Shown here piece after piece: positions 1 through 64,000 of a stretch of DNA of 64,000 nucleotides. The position numbers and the translations under genes are program-made. A model generated the notes under the pieces. That model saw only the letters and a program-made list of their open reading frames with translations. It did no database searches and was not told the DNA's origin. This DNA comes from Neopestalotiopsis rosae (taxonomy: Eukaryota > Ascomycota > Sordariomycetes > Amphisphaeriales > Sporocadaceae). Position 1 is the stretch's first letter, and each line of letters starts with the position of its first letter. Where the stretch lies: contig JALGAS010000008.1 of NCBI GenBank assembly GCA_023078685.1, positions 558,001 to 622,000 of the forward strand, written 5' to 3'.

Positions 1-1113
1 CTTGAGCTTCCCCATGCCAGGTATCACGTAGCATGTGGCCCAGTCCCTTAAGCAGGCTGGTGATGCTTGTGACGTCTGCCCTGCATGCATTGGGTTAGCA
101 GGGGGATTCCTTACCTTAGCTCCAGTAGCCCCAGAGAAGCCAGAGGTGAAGAGACCGCCAACCATTTGGCAGGGCCCAGACTCGACCCCTACTCTTCTAT
201 TCTTCATCGGGATCTAGCACAAGATCTACTCCGTCTTGATCCATTTCAGCTGCAACAAGAGAAGACAGCTGGGAGCAGCTGAAAAGTTCGACGGTGTGCT
301 GCCCATCAACGTTTTATTCCGTCTCCAGGTACCGTAATAACGGAGACACTCGCGAGAAGCCCCAAGTATCTACCTGAGCGACTCCTACCAGCAGTGCGTT
401 GACGACCCCAGACAAACGCGCTATAACACGGTACATACCAGAAACTGCGCAATTGTGGCTCAACTCACGTCCCGGAGCAGGCACTGAAAGTCAAGCCAGT
501 CCAATGCCTGGCTGCTTTGATGCCCCATCCCCACCGTCGGTTCGAGGTTGAATGCAATTGACTTCCAAGACAGCTCCGACGGGTCGCGCCTGCATTCGAT
601 GTAGCCACAAGGCACTGTATCCTGCAAATAGTGTTTTATCCCAACTGAGATCGCTGTCCAGGTACCTGACCACTGCTGAGACGCACACAGCACGGTCACA
701 AAGTTGCGATAGCTTCTCCTTCCCGAGTCCAGCGTGCAGCGTGCAGTGGGGTTTCCTGTACTCTCGTTGCATCCTTTCTTTATTTGTCAGAATCATCTGC
801 ATATTATCCGCCCGTCGGAAGCTCGCTCTTCTTGGTCGGATCCATGCACTGGAGTCTGCTTTGCATCTATTGAGGTACCTGCTTGCCTGCAAATAGTAGT
901 CTTAGATCAACAACCTAAGGCCTACCCAGTTCGGTCCAGTGGTGCCTGCCTACCATAGCCTGCCAACCTTACACCTTTTCTGCCGCCCGGCGCGTCGCAC
1001 AAAAGTCGCGTCCATCCCACCACCACCATCAACCACTATCACCACAATCAAGTACCACCCACGACTGCTGTCAGTCTGCGCGACCGTCGTCGTCGTCGCC
1101 ACCTACGGTCACG
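1..1113. other. Left edge and leader of SMC1, no gene seen
   Basis: Only short overlapping open frames occur on both strands, and none resembles a known protein. The last 100 bases before the SMC1 ATG are rich in CCA/CAC and pyrimidines (about 1010-1080), as in many fungal 5' leaders. Nothing else can be supported. Confidence 0.6.
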
Positions 1114-4100
1114 ATGGGCAAGCTCATTCGTTTGGAGTTGTTCAGTGCGTCTCTCCTGTCTCCTGCCTTCAACTGATTGCAACGCGTCGTCGCGCCAGTT
1201 ACTAACCATCGCCAACTCGAACCACAGACTTCAAGTCCTACAAAGGCCACCACATCCTCTTGTTTGGTGATTCTTATTTCACCTCCATTATTGGCCCAAA
1301 TGGATCTGGCAAGTCCAACTCGTATGTTCTTCCTCCATGCCATTGTCCGTTTTGCGCATACACGCTAATAAGCACCATTGCGATATAATAGTATGGATGC
1401 GATATCCTTCGTTCTAGGTATCAAGTCGTCGCATCTGAGATCCGCTCACCTGAAAGATCTCGTCTATCGCGGCCGAGTCCTCAAGACCTCCAAAATCAAT
1501 GACGATGGATCTGCCGACACGCCCGCCGCTAATGGTGTCGCTAATGGCGAGCCAAATGGCATCGATCAGTCCGAGCAGCGCCCTACCCGCGGCGACCCCA
1601 AGAACGCCTGGGTCATGGCCGTGTACGAGGACGATGCTGGCGACGAGCAAAAGTGGAAACGCTCCATCACCAACCAAGGCGCCAGCGAATACCGCATCAA
1701 CGACCGTGTCGTCACTGCCCAGCAGTACAACGAAGCCCTCGAAGCTGAGAACATTCTCATCAAAGCTCGCAATTTCCTAGTCTTCCAGGGCGATGTCGAG
1801 GCCATTGCCGCCCAATCGCCGCAGGACCTGACTCGCCTCATTGAACAGATTTCCGGCAGTCTAGAGTACAAAGCCGAGTACGAGAGATTACAAGGCGAGG
1901 CTGACCAAGCTTCCGAGACAACAGCTTTCCAACTACAGCGACGTCGCGGCATTAACTCTGAAATCAAGCAGTACCAAGATCAGAAGAGGGAGGCCGAGAA
2001 TTTCCAGGCCAAAACCGACGAGCGGGACAAAGCTATTGTCACGCACATTCTATGGAAGCTCTACCACTTTCAACGCATCATGGACGAGTCCAGCGCCCAG
2101 ATTCAAGAGCACCAGGAGAACCTCAAGGAGTTCCGTCGTAACGTTGAAAAGTTTGAGAAGGACCTCGAGAATGCCCGCCAGGCGCAGGCCAAGGTGAATT
2201 CAGAAGTTCACAAGGTCGAGCGCCATATCAAGAGGCAAGAGAAGGAGCTCGAGGAGAAGGAGAACAGCCTCGTTCCTCTTGAAGAGAAGGTCCAACAGAC
2301 CAACCAGGCCGTTGCCCAGATCCGCGCCAGAGTCAATGACGTTGGCACAGATCGCGATGAGCAGGCCAAGGTTATTGCTAAAGTCGAAAAGGACCTGGCT
2401 AGAGTGCAAAAGGCGCAGAAGCAATTCGAGGATCAATGGAAAGAGACTATGAAGAAGCAGGGCAAGGAACTCAGTGACGCCGATCGCAAAGAGTACAACT
2501 CACTACGTGCTCAAGCCATGGCGAAGTCCTCTGAGAACTCAGCCAAGTTGGAAAATTTGGTCCGCCAATTGAAAACTGACCAGGTGACCGTCAACAGTCT
2601 GAGAGGCAAGGTCGAGAATTACGAGGCAGCTGCTGAGAAACTCGAGACGGAGCTGGCCGCGATCAAGGAAAGACGGAATACCGTGCAGGATTTTGTCAAG
2701 CAGACCACCGCCGAGATTGACGTCAAAAAGAAGGAATTCAACCGGGTCCAGTCCGAGCGTGTCAGAACGAACCAACGGAGAACTGAGCTGGACGAGAAGC
2801 TGCAGGACGTCCTCAGAAAATTGATCGAGGCTGACGATGGCCGTCGCCAGAACGACAAAGAGACCCGGATGAAAGAAATGGTCACTTCCCTCAAACGTGT
2901 CATTCCTGGCGTCAAGGGTCGGATTGGAGACCTGTGCAAACCGAAGCAGAAGAAATACGACGAAGCCGTCATTACTGCTCTTGGTCGCGACTTCGACTCC
3001 GTCGTCGTTGATACTGAAAAGACTGGCCAGGAATGTATCAAATATCTCAAGGATCAACGGTTCCCGGCCATGACGTTCCTCCCTCTTGACAATATCAAGG
3101 TCAATGCTGTTAGCAATGCCATCAAGAGCATACAAGGCGCCCGGCTGACCATTGACACCATTGATTTCGACTCATCCCTGGAACGCGCCATGACGTATGC
3201 TTGTGGAGGCTCCATTGTCTGCGATACGCTTGACATTGCCAAGGATATCTGTTATAACCGACGAATTCCAGTCAAGGCTGTCACTCTCGAAGGCTTCGTG
3301 ATCCACAAGGCAGGTCTCATGACTGGTGGTCGTGGCCTTGAACACAAGGGCAAACGCCGCTTTGAGGAGCATGATGTCCAGAATCTGCGAAACACAGCCG
3401 ACAAATTCCGGGATGAAATTGAGAAACTCCCCAAGGCAGACCGCCGTGGTGCTGCGGAAGAAAGCTTGCAGAGCGAATTGTCCGGTCTCGAACAACGACT
3501 GACATTTGCCCGGGGTGAACTTGGCGCATTCGATCAGAACCTGACCAGCAAGAAGAAAGAACTCGAGAATGTCAAGCGCCACCTTAAGGAGTTGCAGCCA
3601 AAACTCAAAGAGGAAGACGACAAGTTGAAAAAGACTCGAACCACGGTTGATAAATTTAAGAAAGCGATTGCTGAGGTTGAGGATAAGATCTTCGCTGATT
3701 TCTGCAAGCGGTTGGGTTATGCAGACATTCGAGCATATGAAGCGCAACAGGGTAGTCTGGAACAAGAGGCTGCCGAGAAGCGCAACGAATTTGAGCTGCA
3801 GAAATCGCGTCTCAACGGAAGCCTTAATTGGGAAAAGTCTAGACTGGCCGATTCTGAAAGCAGATTAAAGCGCATGCAAGACCAGCTGCAACGGTTCCAG
3901 GACGATATTGCGAAGTATGAGGCCGAGAAGGCCGAAATCGAAGAGGCTATGGGCTCTGACCAAGACGCCCTGGCCGCCCTCCAGGAGCAATACGAGAAGC
4001 TCAGGGACAAGTTGTCTGAGCGGTCACAAAAGGTCAACGATGCCAAGGCTGATGTCCAGAAGCGCAGCAGAGATATCGATGGTAGACAGAAGGCTATCAG

Positions 4101-5155
4101 TGCTCTGGAGACCGAAGTACAAAAGAACAGCGCCGGCAAATTTGCCCTGCTTCGACGATGTCGACTCGAGCAGATCAACATTCCGTTGTCAGAAGGATCA
4201 TTGGATAATTTACCCAATGAGGACAATCTTCTTCAGCAAGATCCCGACGCTATGGATGTTGATGATGGTGAAGACGAGGCCATGGAAGAAGCCATGAACG
4301 ACTACGGTATCGAGATTGACTTTGAAGAACTCCCGGCGGACCTCAGAGAAGTAAGTTCTAATCAGTGTTATTACTCCGTGGTACAATATGCTGACCTGAC
4401 CAGCCTGATGACGAAACTGTCGAGGATAAAATCCAGAGCAAGATCTCGTCCCTGTCATCTGAGCTTGAGAAACTGAACCCCAACATGCGTGCAATGGAAC
4501 GACTAGAAGTAGTTGAAGCTCGACTACAAGCCACGGACCAGGAATGGAACGCGTCCAAGGAGGCCTTCAAGGTTGCTCGCGAGGCCTTTGACGATATCAA
4601 GGCAAAGAGGTTTGAGCTCTTCAACAAGGCCTTCTCGCATATCCAGGAGCAGATTTCGCAGGTCTACAAGGACTTGACAAGATCTGAAAACTACCCTCTA
4701 GGTGGTCAGGCGTACTTGGATATTGAGGAAGACACCGACAAACCATACCTTTCTGGCATCAAGTACCACGCCATGCCGCCGCTCAAGCGTTTCCGAGACA
4801 TGGAACATCTTTCTGGTGGTGAGAAAACCATGGCCGCTCTTGCACTGCTATTCGCTATCCACAGTTACCAGCCAAGTCCATTCTTTGTGCTGGATGAGGT
4901 CGATGCTGCTCTGGACAATACGAACGTGGAGAGGATCAAGAATTACATTCGCGAGCACGCTGGCCCTGGCATGCAGTTCATTGTCATCAGTCTCAAGACG
5001 GGCTTATTCCAAGATAGTGAAAGTCTGGTCGGTGTGTACCGCGACCAGGAAGTGAACAGCTCAAGGACGCTGACACTGGATGTAAGTTTTCATGCACTTT
5101 TGCCGTTTATCGTCGGTGTTGCTAATCATTGGTATAGCTTCGAAAGTACCTTTAA
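1114..5155 (+). CDS. SMC1: Cohesin subunit SMC1
   Basis: Structural maintenance of chromosomes protein 1, the ATPase arm of nuclear cohesin that pairs with SMC3 and holds sister chromatids together. Five exons: 1114-1144, 1228-1321, 1392-4350, 4404-5081 and 5138-5155, giving 1,259 residues, the usual family length. The N-terminus MGKLIRLELFNFKSYKG is typical; Walker A (GPNGSGKSNS) lies near residue 35 and crosses the second intron. Two long coiled coils flank a hinge at about 535-690. The C-terminal head has the signature LSGGEKTMAALAL near 1160 and Walker B FFVLDEVDAALDN near 1190, ending in DLRKYL. The ATG at 1114 gives the conserved start; later ATGs would lose the P-loop. An acidic stretch follows the second coiled coil (about 4230-4330). 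I am very sure of the identity. Confidence 0.97.
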
Positions 5156-5730
5156 GGCGTCGGTCATGGCGAATTGAAATGAGTTTGTTTGAGGAGTTTG
5201 GGAGATTGGCTCATGATTATCCACGAGTGGTCAAGTGGCCTAGGTTGGCAGGGCCAGATGACTCTTAATTGCATGACTGGAAATACCTCTACGTTTGTCC
5301 GCCAGGGGGACGACGTGCGCTGTAAAAATATCCCGATCTGCGCTGTGTAAATAAGCCAGCTATGTGCTCGAAAAAAAATGAGCAACCGTTGCTTGCTAAA
5401 TACAATGAGTGTCGCAGAGAAGAACATGGTATAAATTACATAAGGCATTGATCCTGTTTGGTCCAATATCAAATGATTTGTTTGTAGTAACAGCGGGGAC
5501 ATGCAAACTGCGTAATACTAACGATTTGGGGGATAATTTTGACTCGCATCATGCCATGTCTAATCTTTTTGTTGAAACCCCATTGCTTCGAAAGCAACAT
5601 CCAAAACAAGCCAATAACTCCCGTGGTATACGTTGAGTATGCCATGCAGTTTCCCATGAAACACCGACCTGCCGAGCAGAAATGTATAAATCAACGCCAA
5701 TTTTCACATAACCATTAAATACATGTCACA
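5156..5730. other. Convergent 3' intergenic region
   Basis: This lies between the stops of SMC1 (plus) and PABA synthase (minus), so it should hold both 3' UTRs. It is moderately AT-rich, and I saw no reading frame with family similarity. Confidence 0.6.
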
Positions 5731-8307
5731 TTACGACCGCTCTTCAAAGACGCCCAAGGGCCCCTTGAGCTTTGTAAACATTTCATCCCTCTCGCCTTCG
5801 GCCGTGCTGAGAGCGGTCACCGCGCCGCCCGCCCCGATGCGCCAGACCTCGGTCTCGCTTCCGTCGCTGCTGCTGCCGCTGCGTGACGTCTCGTCGTCCC
5901 AGCGGAACAGGCTCCGAATCGTCACGCTCCAGTCGCCCTTGCCCGTGACGTCCATGTAGCCCACCACGCCCGAGTACAGGCTCCGCTCGCGGTGCGACTC
6001 GATCTCCTGCAGGATCTCGCAACTACGCTTCTTGGGGGCACCCGTCATGCTGCCGGGTGGTAGGCTTGCGGCCAGCACGTCGAGGCCGGTATATTGAGAA
6101 GGCTCCCTTGCATCGGGTTGTTCATGTTCTTGGTGTTGCTCGACGTCGAGGCCTGGAGTAGAAGATGGCAGCTGCCCCTCGACGACGCTAATCATCTGGA
6201 ACACGCTGGCGTACTCCTCGACCTTGTTGAGCTGGGGGACGCGGACGCGGCCCGGCCCACACACGGCGTGCAGATCGTGGCGGACCAGGTCGACAATCAT
6301 GAGGTTCTCGGCCTCCTCCTTGGGGACGTGGAGGATGCGCTCGGCCTCGGCCAGGGTGGCGCAGCCCCCCGCGCCGTTGGCCGACTTGCGGACGGTGCCC
6401 TTCATGGGACGCATCGAGCATAGACCCTTGCGGTCGTACTCGAGGAACCGCTCCGGCGACGACGAGATGAGCGTCGCGCCGCCCAGGCGTATGTAGGAGC
6501 CAAAGGGCGCCGGCTGCCGCGCGCGCAGGGCGCGGTAGAGGTTCCACGCGTCGGGCGGCGTCTTGGCGGCGCTCGAGGGCGCCCAGCTGTTGCTGCTGGC
6601 CGTGATGGTCCCGGTGGCCGGGCGGGGGGCCGCTGCTCGGGTGATGGTGGTCTGGTCCGTGAGACAGAGCTCGTACGAGTGACCAGCTGCTATATACTCC
6701 TGACATGTCCGCACCTTTTCCTCGTAGGTCTGGGCATCCGGAGTGATAATGATCGCAGGATTGGCAACGCCGGTGGGCGTGATTGGAGGCGTGAAGTGAG
6801 CTGTCTTGTTCAACTTGGTATCGTTGATCCGCAGACCATCCTTCCAGAGCGTAGCGGATTGCAAAGTAGCTGCCGTGGTGTTGATCCATTCGTTGGCTTC
6901 CTTAGTCGAAGAAGAATGCAAATATTGGATCCGCAGAGTGCCTTCGAGATGATCAACCACTATGCTCTTCTGCACCCAAGCAAAGCACAAGTCTGGTCTC
7001 TTGTGGCTTCTGGACTCGATAATCTTGACGTCTATACACTCGAGACCGAGTTCATAAGTGATGTACCCCATGAACCCTCCCAGAAAAGGGGACTCGGCGT
7101 CTTGGTCGGTGATCGTCCGGCGGCTCAAGAAGTCGGATAGCATGTGCCAAACGAATTGACCTTCCCGCAGTGGAATGGTCTTGCTTTCTTGTTGTTCCTC
7201 TGCCATTGACGCTGGCAGGCGAGCGCAAATATGAGAGTCGCCTACGTGATATTCGAGCCTCAGCGAGTCCTCGACATCTAGAGCAATAATGCTATACCGG
7301 CCACGAACGTCAAGTCCGATGCGATTTGTGTGCGCACTCGCAGAGTCCAGGATAATGTGATTGCGAGCATTACTCTGCAATAACTCTACAATATCCGGCA
7401 CCTCCACATGAGATGGAAGTTGGATGATTGTGGATGAGTATTTCGAGTCGATGGCAAAGTCTGATAGATCCCTGAAAGAGGCTCCATCATCTTTCAAGAG
7501 CGACAATTGCTTGAGCAGACTTGGAGTTGTTGGACCCGTGATCGAGGCTTGGGGCCGCGGTGTTACGCTGCGACCATGGTCCTGGTTCCATTTGAGCGCC
7601 TGGTTGAACCAATTGCTGATGATTTGATGGCCGGCTTCCTCTGAGCACACTGACTCTGGGTGATACTGCAGACCCCAGAATGGCTTTATTGCGTGCTTCA
7701 TGCCCATGAGGATGCGCCTGGATGTGTTATCCCTGGACTCCTCAACCCACGCCAGAGGAATGACGTCCGAGTTCAAAGGCTGTTGCCACTTGCATGTGGG
7801 CCAATCAGTCTCGGTGATTGAGTCCTGCCCTATATCGGCGCAGAGACTGTGATACAGCGTCGCCTTGAAGGGTCGCACATCTTTAAAAATATTGCCCTCT
7901 GCGCCTGCTGATGCATCGAGGAAATCGATATCACGAATCATGCCATGAAGACCTCCGCCATGTAACCTCCGGATGCTAGCACCACAGCTGATGGCAAGGC
8001 TCTGAAAACCCAGACATATACCCAGCACGGGAACAAGGTGACTGTCTTGGAGTTCCCAAATATGCTTGATCAAGCCAACATCCGCGTCGTTTGTGGGCGA
8101 ACCGGGCCCAGGACCACACACTACAGCATCATAGTGCTGTAGTTCCCGATTCCATTCATCATGAAAGTCCGTCGACTTTGGGTCGAACCGGGGTGAGTCA
8201 ATGTGTAGGATATCCACGTCAGCTTTCAGCAGTGTCGTTAGCAGGGAAACGACATTATTGCTGAAGGAGTCATAGGCGTCCAAAAACAGAATCCGAGGGT
8301 TCCCCAT
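5731..8307 (-). CDS. ABZ1: Fused para-aminobenzoate synthase
   Basis: Bifunctional aminodeoxychorismate synthase: glutamine amidotransferase plus chorismate-binding subunit, turning chorismate and glutamine into 4-amino-4-deoxychorismate for PABA and folate. It is a single uninterrupted exon of 858 residues. Residues 1-240 form the class I amidotransferase with the nucleophile in GICLGFQSLA (Cys98) and the HPES motif near 215. The C-terminal half is the chorismate-binding component, with SSSPERFLEYDRKG, MRPMKGTVRKS and the signature PPGSMTGAPKKRSCEIL. The amidotransferase-first fusion matches fungal PABA synthases. The signature fits the PABA branch better than anthranilate synthase, and fungal anthranilate synthase is arranged differently. 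A Ser/Gly-rich insertion lies near residues 560-585. The codons of this half are markedly GC-rich. Confidence 0.93.
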   Translation of the reverse strand: MGNPRILFLDAYDSFSNNVVSLLTTLLKADVDILHIDSPRFDPKSTDFHDEWNRELQHYDAVVCGPGPGSPTNDADVGLIKHIWELQDSHLVPVLGICLGFQSLAISCGASIRRLHGGGLHGMIRDIDFLDASAGAEGNIFKDVRPFKATLYHSLCADIGQDSITETDWPTCKWQQPLNSDVIPLAWVEESRDNTSRRILMGMKHAIKPFWGLQYHPESVCSEEAGHQIISNWFNQALKWNQDHGRSVTPRPQASITGPTTPSLLKQLSLLKDDGASFRDLSDFAIDSKYSSTIIQLPSHVEVPDIVELLQSNARNHIILDSASAHTNRIGLDVRGRYSIIALDVEDSLRLEYHVGDSHICARLPASMAEEQQESKTIPLREGQFVWHMLSDFLSRRTITDQDAESPFLGGFMGYITYELGLECIDVKIIESRSHKRPDLCFAWVQKSIVVDHLEGTLRIQYLHSSSTKEANEWINTTAATLQSATLWKDGLRINDTKLNKTAHFTPPITPTGVANPAIIITPDAQTYEEKVRTCQEYIAAGHSYELCLTDQTTITRAAAPRPATGTITASSNSWAPSSAAKTPPDAWNLYRALRARQPAPFGSYIRLGGATLISSSPERFLEYDRKGLCSMRPMKGTVRKSANGAGGCATLAEAERILHVPKEEAENLMIVDLVRHDLHAVCGPGRVRVPQLNKVEEYASVFQMISVVEGQLPSSTPGLDVEQHQEHEQPDAREPSQYTGLDVLAASLPPGSMTGAPKKRSCEILQEIESHRERSLYSGVVGYMDVTGKGDWSVTIRSLFRWDDETSRSGSSSDGSETEVWRIGAGGAVTALSTAEGERDEMFTKLKGPLGVFEERS

Positions 8308-8957
8308 AGCTCAATGACACGGACAAAACTCTTATATCAGAAGTGAATTGTTTTAGTCGCAACACCAGGACCCTGTTTTTATTTAATGTCGATGCAGCTG
8401 GCAGTTGAGCATCGCCGCCGGGTTGCGGACTCTCATTAGTGGTGAGAGAGGACCCTTCAATGTTCCCTTCCACCTTCGGCAGCCGAAGTTGGAGGCGAGC
8501 GCCTAGCTAGAGAGAAATTTTAGCGGGCCTAAAACTCCACGTTTTTCCTTAGCCTCCGAGCCATAACATTGGGTCGCGTCTAATCTAGCTGCGTCAGGCA
8601 TGACACAAGAATACAAGCTTAAAATCTGAGTCGTAGAATGCATGTCATCCGTTATTACCCGCAGTACAGGCATGATACCCTACGTGGACTGCCATAAGCA
8701 AGTATAGTCGATTGAAGGCTCACATCATGGCAATGTTTGACGCAACAATATATAAAGATGTAAATGAAGAGAATGCTCCTGCTCTAGGGATTGAATCGTT
8801 ATAGCAGCTAAAAATATCAAAACCCTTGCCTATCCGCCAAGACTATTTACCATAACTCCATAAAAATGCCAATAGCATCTAATAATTGCACTTCAATACT
8901 CGATATTTGCAAACTAAAATAACCACTGGTTATGCTCAAAACTTCCCCATTTGTATT
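8308..8957. other. Upstream region of PABA synthase and 3' end of metalloprotease
   Basis: No gene seen. The ORF continuing upstream of the PABA synthase start (to about 8473) has no family similarity and is more likely 5' leader. The sequence near 8750-8900 is AT-rich. Confidence 0.5.
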
Positions 8958-9972
8958 CTATGCATCTCCAGGCGTATTCTTAGTGTAAGCTGGCGGGTCG
9001 TTCCAGTTTCCACCGTTTGGCCCAGGTTCTTGGACATTGTTGCAAGCATACTTGTAGTACGAGTTGGTGGCGTGCCACGCGTGACTATCGGCGTTGGTGA
9101 CGGCCAATTCGGCATTTTGGCCGTCAGCGTTGTCTTGCTTTGGGTCGACGATTCCGTGGGTGCGCTGAGGGTAGTATGCTCGTAGTCCATCGTCGTTGTC
9201 CTCATCGCGGATCTGGCGGTTGAAGATGGGAGTTCCAACACTCTTGAAGTGCAGAGCTGGTGGTTGTATTAGTTTGCAGGTATTCTCAAGGAGTCAGGAT
9301 GAAAAGAAAAAGGGGGCGCGGGGTGGACATACTCTCATGAAGGATGAGTCTTGCCAAAGACTCCATTTTAATATCGGGATGGTCAGAGAGCTCTTTGCAT
9401 TCATTGTCCGCAGGCAGAGTAGAGAACTCGTAAGCAGAGTCACAAAGATGGAACTTCTCAAGGTTGTCCCCCGCAGTATCAACGCCCCAGTAAGCGCCTT
9501 CTTCTCCGGCATCCTCGTCGTTACCGCCGCTCTCAGGGCAGAGTTTGAGGAAATCGTTGTTGTCGAGGATCATCTTGGCGACAATGGGCTGTGCTACGCC
9601 ATTCGAGGTGTCCACGAGGGCCGAGTAGACCTTGCTCACGTCCGATTTGGCATCAGATGTGTCGTCGAAGTAGCGTTTGAAGATGGTCCTGTCAGAGTCG
9701 TCCACATTCTCGGATCCCATGACTGTGAGCTGCGACCAGCCAGTACAAAAGGCCTGGTGGGCCGATTGGACGTGGGTCTTTTGGTCATCTTTGGTCACGT
9801 CAAAGTTTAGGTATTGAAACTCATTTTCGCATGCCTCGCCGTCGCCCGGATAAGAAGAAGGCTTGGTTGCTTGTTCAGTCGAGTTGTCACGACGGACGAT
9901 TGTCCTGGTAGCCGGTATCGCGGCAACTCCGGACACAAGAAGTAGAGAACTGAAAACGGACAAGTGATGCAT
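8958..9972 (-). CDS. Secreted M35-like zinc metalloprotease
   Basis: Two exons, 9333-9972 and 8958-9256, give 312 residues. Residues 1-20 are a signal peptide (MHHLSVFSSLLLVSGVAAIP), followed by a possible propeptide border at VRR. Splicing joins LILHE to TLH and so builds the zinc motif HETLH around residue 215; the 76-nt intron (9257-9332) falls inside this motif. Downstream are GTPIFNRQIRDEDNDDGLRAYYP and NADSHAWHATNSYYKYAC (the first quoted in two parts of the same segment: GTPIFNRQIR, then an acidic run), resembling the NAD-S-x-A-W-x-A segment of deuterolysin/Lys-specific metallo-endopeptidase-like fungal secreted proteins. It probably cleaves extracellular proteins. The exact subfamily (M35 versus a related secreted peptidase-like group) is inferred. 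It is divergent from the gene at 11018. Confidence 0.8.
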
Positions 9973-11017
9973 ATTGGATTGATAGAGAATAGAAAGATAA
10001 AAGGACTAATAAGAACAACTAGATGTTCTTGAAAATGCTATGATCAAATATTCAAACTTTGTGATGGAGAAAGTCATTCTTATACTCGCAAAGCCATCAC
10101 CGTTGTAAGTAATACATATTTGGGTATACAAGCCTTTGATTCCTAGTAAGTACTTGCTGTCAGATGACATCGCATGACATGATGTTTTGTTTGAATTCTA
10201 TGGTATAAGTTGGCCAAAATCCTTAGAGATATATCGTTGACCAGCGTGTACAAGGCGCAATACTAGTGAAATAGTATAATTTTACCTAAGAAGTATATAG
10301 ATCGTCAAAAGCCAATGTTTCAATTGATCCTCAATGCTGAGAGGATTGAGGCGATAGTGAAGATCACCCAAGGAAACACTTTTGGTATGAGCCACCAATT
10401 GCACAACCATTTCAGTCTCGCGCCCGCAAGAATTGGGTGTGGGATCAAGGAAGCGGCGCAGCTGAGCCGCCTCGCCATCACGAAATCTCACCCTGCTTGA
10501 AGAAAACTTTAATAACATGCAATGCGGTATGCATTGAAATCCTGTAAGATCCTACATCAGCCTGATGCTCCTATTCTCAAAGCGAAAATTGAATTCGCCT
10601 GCAGCGGGCGACTTGATCCGCGATATACGTCACTTGTCATCATATCAATGCTTCACAGAGAGTGCAGTGAGGTTGATACAATCTAAAGATAGTCATATCG
10701 ACATCGACCTAGCTGTCAGACCAGACTTATGAGTCGCGATCATTGCACCTGCGAAAGTATAGACATGTCTTGTGAATGCAAATCCGTGATATGATATCAC
10801 TTCTCATTTCAATGTTGCCATATTATGCACAATGAGTACTGTCGTGACTCATATTTGGTTGTGATGGGATGACGTCAACCAGTGGCGTCCCACTGTAGGA
10901 TGCCGATGAAAATTTATCTAATACTTGAGGTAGTCGCTTGCAACACTTCCTATAGCTACTTCACGGACACTCCAAACCTACCTCCTATTTTTCTCACACC
11001 TATAGCTTTTCGCCGCA
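9973..11017. other. Divergent intergenic region
   Basis: About 1 kb separates the metalloprotease (minus) from the unknown gene at 11018 (plus) and should hold both promoters. It is AT-rich, with only short non-conserved frames. No RNA gene was recognised. Confidence 0.5.
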
Positions 11018-12187
11018 ATGACTGCAGATTCCAAGAACAAACAGGAGTTCCCGATCTGGGTCGCTTTCACAGGCAACAGCCAGCCGCTTGTTTTTGACCT
11101 CTCAGGAGCTGTGCCTTTTGAATTGTATATGACCACACGCCGAAGCGCTGCAGACGAGACAGACCTCCGAGAGCTCATACTTCTGAAAACTGGCTCTGTG
11201 TTCGACTTCCCAGCAGCGCTGGAAAAAGGTCTCGTGGAACTTGTGGACGAGGCTACGGGCGCTGTGGTCCCATACCAAGAAAACACTGTCAATACTGAAA
11301 TTGAAGAGCTCGCATCGAAAAGCCCAAATGATGAGTCGTTCATAATACTCCCTACCGACGTCCAACAAAGGGATCGTCCTACTCAAAAGGTACTTCTGGA
11401 TATAGCGCCATGTCTGCGCACAATGGTGAAGCCAGGGCGCAACTATTATCTGAGGCTGCACGACAAGAATCTCGGTGTGCATTGGTGGACGTGGGGAGAA
11501 TATCCAAGAGATTACAGCGACGAAAAGGAGCTCCCTTCCTCAGAACCCCAAACTATCGTTTCGATCGGTCCGCTGCGATCCAAAACGTTCAGTGTCAAGG
11601 CAGAAATTCCGATACCACCCAATTTATATATTGGTCTTTCTCTAGGGGATCAGATCAATGCCGGGGAAGTCAATAGCGACAATGCTGAGTCTGAAGCATC
11701 ATCACCCGTCGTACGAATTACCATCAAGAACACGTGCGACCGGCCAATCATACTGAAGACCATTGGAGACCAACCTCACATCAAGGAACCGGGCGAGATT
11801 ACCAATCCTCGGGCCCGTGTCACGCACGAGAACCCTAACCTACAGAATTTCTCTGTCATCGATCAGGAGACCGGGGAAGACCTGATTAGCGACGCACCCA
11901 CCTTTACCACACCCCCTCCTGGGCGCGGACGCGGATGGCCGCGCAAGCAATTTCTTGCGCTCGCGCCGGGAGAGCAAGTCGTTCGGACAGCTGAGCTTCC
12001 GGGCCATAGGCTTGTTCCCGGCCGAGAGTACCATGTCACTCTGAGATCCACGGGGTGCTGGTGGACTTATGGGACGCTTGATGACTTGTTTGGGGAAGGA
12101 AATGATGTACTTAAGACGTGGCCAGAAGGGCCAAAGGTGCCGATGCCGCTGGAAAGCGAGGATATGGTGGCGGTGATTCGCCAATAA
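11018..12187 (+). CDS. Unknown protein with duplicated beta-rich domain
   Basis: Single exon, 389 residues, no signal peptide or membrane segment. I do not recognise the family. The protein appears to be two copies of one unit. Each has a beta-rich start (QPLVFDLSG... near 23; SPVVRITIKNTCDRPIILKT near 230), a middle segment reading VDEATGAVVPYQE or VIDQETGEDLIS, a PG-R-x-Y turn (KPGRNYYLRLHDKN near 139; VPGREYHVTLRST near 340) and an aromatic end (HWWTWGEY near 155; CWWTYGTL near 353). The linker holds a GRGRGWPRK patch. The ATG at 11018 is the first in frame and is preceded by pyrimidine-rich sequence. The fold is probably a double beta-sandwich; function unknown. Its neighbours give no pathway clue. 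Confidence 0.75.
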   Translation: MTADSKNKQEFPIWVAFTGNSQPLVFDLSGAVPFELYMTTRRSAADETDLRELILLKTGSVFDFPAALEKGLVELVDEATGAVVPYQENTVNTEIEELASKSPNDESFIILPTDVQQRDRPTQKVLLDIAPCLRTMVKPGRNYYLRLHDKNLGVHWWTWGEYPRDYSDEKELPSSEPQTIVSIGPLRSKTFSVKAEIPIPPNLYIGLSLGDQINAGEVNSDNAESEASSPVVRITIKNTCDRPIILKTIGDQPHIKEPGEITNPRARVTHENPNLQNFSVIDQETGEDLISDAPTFTTPPPGRGRGWPRKQFLALAPGEQVVRTAELPGHRLVPGREYHVTLRSTGCWWTYGTLDDLFGEGNDVLKTWPEGPKVPMPLESEDMVAVIRQ

Positions 12188-12648
12188 ACTTGTGGTGAGC
12201 ATGTGGCTGTACAGCTTGATTACAGGCAGGGATGGTCAGGCTGTGCGCAATCATCAATCCCAAGAAAGTCTGCCTCGCCTTGCATGAGCCTACCTACATG
12301 TAGGGAGCTAGGAGACATACCGTGTAAGGAAAAGTCCCATTACCAGATGACTCCCCTGCAGCTACTCATCTTTCAGCACGCACCTACCCAATGATAGCTG
12401 GAAGGGCGGCAGTACTGGTGGTAGTAGTGACAGAGAGGCTCATTTCGGGGGCTGAAATGTCATTCAACGGGATAGGGCCCATGACTTTTGTAGAGCTATT
12501 TAAATGCAGCCATGAACCCCGCCTCTGCCTTCAGCGTCTTCTACTGCATAGAAACAGTCAATTGACCCCAAAACCTGTCGATCCAATCGCCGCATTCTCT
12601 CTGTTTGATGCCTCCTTCTGATTCTCCGTTCCCATGCATTCGTGAAAG
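12188..12648. other. Upstream region of the NLR gene
   Basis: No gene seen. A TATA-like ATTTAAATG string lies near 12498-12506, about 140 bases before the NLR ATG, followed by a C/T-rich stretch, which would suit a promoter and leader. This is inference from position only. Confidence 0.4.
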
Positions 12649-15600
12649 ATGCCTGAACTAATTCAATACACAATTGGATGGATCTGTGCCATCAGAACAG
12701 AACTCGTCGCAGCCACGGCAATCCTTGACGAGAAACACGACGACCCCGAGTATCTTCCTGCTAACGACGACAATGCTTATGTTCTAGGTCGCATCGGCAG
12801 GCATAATGTTGTGATCGCTGCGCTACCGCAAGGACAGTATGGACTCGTTAGTGCCGCGAAAGTTGCAACGGACATGTTGCGTAGTTTTACCAGTGTGAGA
12901 GTCGGGCTCATGGTAGGCCTCGGTGGTGGCGCACCCAATCAAAAGCACGATATTCGCTTAGGCGATATCGTGGTCGGCTCTCCTGGCAGTGGTAGAGGAG
13001 GGGTCCTGCAATATGACTATGGGAAGACAATACAGGGAAAGGACTTCAAATTGACTGGACATTTGAATCAGCCACCGCAATGTCTTTTAACGGCGCTGAC
13101 TGTACTTGGCGCCGAGTATGAGATTGATGGCCACGATATCCAAGCACAAATCAATCGAGTTTTCGAAAGAAAGCCGCGATTACGTACCACATACAAAAAG
13201 CCAGACTCCAAATCGGATTGTCTATATATACCTTCATTCGAACACGCTGGAAGCGACACCGATAGCTGTGCAACTACTTGCAATGACAATTCTAAGCTGG
13301 TTACACGAATCGAGAGATCTCCAGAGCAGGACAGTCCAGTGATCCATTATGGACTTATTGCTTCTGCCAATCAGCTTATGAAGGATGCTCATACTCGTGA
13401 TCTGCTATCGACGAAAGAAGATATCCTCTGCTTCGAAATGGAGGCTGCTGGGCTTGTCAACAGCTTTCCCTGCCTGGTGATTCGTGGCATTTGCGACTAT
13501 TCCGATTCTCACAAGAACAAAGTGTGGCAGGGCTACGCAGCCATGGCAGCAGCTGCTTTTGCCAAGGATCTCCTCCAAAAAGTAGCCCCGAGCAAGGTGG
13601 CTGCAGAGAGAAGATTGACCGAAGTTCTTTCAAATGGTGTGTGGCGTAGCAGTCTTCAGTCTGCAAGCTGCTAATCTCGATCAGTGGATACAAAACTGTC
13701 TAACATCTCTGGCAGTCTCAGCCAATCCCAAAGAAACCTTGAAGCCCTGCATACAGATCGACAGACAGAAAGGGTGATGCGATGGCTTGCAGCGGCTGAA
13801 GTTTCCAGCAATCTGAATAAAGCCATTGAAACCCGCCACAAAGGCTCTGGTCACAAGCTCATTCAGAGCGAGGCCTACGTCGAGTGGAAAAGACATTCCA
13901 ACTCGTTTCTTTGGTTGAATGGAATTCCCGGATGCGGCAAGACGATTCTTGCAGCTACTATAATTGAGGACCTACAATCCGACCCGGGGTGTTCTCAAAG
14001 CCTTCTCTATTACTATTTTGACTTTACCGATGCACAGAAACAGGACTTCAAGATTGCAATCCGCTCGCTCTTGGCTCAGTTCTATCTGAAATCTGGAAGC
14101 GGCAAAGCCGAATTGGACTCTTTGTACTCATCTTGTAGGAATGGTTGGGAACAACCCAGCATGAAGTTACTGACATCAACATTCGCAAACATCGTTCAGG
14201 AAGTGGGAGAGGTGTATGTCGTGATCGACGCCCTTGACGAATGCTTGATAAGGCATGACCTACTCGAATGGCTGCAAGATATCCGAGCTGAGCAGATGAA
14301 CGCGCATGTTATTGTCACAAGCCGTCCAGAGCAAGATATACAATCACTTTTCAGTGGATCTTGCAACGATAAAGAGATTGTGACAATACGAAATCAACTC
14401 TTCGAAGATGATATACGCAACTATGTACAAGCGCGTGTTCGGGAGCACGAAGCATTGAGTCGATGGCGAAAGAGACCAGATATCCAGAAAGAGATCGAGA
14501 CAACATTGATACAAAAGGCCAACGGAATGTAAGATCTGTCTGATAGCAGTCATACGACTTTTGCCAAGTGCGCACAGGTTTCGTTGGATTGCATGCCAGC
14601 TTGACGCCCTAGAAAAATGCTGCGACCCTAAAACCTTGCGAATCACCCTTGCATCGCTACCAAAGACTTTGGACGAAACATACGCACGCATTTTAGCCAG
14701 AATACCTCCAGAGCACATGCGACAAGCAATCAGATTGCTCCAGTTTCTCACGTATTCGGAACGGCCGTTGCGAATCGAAGAAGCTGTTGACGCAATTGCA
14801 GTCGACGTAGGGCCCGAAGTGCCCAAAGGCTCCCGCTTTGATCCCAAGAATAGAATGCCAATTCCGGCTGAAATCACGGTATACTGTTCAAGCCTGGTTG
14901 TTCTCGTTCGAAGAGAACTAAAGTGCGTATCTTTTAGGCCAAAACATATATTATCTTCTCCTGGGCCGAAACACATCCTCGAAGAGATCCAATTGGCGCA
15001 TTTCTCTGTGAAGGACTATCTCATCTCAGACCGCCTGGAAAAGGAGGCTGCTCAGTCTCTCAAGGAGATACCGGCCCGAAGTTTAATGGCCGAAGTCTGT
15101 CTCACGTACTTATTACAACTTGATCTGGGCGCAACGGAAATTCAACAAAAAAAGGCATACCCGTTTTCTGAGTATGCTGCAAATTACTGGGCAACCTACA
15201 CTGCTGTGGGCGAGAAGAACAGTCAAACAGTGCGTCAGCTCGCGTTAGAACTTCTCCAAAGCCCAACTTCAATCGCAATCTGCCGCCAGGTGCAGACACA
15301 CCTCTGGGAGCCTCCGTTGAACGAGGCTGCAACAGGGCTATATTATGCCTCACTTCTAGGTCTGCCGCGGTGCACTGAAATTCTTTTGGCACACAATGCT
15401 GATATCAATACTCATGACGACTCATACGTAGAGGCGTTGCATGCCGCCTCATATATAGAGGCGTTGCAAGCCGCCTTAGTAAGAGGGCATGTAGAGGTAC
15501 TCCAATTGTTGATAGAAAAAGGTGCCAGTATTCATTCCAGAGGTGGGAAATACGGTACTGCATTACGAGCCGCTGTTGCTGGACGGCAGAGTCATGTTGT

Positions 15601-16849
15601 CCATCTCATGCAGCGAACAACACCCCATATCAACGCATGGGTCGCACCTGGTAGTGATCAGTGGTATCCGAAATTGGACACAGCGGATCAGAAGGGATTA
15701 GAGTTACTGCGTTCTGCAGCCTCCGCTGGGAACGCTGAGCTTGTCCACCTGCTTTTGGATTTAGGCGTTGCGCCTGACGCGACTGGTGAAATTTTAACTC
15801 TGCTAATTTCTGCCATACGGAGCAGGAATATCGAGATTGTCAGACTACTGCTAGAAAGAGGAGCCGACCTATCAGCTACGGACCGCTTAAGGAGGACTGC
15901 ACTAAGCATTGCCGCAAATAAGGGATACGTCGAAACCGTTAAGCTGCTTCTCGAAAAAGGAGCCGACCTATTAGCTACGGACCGCTTTAGTAAGACTGCA
16001 CTAAGCATTACCGCAAATAAGGGACACGTCGAAATAGTTAAGCTGCTTCTCGAAAAAGGAGCCGACCTATCAGCTACGGACGACTATGGGAGGACTGCAC
16101 TAAGCTATGCCGTACGCAAAGGACACGTCGATATCGTCAAGTTGCTTTTCGAAAAAGGAGCCAGCTGGTCTATCGTAGACAAATATGGGCTTACTCCATT
16201 GCAATCGGCAGCTGATTTTGGCCAATTCAAAATATTCCAGCTATTGCTTGAGAAGGGTGCCGATATCATGGCTCAGGATTGGGCAGGCCGGTCTACTCTG
16301 AGTTTTGCAATAAAATCTGGATGTGAAGAGCTATTCTCTATGTTACTGTATCGATCTCCCTTGCTGGTTGATCTCAAGGATCATTATGGTTCAACCGCCT
16401 TGTCGGTGGCTGCACGTTTTGGGAGAACAGAAATGGCGAAGGCATTGGCCTTTTCGCCAAAGTCCGACTTGATCTCTAAAGACAAGTTTGGAAGGACTGC
16501 GTTGTGGTGGGCACAAACGCAAGGTCACAACGACATTGCGAGTGTTCTTTTTGCTTCAGCTTTGCTGAGAGGTATTCCTATGCCCGATATCAGCTTGCCG
16601 ACCGGGGCTTTCTCGTTTTCTCGTACCGCGAGAGCCTGGTGCCATGTTTGCATGGGTAATTTGGCAAACCTTCCAAGGAACTACTACTGTCGACTGTGCC
16701 TGAGCGACAAATTCTACGTTTGTTCGAGTTGCAGACTCCTGGGAGCTCACTGTCTTGACGCATCACATGTGCTGGAATTACGCGTAGAACGGGTGATAGG
16801 ACATCTTGAGGAGGGCGAACTCGATTGGGACTCTTCCGACACATCCTAG
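12649..16849 (+). CDS. NOD-like receptor: PNP-NACHT-ankyrin-ZZ-like finger
   Basis: Fungal NLR of 1,367 residues in three exons (12649-13636, 13685-14528, 14578-16849). Residues 1-320 are a nucleoside-phosphorylase-like domain (start YTIGWICAIRTELVAA; glycine-rich LMVGLGGGAP; C-terminal CFEMEAAGL). Such domains act as sensor or effector modules in fungal NLRs. The NACHT part has Walker A NGIPGCGKT near 406 and Walker B VYVVIDALDEC near 505, then KANGMFRWIACQLDAL, typical of this class, which is formed across the second intron. From about 860 to 1250 come ankyrin repeats, several almost identical at DNA level. The C-terminus (about 1297-1345) is cysteine-rich (CHVC, CRLCLSDKFYVCSSC, AHC, H), resembling a ZZ zinc finger. 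The likely role is immune-like or non-self recognition by NTP-driven oligomerisation. The architecture is sure, the ligand unknown. Confidence 0.92.
15830..16225 (+). repeat. Tandem 99-bp ankyrin-coding repeats
   Basis: Repeat units begin at about 15830, 15929, 16028 and 16127, each 99 bp (33 codons, one ankyrin repeat). The first three units share long identical blocks such as GGAGCCGACCTATCAGCTAC and ACTGCACTAAGC; the fourth is diverging. Near identity at DNA level suggests recent duplication or gene conversion within the NLR's recognition region. Confidence 0.9.
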
Positions 16850-17242
16850 TTACCAAGTAAGAAAAGAGCGTACGTAAAACTTCCCATCAGACTAACCGGG
16901 AGTCAATACCCATGGGGCTAAATCAAAGGCAAGAATAATTACTCTTGTGTAGGTATTTTGTAACTAGAGACCAAGGGTCCCAAACAATAATCACGTTCTC
17001 TCCCCCGAATTCGTCTGCCCATCCTACCCTGCCCCTGGATGTGTATCTATAAGGGTAGGCACGTAGTCCATACGGGAGGTTGAAGCCCGAAGTACAGATG
17101 GGTTAGGATCACATGCCAGCAACCAATACGCTCTGTCAAATGCAGCTCTTCTTCACAAGAAAAAAACAAGCACCGAAAAAAAAAAAAACCCCCTTCTCAA
17201 AGCTTCAGCCGACGGCTTGTGAAATATAATCTGATTGCAAGC
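16850..17242. other. Convergent 3' region
   Basis: This lies between the stops of the NLR (plus) and the LysM gene (minus). It contains an A-run followed by C residues near 17161-17195. No gene or RNA was recognised. Confidence 0.5.
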
Positions 17243-19622
17243 TCATGCATCACAGGTGCCAAAAGAAGAGTCACAATATGTCGAGCAATAGTCGCTAGTA
17301 GAGCCACTGGAACGCGACAGTGATTAGTGATTCATTTCACTATAGAAGATCAGGAGACCGGGAACGTACCAGTACCCATAGATGGAACAGCAATTACCAA
17401 ACTGAGAGCCTGTGCAAGTATAGCCGTCGGTGCCGCCACAGGTGCCATCGGGTGAGATTGAGCTCGTGGCCGAGGCAGCAGCACTGGTGGATGTGGTGGT
17501 CGAAGTCGCTGCTGCATCACAGTCGCCAAACTCACTGTCGCAATAGGTAGAGCAGTAGTCCGATGAGGAGCCGCTTTGGTGGAAGATTAGAAATCGTGTC
17601 CTAGGCGAATCTGGCTTTGAACTTACCAATATCCGTAGATGCTACAGCAATCACCAAATTGAGATCCAGAACAGGTGTATCCAGTGTCAGACCCGCAAGT
17701 TCCATCGGGCGAGACGCTGAGACTTGTCGCGGTCGGGCTGGTGCTCGTGCCCGTATTGGTCGCACTGGACAAGGTGGCAGTGGCTCCGGTGCTCGCCGTC
17801 GCGGTGGATGTCTCGAGGACAATGCTCGTGTTGAAGCCCGATGTGGGTAGCGCCGAGTTGGCATTGACCAGACAGATGCGCTGATACTCGCTCATCCAGG
17901 CCTCGTTGTCGTAGGCCTCATCGGGCAGATCATCATAACCAGTGAGACCATAGTAGGATAGAGCAGAAGAACAGAGCGTGTAAGCAGAAACAGCCGAGTA
18001 AGCGGTCGAGTTGTAAGGTTCAGTGGTAGTAGTGGCAGTGGGCCATGAATAAAAGAAATGACTACAGAGTCTTCAGTCACGCCTTCGCAAATGGGATGTA
18101 TAGGCAAAGATGGAAATACTCACGTTGTTGTTCGGTTGACTGTGCGAACCGCGGTCGTGTCCATTGTGGAATCAAGAGTGGTGTAATTCCTAGAGACTGA
18201 AGAGTAACCCGAGTAAGTGGCGATACTGCCCACGGCTTCGACGCACTACCATTGAATCAGACACAAGTCGAGTCATAAATAGAGAGGTGACCTACGTATG
18301 CGTTGCCGATCCAAAGAGATCCGCAAGTTCCATTTAATTGGGGATTGAGAAAGTAAAAGTCGTCCAAGGAGATGCCATAAGTATTGGCGACGCCAACACA
18401 TGTGTCCTCGTCTTGTATGGTGTACCAGTAGCCACAGTCTGTGTTGGATGTTGTGACAGCATTTGTTGGGACGGCGCTTAGAATGGAACATTAGCTTTCA
18501 ACCTATGCCGTGGAATGTACTATGGCTTATACTCACACAGCAGTGGTCGCAGGTCGTAGACCGAAGCTAGTTGGTATGGACGTTGTGCCCAGAGGACTAG
18601 GAACGTCATGTTAGAAGACTCATTTCCCCAAAGCATTAGATTGAAGTCGCCACGCACCTGATGCAGACATAAGTACCGACGAGACTAGCAAGGTTGGAAC
18701 AGACACTGTTGATGTTGTTGTTCCAAGAGAGGAAATACTGCAATGCGACATCCATAACAAGACTCTCAAGGATGGAATCGCATGTGTCGTTTGTTTGCAC
18801 GAGATATACATTGCAGATATCTGGCAGACATAGTGACTGCCCTGTGGTGAGATAAGTACAATTTGTGTCCAAGGCGTTAATACTGGTTAGCAAGCCTGTC
18901 GACACATTCTGTGACGCCGAGATGGAGGTACAAGAATCGCCATCTTTGACGGTGTAGACTGTGGATCCAGTGTCAGTGACATTGCAGCGAGTGTTGGCTG
19001 TCTCTGTTGCTGTCGCCGATGTTGAGGTCGCCGTGGCGGTAATAGTATAGCCAGTGGCAGAGCAGCTAGACGCTCGTGCTGCAAAATAGTCTTCGCTGAC
19101 CAGACCCTGGCCGAACTCTGAGTTGGCGATGGCATAGAGGTAGTCAAGATAGCACTGACTACAGCCGATCTCTGAAGCCCCAGTTCCATTGATAGCAGCA
19201 TCTTGGAACTCGGTGTTGCAGTATGCACCTGTCGAGTCATCCTCGAGACAAGTGACCGACTGCTTCCAGAGGAGCTCGTTGCCCGCACGAGAAGCAGATT
19301 GCACAGTGCCCGAGATGTTGTAAGTAGAGGAACCGCAAGCATCATCAACGCTCGCGATATAGTCTTGCAAGGAATCTGTACACTCATCGGTGCAAACCTT
19401 GGTGAGCACCGTTGAGCTCCAAGAATTTTTCTCAGTAACGGCTTTATTGAGACTTGTGTAACAAGTTACGTTCGAGGCAAGGGCACTCTTGCAAGCATCC
19501 GAGGCAGTGATGTTTTCAATCGAGGTGGAAGTGTAAACATAAAGAGTGTCTGAAGAGGCTGCATTGACAAGCTGAGAGCAGCAGCCGAGAAGGAGCGTGG
19601 GCAGGAATGCTGATCGATACAT
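17243..19622 (-). CDS. Secreted chitin-binding protein, 3 LysM + 2 CBM18
   Basis: Seven exons: 18658-19622, 18537-18596, 18296-18476, 18124-18245, 17627-18061, 17370-17573 and 17243-17306, giving 676 residues. I start at the ATG at 19622 because it opens a signal peptide (MYRSAFLPTLLLGCCSQLVNA). A Cys-rich region (about 45-190) precedes LysM 1 (about 221-267, TVYTVKDGDSCTSIS), LysM 2 (270-320) and LysM 3 (352-405, YWYTIQDEDTCVGVA). Two CBM18 hevein-like modules follow (about 562-605 and 628-676); in each the cysteine after CCSIYGY is completed across an intron. Such proteins bind chitin, and in several fungi they shield hyphae or mask chitin fragments from hosts. It is divergent from the chitinase at 20878, a pairing seen for subgroup C chitinases. 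Ser/Thr-rich linkers suggest O-glycosylation. Confidence 0.92.
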
Positions 19623-20877
19623 TTCTGCGATAATTTGATCTGCGGCCAGTGATTCAATGAGTGCGCACGAACAAAAGAGTGTTGCCAGAAGGTTTCTCTG
19701 CTCAGAAGAGAAAGCTTCAGGCCGAGGAGACCACACAATGCATGCTAGGTAGTATGGTTCCTTATGATATTGCCATGATAGCCACCATGATTCATCTCAA
19801 TAGTCACGATCCGAATTCGATTGATAGTCCGGGATACCGGCCGAGGCACTGACGACGTCTCATCCTAGACGATGCCCGAATAGGTAGACCCGCATTTGAC
19901 TCTGGGTCAGCCTTGAAAGCCCTGGTGTTTTTGGTGGAGTTTCGGCCGCTGCTGAGGACTATAATAGCTGAAGACCCGCTGAAGGATCCGGAGAACGAGC
20001 CAGCCCGGGATAAGCTCATACGGTAAAAATTAATCGTGAAAATAAGCATGCCAAGTTGGTCAAGCTCAATTGCCCAGAAGCGAGTTCAACGCCCCTCCCG
20101 TCGCCACTTATCACAGGCACCAGGAACCATCATGCAAGGTTCCATTTCAATAGTGGACTTGGTCAGTACTCAGCACGCAGTGTCCTAATGAGTCCTGGTT
20201 CATACAGACTGGCGGACTTGCTACTAGCCAGGGCGACCCGCTAGGCCGGGCATACCCGCAATCCTTCGGGTTATGGATTTCCTATGGATTTCCCATGCAA
20301 GCAATCTTGTAAGCCAGCTTGATATCATGCCATTCTCTGCTGTGCCGCTGGGGAATTATCGTGAAACGGATATTCACCAGGGACTCTATCAAGCTATCAC
20401 GTCAGAAGTGGATGTGTCGCCCGGCGCAAAGGTCAATAGTCCAACGACTTAACGGATACCAGGACTGAATATTTTTGCACACTAGGAATCCTTCAATACA
20501 CCAAGTGTGTCGCATCTAACCACGTCGAGGCCAGTTTGCCGTGCGCAACAAGAGAATCGCATGAAATAAACTCCATACTCGCAGGATTGTGGATGCCAAG
20601 GACGCGTAACACTCACATCTCGTGAGCCAAGTCGAGCATGGCCGAGATTGCAGAGCACAGTTGGGGGCTGTTTTTGGTCCTCGGTTCGGGATTTCATTTG
20701 ATATACTCCAATAAAGGTGATTTCGACTCTTATTCTTAAGTCAATGAGGTGTCTGATCATGATGTTGGCATTTGCTCGAACAGTCAAGTCGTTCTTTTGC
20801 CTTATACGGCTGCCAATTCAATCAGACCTCGGACTATAGCTCAATGCACTGAGCTGTGTCACCAACACTCTTTCATC
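19623..20877. promoter_or_regulatory. Shared divergent promoter region of LysM and chitinase genes
   Basis: This 1.25-kb gap lies between two chitin-related genes read away from each other, so common control is plausible. I did not identify specific operators. An open frame on the minus strand (19804-20049) lacks recognisable similarity, and the short direct repeat TATGGATTTCC/TATGGATTTCCC lies near 20273-20296. Confidence 0.45.
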
Positions 20878-23800
20878 ATGGCTCGAACAAGAGCATCTTC
20901 ACTTGGTCTGACGGCCTCTACTTTCCTTATTTTATCTCTATTTTTTTTGTCTCTCGTAAACGCACAAACCTATTACTGTGATGCAGACAGCCCTTGCGAG
21001 AACTCTGCCTGCTGCGGTGTCAGCGACGGCGAAACACAGGGTGTAAGTCGATCTTTCTTGCCCTCTGCTTGTGATTCACTCACTAATATGATGATGCCTA
21101 GATCTGTGGCTATGGACCAACCTACTGTGGAGATACCTGTATCAGTAATTGTAGCGCTACTGCTGAGTGTGGTCGCTACGCTTCCGACGAGGGTACAACC
21201 TGTCCTTTGAATGTGAGTAGGCTGGCTCAATTGAGGTATGGTAAGGGCTGATAAAAATAGGTTTGTTGCTCTGCCTATGGCTTCTGCGGAACCACCTCGG
21301 ACTTTTGCACAGAGACCGATGATGAGGACTCGAGCTGTCAGAGCAATTGCGATTATCCCACCGAGCCATCGTGCTCTTCCAATGACGTCTTGAAAAGAGT
21401 GATTGGCTACTACGAATCCTGGTCAACAACTCGAACGTGCGACTCTTGGAGGCCAAATGACATTGCGGCAGACAGCTTGACACACATCAACTTTGCCTTT
21501 GCGCTTTTTGAGCCCCAAGGCGATGATGAGTGGGCCTTGACCTGGATGCAGAATGACGAGAACGACATTGACGACGTGATTTCCGAGTTTGTTAGCCTCA
21601 AGGATGATAACCCGGGACTATCCTGCTTCCTCTCCATCGGAGGATGGTCTTTCAATGACGGCGACACAGCCAGCTACTGGTCCGACATGGCGTCCACATC
21701 GGCCGGCAGAAAGTCCTGGTCCAAAGATGTCCTCTCCACTGTGCGCAAGTACGGCTTTGATGGTGTTGACCTTGACTGGGAGTATCCCGTGGCCGATGAC
21801 CGTGGCGGTAGTGACGAGGACAAGGAGAACTATGTCAAGTTGCTCAAGGAGTTGCGCTCCGTATTTGACGAGAGTGGTTTCAACCTCGGCATCACCTTTA
21901 CCATTCCTACAAGCTACTGGTACCTCAGGCACTTTGACATCAAGTCCATGGTTGAAGATACTGGAGTCAACTGGGTCAACGTAATGTCCTATGACCTGCA
22001 TGGAACATGGGATGGCGACTCTCCGTAAGTCATCAAAGCGTGGGACAAGACGAGCGAAGACGCTTTTGCTAACCGTGCATACAGCTGGACCGAGTCGGTA
22101 CTTGCAGCGCATACCAACCTCACAGAAATTGAGACTGCCCTGGACCTTCTTTGGAGAAATGACATTGATCCGTCCAAGGTTGTGCTTGGCATGGGTTTCT
22201 ATGGTCGCTCATTTACCATGACAAGCTCGTCATGTAACACACCTGGATGTGCTTGGTCGGGCGCTGGTAATGCTGGTGACTGCACCGACACTGCGGGTAT
22301 TCTCTCATACAAAGGTGAATAATCCATATCCATTGTGATTTATGATGGTACCACTTGGTCAGTTCTGTGTTAACAACGATATTTACAGAAATCATGGAGT
22401 TGATGGAAACTGCCAACAGCATTCTCACTTGGAATGAAGAGGCTGCAGTCAATTGGCTCACCTACGATGACGACCAGTGGGTTTCGTTCGACAACGAGCA
22501 AACCTTTCAACAAAAGGTAGAGTGGGCAAATAACCACTGTCTGGGCGGTGTGATGATCTGGGCAGTTGACCAGGACACATACGACTGGCAGGGCCTCAGC
22601 GCTCTTCTAGGTGAGAGCGTCGATGGTGCCAATCTCCTTGAAGGCGGCAGCGAAAGTGAGATGGACAAGGAAGAATTGTCCACAGTCTACTCTGCCTATA
22701 CTGGTGCTGACTGCTACGTCACCGGCTGCTTTGATTCTGGCAAGGGTCAGTGCAAGACTGGCTACAGCGTGCTAGATTATGTTCATGGTGGAGATTACGG
22801 AGTAATCACTCGCCCCGACGACGACCTTTGCACTGTCGGGGATGAGGGCGAGGGACAATATCGCCTCATCTGCTGTCCTACTGAAGCCATGCCTGAAGGT
22901 TGTGCCTGGGGAGGTGATGATACCCTCTATGGAGATGGCCTCTGCGCTGGCGGTACCTCGGACTTCTGTGGAACTGAAAAGTTCGAACTGATTCAGGACG
23001 GATACACTACACGCAGTGGAGGAACCAAGTGCGTGGCTGGTGCTCGTTCATTCTGCTGCAATACGAATCCTGAACTCGAACTTTGTTCTTGGACAGACTG
23101 TATGGGAAGCTGTTCTGATGATTTGCCCTACGCCGCGACCTACGAGTCCGAATGGGAAGGTCCCAGTGAGTAACACGTTGCGACAAATTGGAGAATCGTG
23201 CTAACTAAGACAGATCTATCTCCCGAGAGTGAGAAGTGCGAGGACTTCAGAATGTATACGCTGGGTTCGACGGCACAGTTTTGCTGTCCCGCCAAAGGTA
23301 GGAGCCACAGACTCGCATATCTATGCCATACTAACGGAAGTTGTCTCTAGATACCTACAAGAACTGTGAGTGGAAAGATGGCGACTACTGTACAGGCACT
23401 TGCCCGAGCGACAAGGTCTTGGTCACTCAGAGGCCAGGTATCGTCAATCCTGATGACGATTCCGACACCAAATCTTGCAGTGAAGGATATGTCAAGCTCT
23501 GCTGCGACCCTCCAGATGCCACCACAAACTTCCCGGTTGATCCCGCGTACCTTTTTGAGTATCCCGACGATGATGACACGAGCTACTACTACAACGTGGA
23601 GGAGACATCCAATGACGAAGGTGAGAACACATACCCTGAGGCTCACACCTGTTATCTAACGATATGGCAGCCACCGATGACAATTCAGAGGATCCATTCG
23701 CACTTGTCATGATCACTGGAGACACAGATGCGTATGACGAGTCACTCGTGGATCAATGGACTTTCCTGGATGATGACGAGGAAGAACTCTCAAAGCGCGA

Positions 23801-26800
23801 CATGAATGGCAAACCCATCAAACGCGATATATTTACAAAGCGAGAGGACACATTCAAGAACCTTGTCGAGACTCATCGCATCCGATGCAGCAATTCATTC
23901 CTGAAGAACAGTTCCGAGATAGCGTGTCAGTCAATCTTTAGCGGCGGTGCTCGCAACACAATTGTCAAGATGCCGAGCCATGTCGGTGCTGGACCATACG
24001 CCAGAGTCATCAGCCTTGAGCCTATTGAATCATTGAAGAGGGACACAACAGAGACTACATATGAGTTGGTCACAGATTATGACCTGGCTGCTGCCTCAGA
24101 GGAGGAGAAGGGTGCTGTCAACTTCCGTGTCGACTACACTAACCTCCTAGAATACTGGTACGTATTGTTCTGAAAATGTTTCTGAGATTTCGCAAAACTA
24201 AATCACTCATTTGGATGCAGGGACGAGATCACTGACGAGCCTGCTGACAAGCGGAAGAGATGGTTTGGCGACTTCAGCGGCTGGCTCAAGAAGATGACAA
24301 CAATCACTTCCAAAGAAGACGGCGCCCTCCCTCTGGAGTACTCAGACACCATCAAGCTATTCCACTTCCAAAGATATTGCCCCAAGCTTGGTATGACAAC
24401 AACTCTTGACATGGATGCCAACATCCACGTCGGTCTCTATGCGCAGTACGGATACTACTTTGAGGGCTCCATTCTGCCATCGACCGAGCTGATCAGCGCC
24501 TACGGCTACTTTTCTGTTGAGCCTGCTGCAGCTGTCAGTACTCGTGCTCCATGACTATAGCTCATGCCGCTAACTGTATGCCAGATTCTGATGACCTTGA
24601 GAGGAGAGGCGACCGTGCAGACAAACAGCGATACTGTTGACATTATCAGTGGAATAGGTTTCCCTGGTTTGTCAATTAAAGGTCTCATCAGCATTGGTCC
24701 CGAGTTTGCCTTGACCGGCTCCATGGATGCTTCACTCAGCGTATCTGGCGAGATCAATGCAGGACTTTCCGTTGGCTTTGACAAGACTACAGTCTTCTTC
24801 CCCAACACCGAAGCTGCCAGCGAAGATAGCAGCGAGCCCGGTTCCGACGGCGATACTGCCATGAGTGATTATACACCGACGTATGATGTCGAGGCTTCTC
24901 TGGATGCGGCCATCTCTGCTGAAGGAAACCTGGCCCGTATGTGCATTTTTCTTAACCTTATTGCTGATATGCCTCCTTGGCAAGCGCTTTCATTTTAATG
25001 CAACTGCTGACCAATACCCACAGTCCACCTCACTCCCGAGGTCAAATTTGGCATCTCTGTCTTGGGTGGAACGCTCATGGAAGGATACGTGACTGCAGGC
25101 GTCACTAATACGGTCAACCTCGGAGTTAGCGCTTCAGCGAGCGCAAGTACCGACGGGAGTGCGTCCGCAAAATTCTGTTACTGGGCTGACTATGAGTACT
25201 CTGTCTTTATCGGAGCCGACATCTCGTAAGTCACATTTCCATTCTTCTAACTCTACACACGTCGGTACTGACCTGGCTACAACAGCTTTGTTGACAACCT
25301 CGCCTACTGGGGTGGTGACTACGAGGTAGCATCCTCGGACGATCCCGTGACCTTGGTTGAGCAGACCTGTGCAACCTACTCTAATTCGGATAAGAAGAAG
25401 CGAAGCATTGGAACGCTGGTGGCCAACACAACAGCCAGTTCCGGCTGCTTTGGCGGACTCATCGAGTGTTCAACTACCGAGGACGAGTCAGAAGAAGAAT
25501 GTGACAGCGACGACAGCAGCGACGGCGACAGCGAGAAGCGAGCTATCACTTGCTACAAAAAGCCGGCCATGTTTTTCAATTGCGACTACTTCCCGGCCGT
25601 CTCATACCAGAACCTCAACAGCCAGACCATGGGCGCCACTCCCTACGTTAGCTTTGTCGGCATGTGTCAAAACATTCGAAACTATCTCAACAATCGTCCA
25701 GCCCAGACCGGCAGCGGGTTGACCACTGTTGGTGGCAGCAATTGGATGGAGCTGACCTACCTGCCCAAGGGTGGTAACAACCGTAATGACGCCTGCAGTG
25801 CTAAGAGTGTCGACTGTGCCGCTACAAAGTCAGCGATGTGGCCTCTGTCGGTCTACAATCTTGCTGCGCAGGGTATCACCAATCCAGACTATCAGCTTGA
25901 ACAAGGATTCTCTGATAGAATCTCTTGCGATGAATTTCCTTGTAGGTTTCCGATCTCTATCATCACCAAAAGGCAATATCACTGACTTATTGGTGCAAAT
26001 TCTAGTCAATTCTTCCGAAGAAGGAGGTACAGGAGCTGTAAGTACTGCCCTAGTTATAAGAATCAAGAGATTGCGCTGACAGTGTTCAATTACAGCAAGT
26101 GGAATGCGTCGCCGTCGAGCAGCAGAATTACCAAGCCCAGATTATTGCCATTATTCGCGACATAACTGACACGGTAAGTAGTCCTATCCCCCAGATGACG
26201 GTAGAGATAGCACACTGACATGGTTATAGAATGTCGGTATGAAATGGGGAAACAAGAATTGGAATGGCGGAGACCGAAAGTATACGGTCAGTCTCGTGTC
26301 GGGAACTACCGACGGAAACAGCCTGGGCACCTATGGCGGAACCATCTCGACGACCTCGTCGGACTACCTCATTGACACTGTTATCGGTGGAGTCAATGTT
26401 TGGAGCAACCCCAGATACTCACTGTCCAACAACTGCCTCTGCCGTGCATCCGAGTTGAAGGAGACGCTGCTGCCGCGACAGATTGAGCAATACATCTATG
26501 CCCGGTGCTCTGTGACCTTTGAGACTGGTAGTATCTTGGACAAGAAGGGATTGGATCTCGAAGATGCAAGCAACTGGGTGATTAAAGGTGAGTGGTATTC
26601 CGTCTCTTGAACTTCTTTATGATATACTGATTGTGTTACAGATGCGATCCTCGAAGATGGCTGGGAGGAGACGGCATTTTACGAAGACGGCACACCATTG
26701 ATCAAGCCTGAGCATCCTCCTTCTGCTCAGATTACACCATCTCCAGGCGCTGAGTTGCCTGCGAATGTCAACAGACATTTGTACCGCCATCTTCATGCAG

Positions 26801-26820
26801 CTCACGTAACCGCCATTTAG
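20878..26820 (+). CDS. GH18 chitinase, subgroup C/killer-toxin-like, CBM18-GH18 with long C-terminus
   Basis: Sixteen exons (20878-21042, 21102-21212, 21261-22024, 22085-22314, 22389-23165, 23214-23297, 23351-23620, 23671-24157, 24221-24533, 24585-24936, 25024-25225, 25286-25941, 26006-26037, 26096-26173, 26230-26587, 26642-26820) join in frame to 1,685 residues. After a signal peptide (to about 27) come a Cys-rich region and a CBM18 module (VCCSAYGFCGTTSDFC, 93-108). The GH18 domain spans about 135-500, with CFLSIGGWSF and the catalytic DGVDLDWEYP (acid Glu near 266) intact. Downstream are Cys-rich repeats and a roughly 900-residue extension with several dibasic sites (SKRD, IKRD, TKRED, LKRD, DKRKR, SEKR) suited to Kex2-type cleavage. 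This layout fits subgroup C chitinases related to yeast killer-toxin alpha/beta precursors. It should hydrolyse chitin outside the cell; the role of the C-terminus is unknown. Small exon borders are inferred. Confidence 0.9.
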
Positions 26821-27476
26821 AGCGGGCATGGGCCTGAAAATGTCTGGAATATATAGCGCAGAATGAATAGACAGATGATTTCTGATCCAAGAGACTACTA
26901 CAAAGTACAAACAAACATATGGTTGATGGCAGGATATTTATCTGACATGATGAAAAGTCAGAATGTGGTGCCATAATGCCAACATGAGTACCGACCTAAA
27001 TAATAGATAGGCCTAGACACCGTTCTACACACCAGCCAACACGAATACATATCCTGCAACAACGGCAGAAGTGGGAGTTGGGTTTCAATACAAATTTTAG
27101 GCCGTCAGTTACCTTTAGCTACGAATCTCGAGTTCAAATTACCATATCTACCTAGTTTCTTCCCAGTGAGTGTCACTTCGCAATTCTCTGGCAGCCAATC
27201 AAGGATTAGTTGGATGTCCGAGTATGGAAAAAGGACCGTTGCTGCGTTGCGCTATTAGCATTAGGGGCCCATTCTGTCCCCACCGGGCAATCCTGCTCAG
27301 CGCTTGTCGGGGAGCCATGGAGGATTGTTAGTGGAGTCATGGCTGCTGGATGCAGCTTGAGCCCACTGAATTACAGCTTCCTACCTACTATAAACCAGAC
27401 CAGTCCCTCCTGCAGAGTTTGCCCTCCCAGCTTGAAAATACTCAAAACACCCCAGTAGCGCTGGTAAATTTATACA
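26821..27476. other. Intergenic region
   Basis: No gene seen between the chitinase stop and the start of the unknown gene at 27477. Open frames at 27210-27458 lack similarity and overlap the likely leader. Confidence 0.5.
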
Positions 27477-28611
27477 ATGGCACACTCGACAAGATACTGG
27501 CCTGGAGGTATTCCAGAGAATATTCAATTCCACCCGCAACCAATTCTGAGCTCACTCAAGGAAGTCGTCAAGGGTTGGCAACTCTTTCTCGAGGTATGGA
27601 CAAACGAAGCTGATGACCTCATGGTAAATTGTATCAGATCGCTAAACTGAGTCGAGTTTCGTATAGGAACATGCAGTGCCACGCAGTTCGACAGAGCCAG
27701 ATGCCACTTATGAAGTCCAGCAGCGGCGAAGACTCATGCAGGAATGGGCTACCCTCCCCCAGGCCGAGCGCGACGAATACCAAGGTCGCGCGCCCGTGCG
27801 GCCCAAGGAATCGTGGTACCCTCCTGCGCTCAAAAGCAATCCGAAGACAACGCCCAGGGAAATCATCACCATGGTCAATTGCATTGTGCCGTGGCCACTG
27901 AACCCGCGAAACCGGGCGCTATGGACCAAGCTACGCATCATGCTGTACTGCCTCGACGGCGACAGCGGCTGCCTATTTGGCGAGGACGACGGCGACGTTA
28001 CGGTCCCTGAGCCCAATCCAGCGGGCCCCAACCCGCTGACGCCGGGTGATTTTCTCAAGTGGTGCTACGTCGAAAACGCCGACTTTGACCACGTCGCGAT
28101 GACGGCCGAGGGGACCGTGATTTGTCATAATTGGCAGAGCACTCTGCTGTTTGCCGACCAGGTGGCCCTGGATACTGGGCTTATGATGCTATGTCATGTC
28201 GAGAACAACGGTCAGGTCATGTGCGAGGGCCGGGTCTGGCCCGTGTTCATGAAGGATGCCTATGTGGCCATGATGGCCTTGGGTAAGCCGGTCAAGGCCA
28301 TTCTTGACCAAGACATGTTCAAGGGGCCTGTCGAGTCCAGAAGGTATGCTTACTTTGCTTACAACACTTTTCCACGCGGATTTCTGACCGTGAAAAGGGT
28401 GAATATGGAGGATCCGATTGTTGATATCCTCGAGTCCAAGGCCGCATACCTTAACAACGCAGATATCGACGTTTGGCAAGAAGCAATTGACAGATGTGCG
28501 CCTGGCTACTTGGAAATGGAAGAAGAGCTAGGGGGTATGGTGACTGATTTTGATCACGCGAATTTCAGATCGCATGAAGAACTGGAACAGATGCCATGGA
28601 GCGATCAATAA
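27477..28611 (+). CDS. Unknown conserved-looking protein
   Basis: Two exons, 27477-27593 and 27667-28611, give 353 residues. The main open frame has no ATG near its start (it opens at a GTG), so the upstream 39-codon exon, beginning MAHSTRYWPGGIPEN and ending at a GTATGG donor, is the natural start; splicing at TATAG gives FLE-EHAVPRSS in phase 0. Residues about 52-75 (RRRLMQEWATLPQAERDEYQGRA) resemble the third helix of an HMG-box-like or basic helical segment, but this is weak. The rest is globular, with CDGDSGCLFGEDDGD-like acidic and aromatic stretches and no membrane segment or signal peptide. Codon use is GC-rich in the middle, as in the housekeeping genes. I cannot assign a function. 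Confidence 0.7.
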
Positions 28612-28791
28612 TGAACGCATTCATCTTTCTGGCACTACGCTAAATGGGACCCTGTGATGAAAAGTAGATGTTTCGCAAAACCGTTCTTGCCTTGCCGTAG
28701 ATTTCGTCGGTTACAAAATATGGGAGGTATCCCAATAGTCAATTCAATACATACTCAATTTCTATATTTGAGCAGCGTGGGTTCAGTGTGG

Positions 28792-31700
28792 CTATATGAC
28801 TTTGACACGCTCCCCAGGAGAATCGTACGAAATGGATCTCCCTAGCATGTACCCAACCCCAACCCTCACATAGGTCCTGGACGTCCCCTGGCGACCCGAG
28901 ATCTTCGGACTTATTACGAGGACATAGTGTTTCCTTTCGCTCAGCGGTGCATCTCCGACGTCCCTACCAACAATGACACACTTGAATGTCTCGCCTTCCG
29001 TCTTGCCTGGTACGTCAAATACCAACTCAGAATCCCGTATGGACTTAGCAAGCTCAAAGCTCCGTGCGGTGACCGTCAGGCTGATGTCATCATCATATTC
29101 CCTTGTTCTTCCGGCGCCACCACGACTCAAGTGCCAGGGTGAGTTGATCTCGTCCGGCTGCCAATCCATCTTCTCGAACGGCAGGTCCAGATAATCGATG
29201 GCCCCTCTGTATGCCATCCAAGACCACGTTGGCACGGATTTGGATCGATCCGGGGGGAACACGATTCTATCCATTCTGGGCTCGTCAAAGCCGCGACGCC
29301 AGAGAAGACTTCGGCGTAGCCATCCGCGATTGAGTCCGTCGTCGAAGACGCCCAAACCGCCGTCGCACCCGCCAGAGGCCTTGAAATTGTCGAGGAGTCG
29401 CTTCTCCAGTCCAGATATAGCGATCGGGCGGTCTTCGATCTTGGTGAAACCCAGACGTGAATATTGCATGTACAAGTCTTGGTACAGTCGGATTTTGCCT
29501 CCTCTTGACGATTGCATCGCCACCTCGGGAAAGTTGGGATCTCCCAGGAATGCGGCTAAACCGCTGTGAAATGAGATCATCAGTGACGGTAATTGATTTT
29601 GAACGTTCCAATTGTACGTGATTGACTTACTTGCGCATCTTGGGTCCGGTTTCGCATCTGACACCATCGCCACATTCCCAATAGGTCTGTCGCTCGGTGA
29701 AGTAGACCGTGCGATGTGACAAGGCTCGCTCCTGGAGAACCCAGGCCCTCTTACACATGGAGCCCTCGAGGACGTCTTGATTGAAATCTTCGATTGACTC
29801 GCACAAATAGAAAGGCTTCTGACCATCTCGCTGAAAGGTGACAAACTGCCTCTGGGGCCGGGCTTGCAGAAACCCATCCGCCTGGTGCGTTGCGCGACTG
29901 GCGGCTAGGACACAATATGCTGAACTGAAGACATCCTCCATTCGCTTTGACTCGTCAATGAAATCTCCACCTTCGCCCTGAATGATGCAAAGGGAGTCTA
30001 TCCAGAGATACTGGAATCCGAGCGCACGCGTTGTTATGACGGCATCCTTGAACGTTTCAGGAAGCTGGTCAAATTTGATCTCCTTCTTGTACTCCGCAAT
30101 GTTGGATGTGTAGGTGCAGAAGTGTGGAAGTCTGTTGGGATCGCCCCAAGGGTGGGATAACGCGATGTACTTCCACGCATCTGCAGGCGGCGGCTGGCGC
30201 AAACGGAGATATGGTCTGTCTGGTTCACCAACATCTAAGAGTCTTGTAGGCAGGAATTTCTGCTCCCGTAGTCTGCAATTTGGGTGATTTGAATCACATT
30301 CCTTGAGCCACCTCCGTATGGTATTGAAATGGCATTCACTTCGGGGTTCCGGAAGCTCTGGAAGTCCTATCTGAATCTGTGTCGATGTTTTCAAATCTAT
30401 CATGACCAACCACTTTAGCTTGGACGTCCACTGGTCTCAATGATAAGACAGGCACTCACCGGGGCTTCTGAGTATGGAAAATACTGGAGCGTTGCCGTTG
30501 TTGAACTTGTTCAGTCTTATGGTTGACTCATTTCGTGAAAAGCGTACAGCTTCCGTTTCACTCAGACCCGTGCGAACGCATGACTGCCATAAAACATGAC
30601 AAAATCCGCATTGGCCAGATGTTTCCCTGAAGGAAGAGACTAGACCCCTGATTTCGAATAAAGGCGTCCAAAAATCAAGGCCAATGCAGCGATCGCAGAG
30701 TTTTGCAGGACTCCGGCTCGGGAAGGGTACAATAGACTTCTCTCGCTGCTTGAAGATACTCAATGCGAAATCATTATCCACGGAGAAGTTCCAAATCTTA
30801 TTTAGCTAGTGATTGGATCAGTTGGAATATCTCTGCTTTCTCGATGGATAACTCACTTACTGGCTGTAATACATTAATTTATAGGTTCATAGGAGAGCGG
30901 CTTGCTGAACTTACCGGCTGTTGATGTTCAAAAGATTATTGTCAGATTGTGTATCGGTAACAGGAGGGTGCTGTGGTGTGTACACTTACATGCTGTTTTC
31001 AGTGTTAGCCTGTTCAATCGAATCCACAGCTGGGTGATATAATGAACAACTTACGTCCTGGAAAGTTAAGAATTGATGATTAATGTTCAGCTGGCGCCAT
31101 CGCATTCAAGTTCACTTACATACTGAAAATGTATCAGTAATGTTGCAGAACAGGACAATCCTTGACTGGGCTACTCACATCGTCCTACAAAGAGAAGGGC
31201 ATCTCTTCAGCATGATTGCGACAAAAATCATAGGGGAAGGCTACATACGTTCTGTGTGGAACTCTGCTTAGCAAGACAATACATGAAGTGAAGGGAAAAT
31301 TAGTGCTTGGTGAGATACATTGCTTACTCTTTGTTTGAGAGGAGACCCAGCCTTCAGAATTGGCTGCGAGCCTCGTGGCAAAAGTCCCGGTCTCGATCTA
31401 TCGGCCCCCGGTGCAGTCAGGAGGCCGTCTTGAGTAATCAAAGGAGTCTGTTGACCCGGCCCATGCATGTTGGACCGTCCCTTTCCGGTAAAGGCATAGG
31501 CAGAGCTTCTCTCAATGTTCTCCAAGATCTCACCCAGTGATGCCACGAGCATGGTGGTATTGGCCCGCGCTGGCCCAACTTCCTCGTCGAAATCATGCTT
31601 GCGGATGGACACCCCGCTACCCGAGCCAGATACGTGATCTGTAAAGCTCTTTCGCTTTTTGGGAAGCGGTACAACTAGTAGCTTCGTCCTGACCAGGGCA

Positions 31701-33285
31701 AGGAGATCCTGTATAGCCGATGCTTGTGAGCACTCGGGATCATTTATCGTAATGTATGTTATCCAAGATACGATTGTATGATGAACTCGTGCTTTTTCTC
31801 CTAGTGTATAGACCTTGAAGTAAGTCCCTTTGCTGGGCAGGCAATCCTTGTCAATACTTTGCTGTAGATTGCTTAGCTGGTCATAACCGTAGAGCATCCA
31901 CACAATAAATTCAAGGATGATGCAGCCCATGGACCAGATATCATACAGGCGCGATCGAGCTCCCTTGCTACTAGCCTCCGGAGGTTCGTATCTCGCCGTG
32001 CCAAATATCGTGTTTGTCGGTGGCCTGACGTCCGTGGGATCGTGATGACGTTTAGCCAAACCGAGGTCAGCGATCTTTAGTATACCCAGGCGGCTTTGAT
32101 CGCGATGATTTCTGAACCGAAGTATATTTTCAGGCTTCAGATCTCCGTGGCGGTAGTTCTCTGTTCCATTATAATGATGCAACTCATCAAGCGCATCGGC
32201 TAGGCCCTTGAGCTGCTGAATAACGTCACATACGAGCTCGGAGCTCAAGTCGGGCCGCTTGATATTCTGCCAATAGTCCCCGAGACTTCCACCATCTGCC
32301 CAGGGAAAGATGAAATATCTCTTTTCTCCTTTTTTAATGGCAGCAACTCTTGGGATGATATGCGGGTGATTCAAACCGCTCAAATCACTACGTAATCCAT
32401 ATTAAGCTTTCGTCCTTGATTCAATCGCAACACTTGCAAGTTTGGATTGGTCATTGGATCATGTTTCTCATGAGAACACTTGATCTGTGGGTAGACAGGC
32501 GAAAGTTTGATCTAGGTTGTACGTACTTGAGTGACTTTGCCTCAGCTTCCCAGTTCTTTTCCACGTCTGCCAACTCCAATTTCTCAGTAGGCCTTATTTC
32601 CTTGATGGCAAAATGAGCGGGCTTGCCGTCAATCTTGAACGCATTAGCTTCCTGAAGAGGTTTGATCAATACGGTTGCACTATACAGTGTACTTAGGCTC
32701 CTCTTGATGAGACTGGTGGATCTCGACCTCGAGGACTTGGCTCGAGTATCCCTCTTTGACCACTGAACCCTTCCAGACAAAGGGCAGGATACAGCTGGGA
32801 GAAATATCATATACAAAGTCGGACCGTTTGAATACTGGAGAAAGGAACATCCATTGCTTGCTGAAGAATTCATTAATCATGAATGGGTCCCAAAAAGGGG
32901 AAGCGAAGGCCTTGCAAGCTGGGTAATATTCCTGCAGCGCTTTGTCAAGAGGCAAGGAATTATCGCAGAAGTTGTTTTTGTGGTATTTCTTCATGACCAT
33001 GTACAAGTCATCCTTCTGTATCCTGCAGCAGACGGCAATCGCGAAGACCTTTGGAGCCTTATCCAAGATAAATTCGAGCAAAGCCTTCTTTTGCGCCGCA
33101 CGGAGCTTGGGAATCTCTCTGCACACTGCATCTTGCGTGACCAACCCTCTAAGGCAGCCCTCTGGCAAGAAGAGCTGGGTTGGGCTGTCGAACTGACTTT
33201 GGCAGGAAGCCTCTAGAATACGGCTGGCTAGTGAAGGCGCGTCGCTATGACAGTGGCTGTCGTCGGAGGAAGAGTCATCTGACAT
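28792..33285 (-). CDS. Kinase-HET fusion A (N-domain, protein kinase, microexon linker, HET)
   Basis: I read one gene of 1,235 residues. Exons: 32686-33285, 32527-32651, 31328-32387, seven microexons (separate entry), 30460-30805, 29631-30396 and 28792-29563. Residues 1-200 form a helical domain shared with three neighbours (QLFLPEGCLRGLVTQD, then KQWMFLSPVF). The kinase (about 205-595) has FAIKEI, the hinge FIFPWADGG, HGDLKPEN in place of HRD, DLG in place of DFG, and ARYEPPEAS. After the linker come a Cys motif (CDRC...CGFC) and the HET domain (about 805-945: YIALSHPWGD, LWIDSLCIIQ, RAWVLQERALS), a domain that triggers cell death in fungal incompatibility. The HET frame has no ATG before the domain, supporting fusion. 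The first intron (32652-32685) would be only 34 nt, so that junction is uncertain. The alternative is two genes, kinase and HET. Confidence 0.75.
30806..31327 (-). other. Microexon train joining kinase and HET in fusion A
   Basis: Reading the minus strand from the kinase exon end (31328), canonical sites define exons 31249-31266 (18 nt), 31179-31184 (6 nt), 31120-31122 (TAT), 31055-31057 (GAC), 30990-30992 (CAT), 30915-30917 (CCG) and 30861-30863 (CCA). They are separated by introns of 61, 64, 56, 62, 62, 72, 51 and 55 nt. Donors are GTAAGC, GTATGT, GTGAGT and five GTAAGT; acceptors end in AG, mostly CAG or TAG; branch-like CTAAC, CTGAC or CTGAT strings lie upstream. Every exon is phase 0 and adds whole codons (QSSTQN, DD, Y, D, H, P, P), joining two frames that are otherwise closed by stops. 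Confidence 0.75.
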
Positions 33286-34020
33286 TTTAGCAATTTGTTA
33301 TGGCGTGTGACCTCGAAATACGATACTGAAAAGGGAGGGACAAATTATGTACCTAGTTCTGCAGTTGGCAACAATTTGGTAGGTATTCAGCCCTTTATTA
33401 CACATTGATGTAATCAGTGGAACGCCTCCAGAGCCTCACCGAATAGCCCACCCTCAGAACGCCTTAAGCTGCCCCATGCACCCGAAATTGTTGCGCGCGG
33501 AATGCAGCGAGGCTTAGATGACATTCGAGCCAAGAGAGAGACATATCAGATATACTCCACTATACCTACTCTGTAGACTCCGACTATAATTTATGCATCA
33601 GCAGGATGCAAGTATGCTAGCATTTGAGTACGGATGGACCTATAATACATGCTTGCAACTCAGAGCCTGCCTATGATCCATGCAGCACGTCGCCGCTAAT
33701 GCACTTCCGCCACGCAACCAAGCTGTGCCACTCTGTATGCCCTTCATTGAATCGGTGAGCAGTATTGGGAAAAGATTGAATAGTGGAAAAACCTATTGAG
33801 GCATCACCGCCGTACATCGTACTGCTTCAAGAAACCCTAGCGTGCACTCCAACTAAAATTTAGTCATGATGACTCTCTAGTGAGTGTAGATGACGAATGA
33901 TGTCTAGACATTTCCCTTCTGCTATCCAGCAAAGTACCGAAAACCTCGTGTGCCCATTGGTGTTTGTAGTAATGAGCGACTCGGGTTGATCTGATGCGAC
34001 CGTGCGGATCAAGCCATTGT
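33286..34020. other. Intergenic region
   Basis: Upstream of fusion A (minus) and downstream of the kinase gene ending at 34021 (minus). No gene seen. Confidence 0.5.
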
Positions 34021-36739
34021 TCAGGTGCTTGGTGTTTGGACAGCCACGTCGATTACATTTCCTTGCACCCGCCCATTCCTTCCCGCTAGTCTCTCAAAAT
34101 TTGTCTTGGGGAGCTGAGGAACTCTGGTTGCGACCCTGTGGCTCTTCTTGGCATTCCTGGCCCCTATGGCGTAATCCTTCGATTTGACGCATTTCGTGTG
34201 CATCTTGTTGAGCTTGCTGTGCACTTCTGCGCTGGTGATCCTTCTGTTGCCCTGCTTCACGTACTCAACCACCAGCATGTCTCCCGTGATCATATCGAGG
34301 AATTCATGTATGAAGTCGCTGCACTTGGGATGCTTATGTAGCTCTTCAATGAACTGAAACACGATTGAGTTAGCTGGCCCTTCATTTCTCTCCACTAAAA
34401 ACTCCGATGACTAGGTACTCACCTCTATGACTGCACTCTTGACGACACCTTCGGTTTCGTCGTCGTCATCCTTGATTATCTCGAAGAATGCATCGTCCTG
34501 GATCTCCGGATGGTTTGGCTTGTACTTTCCCAACCCCAACCTGCGCAAGGCGAATTGGTCGAGAAGGGTACGCCCCCCAAGCAACCATGTGATGAACATC
34601 AGGTATACACAAGCAAGCGACCAGATGTCATATGATCTTCTGATGACCCGGCCCCGGAGAACACATTCTGGCGGCCGGTAGGTAGGCGAATTTGCGACCT
34701 CGTGGCCTGGTTTGTTGGACCTACTTTGACGGCTGTTGAACTCAGCCAAGCCAAAGTCTGTAATCTTGAGAGTACCCTTGTCGCTGCTATCTGTCGGGTC
34801 GGAGAACCACAGTATGTTCTCTGGCTTGATGTCTCCATGGCGTCCGAACAACTGATCGTTCTCCATGTCTGAAACTGTGACGTGACGGTGAATTTTGGCA
34901 AGACCAGAGGCGATGCCTTGACACTGCTGGGCTACCCATCTCACCGTGTCGTGATTGAAAATGGGATTCGGCCTGGTCTTTTGCCAGAAACTAAAAAGGT
35001 CGGCGTCTGCCCAATGAAAGATGAGATAGTAGCAATTGAATTGCTCATAGGTAGCCAGAAGGGATACTAAATGAGGATGGTAGTAGTCGCTGAATTTCTT
35101 GAGCATCTCCACTTCCTTCTTGAAATCCGATTTGTCCCGCGAGTCCAGCTGCTTGATCGCAAAACTCGAAGTGGCCGTCTTTCAAAGTCAGTCTTACGAA
35201 CGTCAACTTGGCATCTTAAGCAAGGCGCTTACCTTATCTTCATGGAAATCATGATGACCGGGATGGATGTCAACCTTGAACACTTGACTGTAGCCACCTA
35301 TCTCTACGTCCGTGTTCTGCTGCCTACTATCCAGGGTAAATGGCAGAATGATGCGATCTGGTAGTGGATAGTGCTTGACATCCTTGCGTGCCCCTTTGGC
35401 AAAAAATGGAGAGAGTGTCATCCACTGTAAGAGAAAGACTTAGTGAGTATAGTCCAACCTTAAGTCACATTGAGTTCGTGACTACACTTACCTGCCATTC
35501 TTCGAAGTCGAGAATCTCGATACTATCCCAGCCACGGAAACAATCTAATGGCCGATCCTTTTCACCTGAGCGGCGCAAGTCGAAGACATTTTGCAAATTC
35601 GGACGCGGAATTTTGACAAGAGGCAAATCAGCATCACTGACACCCTCCTCAATGAAATGTCGGATAGCGGAGGGCTTCTTTGCCACAACCAGAATGGCGA
35701 ATATATTCCGAAACGATCGTGCCCTGCGAGACTTGCTTTTTCCAACTCGTAGTTCTGGGGCTTGGTCTTGGCAGACTTGTCTGGCAATATCTTGAACGCT
35801 TGTGGACTTCGCAGACTTTCTGGATTTTCGCCGAGCAAGCTCTCGTGCCACAGAGTCTTCGGTGACCAATATATCAATTGCACCCTTGGGAAGGAAACCT
35901 TTAGATGAGGAAATCGCAACCAGCGACTGGTGGATTCTTGCCCGAAGAGGGAGTGTTTGGTCGACCTGCGGTGGTAGAGATTGCGCATGGTTATGTGATT
36001 GACGATTGGCCCACTGCTGGTCGCCTAGATCTGTGATTTCACTGGGCGCAGCGGACAGCTGGGGAGCATCCAATAAAGCACGGTTGGGCACACTTTCTCC
36101 TCTGATGGGAGCAAAAGCCACATGTAAACCTGTATCATCTCCACTAGATGTATTATCCGAAGATCCCGAACCCTGGGAAAGTTTGCTTAAGTCAGCATCA
36201 TACGCAAAAAGGCCAAAGAGAACGATTAATCTTACAATCAGCTCTGAGTCTGACTCTTCTATTTGTCCCCGACGTTCCTGGATATCCCGATCTAGTGGTC
36301 CAAAGCCAAATGGTGACTCCTGAGTTACTTCAGTACATGAAGTCGATTCGGCCGGGGTGCTTGGACATTCAGACAGAGTCGAGGTGCTGGCTTTGTGACT
36401 ATATTTGTCTTCATCATAGCGAACTGGAGCCGGTTCTTCACCGTCATCGCTATGCAAAATTACAGGAATGTGAGGTTGACTACGCGGCAATTCAAACTGG
36501 GTATTCAATGGTGTCAGTCGCTTCGGTTGTACGGCTTCATAGTTGGCCGTGGCCACCGAGGTCGATGGTGAGCCCCATGGACTCGTAACTGGTGCCGCTA
36601 AGCCGGGCACAGGGGTGGATTCACGAACTGCTCCAAGCCCATCAGCCCCCATAGAGCTTGCCGTGAGAATGGTAGTATGCTCCTGCCGCGACTCGGCCAC
36701 TCCGTTCGTTCGAATTGAGTTCACTTGCTGGAAATCCAT
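34021..36739 (-). CDS. Protein kinase with shared N-domain (paralogue D)
   Basis: Five exons (36236-36739, 35492-36172, 35233-35424, 34423-35178, 34021-34353), all joined in phase 0, give 821 residues. I start at the ATG at 36739 (MDFQQVNSI); the frame upstream opens only with GTG. Residues 1-280 are low-complexity, Ser/Pro-rich and probably disordered. The shared helical domain follows (GFLPKGAIDILVTEDSV near 298, IFAILVVAKK, DADLPLVKI), then EEWQWMTLSPFF and the glycine loop IGGYSQVFKVDIHPGH. The kinase has FAIKQLD, YLIFHWADADL, RHGDIKPENILWF (HGD), ITDFGLAEF (intact DFG) and YRPPECV. It ends with the same LDMITGDMLVVEY helix as its relatives and a basic tail. The 63-nt segment 36173-36235 is in frame but has GTAAG/CAG ends and encodes a hydrophobic run, so I treat it as an intron. 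There is no HET domain. Confidence 0.82.
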
Positions 36740-37257
36740 ATTGGAGGTCGTGAATAGGGCACAAGCAAGTGAGTTTTGGTTGGCGTTCTGTGCTCGCGCA
36801 CGGCTGCCGAACACGTTTTATTTATTCAATGGTGAATCTACATGCTGTAACGCCTGCATTATATGGCCAGTACACGTGAATGGCGGTCCCCGCGCGACGA
36901 TGCGCTGTAATTGTAAAAAAGGCGAAGTGCAAGTGGCGAAGCAATCCCGGCAGCCTATAGACGACAGTTGGGGCGCGAACCATGCCCGGCACTTATAACC
37001 AATTAGTGGAAGCGGAGGGCCAATCGTGAGACATGGGGGCTGCGCCGCCCTTCGGTCAGTTTGCCTGAAAGCTGCGCCGCCCTCAATATGCCTCCTGCGA
37101 CCCAGTCATCAATCAGTCGACTCACTCCTTGATTGTTGCCTCCACATGGTTTTCCATATAATAGCGTGTGTTGTTTTGTCCTCAAGTCTTGAACGTTGAA
37201 AGGCCATCACGAACTTCATATCCACTATACGCCAATCGTGTCGCTCATTAGATCGCA
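36740..37257. other. Divergent intergenic region
   Basis: This lies between kinase D (minus) and the small gene at 37258 (plus). It holds a GC-rich 13-bp direct repeat (separate entry). No gene seen. Confidence 0.5.
37039..37083. repeat. 13-bp direct repeat GCTGCGCCGCCCT
   Basis: Two exact copies start at 37039 and 37071, 32 bp apart, in a divergent promoter region. The spacing of about three helical turns could suit paired factor sites, but no known motif was recognised. Confidence 0.6.
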
Positions 37258-37558
37258 ATGTCAATGTTGCAACATACCAGTTTGGGCTGCACCACGCGCG
37301 ACAATGGCCACTTCAACGAGAGCCCGCGATCCGACCCATATCAAAATATCCCTGGTCGCAATATCAATCCAGCCAAGCTAACCGCTCTTTTAAAGTCGAG
37401 CTTCGGAATTGGCTCGTACGAAATCTACGTAAGTCTCTCCCTTGAGTACGGCAAATATTGTATCAGGCTAAGGGTCATATTAACAGATGATGCACAACAC
37501 TTACAGCGTCAAGGCTCCACGGCAGCTCTCGATGCACGAAATATCACGATGTAGATGA
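37258..37558 (+). CDS. Small split gene, 80-residue protein
   Basis: Two exons (37258-37428 and 37487-37558) joined in phase 0 by a 58-nt intron with a GTAAGT donor and TTAACAG acceptor give an 80-residue protein. It begins MSMLQHTSLGCTTRDNGHFN and, across the junction, reads GSYEIYMMHNTYSVKAP, ending HEISRCR. Unspliced, the frame runs into unrelated intron sequence. There is no signal peptide, membrane helix or recognised domain. The soluble, polar, compact sequence and the good splice sites make it look like a real small protein rather than noise. I do not know a function. It lies between kinase D and the NRPS-like gene. Confidence 0.6.
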
Positions 37559-38175
37559 TAGACCGGTTATTACCCATTATGCGGCTGGATATTGTTATCT
37601 TGGCTCGCGCCGAGCGTTCCGCACAAAGCAATACAACAGGAGGCCATTAAGAGATTGCAAGCCACCTTACACCATAACATCAGAGTCTGGACTCCACGAC
37701 ATTACGAATTTTTGTATCTGAGCTATCTGTTTCGGTTCGATCGATTATGACTTTTAATACACAAGGGCCTTATTAGCACATTAAATTGTTTATGGAGGAA
37801 TTTCAATACGCAATATTTATAAAGTTTTGCCTCACTGAGTGGCTACAAGTCTGTCAACCTAAATTATCTTTTGTTTTTGAGGCTGTAGTAGTATGGGTGT
37901 ATGATTGTAATCAATAGTCCGGATACTAAAACCTGTAGATGTAGCTGTAATATCATATAGTATCTTGAAATCCAGTCGAGACCGAAAACGGCGCGGATGA
38001 GCTATTCGGCAAGTGCAAACCACGTTGTTCGATCTTCTATCCTCTTGTAGCTGCTGAAACCCACGTCAAAACTCGTCAGATCATACCATCGTAGTTCACC
38101 TCAGGCTCAATGCTACATGCCAATTCGGTTAAGCTTCACTGAACATACACATGCTTACAAATTCCAGTCCTTAAC
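37559..38175. other. AT-rich intergenic region
   Basis: AT-rich stretch (especially 37660-37960) between the small gene and the 3' end of the NRPS-like gene. No gene seen. Confidence 0.5.
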
Positions 38176-41100
38176 TCATGACGATAGAAGCTCCTTGGTC
38201 AAAGCAGGCGCCTCTACCTCAGATACGTTTCGGATGTGGGCCGTCGAAAACTTGGTGTACTCATGACCTTTGATCAAGGCTTCATAGAGGCTCAGCATCT
38301 TGAGCGCAGGGAATCTCTCTGCGTCCTCTGAGCTTGGCTCCTTGATCGCCTGGAGCTTGCTGACCCATTCAGACAGATTAATGGTATCAGCGACCCCCAG
38401 AGATTCCCGTAAGACGCTGACAAAAAGATCCCACGGCTGTGCATCGCAGGACACGAGGTTGTATACTTGGACCTCCTTCTCGGCAGGACGGAGGATCAAA
38501 GCGTGAAAAATTTCAGCTATAGTATCGACAGGAAGCCAGTCGATCATGGCCACAGAAGTGGGAATGACTCCAAGGGACTTGGATGTTCGGGCTAGAGCCG
38601 ATATCCAAGGCTGATCGGCCCAAGCACCCGCAGCGGCAGGACTTGGGCCTCCTACCTGACCGACTCGAGCAATAGATACGGGGATTCCGTACTCCTTATT
38701 TGCAGCGACAAAGATGCGCTCGACAGCAAGCTTGGCTTGTCCGTAACCAATCCCAATGGCAGCCATGGGGTCCTCAACAGGGTCCTCGGGTGCCACAGTT
38801 TCCATGGCAAGTTTCATTACCGAGGAAATCGAACTGACAAATACAACATGCATATTGGTCTTGGAGCCCGCCGACAGCTCAATCAGCTCTCGCGAAGCCT
38901 TGAGAAACGGCTCAAACGACCGAATCGAGAGGCCAAAGTCTAGCTTCCACGAGTTGTAGACAATGACATCCGCTTCACGTCCGAGGAGCTCATAGTCCAA
39001 TTGACTGAGTCCAAAGAACGGCTCGCTGATCTCGATCTTGAGGAATGTCAATTTGTCGAAGAACAGAGCCATGTCCTTGTCGAGGGAAAGAAGTGACTTG
39101 ATCTGGCGGTCCTCTGCATCCGCACCCCGGTTGAGACAAATTATACGTGAGATCTTCGCATCCTTGAGAAGGACGTTAAGTAGATAGCGTCCCAGATAGC
39201 CAGTTGTTCCTATGACTGCGACCGTCGAATTGCTCTTGGGGGCCACTTGCTCGGTCGTTACCCTGCGCGACAGATTAAGACCAGCCAGCTGTCGTTCCAC
39301 CGCCTCATTGACGGCGCGAACTATGTTGGTCTGCGACTTTTCATCCAGATCTGGAACGACACCATCGTTGAGGAAGGCCCCGAGAATGCTGCTCAAATCG
39401 GATAGAGTTGGGTTTTGGAAAATCATCCTCGGTGTCATCCATGCCGTAGACATGGAAGTCTGGCCTTTTAGTGTTTCTTTCAGGTTGCGCGTAATTTCTA
39501 GGGTTTGGATTGAGTCCAATCCGTGGGAGAAAAAGTCATCATCCTCCCCGATATTTGCACCCGGGGTGTATGAGAAGCTGAAGACTTGTCGGAGGAAACT
39601 GATGATTTTGGTGCGTTCAAAGGTAGTCTTGACCACTGTAGCTTCCAGACTGATATTGGTGAGTTGGCGGGAGGGCTTTTCTGCGAAGAGAGTCTCCAAG
39701 TCTTGAGCATAGAGCTTCTCTGTCGAGGAGCGTATGATTGTCCCCTTGCCAGTCCTCACCAATGGTCGATCAGCAGTGGCACATATAACCTTGTCCCGTG
39801 CTACCCGACCTGCTCCCGGAACCGCGGTATTTGCCTTTTCTACATATGCCCAAACTTCTCGCAAGAGCTCTTCACGCCCCTTTGCATTTAGTGAGGAGTC
39901 TCTGGGCTCGATGAGGAGCGCAGTCTGGTTTCTCCCCTTGCCGACCAGGAGGGCCCCCTGGAGCAGATGATGTCCTTGGATAGCAAGCTCTAGTGGGATC
40001 GGGTTGACTTTTTCGCCATTGAATAGCACGAGGATATCATCTTTACGTCCGAAGTACTTGTACAAGTTCGCTTTAGTCGGGTGGCGAGTGAATAGATCAC
40101 GAGTGTGGTAAACCTCAACTCCCGGAAAGTTGTGGCAAAAAGGGATTGTGTCGCGATCGGCCTCCTTGGCGAAAATCACCATTTCGAATGTGCCTTCGTC
40201 GACATCATAGGGCTGCATTTCGAACTTGAGATTGGGATTGAACTCATGGTAGAGGTAGTCCGCCGGATCTTTGAAGAGCTCTGGGAAGGGAAGCGTCTCG
40301 GTCGAGCCATAGAATTCCATGAGATTGACGATTGGGGCGAGCGTATCTCCTAAGGCTGGAGGGATTGGAGCACCACCGGAAACGACAAACTCGAGGCGAT
40401 TCTTGAAGATATCAAAGCCTTCGGGTTTTCGCAGAAGCTGTTCCATCATAGCTGGCGGTACCATGAGGCCACGCAGATTTTGTTGCTTGAATATGTCCAG
40501 CAAAAGGTCGACATGCGGCGGTACGTGGGCAGGCCCAATGACGATCGTGAGCGTGTTGAAGATAGAATGGACTATAATCGATGAGCGTGAATGAACAGAA
40601 AGATAGGAGAAGAGTTTAGTTCGTACAAGTATAGAATATGAATCCTGCAAGCTATATAAGAGTCAGCGGTCATACGTAAAATGAAAGTCCCAGGTTTGCG
40701 ACGGACATACATGAAAAAGAGGGAACATCAAGTATAGGCGTGCTTCCTCTTGAAACTCGAAGAATGCTATATCGCGCTTCCCACGGCCCGGTGGGGCAGG
40801 AAGGATGTGCTCCATGTCGTGTGCGGCAAAGGTGCCATGAGTATAAACAATAGGTTTTGGCAAGCCTATCTCGGATTAGTTGCAAGCCCCAATTGGACTG
40901 ACCCATGCCTACCTGTAGAGCCAGACGAGGGTAGAATCAGGATCGGGTCGTCTCTGGCCTCTTCAAATTCTTTCGCATAAGGGTAATGCTCTGGCATACT
41001 TTGAAGCATATCAAGAAAAGAAGGGACCATGTCCAGCCGACAAGATGGTGGTGCGACAGAGCGAAACGGCTCGACCAAAGGCGTAATCTCGGATGGAAAC

Positions 41101-41533
41101 AGAAACGTCTGACTGCCCGTCTGTTCCATCAAGGACAAATTGGTAGCAGGCGGGTTTCTGGGCGATACGAGCAGAAGCTGCAAAGTGTCAGCTCATGGCT
41201 CTGCTTCGGCCAGTTACTGAGAGACTGGATTCAACCAACCTTGTGTCCAGTTTTCATGGCGCCAAAGAAGAGGGCCACGCCACGAAGGTCAGATAACCCA
41301 AGGTAGGTGCTAGTTTCAAAGTTATCACTTTTGCCAAAATTGTCCTCGATCCATTTTGCCATGAAATTTGCACATCGCGCGAGGTCAGCAATGGTTACAT
41401 CCAAGAATCCGTCCTTGACGTCTGCAGTCTTTGGAATCGAAGCATAAACTCTGCCGGGGTTGGTTCTGGCGACTTCATCTAGATACGTTGGAAAGAGCCT
41501 CTGGCCGTATGGAATGGCGTCGAAGGGTGCCAT
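38176..41533 (-). CDS. NRPS-like adenylate-forming reductase (A-T-R)
   Basis: Five exons (41240-41533, 40913-41177, 40711-40865, 40627-40651, 38176-40571) give 1,044 residues. The ATG at 41533 (MAPFDAIPYGQRLFP) starts an adenylation domain (to about 560). Motif SGSTGLPKPIVYTH is built across an intron; EFYGSTET and GRKDDILVLFNGEKVNP follow. A 25-nt exon is needed to keep the frame (FPLFH-LAGFIFYT-FHSIFN). The carrier domain has DDDFFSHGLDSIQTLEI (phosphopantetheine Ser near 598). The reductase domain begins near 700 with IGTTGYLGRYLL and has VFVSSISS and the YGQAKLAVERI triad residues. Such enzymes activate a carboxylic acid, load it as a thioester and reduce it to an aldehyde or alcohol. There is no condensation domain. 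The substrate is unknown; it could belong with the oxidase/transporter block at 51-61.7 kb. Confidence 0.92.
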
Positions 41534-42226
41534 GCTCAATCTGTTCAGCTACTGACCCGAATTATCGAGAGAAAGTAAGATGCTGTCACGGCAATGAAGG
41601 ACTGATGGATGAAGCTTGCCCGCGTGATGTTCCACAAGCGACACATTTATATATCATCGCACCGCACGACCAATAAACCATCCTATACGACGAGGGTGCG
41701 ATCAAGAACTGTAATCATCCAGTCAAATAACGGCATTAAGTACTCTGCGTTATTAGGGCCGCATTGGTAGCTTTGACTATCCTTGTTGGACCCTGGTCAT
41801 GTCAGCAAGTTTGGTGTAATCCGTCAACGTATTTCGACAGCCCTTTATGGGATCATGCAAGTAAGACATTAAGCCATGTGCCATTTGTGATACCTCGCAA
41901 TCGTATGTGAGTTGGTAAAGTACGGGTTGGCCAATTAAATCCACTATTGCGTGTGTGCGTGCGGCACAGCTCAGTGCCTGTAGAATCCATTGCTATCCCA
42001 GGCCGGATTAGCGTTTTCGACAAGATCAACAAGTGGATTTGGATTTCGACTTTTGGCTTTACAGGTCCTCAGAGAATCACTCGGACATGAAATTTAATCT
42101 GATCATTCTTGTTCTCAATCCAGTAAAAACAGAAGACTTTATTGAGGGTAAGTTGTGGCTTCTTGTAGCTAGCATCCCCGCTCATTCCCCACAAACCAGG
42201 AGTTTCCTCATACCAAGGAAGCTAAC
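41534..42226. other. Upstream region of the NRPS-like gene
   Basis: This holds the NRPS-like promoter and the 3' region of fusion B (both minus). Small frames here show no similarity. Confidence 0.5.
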
Positions 42227-45200
42227 CTAGACGAATCGAATGCTCTTGACATCAGCTGAAAAGTGCGATGTGGTCAAAATACCCACCCCGATTCTCTCGT
42301 GAGAAGAGATAGATTCCTCACGCTTGGACGGCCGTACCATCAGGACATAGTGCGGCACTTCTTTGAGTGTTTCGTCTGCCTTCATCTTCCCGACGGTAAT
42401 GCACATCCACTGATCTCCATCAAAGTCAGCCCAAACATCCATGTCCAGTCCGACTCTTTTTGAAAGATCCGCTTTTCCAATCCTAAGATGTCGCGCACTC
42501 GCAGTGAGGCAGCCGTTGAAGGGCCCATCAACTGATTGTGCGCCGAAGGGACTCTGGATGTCCCCGAGCCACTGTACTTTGGCGTATGGCACGTCCAAGT
42601 ATCCAATTTTCCCCATATAGGCCAGCCAGGACCACGACGGCACAGGTGCATCGCGGTCATAGGGAATTGCAGATAAGCTGCCCGGGCTCTGCGCCCGCCA
42701 CAGAATGAGCCTTTCAAAGTATTCCCAAAAAATACCATAGTCGAATCTACCATCGAATTTTCGCGCTATTCGATTGTGAAGGCCAGCAATCGCGATAGGG
42801 CGGTCTCTGGCCTTCGTCAAACCTAAGCCGCCGTACAGGGTGTGTAGGTATTGAATGAAATCGATACGCTCATTCTTGTAGTAAGATAGACCCATACTAG
42901 GAAAGTCGTGATCGCCTAAACATTGGGACCGAGGGCTGCAAATGTGAATTTAACTTTGAACTTCACTTCGAGCTACCATTACCGGAAGACTTACTTGTGC
43001 AATTGCGCCAAAGTTTCGCAATGGACACCTTGTCCACACTCCCAATAGAACTGCGTCGAGGTGAAATGAATCGTCCGGCGCGACAAGGCCCGTTCTTGTA
43101 GGACCCAAGCACGGGTGTTCAGAATGGAATTTTCGACGTCAGCCTGGAAATCATCTAAAGCCTTCGCCAGGTGAATGTGCCCGCTGGAGGTCTGGATGGT
43201 GGCGCAAACCCTGTCAGGCCGGTCATACAGCATCCCTTCTGAATTTGATGCCGCAGAACTCGCAGCGATGGTAACATAGGCGGAGCTGTAATAGTCTCCC
43301 ATCTTCTTAGCCTCGTTAGCCCAGTCTTCATGGTCGTCCTGAATGATGCACAAGGAGTCTATCCAAAGATATCGTAACCCAAGTGACCGAGTGATGGATA
43401 CAGCGTCCTGCAGTGTTTTGGGGAGCTGATCAAAGTCAAGTCTCTCTCGAAATTTGTCGATGTTCTGACTCGTTGTGCAGTGGTTTGCTTGATCTTGCGC
43501 CTGGCCCCAGCAATGGCTCAGGGCAACGTATCTATCTCGCATATGATCTGACGTTTCGATGAGACGTGGAAACGAGCTTCTGTCTGTCCCAACGTCTACT
43601 ACCCTCCTGGGCATGATTGATGACAGGATTGGTTCATGTTCAGTACGACAACATGGGTGATCCTCGTCGCAGATGCGGAGTAATTCGCGAATGAGTTCAT
43701 ACCGCTCCGTGCCTGTCGTTTTGGGAAGCTGCATCAATCCAATTTGTGCGTAGGTTGTGGTGTCGTCATTTGACCCTACGATGTATAAATCAGGTCAGTG
43801 GCAAAGTTACATCGAGATCGCATTGTGAGAGTGATACAGACCTGGATCGCAGTACATCGATATCAGAGGCCGTCCCATTGGGGTGCTTCTGAGAGAAAAG
43901 TTCCGCCGATAGAGTCGCAGAGGCTCGGATGACTCGATTTGTGCATTTGAAAGACAATGGTTCAGCAGCCTACATACGATACACGCAGCAGACCCACTCT
44001 TGATGGCTTCAGTAGTACGACCAAGCTCGATCTCGGATCTCGAAAGATCGAGCTTCCGACAATCCTGGCAAACAGAACCAGAAGTTGTAGTGGCAATTGG
44101 CCAATTGAGCTGGTTAGCGATGCTGCCTGCCAAGGTATTGCTCGTCACTACCTGCCATACGTCGTTGATATTATGCCTATCCTGTTGTTGCTGTTGTTAA
44201 CGATGGCTGGCCAATTCCTATTGTTGAGACATCTCTTTGATATTTACCGGCTGCCATTGGTTAATAACATGTACTGACACCGTTGGAGGTATTACGAACA
44301 TTCTGCATTTCATGTATAAGTGACCGTAGATTGTTGTCAGTTGCAGTGTACTGTGTGGTCATTTACTCACATACTAGTTTGACTTGTCAGTGATGTCTGT
44401 ACTCCGACCAGTTGGAAATGTATACTTACTGTCTTGGAAAGGGGAAGGGAATTCTCCTCCCCGCGCCCAGCACTAGTCATGTCTGGCTGGCCTGCTGTCA
44501 GCTCTTGGAGGTTGTCATCAAGCCCATAAGAGGAATCGGGCGGAAGGTTACCATCTAATGTTTGTATTTCCGGCCACAAGTCCCTTGAATACGCACGATA
44601 CTCGACGTCTACAATGAGCAGCCGTGTTTGCACCAAACTCAAGATTTTTGTCAGTGCAAAATTCTCCGTGGAGTTTCTGTGAAGAGATGCTGATAGCCGA
44701 CTCATGTAAGTCACAATGATCGGCCGAAGGTGCAAATTTGGATACGGTTCCCAGAATTGAGCTTTCTCCCCACCAGAGTCACTGTAGAATCTTTGGAGCT
44801 CGGAGTATCCTTGATGAACCCAAATCACAAGTTCCAGGAGGATACACCCTAGCGACCACATGTCGTATCTCCGAGAGAACTTTGTCTCTAAGAGGTGAGC
44901 CTCTGGTGGCTCGTATCTTCTACTCCCATGTCTGGTCGTGGTGGGATTATAACGCTCACGCGTGTAAAGCGCGTGGAATTTTGCAAGGCCAACATCCGCG
45001 ATTACCAGATCACCCCAGCTATCAGTGTCATTGGAAAACACAAGAACATTATCCGGCTTGAGATCGCCATGTCGAGTGTGCTGATCATGGAGCAACTTGA
45101 TTCCGTCAACCAATCCTTTGACTTGCAAGACGGTCCAAGCCAGCAAGGTCTGGTGCGGTGTCCTCTGTCCTTGTTTCCATAGCTGAGAGAGGCTGCCTCG

Positions 45201-46086
45201 ATCGGCCCACGGAAACACAAATCCCCTGTCACCTCCCCTCTCGTAAGCCGCGTAGGCCCGAATAAGGTGACGATGATTCAAAGTCCTCATTGTCTCGAGA
45301 GTCTCTCTCTCTTGTGTGTAGAATTGTTCTCTTTGCTCAGCTGGCGCATCAGTTTTCAAACTTTTCACGGCAACAGTGAAACAAGTTGAGTTGATCTGCA
45401 TTCAAATGTTGAGTAAATAGGCTACCGAGTACATGGGGCAATCTCACCTCTGCATCAGATTCCTCGTATCGAAAATGCTCAATGGGAATGTTCATCTTCC
45501 GCACATTGCCAAAATTACCCTCGGACGATTGTGCTGAGGATGCTGGGATAATTGGGCTAGGTGCTAGAAAGGGTAGCGGTTGCTGTGCATGGAATTCATA
45601 GGCGAATTGGTCTGAAGAGAAGGATGGGACGAGGAAGACCCATTGCTTCTCCTCGAATGTTTCTGCAAACGCTGCGACATCCTCGCCACTGATACGGGTG
45701 GTGAAGCATCCCCATGGCTTACGCTGCGTTTTTCCGAGAGTGAAGACTTCAAATGAGGTACTATCCTGGATGATTGGCAAGTTCTTGTCCTTGAAGTTGT
45801 TTTTGTATAGACTGCTGATCTTTCTGACATAGTCCGAGATGACAAGTGTGAGGAATGCTTGTCCTGCACCATCTTGAACGTAATCTACATACTTGGATAT
45901 TAGGTTTGGGGAGCATTCTGGAATGTTTTCTTGTAGCGTTGCTACAATCCGCTCCGAGCTTAAGAGTATAGATGTGTTAGCTGCGGACAGATATTGAGGA
46001 TTGCTGAAGGGTTTTCTGAATGCCTTGGAACACCTCTTGCGGATCACCTGATTGGACAAGCTGGTATTGGCTGTCTGCGCGGCCAT
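42227..46086 (-). CDS. Kinase-HET fusion B (N-domain, protein kinase, microexon linker, HET)
   Basis: Exons 45448-46086, 44430-45395, 44371-44373, 44300-44302, 44248-44250, 43842-44190, 42995-43775 and 42227-42935 join in frame to 1,150 residues. The start is the ATG at 46086 (MAAQTANTSL). The N-domain (1-213) contains the family WVFLVPSF motif. The kinase (about 214-535) has FTVAVKSLK, FVFPWADRGSL, RHGDLKPDNVLVF (HGD), IADVGLAKF (DVG for DFG), RRYEPPEAH and a final LSLVQTRLLIVD helix. The HET part starts QQQDRHNIND, has CQDC...CIVCRLL, then YVALSHCWGQ, LWIDSLCIIQDD and RAWVLQERALSRRT. No ATG precedes the Cys motif, so it cannot easily stand alone. The order and linker mirror fusion A, but sequence identity is only moderate, so the pair is not a recent copy. 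It may act in allorecognition or cell death. The alternative is two adjacent genes. Confidence 0.77.
44191..44429 (-). other. Microexon train joining kinase and HET in fusion B
   Basis: Three 3-nt exons lie between kinase end 44430 and HET exon start 44190: TAT (44371-44373), AAT (44300-44302) and CCG (44248-44250). Introns are 56, 68, 49 and 57 nt. Donors are GTAAGT, GTGAGT, GTTCGT (weak) and GTAAAT; acceptors are TAG or CAG. All are phase 0, giving T-Y-N-P-QQQ. The TAT and CCG exons match the first and fourth 3-nt exons of fusion A. Confidence 0.68.
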
Positions 46087-48277
46087 GATGGACAAAAAAG
46101 CAGAGTATAGTATCGCACTTTATTGATTTTCACGGACTGGACAACTTCCTGGCAAGATAGAAGAACAAAGGATATTATATCGTTCGTGGTGACGATAAGT
46201 TTAAGGAGAGGTAAGGCTCTCTTCCGTCTCGGCAAATATTTGCCGAGACGCTGACGAATATCAAGGCTATGAAGTCTCGGTAAAAAGCAGCAGGCTACCA
46301 TTGCAGCAGATATGATTGCAACAGTGGCCCTCATGTGACCAATAAGGAGTAAGAAGGCTCCCTGACGAGACTGAGGACGCCACAAGTGAGAACATATACA
46401 GGTGTCGATTCTACATTGGTTGATCAATGCGAGTGAAACAGTATCCTTGTCATCAATCATTCGTTATTCAATGACTCTGACTTGCCGCCAGTTGACCACG
46501 CCAAAATCCGGAAACAAACTCCCGATCATGAAGGCGTTCTATTATTCATCAAATTATACATCTAGACTTCGATTTATGCGGGAATCCGCAAGGGCCATAA
46601 GTTCATCCATACAAATAGTGTTGCGCTACTCCCAGATTCATTCTTTGAGTGTACATGATGTGTTTGCCATGATCTATATCCATTGAAACTGTTGTCTATT
46701 TGGCCGTTCCAGGCATAATTTTGTATTTGAAACCTATCCGTCTTTGAAACGTCTTTCGACGTATCGTACATATACGTATTACGTGCTTTCATGTGCCAAA
46801 CTAGAGGTGGCAGGGGAGTCCAATTGTCGTTAACACTGGACCGTTGAAAGTGCGCGTGATTGAGACTCTGGAGCCTCGTCCTACAGACTTTTGCGTTAAT
46901 ACCATTATAATGGAGTTTCGTGTTGGACTTACAATACATGCTTGTAGAGGTCGTCGGAGACGAATAATGTAAACGTCGTTCCGTAGCTCGACGCTCTCTA
47001 ATTCAAGACTTCTCGACCTGCAAAATGTTTGAATATTTTTACAAAGGTCTTCTGGTCTTTCAACGCAATTTGAATGCAGTTTTCGCTCAACTGTCTCCAT
47101 AACAAAGTTTGAAAAGATATGTAAATGAATATTCTTACGCAAGGAGAGGTGTCATAGGGAGAGAAGGTAAAACCTTGAAGGGGAGCGATTTGACAAATGT
47201 TCTCAACTGAGAGTAGGACTCGAATATCGGACAAGTCCTATAATTTGCCCCATCAACCTGAGTGAGGTGCATGGTGATTCGTTAAACGTCACGCTGACGT
47301 GAAGATGGCGCCATGGCTGCATTTGGTTCGAGCCCAGGCTGTTCGAGACGACGTTGCGTAGACGTATCAAATTATACCTGCAGGAGGGCTGTATGCTCAC
47401 CGAAGTCTTTGTCACAGCCCCGAGTCTCGCTTCCGCATGGTACATAGCCCCCACCGATGGTACCACCTGACGAGCAGTCTGCCCTCAGCCTGATAGCCTG
47501 CTTTTTGGAAAACCCGATTACAAATTTCACATGCTCAGGAGGGGATCATCTGGATGAATGTAACAAGGCAGTCAAGAAGAGGGTACAGGCACAATTTGTA
47601 GTGGTCTGAGGGAATATGAAGCGATTATGCGCATCTATACCACATTGGAAATTGGTTAAGCGACGTGTGCGAGACCTCGTGCATATGGCGACAAATGCAA
47701 GATGTAACCCGGTGTGGCCTACAAAACGCCGACCCCAAATCTGACGTCCAGGCTACATTTCGAGTAGCACGGTCGCGACCCAAACAGTAGGGGCTTTCGG
47801 TGATCAGCAGATTGTCGGGCTGTGGTCCCCCCGAGCGCCTTATTCCATATGATGGAAGTGGCTCAGCCTCGAGGGAGTATCGCAACTGTTCGGTGGATGT
47901 CACAACCGGTATCCTGGAAAGACTTTTACAGCGTGACACAACAGATAGTTTTACTCATTTTCATCTCGATTGGCCGTCACTAAGACGTTTTATCGAATAT
48001 CAGAAAAGAGTAGATGTGCAAGATCTGAGCAAGCGTGTTGCTCTAATACATTTTATCCGGGACTCGGTGGAAAAAGAACCTTACCAATTCCATATTGAAA
48101 TAATTCGATAGAACGCCACGAGCAGCTTTATCGCACATATTACGAAGTCCATTACGGTTACGGCCGGAATTACATGAATATCTAGTCCTTATCCCCATAT
48201 ATTACTTTGAATCCCGACAATGTAGCTTACGCAGACGTGACCACATCCCAATTACATCCTCCCAACGCAGCATCAAT
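46087..48277. other. Long divergent intergenic region
   Basis: This 2.2-kb region lies between fusion B (minus) and kinase C (plus). Many short frames occur on both strands (for example 46801-47142 minus, 47800-48111 plus) but none shows a recognisable motif. It could hold both promoters, relics or an unrecognised non-coding gene. I see no support for any. Confidence 0.45.
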
Positions 48278-50837
48278 ATGGGCTCGCCGAATTCAATCAA
48301 TCTATCTGAGCCAGACTTTGCAACCAAAGTAAGCGATGATCTTCGTGCGAAATATTGCCTTCGCTCGAAGGTCCAACTTCGTTTCATTCCTCAAAATGAG
48401 ATCGAAGCGGTTCTCAGCTTGGATGTGATACGCATGGTACTGCATCAAAAGGTCGAACCCACGATAGCTGCAATGGATGCGTTAGTGGATGTCATTTGCG
48501 GAGTGAAATCAGCAATGAAGTTTATCAAGATATTCGCCATTTTGACGCTGATAGACAAAGTCGCCTACATAACGGAGTTCATCAAAGCAAACATATGTGA
48601 TGGTGATCTGCCATTCTTAGATCCAGAAAATCTGTACAATCGTCTCAATACCTGCGACACAGGGAAGCTTGAGCTTTTCTGCGACAAACAATGGTACGTT
48701 TATGTGCCGACTTTCAACCTAGCACCGGACGAGGTCGAGATAAAGGTGTTCCCGTCACTCACGAGACTACCAATTTTGCATCGAGAAGTCAAATCACAAG
48801 GAGGGCAAGGCGAAGTATGGAAAGTCAAAATACATTCTGAGCATATCCAAGGAGACGTTGTGGTAGGCGTTCCCAAGTTAAAATTTTTTATCACTTGACC
48901 TGTAACTAAGACTTTCCACGCCACAGAAAGGCTCGCACTTTGCCATCAAGAAATTTGCCGAATCCGACCGTCAACACTGGGATGACGAAATCCGAGCTTT
49001 AACAAGATACAGCGGGTCACACTCCGGACATACCCACCTCATAAAGCTTCTCGCCGCATATCATCATGAAGACAATGGACTCTTTCTGGTTTTTCCATTA
49101 GCTGAGGGCAACTTAGCAGAATTCTGGAAAGCAGAATCATCGTGCGTGCGGTCGTTCGATGATGCCCGTTGGCTTCTGACGCAATGCTTTGGGATTACCT
49201 CAGGACTTTGCAAAATCCACTCACACGATTCATGGCCAACGGACAAGCTTGGTCGACACGGAGACATTAAGCCAGAGAACATTTTGTGGTTCAAGAAATC
49301 CTCTGTAGATCGTGGTCAGCTGGTGGTGGCAGATTTCACTCTAACTCGCTTTCACACTGATGCAACAGTGGACGTTACGATACCAGGCCAGCGTGGATAC
49401 ACGAGAACCTTCCGGCCCCCTGAAGTGGACTTCAAACCCGAGATCCAGAGAGCGCAGAGTTATGATGTGTGGAGTCTTGGTTGCGTTTTCCTAGAGTTTG
49501 TCGCGTGGTACTTACTAGGTTATCACGCTATCCGAGAGAAAACCTACGTGGACCAAAACGGCCAAAGCCAGCAGGGATTCAATGATGCGCGTGTCGAAGA
49601 GGATGATTGTCGTTGGGAGACACGGGAGGATAAGTTTTTCAATGGATCAAACGGACAATCTGGTCAGACAGCTGAGGTTAAAGAGTCCGTGGTCAAGGTA
49701 CGCTGCTTCCTCTCCCCGTGACACGGCGTACAAAGCGGCAACACTAATAGCCACTCAAAGTGGGTTCAACTACTACATCGATCGAGTCAGTGTTCACAAG
49801 CTATGCACAACTTTCTGGACCTTATCGCAGACTCTATGTTAGTCGTCGATCTCAAAAATCGCAGCGACATGAAGACCGTACTAAACGAGTTGAACAATAT
49901 CCGCCAACGGACCTTCGACTATGAGTTCACCTACCTCGGATGTCCGCGACATACCCTGGGAGCCGATATAGGTCATCCATCCTTCAAGAGATCAATGAAA
50001 GCAGCCGACAAAGCCTACCGCACGTCCATATCTGAAGACTCGCTAGAGAACCATCCTCTCAGTACCATTTCACTTGAGACTACAAACGCTGGCACAGGGC
50101 GAGATTATCAAGAAATAGCAAAGGTTCTGAGCGCTGAACTAGGTGACGGCAATCAATCATGTTCAACTCCCCCATACATTAAACGGGAACCACACGTGAG
50201 TTCTCATACACAACAGAACAACGCTCTCGATGTGAACGAAGACGAAATGAACATGGTGAGCCCTGAATATCTTTCACCACAACGAAACAAGGGTGACCGC
50301 GGGAGGAAGTACAATTTCTCTCATGGTCAAGAGTCTGAAAGCCAAGCGTCATCGTCGCGCTGCACAAGTCAGGTTTCGATGCATGGACAAACCGCCATGA
50401 GCCAATCTTGCATTGTATCTTCTCAATCTTCAGAGTCTTGCGATGACCTGGGTACCCCAACAACACGTCTGTCGACCTCTTGCGGATTATCACGCGCATC
50501 TTCTTCCAGAGTTGATGATGTAGATAAAGTTGCCAGCTTCACTTCAAAGGAATACAATACTACTCGCAACAGTATCAACCATGCCGATGGCTTTGAACCC
50601 AATGGAATACAACATGGGTGGGGCTGCGCACTCGGTACTGATATTCCCGGGATCCTTGCCACGCAAAGCCGTTGTGGTTCTTTGGACCAGCCTGTCCAGT
50701 TCAATCCGACCAAGAAGAATTCAGTAAACAAGAGACGTAGGAAGAAGCTTGCACTAGCATGGCGCAAATTCTGGAGGACGATTCTAGGCAGAAAGAAGCA
50801 GGCCAACCCATGGGCTGATTCCGTAGGCGTAGATTGA
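48278..50837 (+). CDS. Kinase-like protein with shared N-domain (paralogue C), possible pseudokinase
   Basis: Three exons (48278-48862, 48927-49697, 49761-50837), both introns phase 0, give 810 residues. The N-domain (about 1-170) has LRFIPQNEIEAVLSLDVI, KIFAILTLIDK, CDGDLPF and QWYVYVPTF. The glycine loop QGGQGEVWKVKIHSEH and HFAIKKFAESD follow, with intron 1 between them. The kinase has LFLVFPLAEGNL, RHGDIKPENILWF (HGD) and VADFTLTRF: the DFG glycine is Thr, so activity is doubtful. FRPPEVDFK and SYDVWSLGCVFLEFVAW are intact; the closing helix reads FLDLIADSMLVVDL. From about 500 on the protein is a Ser/Thr-rich, probably disordered tail ending in a strongly basic, tryptophan-containing segment (RRRKKLALAWRKFW). 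It is divergent from fusion B; there is no HET domain. The likely role is a signalling partner of the neighbouring kinase-HET proteins (inference). Confidence 0.85.
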
Positions 50838-51069
50838 AATCATTGTGTTTTGATGTCTAGTGACTGTGACAGCTTTGGGGAGATACAATGAAAGAAAAGA
50901 CTTCAAACACCCGAGTACTTAGATATATGCTATCACTGTGGGACATTCACACGCATATGTTCACTCTATTTCTGCTTCATAGTCGCAGCTCCATGTCCAG
51001 TTCGGGAACGTCAGATAAAGGAACAAGCCAGTGAAGTAAATAGAAGAGACCTTAAACGATCGAAATCGA

Positions 51070-53330
51070 TTAGAACTCCAAATCAGCTAGAATGACGTTG
51101 AAAGCTTTCTGACTGATGACAAACGTGGGCGCGACCGGCATGGCTCCAGGTGTCCTTGGAAACACGGAAGCATCAACAACCCTCAGTCCATCCACGCCAT
51201 TGACCCTGAACTTGGAGTCCACGCAGTACTTTTGGCCAGCATCCTCACTAGTCGGCCCCATGCGACAGGTTGACGTGACATGATGGCTGAAAGTCTCATC
51301 CATAATCGCCTGTCTTGTGTCACTAACTTCGGGTCGTGGCTCGACAACGGCGAAGGGCGCATACGGTGGCCCCGTCGCGTTAAACATGCGCATGCTAAAC
51401 TCGACACCCTCCTCGAGAGCCTGGAGATCGCGGTCTCTGGTCTCCTCGGTAAACCAGTTGAAGTCAATTGAGGGCACGTCTCTTGGGTCGGCAGAGCGCA
51501 GCGTTACTGTACCCTGGCTTTGATCGCCGGACGTCTGCATCTTGGCAATTGACCAGAACCACGACTCGACCGGATAGTGTGCCGTTGAGTAGCCAGGGAA
51601 GAAGCCACGAAATACCGTACCGGCAGCACCAAAAATGAGAAGGTCGGCGTCTTCGTTCTCAGATACGCTAGTGCGATACAGCATAGAGATAGGTGCTGCG
51701 CCTTCGCCGTATGGTCCAGTATGCGTGGTCTGCCATTCAATAAGGCAAGTATCAGCCGGATCAGAAACGTTGAATAGACACTCAGCAAAGGGGTTGTTCT
51801 CCCAGGGAATCGCGGCTTCGACGGTGACACCGGCTTCATAGTTGTCTTGCATATATGAGCCCTATAGGAGACTTCATATCAGCCTGGATTTCCCACGCGA
51901 CTGGTTCGTCGCAATAAATAGGACAGAGAACTTACCACTGCAGGAAGGTCGACGACAACGTCTATGCCTAGCGTTTCCAGCTCCTCCCGTGGTCCAATGC
52001 CACTAAGCTTCAGGATTTGCGGCGTGTTAAAAGCGCCGCCACTAACGATGACTTCGCGCGATGCTGTGACACTGCGCAATTCGCCCACAGTATCGGGATC
52101 ATACCTTCTATCGGCTGCATACAGACCTTCGCCAACCATGTACTCAACGCCATATGCCCTTGGACGGCCACCTTGTGCATTGTCGAATAGAACACGGGTA
52201 GCGAGCGAGTTTGTACTCAAAGTTAAAGGGTACAGAGCGGAGCCGTCAATCGGAGATCGCGCAGCAAGCGTCTCTATGATATAATTCCGTGACCCGTCTC
52301 GGCGGCGAAATTCGTCATAGTGTAGTGGGAGTTGGTAGATGCCGTTACGCGCGTAGCGTCCTGGGTCAGCGGCATTCAGACCCCTCTCCATGAGCTCTCT
52401 AATCTGATCGGGGCTTGTGATGTCAATGCCTTCAGTTCCTAGGAATGCATGTCGTAGGACCTCGACGACCCCTGGGCGTGAAGTAACATAGGATATGTCG
52501 TTGCGATTGCTCTATAGCCGCGACGAACCTATTAGCCTTGTACCGGAACACGACAAAAGAATGACACTTACCGAGATGAATCCCCCAAAACCGTGACCTT
52601 CTGTTCCTGGTGGAACATAGGTACAATTCTCGAGTTGTGAGAAATACGTGCGCATATTGGAAGCTCTCCATGACTCGTCCCCAGTGAGCTCCGCTATGTA
52701 CTCCCAGTCATTGTCGGGAGGCAGCGCAAAGTTCATGGCGTTCAACTGAGCTGACCCACCAAGCGTAGCGCCTCGAGGATAGAAGATTCCCAAGCTTTAA
52801 GAAGGTCAGTCGTTCGTCAAGTGTAGAAATGCAAGGCGGTAGTAGCATACGGTTCTGCATCAGCGGGAGGTTCAAGACCATAGTAATATGAACCGTTCGC
52901 CAAGCGGTAAGTGAACTTGGAATCTCTGCGTGCTTGCGTATGATTTTGAAAATGAGATACGAAGAATTCCCAAGACATTTCGGGATGTTCAGAGACAGGA
53001 TCGGCCCTAGCAATCATAAGTCATATAGACGAGGGCATCAAGTCCTATTTTAATGCCGCTTACGTTGCCGGAATCTGCTGCAAAAGAGTATCGCCATTGT
53101 CGGCTCCGGCTTCAATCAAGAAGACCGAGTGACCGCTACGCGCCAGGTTTGCACTACTCATTATTAGACGTGCTCTTCCTTTTTTTTTTTCGTCTCTTTG
53201 CTTACGCCAAAGTTCCTCCGCCTGGGCCTGAGCCAATGATCACATATTCGTATTCAGCTGTGTTGTCCGCGACAGGCAACGCTGCGACAGAGGCCGCGAC
53301 CACCAGAGAAAGGATGAGTGTGTTTCGCAT
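51070..53330 (-). CDS. Secreted GMC oxidoreductase
   Basis: Six exons (53206-53330, 53064-53153, 52851-53006, 52572-52794, 51936-52511, 51070-51861) join to 653 residues. I start at the ATG at 53330, which opens a signal peptide ([20 protein letters not shown]), rather than the longer upstream frame. The FAD site is [18 protein letters not shown] (across intron 1), then [11 protein letters not shown]. Further GMC signatures are [15 protein letters not shown] and [16 protein letters not shown]. The C-terminal substrate domain has [12 protein letters not shown] (catalytic His) and [22 protein letters not shown]-dependent alcohol or sugar oxidase/dehydrogenase, probably extracellular; substrate unknown. 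It is the first member of the presumed metabolite block and is transcribed the same way as the thioesterase, P450 and monooxygenase. Confidence 0.93.
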
Positions 53331-53874
53331 ATTGAAATCTGAACTTTGATTGAGTGAGTTGTATGATAAAGAACCTGGATTGACTGAATGATCTATGTCG
53401 AAAAGATCATTCTTCCCTCGAATTATATCTACTTCATGATCGCGCACAACACGATCCTATCTCCGTGCTTGCCTTCAATAAACTGATCGCCGTGCTAAAG
53501 TCTCACCCAGATCGTCATATATCAGTCGCCCAGAAACTATAAAATCCCCAAGATACGGATTTAAGAAACTTCGACAAACGCGAGGTATGCCAAGTCACCG
53601 AGCTGTGGCTCAACTTGATGCCAAGTGTGCCGGACCATAGTAGCGCTCCTGATTCACAACGCGGAGGCCAGAGCACGAGCCACAGTCAGGGTATTCAGAG
53701 GTTTCTTTTTGCATGAGTATTGTACATCAATGTGCTGGAAGTTTCAATATAATAATTGCTTCTGTGAGCTCAATGGTCGTCTCTACTACGCTCAATGCTA
53801 GCGATTGACGGTCTGTTCAGGGATTTGACCACCGCTCATCCTACAACATAGCTCCGTACAGGCTGCGTTGAACA
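53331..53874. other. Intergenic region
   Basis: Upstream of the GMC gene and downstream of the thioesterase (both minus). AT-rich near 53380-53420; no gene seen. Confidence 0.5.
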
Positions 53875-54850
53875 CTAAAGTTGCGCACTCTTCTTCAACC
53901 TTATCAGGCCCTCCTGCGTGCCTGACATGACGAGACGACCAGTCTGCGCGTTCCAGAAGCGCTGATGGATCAGCACTCGGCCGTCAGCTCCCCATGACGT
54001 CTCGCGTTCACCCAACATCCAATCGTCAACCTTAGTTGATGGGTCATGCAGTGAAAGGTTATGATTTAGACTGGTGCCCATTGCCAGGTTGCGCAACTTG
54101 TTTCCCAACCTTTCAGGGCTTGCATTCAATGCCGCTCCCAACATGAATGTATCAGACATGTATGCCAATGCAGCTAGATGCACAGAGGGACTACTGGAAG
54201 CGCAAGTCGGGGACCGCACGAAGGAGCGCTGCCGGAAGTGTGTTGGGTTGTCCGTCGACGAACTCTCAAGCGGCCGCCAATCGAATGGTTCCTCGTCCGC
54301 ACCCAGCTGCAAGATGGGCACATCTCGAGTGACGGCGGCAGCCATCATTTCTGCGACCCTCTCCTTCCGTATATCCTCGGGGCGATCCACTTCTACTCTG
54401 GGAGGGGTAGCACCATACGTCAAAACATCATGCGCTGACGACGAGCCGAGTTTTTGAAATGAAAGAACAGCCACGTAGACGGCCCTGTTGCTTGCACCGG
54501 ACGTGGCTCGCACGACACGCGTGGCAAAGGCTCGCGAGTCTGCAATCCGATCCACAGTGTACGAAGTCTTCTCTTTGCCGCTCGCAGCACGCAAGAAGGA
54601 GGATTGAATCGCGTAGATGTGGAAGCCTTCCGGGACTGTCGAAGTGGCAGCGGTCACGGACTGGCCGACCAGAGCGCCACCAAACGCCGCCGGGACTCCT
54701 TCTTGAGAGGTCAAGGGTCTGGAATACGGATTAGTACGTTTGCTTGATAGTTGAAACTCGCACTTACACTTTATTGACAAACACATCCGTGAGTGAAACG
54801 TCTGCGGCCGTTGTGGCAATAAGAGACTCAACAGGACTCGGCTTGCTCAT
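53875..54850 (-). CDS. Acyl-CoA thioesterase, TesB/ACOT8-like
   Basis: Two exons (54768-54850 and 53875-54718) joined in phase 2 give 308 residues starting MSKPSPVESLIATTAADVSL. It has the double hot-dog fold sequence of type II acyl-CoA thioesterases: VPAAFGGALVGQS, GFHIYAIQSSFLRAA, SRAFATRVVRA, then the second hot-dog with MGTSLNHNLSLHD, WMLGERETSWGADGRVLIHQRFW and RLVMSGTQEGLIR. It hydrolyses acyl-CoA to free acid and CoA. The C-terminus (SAQL) is a weak candidate for a PTS1-type peroxisomal signal. It could serve ordinary fatty-acid metabolism, or release an acyl intermediate of the neighbouring tailoring block; position favours the latter only weakly. Confidence 0.9.
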
Positions 54851-55223
54851 GGCTGCTCACTTGTCTACTATTGATAGAGGTGAAGGCTAAATCGTAGGTC
54901 AAGCTAGGGTTAGGCTGGGGTCCGTTGCAGCTTTATACTTGAGGGTGGGTCAATGGCACGGACGACGATAGCCCGAAGAAGCAGCAGGGGATATCGCGAA
55001 CCCCATGCTGAATAAGACTAGGTTGTTGGAGATGTATAATTCTTTATATCTCTCAGGAAACGTATAGAGGATTAAAGCAAAGCCAGTCAGGGGAATCAAT
55101 TCACTGTCACAATTTTTTTTATTGTCAAGTAAAGACAGTATCATATCATAGGTATTGGTAACTCACCCTACTTGGAAGCACAAAGTCATTGATATCTATG
55201 GGGGTCGACATGAGTCTTTCGAA
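54851..55223. other. Intergenic region
   Basis: Upstream of the thioesterase and downstream of the P450 (both minus). It contains one isolated AGGGTTAGG string near 54905, not a telomeric array. No gene seen. Confidence 0.5.
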
Positions 55224-56984
55224 TCATCGCAACTCATCGCAACAATTTCCTCGTGGCCTGAACTCAAGAACAGGCCCATCATGACTTGCTGCGAAGAGAT
55301 TGTATATTGGAAACTCAGTCTGCTCTCCGCCTTCATGTGTTACACCAGATATGCCATTTCCCATGATCTTCTCAGCTGCTGCAGGCGCCCTGTCAAAGTC
55401 AAAGTACCATAATGTCTTGGCTAACACAAGGCTCATCTCGAGATATGCCATGGACTTCCCAGCACACCCACGAGACCCCATCGAGAAAGGCGAAAAGGCA
55501 GCTTGTTGTGCTCGGCCGGGTTTCGCGCCAGATAACCATCTTTCAGGTTCGTATTGGAACGAGTCAGGAAAGTACTCCTCGTTATGGTGGAGGCTGTAAA
55601 TGTTCACTCCGACCTGTGTCCCGGGAGGAATAACGTGACCGTCCACCATCAGCGGCTGGTCTCTGGAAACTGCCTCGCGCCACAAAGTTGCGGGCACAGG
55701 AGGGGACATGCGCATAGACTCATCGATGCAAGCACGCAGGTATCGACAGCCAGAAAGCTTTGGCCCGCCACAGATCTCATCGGATGAGCTGAAAGTAGTC
55801 CTTATTTCCGCAGCCAGCTTTTCGTATGCCTCAGCATTGCGTGAGAGGTAGAAGTAGGTGGCAGACAGAGTTGATGCAATGGTTTCACCTCCTGTCAAAG
55901 ATGAGTCAGAAGAATGAGCTGTGAATAATTATTAATCACCTTACCGGCAGCCAAAAAGAAAACCGACTCGGCCCAGAGGCTTTGCTGCTTGATGTTCTTG
56001 ATGTCAATGTCGGACTGCTCCGCATAGACCGATAACATATCGTGCTCGGCGTCTGCTGATTTAGCAAGACGTGCTTGTATCATCGTCATCAACATATTCA
56101 TTAATCTCACCCTCAGGCTGCTGGGAAACAGTTTCATAATCAGTGAGGGTCTGAGTAGTGCCAGAGTTGTGGATTCCATGGATGCGTGTGTTCTCCAATT
56201 TCCGAGTGTCATAGCCCTGGTCAGACTTCTGTTTGTTTCATCTGTCTGAAGGTCGAGGTCGTAACCGAAGCCGAGCTTCCCAGCAATGTCCAGACCGAGA
56301 TGGCGAGTTGCGGATGTCATATTATGAGCCGATGACTTGGAATTCAGAAGTTGCTTGAGGAAAACATCAATGTGGGCCGCCATACGAGATTCGAACCGTC
56401 TCATTGACTGGTCTGAAAGGACTTGGCTGATGAGTTTTCTTCTTGGACGATGTTCACTCTTGTCTGCAACGGTAAAAATGTTGCGCATATCAGGTTGTGC
56501 CGCCAGATAGACGTAGGACTTGGTTATGGCCTCATTGAGATAGATATCTCCCATAATCAGTACGCGATAGCCGATACCAGGTTTGAGGAAATTTACCATG
56601 CAAAGCTGTAACAGTATTGAACACGAGTCGATTAGGGGCCACTCTCACAACCGACCCTGACGGTCACGGTTCAGCAGAAGCTAGTCAATTGATTTGGGCC
56701 ACTCCCTTACCATATTTGAGATGGTTGTTGTAAGTCTTCAGGTGAAGCCGCTTTGTGAGGCCATGATATCCTCCATATTCATCTGTGAGTCTTGCTAGGA
56801 ATGGGCCCGGATATTTTCGAAGCGGGTGTAGGAAAACACGATAGCCTAGAATGAGAGCATACTGCATATCTCAAAGTTGTCAATAGATGGAGCTTGCTGA
56901 AATATACGATATATGAAAGTGAGTTCTTACATAAGAAGCCGAAATCGCAAGCCCGTATGTAATGAGTAATCCAATGATTGCCAT
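55224..56984 (-). CDS. Cytochrome P450 monooxygenase
   Basis: Five exons (56931-56984, 56711-56861, 56597-56656, 55945-56547, 55224-55891) give 511 residues, the usual length. The first exon encodes a membrane anchor (MAIIGLLITYGLAISASYY) followed by the proline-rich hinge HPLRKYPGPFLARL. A 60-nt exon supplies SVVRVAPNRLVFNTVTALHD. The I-helix oxygen-binding motif AAGGETIAS is built across the last intron. ESMRMSPPVP contains ExxR, YEPERWL is the PERF-like segment, and FSPFSMGSRGCAGKSMAY is the heme loop with the Cys ligand. It is a microsomal haem monooxygenase, probably hydroxylating the product of this cluster; I cannot name a CYP family. It is followed in the same direction by the thioesterase and preceded by the flavin monooxygenase. 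Confidence 0.94.
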
Positions 56985-57403
56985 TGTTCCGAATAGCTAC
57001 AGAGTACGAACTCGTTGACTGAGGGCGCAAATGTACCCATTTGCAGATAATGGCAAGTACAAAGCTGACACTCAGCAACTTGTATGCATTCCGTGCCGGA
57101 TGCGGAGAAAAGACGGTCCCGCAGTGCCATGTGCCGTGTCTGTTGGTTCAACGTTGCAGTCTCGCCGCATAGCTGCATGGGACTTGCATTTGAAGCGCCA
57201 ACTACTACGACCCTCCAGCCGGGCCTTGTCCGGGCTACGCCACATCCGCACTTCAAGCCGAGACCCCCGACAAGGGGCAGTATACATTTCTACCAGGAGC
57301 TATGCGCATCGGTTCAATTGCACTAAAGGCTCGCCCTTGGACTCATGGATGTGGACACTACTGATTGCGTTCAAGATATACACGTATCCTAATCTCGAAA
57401 ATC
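56985..57403. other. Intergenic region
   Basis: P450 promoter and 3' end of the monooxygenase gene (both minus). Overlapping short frames on both strands show no similarity. Confidence 0.5.
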
Positions 57404-59305
57404 TCAGGTCTGTTGGCCGTTTCGCTTCGAGAGATATTCCTGCCACACCTTTCCCAGATCGGCAGGCATGATCGGTGAAAACATGTTTCCAAGCCAACCT
57501 TTCTTTCGATGGGCTGTGAGACCCATCTCGTCAAACAGCCTATCTACATATGGAACGCTGTCAAATGCAGCAAAATTCCCAAGCTCGCCATTCGAGAGAT
57601 AGCGTCGCTTATTCCAGGCAATCATGTGGGCAATGTCCTTTTCTCTCTCTGCAACAGAAGGCAGCTTGAACGCTTTGTCCCAGTACGCAACTGCCCAGAT
57701 GGCCTGCGCTTCTGCTGCAAACAATTTCGCGCCCGCAACAATGTGGTTCAAGAAGAGAATAGAATCGTCGTGAACCGGAGCCATTGTGTGATACAGCCGA
57801 TATGGCGTTCGGTCTTCGTACTTGTGGTAGTGCGTTGGCGGGTTTCTGAGCATGACGAACCGTCGAAGTACCAGTTCGTCTGCCTCACCTTCCAGCTTCT
57901 CCCATTTTGCGGTCTCTTCTAGGGGCTCGATGTTTTTGGGAAACGGCAATCCCAGTGCTTTGAGCGTGTCGTTGTCAAACATGTCGAGACCATGTCTCCA
58001 GCCAGTTCCGCACAAGATCGCATCGCATGGAAAATGTGTACCGTCTTCGTCATCGAGGTAAAGTTCGTTCCCGCTCAAAAGCTTGACGTTGCCGCGATAA
58101 ACGTGGACTTTCTCAGCAACAAGAGGCCAAAAGTCTGCAAAATGACAGCCTCCGGCTGTCCCGTTCTGCCAGATGATCCTTGGAAGTGTTAGCTTATGCC
58201 ATGATTTATAGTAGTCAGCAGTGTCAACTCACTCGGTGTCGTATTCCAGCTTTTCAAAACCTTTGCCACTCTTTCTTTCTCGGTAGCCAGCATAATTGCG
58301 AACTGTGGTGTCTAGAGCCGCAAATATCTTGCTTACTAGCCCTGCGCCAAATGTGGTACTGTGCAGAAGCCATGTCCACCATGACCGATAGGGAATCAGG
58401 TAGGACGGTTGCATGGATGCCATAATTCTCGCCTGTGATGCCTCAACTCCGTTCTTGTATGGTGTAGGTAGGTCAATGGGCGCAAAGGCTGCAGTTCCAA
58501 GCGAGCCATCACCAGTTTTGCGGACAATCCAAGACACAGTCTTGCCCGCCTTTGCTGCTTCGTAAACCATATCGGCAGCCGATTTCCCAGCACCGATGAC
58601 GGTAATGTGTTGGACAGAAGCGTTTTGGATAGCATCAGATTGTCCAAAATCAATTGAGTGGATAAGCTTTCCCTGGAATTGATCCTGGCCAGGAAAATTG
58701 GGCATGTTGGAGACCGAGGACTGGCCGTTTGCCATCATGACCCTCGAAGCGAAAATCGTTCGGTCAGATTTGGTGATCGTGTCGATGCACATGAAACACC
58801 ACTGACCATTAATCTTCTTGATGGACTCAACATGGGTATTGAACTGGATCCTTTCTCGCAGCGTCTGCCCGGCGTGACTCATCCTATCGACATAGTCTTC
58901 AAGATATTTCGTTGTATACTTTGCACGAAACAAGTCATACATACAATCCTCTGCCGGTGGACGGTCCATGGGCATATCGGAGAACTCGGCAATGCCATGT
59001 GTCCACTGCGACCAGAAGCTGGGATAGATTCGTCCTGCACGTCATCAACAAAAGGTACAAAGGGATGATGCCGAAGTCATGGGTCTCGTACGATTGCTCC
59101 ATACTCCTCCAACACAATAGTCGTGCTCCAGAACGGCCAAATTTGTCTCTGGGTGCGCCTGAAGCAACCGCTGCGCTGCAATGATACCAGTAAGACCTGG
59201 ATAGATTTGTTAATTCATATAGTTGGTGGTATCGACGAGGACAGTCTTCATACCTGCGCCTAGGACGACGACGTCGAAATTAGCTGAGTTCTCTGCATAT
59301 GGCAT
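57404..59305 (-). CDS. FAD-dependent monooxygenase (FMO-like)
   Basis: Four exons (59254-59305, 59092-59196, 58233-59034, 57404-58178) give 577 residues. The first FAD site VVVLGAGLTGIIAAQ is completed across intron 1; EHDYCVGGVWS then RRIYPSFWSQWTHG follow across intron 2, as in fungal flavin monooxygenases of secondary metabolism. The second dinucleotide site is HITVIGAGKSAADMVYEA near 220 (NADPH), and FPCDAILCGTGW near 380 matches the ATG motif of the class. A hydrophobic stretch SWWTWLLHSTTFGAGL sits near 300. It uses NADPH and O2 to oxygenate carbon or heteroatoms; the substrate is unknown. It is divergent from the MFS transporter at 59787 and shares a 481-bp intergenic region with it. 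Confidence 0.9.
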
Positions 59306-59786
59306 TGTGAAAACGTGTCGCGTGTATGTGCCAGAATTACAGGACAGTCGTGGTGATAGCTATTTGCTCATGCGATAAATCAGGTCGACCACGACAAGGG
59401 AGCTGTGGGTGTGAATGGAGTACCGAACCATCGGGACAATATGCTTTGCTGTTTTGGCCGAGCCAACAGTCTTCCTGCAGCACACACACACATTGAGCTA
59501 CGTTGACCCATACAGGGGTGTACACTTTCGTTGCAACCTGTAAATGAGACGGGCCAAAACCTCACCCTGGAGATTGACCACCAATTTCCCGACTTTCTCC
59601 TAATAGGAATAATAATGTAGGTGTTATTGTCGCACCTGCCTGGTTCTAAGCCCTTGTGGCAGACTTTGTGCCAATTCATCAGGCCTGCACGACCACGATT
59701 TTGAGCGCAAGAGATTCACACATGTGCCTTTTCATTCCTATGACTTACTCTGAGGACAATACCCCCTATTCCACCTTCTTCGGACC
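59306..59786. promoter_or_regulatory. Bidirectional promoter region, monooxygenase/MFS
   Basis: A 481-bp gap between divergently read cluster genes should carry both promoters. I could not identify a specific factor site by eye. The region includes GTGT/CA-rich segments near 59475-59495. Confidence 0.5.
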
Positions 59787-61711
59787 ATGTCCCAAGATGT
59801 CGTAACGAAAGATGGGCACGTCGACCCGCTCGATAGCATTGAGGAGAGCGAGTATCCCAGCGGCCTGCGACTCACAGCCATCATCGTCGCACTTGTTCTC
59901 AGCATTTTCCTCGCATCTCTAGATACAGTACGTATGATTCGACATAGTTCTTGTTTGCAATTCTAAGTTGTAACAGACCATTATCACCACTGCTATCCCA
60001 TCCATCACTAGTGACTTCAACAGTCTCGAGGATGTGGGTTGGTATGGCTCGGCCATGTTCTTTCCACTGGCCGCCACGCAGTCTGTATGGGGCAAGGCGT
60101 ACAAGTACTTTCCAGTAAAGCATGTATTTCTCTTGGGAATTCTCATCTTTGAGGTTGGTAGTCTGATCTGTGGTAGGTGCCCCTCGCCAATTTTCTACCA
60201 GGCGCGCATCATGCTAATGACTTGGAAGCTCTTGCACCAAACAGCAATGCCTTCATCGCCGGGCGGGCGGTCACGGGCACGGGCTGCGCCAGTGTATTTG
60301 CAGGCTGCTTCATCATCATTTCTCTGTCGTCCAGACCTCGGATCAGACCTGCAATGACCAGTTCACTCTCGGCCACTTTCGCTGTCGCGTCCGTGGTAGG
60401 GCCATTGATCGGAGGAGCATTTACACAGAATGTGACTTGGCGCTGGTGGTAAGAGAATATTATACTTTCGCATCTATGTCATATGGACTGACTTTGTGTA
60501 GTTTCTACATCAATCTACCTTGTGGATTTGTTGCTGCCGTAGCTATGCTTTTTGCATTCCAAGCACCAAAGGCCGTGGCGCCAACACCGGCGTCCTTGAA
60601 AGAGAAACTGTTGCAAATGGATATTCCTGGTGCAGTCCTCATATGTGCGACTATTGTCTGCTTCACGCTTGCATTGCGATGGGCTGGCGTAGAAAAGGCC
60701 TGGGGAGACTCGGATGTCGTAGGTACTTTGATCGCGACACCGATATTTCTGATCCTTTTCGGCCTTGACCAGTGGTTTCAAAGGGACAGAGCACTCATCA
60801 TGCCGAGTTTTATGAAAAATCGAGTCCTGGTCGTTGGTGCTGTTTTTGAATTTTTGTAAGTCATTACGTTGCGCGAAGCAAAGCGAGACTGGCGACTAAT
60901 TGAATATCTTGTAGCATTGCGGGTTGCTTCAATTTGAGCCTCTTTTATCTCCCCATTTACTTCCAGGCAGTGCGAGGTGTTTCAGTCATTTCATCCGGCG
61001 TCCGACTGATCCCAGTCATTCTGGGCTTGACAATCACGCAGATTGTCATCGGTGGGCTTATAGCTGCCACCGGCATTCACAACCCGTTTCTGATCTTGGG
61101 GCCTGCGATAGCGGCTGTTGGGTCGGGACTGTTTATGCTGCTTGATGATCAATCCTCCGCAGGTCAATGGATCGGATTCCAAATTGTGCTTGGTGTAGGC
61201 GTTGGGTTCTGTCTAACCATACCGCTCATGTTATCGCAAGTCGTTGTCGATGCGAAGGATGTGTCGACGGCCACACCCATCATCATATGTAAGTTCAACT
61301 CCTGTACAATAGGCAAACCTGCTAAATTATTCCCAAGTTGCACAATCTATGGGCAGCGCTTTCTTGCTTCCCACAGCACAGGCAGTCTTCCAGAACGAGC
61401 TTGTCAAGGCCCTCCGTCAATTTGCACCAGATATTGACCCATTGGTAGTCTTGGCTGCAGGTGCGAATAGCGAGGCAATCTCAGGACTACCCAGCTCAAG
61501 TATTGGTGGTATCGTGCAGAGCTACATCAGTGCACTGCGCTTTACATTTGCAATCGGGATTCCATTCGCCGGTGTCGCATTATTGGTCAGTCTGTTTATG
61601 CCCTGGTTTAGATATCACAGCGCAGCCAATAAGCCAGATGCTGCCACAGCATTGGGGGAGGGAGGAAAAGGCAATGCACCTGGCACTGTTGTCAAGGAAT
61701 CGTCCAAATGA
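59787..61711 (+). CDS. MFS transporter, DHA2-type multidrug/metabolite exporter
   Basis: Six exons (59787-59927, 59977-60172, 60229-60448, 60502-60855, 60915-61288, 61338-61711) give 552 residues, suiting a 14-helix DHA2 exporter. The cytosolic N-terminus is acidic; helix 1 is [20 protein letters not shown] with the LDTTI motif of this family (across intron 1). Loop motif [13 protein letters not shown] is motif [17 protein letters not shown] covers motif B (R), and [20 protein letters not shown] contains motif C (GPxxGG) and the typical WRW-FYIN junction. Later helices lie at about 185-520; the tail is polar. At the last intron the acceptor at 61337 restores [15 protein letters not shown]. 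It probably exports the block's product or confers resistance. Confidence 0.94.
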
Positions 61712-62238
61712 AGAAAGATTCGTATATTAGCGTTCTTACGGGTTAGGGTAAGATCCTATGCATCGTTCAAGGTTAAGGTTTCCAACATATTTGTCATATG
61801 TGCAATAAAGGCGAGGCTGCCTTATGTGCACATCATGCAATAAACCTCCTACGCAATACGCGCAATACACGCAATGCAATTCTTTGAATTTTGCTTGATC
61901 TGTGAAAGTCAGCTTAGGTGTCAAACTCTCCAACATTGGCATCATCATGTATGAAGTAAGGCAGCCGCCGCGTACAAGCTACCTAGACACCAATTGCATT
62001 GCATGGTAGTGGACGTTAGCAGACTTTGGGTGCTGTCATAATGGCCCCACTTCCCGCTCGACCTTCTGTGACAATCTAGAATTTGTCGTCCGACATTCTC
62101 TGCTTTCGCCTTCTTGTCAAATTTCCATTTCACCCTCGTCCACCAATACGCGTGCACACCACTCGACAACTTATTGCGCTTTTCTTGGAGATATAATCCA
62201 GCCCATTAATTCAAGTTCAGAGAGCCAAACAGCCCAGC
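61712..62238. other. Intergenic region
   Basis: 3' region of the MFS gene and promoter of the tri-snRNP gene. A repeated GCAATACG/GCAATACACGCAAT motif lies near 61853-61880. No gene seen. Confidence 0.5.
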
Positions 62239-63051
62239 ATGGAGCGACGCGGAGGGCGTGGAGGACCGCGCGATCGCGACTACGACAGAAGACGAGACTA
62301 CGATAGACGTAGCGACCGGAGAGACGACAGGAGGGACGATAGAAGAAGAGACGACAGAAGCCACAGACACAGATCACGATCAGGATCACCCGGCAGAAGC
62401 GACAGACGCGACCGAGAAAGGGACCGTGATCGCGGAGGCGCACGCGACCGCGCAGATGCGCCCTCTGATCGGTACCGCGACAGGGACAGGGAGCGAGGTC
62501 ACGGCCGAGATCGTGATCGTGACCATGGCGATCGTGATCGGGACAGAGACTCGGATAGGCGGCGCCGCGATGGTCGCGACCAGGAGTCGAGGCACGACAG
62601 CAGGGACGCTGAAGACATGCGACCTGGCAAGGAAGCAGCGAGAGATGGTACCTCTAGGAGAGACCAGCAATCCGAGCACAACTCACCGCTTCCGTCGCGT
62701 CCAAAGAATGATCGAAACACCCCTCTATCGTTTCGCGTAGGGAAGAACGATGAAGATGTGCCACGTCCCAGCCGAGAGGACGACGGCCGTGGAAGGGCAC
62801 CCAGTGAAGACAGGAGCGATGCCATGGACGAAGATGGCGAACTAGATGAAGAAGAAGAAGACGATGTCGAGGTTGACGACGGCTTGGCTGCCATGCAAGC
62901 AATGATGGGATTTGGTGGATTCGGCACGACAAAGAACACCAAAGTCGTGGGCAACAATGTTGGAGCCGTCAGGAAGGAGAAGAAAACCGAGTATCGCCAG
63001 TACATGAATCGTGTGGGTGGTTTCAACCGGCCACTCAGTCCCGGCAAATAG
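62239..63051 (+). CDS. SNRNP27: U4/U6.U5 tri-snRNP 27 kDa protein
   Basis: Single exon of 270 residues. The N-terminal 130 residues are an RS/RD-rich, arginine-aspartate dipeptide region like splicing factors. After an acidic run (about 200-212) the C-terminus has the highly conserved block MMGFGGFGTTKNTKVVGN followed by KTEYRQYMNRVGGFNRPL, the hallmark of SNRNP27/DUF1777 proteins of the spliceosomal tri-snRNP, which act at 5' splice-site activation in the nucleus. The length is longer than the human protein because of the RD repeats. The ATG at 62239 begins MERRGGRGG. It marks the return to conserved gene order after the accessory region. Confidence 0.93.
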   Translation: MERRGGRGGPRDRDYDRRRDYDRRSDRRDDRRDDRRRDDRSHRHRSRSGSPGRSDRRDRERDRDRGGARDRADAPSDRYRDRDRERGHGRDRDRDHGDRDRDRDSDRRRRDGRDQESRHDSRDAEDMRPGKEAARDGTSRRDQQSEHNSPLPSRPKNDRNTPLSFRVGKNDEDVPRPSREDDGRGRAPSEDRSDAMDEDGELDEEEEDDVEVDDGLAAMQAMMGFGGFGTTKNTKVVGNNVGAVRKEKKTEYRQYMNRVGGFNRPLSPGK

Positions 63052-64000
63052 ATTCGACATGATGGCTGATGATATCCACGACAACCTCTGGTCTACTTGT
63101 CCTTGGCTTTGTTCTACTTATGCCGATACCCCATATTGTGCTTCTGCGATGACTTGGAAAGCTTCGTTACGGAATCACCTAGATACTACGCACAATGTGA
63201 GTCTACACACTCCATGCTGTCTGACCAAAAGTACCAGGATCTGCGCGTGGTTCTATAGAAACAGGAACCGCAGTGTCTAAGTAAGGTTATGCATGCGTGC
63301 CTAAGCATGAGTGAAGACTTTCCCATTCATCTTCACGTCATACTCTTGCATCGAATCTTGTCACTTCTCGTGCAAAGGAGCCATTGACATTCCAATATCG
63401 ATACATGTCTCAACCCTCTATGGTCGAGGCGAGATGGGAACAGCCTACTGCTTCACAGTACAAATAGGATAGAATGAAACACATCTGGAGATCTGGAGGA
63501 TGTATTCAGGAAAGTCATAATAGTATTGTTGCATCAATCATAAATTTTAAGAGAAACCAGATCATTATTGTCGCCAAGTCAAGTACACAATCCAGAGAAA
63601 CATTGAACCCAGATACCTGCTGTGGTGACACACATTATCGATAAGAGATCAATACCCAGATGCCCCGCCACTCGTCCCGACTCCCGTCCCTCTACTTGAC
63701 AACGGCGCGCTTCTAATCAGGGGAAGCTTCCTGCGCTAACTGACCGCATTCGTGGATTTACAGGGGTATTGCGTATACCTTGTCAGGGACCTACGAAGCT
63801 CCAAAAGCGCTGACGCAGCTCCCAAAAACCCAAAACCGTGTCCAGAAACGAACGACACCATAATCCATACATTCCACTTAAGGTTGGCCATCCGTGATTT
63901 TGCCCAACCAGTTTCTCACTTGTTTTTTCTACCGACGACGCTGCCATTGGTCGGCGATACAGATGGTGGAAACACAATCGTGAAGCCATGGCAATCCGTG
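63052..64000. other. Right edge, no gene supported
   Basis: 3' region of the tri-snRNP gene. Short frames (63011-63280 plus, 63783-63989 minus) show no recognisable similarity. The latter begins near the window end and could be an exon of a gene extending outside, but there is no motif to support it. Confidence 0.5.

Follow-up and report, generated by a model that had tools for sequence, protein, structure and literature searches.

In the 64,000-nt stretch of the Neopestalotiopsis rosae genome analysed here (the window; C16:558001-622000 in a genome of 53.8 Mb and 17 contigs), a gene with a kinase domain on its upstream and a HET domain on its downstream side is predicted to connect both parts through a train of minute exons, five of which consist of a single codon. 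With an estimated probability of about 0.83, the joined small exons (SSTQNDDYDHPP, 36 or 39 nt) are spliced in as SSTQN-DD-Y-D-H-P-P between the kinase exon and the sequence LNKIW, thereby rebuilding a D-Y-x-x-P-P-L motif between kinase and HET domain. This reading draws on the architecture of the gene itself, on paralogues in the same genome having single-codon exons at the same junction, and on homologous proteins from other fungi showing the motif at the same place.

Gene architecture and predicted exons

In the Pfam scan, the upstream side of the gene matches PF00069 (E 1.2e-22) and the downstream side PF06985 (E 6.1e-27), and no NACHT or ankyrin domain was found; the scan covered four pieces of the gene, which gave kinase families, HET or nothing, with 32451-32876 (N-lobe) and HET exon 3 lying outside it. 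Hence, both domains that characterize the fungal kinase-HET (TOL-like) class are present, with their linkage in one protein being predicted, and we infer that the product is a single kinase-linker-HET protein of the fungal self/non-self (TOL-like) kind. HET domains belong to a type associated with cell death. For the N-lobe junction of the kinase at about 32685-32652, a frame-keeping intron of normal length was not found, the in-frame option by eye being only 34 nt. This junction may represent an unusual intron or a lesion, and the copy might be damaged upstream and not fully functional; the evidence from the paralogues described below is independent of this problem and not touched by it.

Eight intron-like segments (GT...AG, 51-72 nt) were located on the minus strand between 31327 and 30806 (Table 1), all of the lengths given in the original prediction; the branch-like strings that had been ascribed to all of them were matched in seven of the eight, the exception being 31248-31185. 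Likewise, all five AG-3 nt-GTAAGT sites claimed for the region between kinase and HET domain were retrieved. Preceding these, the expected 6-nt exon is present, whereas the expected 18-nt exon can be either 15 or 18 nt long due to a tandem acceptor (AAGCAG), and 15 nt was picked here. The donors of these two exons, GTATGT and GTGAGT, respectively, are good but not GTAAGT, and in this respect the equal site quality originally proposed does not hold. The order of the small exons is thus 15 (or 18), 6 and then five times 3 nt, and their joined reading continues in frame into the HET exon (L...). As had been predicted, the frame is open from the kinase into the HET domain once spliced, while the unspliced kinase frame closes at a stop at 31268, and the HET frame has no ATG of its own, with HET exon 1 (30805-30460) being devoid of any Met.

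Table 1. Predicted parts of the kinase-HET gene and related features (window coordinates unless a contig is named; slashes denote predicted exon boundaries)
Feature	Positions	Strand	Remarks
Whole gene	~33285-28792	-	start placed by eye
Kinase exon	31328..32387	-	PF00069, profile position 53 onward, plus start of linker; ends ...SPLKQR; donor GTAAGC
Intron 1	31264..31327	-	64 nt (61 nt with upstream AG of tandem acceptor)
15-nt exon	31249..31263	-	AGTTCCACACAGAAC, SSTQN; 18 nt with alternative acceptor
Intron 2	31185..31248	-	64 nt; branch pattern unmatched
6-nt exon	31179..31184	-	GACGAT, DD
Intron 3	31123..31178	-	56 nt
Single-codon exon	31120..31122	-	TAT, Y of DYxxPPL motif
Intron 4	31058..31119	-	62 nt
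Single-codon exon	31055..31057	-	GAC, D
Intron 5	30993..31054	-	62 nt
Single-codon exon	30990..30992	-	CAT, H
Intron 6	30918..30989	-	72 nt
Single-codon exon	30915..30917	-	CCG, first P of DYxxPPL motif
Intron 7	30864..30914	-	51 nt
Single-codon exon	30861..30863	-	CCA, second P of DYxxPPL motif
Intron 8	30806..30860	-	55 nt
HET-side exon 1	30460..30805	-	begins LNKIWNFSVDN; Met-free
HET exon 2	29631..30396	-	holds HET domain (PF06985, E 6.1e-27)
HET exon 3	28792..29563	-	to stop codon
AG-NNN-GTAAGT sites	31124-31114, 31059-31049, 30994-30984, 30919-30909, 30865-30855	-	
This copy, junction			Y/D/H/P/P/L
C1:5430k, junction			NE/Y/Q/F/P/M/L; five single-codon exons, codon boundaries identical to this copy
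C13:3584k, junction			T/E/Y/R/N/TQ/L
C14, junction			E/Y/N/F/L
C16:601k, junction	44430-44181		T/Y/N/P; second kinase-HET gene of the window
C16:601k, single-codon exon	44371..44373	-	TAT, Y
C16:601k, single-codon exon	44300..44302	-	AAT, N
C16:601k, single-codon exon	44248..44250	-	CCG, P; Y-N-P recurs in P0137
C16:1575k, junction			N/Y/N/P
C12, junction			T/Y/RIT
C3, junction			Q/T/Q; one 3-nt exon
C1:3532k, junction			microexon absent
Partner kinases	34411-35181, 48906-49721; C16:1580645, C13:3578522, C12:1303418, C1:3526133, C1:5433943		

Frequency of the pattern and similarity of the introns

The window contains seven matches to AG-NNN-GTAAGT, five of them inside the train, compared with a mean of 1.32 and a maximum of 5 in 100 dinucleotide shuffles. 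With a YAG acceptor and a branch-like string as requirements, 3-nt exons form a run of up to five, on the minus strand, and none of the other exon lengths examined (ten in all: 1, 2, 4-10, and 12 nt) yielded a run above one on either strand. In 300 Markov-1 sequences of 64 kb, taken as one strand each, runs of 3-nt exons never exceeded one, and a chance run was rejected on this basis. Genome-wide, the pattern of two such sites in succession, each with GTAAGT as its donor, occurs at seven places versus six for the backwards control, and these seven comprise four in the present train and one each in a paralogue train, in an amino-acid permease gene and in a place that is seemingly AT-rich as judged from its letters. 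A lone AG-3-GTAAGT pair is therefore no evidence, whereas the run of five is. The idea that stronger donors offset the tiny exons was dropped, being true for this copy (5/5 GTAAGT) but not clearly for the nine-gene family, in which GTAAGT follows 10 of 26 three-nt exons versus 2 of 13 other exons (counted by hand).

The amino-acid permease (C11 ~5079893-5080006; L008 4894-5007) shows an apparent isolated 3-nt exon GAT. With this codon, 158 residues fill profile positions 69-226 at 118.1 bits, and without it 157 residues give 114.3 bits.

An origin of the train from tandem duplication or introners was likewise rejected. At the train there is no tandem array, the direct repeats being short (12-16 nt) and present in just two copies, and the likeness test, which covered the 39 introns of the kinase-HET junctions, resulted in a best score of 9.5 among 741 pairs, below the maximum of 11.0 among 2223 shuffled pairs. 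Near-identical introns, as are typical of introners, are thus not present at these junctions. As the intron sequences resemble each other no more than shuffled ones do, the trains did not arise by recent copying of a single intron. Tandem repeats do occur elsewhere in the window, at 15413-15476 and 15854-16162, with units of 27 and 99 nt; the latter presumably resembles a 33-residue ankyrin repeat.

Predicted single-codon exons in paralogous genes

Searches of the same genome with queries from the kinase (one) and from the HET side (three), followed by local comparison of the loci, revealed at least nine kinase-HET loci among the best candidates, to which scoring was confined. At the kinase-HET junction, 3-nt exons are predicted in seven of the eight paralogues, with boundaries partly the same as in this copy (Table 1), amounting to 26 three-nt exons in eight of the nine genes and to between zero and five single-codon exons per copy. 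As one of the nine copies lacks any microexon, the train is not essential to the kinase-HET architecture. Among the eight genes having 3-nt exons, the first of these encodes Tyr in six, and Tyr is found among them in seven. The 39 junction introns of the family are 47-91 nt long (median 59 nt) and leave remainders of 0, 1 and 2 when divided by 3 in 13, 12, and 14 cases, respectively, and all 30 small internal exons of the chosen models are multiples of 3. In these models, an exon of 3 rather than 21 nt was chosen for C16:1575k, the nearer AG being too near the branch site, and one of 9 rather than 28 nt for C12 on account of the frame.

The tree calculated for the HET region contains a well-supported branch (99/100) that splits six paralogues from this copy, C13, C1:5430k and 14 foreign proteins. 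The root of this tree is the drawing midpoint, 13 of its 20 inner branches are open, C1:5430k sits on a long branch, and C1:5430k and C14 were entered as partial sequences. Introns flanking the Tyr codon occur in copies from both groups, and as far as can be inferred from this one tree, they would predate the split, if the latter is old. This copy, C13 and C1:5430k have the same peptide length from Tyr to the HET exon but different intron-bearing boundaries. For this reason, the phase-0 short introns were probably gained between pre-existing codons, long ago.

A second kinase gene was observed about 2-5 kb from seven of the nine kinase-HET loci, arranged head to head in six of the seven cases and in tandem in the case of this copy. 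Six of the seven partner kinases group apart from the kinases of the kinase-HET proteins (100/99), the exception being C1:5433943. The kinase-HET genes C16:601k and C16:1575k are sisters of each other, and so are their two partner kinases.

The motif in homologous proteins and records from other species

The predicted codons read D-Y-D-H-P-P-L, similar to D-Y-x-x-P-P-L found at the same place in homologous kinase-HET proteins. Among 85 homologue models anchored at the HET-side Trp, 33 show [DNE]Y..P just upstream of it, and 24 of these (counted by hand) have the form DY[TSA]LPPL; examples preceding the HET side are DYTLPPLEDW, DYSLPPLKDW, and DYSHPPMDGIW. The Delitschia protein P0032, with D-Y-S-H-P-P-M-D-G-I-W, is equal in length to D-Y-D-H-P-P-L-N-K-I-W of this copy. 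Homologues come from genera including Xylaria, Delitschia, and Parastagonospora, which we take to belong to different orders. The remaining 52 of the 85 models do not show the strict pattern. By eye, at least six of these (P0013, P0018, P0037, P0040, P0043, and P0086) are anchored at the wrong Trp and six further ones show a looser form with Tyr, and some of the remainder may reflect annotations skipping the exons as opposed to true absence. The pattern also matches at other Trp sites, in 81 of 2292 cases in all, a count that is not a clean control because the C-terminal part of HET bears a similar conserved string.

Kinase and HET domain are combined in one protein in 98 of the best 120 of 1495 homologues, and 14 NCBI records among the same 120 have HET without a kinase domain (both counted by hand). 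One homologue, P0014 from Colletotrichum melonis (1681 aa), is named tryptophanyl-tRNA synthetase and also possesses kinase and HET domains; it is probably a merged gene model. Solved structures with similar HET sequence were not found at E 0.1, and in a search for relatives on viral contigs, 73 stretches matched a pattern but none was confirmed.

A direct comparison across the junction is possible for P0137, an uninterrupted 646-aa ORF (longest contig 3620 nt, source lgn), and the Cytospora schulzeri model P0143 (VMCG_10306), which agree in 79% of 636 aligned positions. Where P0137 reads PISQQ-YNP-KTSILVDKW, P0143 has PISQQ-RTSTLVDKW and is three residues short. The same residues, Y, N and P, are each encoded by a single-codon exon in C16:601k and C16:1575k, the latter continuing with RTSNLQDTW after Y-N-P at equal length. 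As its ORF is uninterrupted, P0137 is read as a transcript, and the simplest reading would be that it derives from spliced RNA, while the P0143 annotation skipped three one-codon exons. Among the 28 proteins tried as non-NCBI, this is the sole clean pair across the junction, with several of the others beginning at or after it or aligning too weakly there. The model P0080 from Neopestalotiopsis clavispora agrees with the C13 copy on either side as far as the predicted exon ends and has IQ where the latter has TEYRNTQ. The C13 copy has two separate proteins as its near relatives in Neopestalotiopsis sp. 37M, the kinase P0123, which stops some residues short of the train, and the HET protein P0121, which begins well downstream of it.

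Proposed splicing and alternative explanations

According to the model, eight introns of 51-72 nt would be removed, leaving exons of 15, 6, 3, 3, 3, 3, and 3 nt in frame. Splicing would proceed by intron definition, with the spliceosome pairing both ends of a short intron, and neighboring introns would be taken out successively, the latter because a 3-nt exon could hardly seat both flanking complexes at once. Ordered intron definition is the likely mode of splicing at the train, as ascomycete introns are short and, according to a passage in PMC6616335, recognized by intron definition. Recursive (ratchet) sites of zero nt, in which AG is directly followed by GT, were not found, three bases intervening at all five sites. 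The train shares with stwintrons of Pezizomycotina the adjacent short introns needing consecutive splicing reactions, as outlined in the same source, but differs in that all eight introns have their own GT and AG, seven of them also a branch match, and that coding sequence lies between them.

On the model, all 255 patterns of intron retention run into a stop within HET exon 1 or earlier, and all 128 patterns of small-exon skipping stay open. As retention always stops and skipping does not, the two kinds of splicing error would differ in their products. In such an asymmetric gate, a retained intron would terminate translation within or before HET exon 1 and yield a kinase without HET domain, while a skipped exon would keep the frame and merely shorten the linker by one or a few residues. 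That such a gate is ancient in the two deep kinase-HET groups and in several orders, with HET being attached only after ordered one-codon splicing and introns kept at nearly every codon boundary of a conserved heptapeptide for that purpose, appears rather doubtful.

The open frame of all skipping patterns would also suit microexons that are real but mostly skipped, being removed as part of one composite intron of 522 nt or of several large introns, the single codons then being alternative inserts. Annotated models of relatives without these residues point in the same direction, and alternatively spliced codon-sized microexons have a precedent in truffle nank genes, as far as these are described in the sources cited below. 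However, the residues fit a motif of fixed length conserved in homologues and are contained in the uninterrupted ORF of P0137, and 522 nt is far outside the range of the family junction introns; we hold predominant skipping to be improbable. Two separate genes, a kinase ending at 31268 and a HET gene having the introns in its 5' leader or first part, would be in line with the NCBI records of HET without kinase and with the separate records in strain 37M. This arrangement is nevertheless very improbable given the Met-free HET exon 1, the predominance of proteins combining both domains among the best 120 homologues, and small exons that are all multiples of 3, with a motif spanning the junction.

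Finally, the run of AG-3-GTAAGT sites could have arisen by chance or from repeats within a linker that is decaying, for which the pair counts in the genome and the backwards control as well as the possible lesion in the kinase N-lobe might be adduced. Against this stand the simulations (five versus a maximum of one), the lack of a tandem array and of excess likeness among the introns, and the paralogues having 3-nt exons at the same junction with different intron sequences, and this least probable of the explanations is in our view already refuted. The preferred reading remains inclusion of the single codons in a continuous kinase-linker-HET frame.

Comparison with known systems

Strings of small symmetric exons within one gene are known from the micro-exon genes of Schistosoma. 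Unlike the kinase-HET train, these have larger exons and encode secreted parasite proteins of an unrelated family.

Contrary to the original statement that no fungal gene with consecutive single-codon exons is known, such exons are reported for Tuber melanosporum. The passages on its nank (NACHT-ankyrin) genes in PMC3689799, PMC4986451, and PMC10197012, citing Iotti et al. (2012), describe multiple or tens of codon-sized or 3-bp microexons that are alternatively spliced. Both systems have multiple consecutive 3-bp exons, here predicted, in a fungal self/non-self or immune-type gene, but according to these passages a NACHT-ankyrin receptor is diversified by alternative splicing in the truffle, whereas a kinase-HET linker is concerned here, whose single codons make up a conserved motif and lie at positions common to diverged paralogues. 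In Fusarium CYP621A, a single-nucleotide exon is described (PMC12940212), which resembles the present case in being an ultra-small exon within a conserved motif recovered via comparison with homologues, but is isolated rather than part of a train and RNA-supported rather than predicted. Similarly, the single-nucleotide exon of Arabidopsis APC11, for which a passage in PMC4674806 proposes intron definition and stepwise removal, is too small for exon definition, although it is one exon, in a plant, and shown by experiment. Functional microexons had previously been undescribed in filamentous fungi according to a statement in PMC11121469, and a literature search did not find single-codon exons reported in a kinase-HET gene. 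The novelty lies in the gene family, in the conservation of the motif and in intron positions being shared, whereas codon-sized microexons as such were already known.

Implications

If the predicted splicing is true, nearly each residue of a conserved motif has its own exon. This would be a stringent test of intron definition, as there is almost no exon to define, and would bear on how small exons can be. Moreover, in a number of fungal genomes already published, gene predictors would omit the motif or break up the gene, and some kinase-HET genes would be recorded as separate kinases and HET proteins; kinase-HET genes of this type are probably mis-drawn in databases. The copies with zero to five single-codon exons at partly matching positions would then provide a natural series for studying the gain, the evolutionary persistence and the ordered splicing of such introns.
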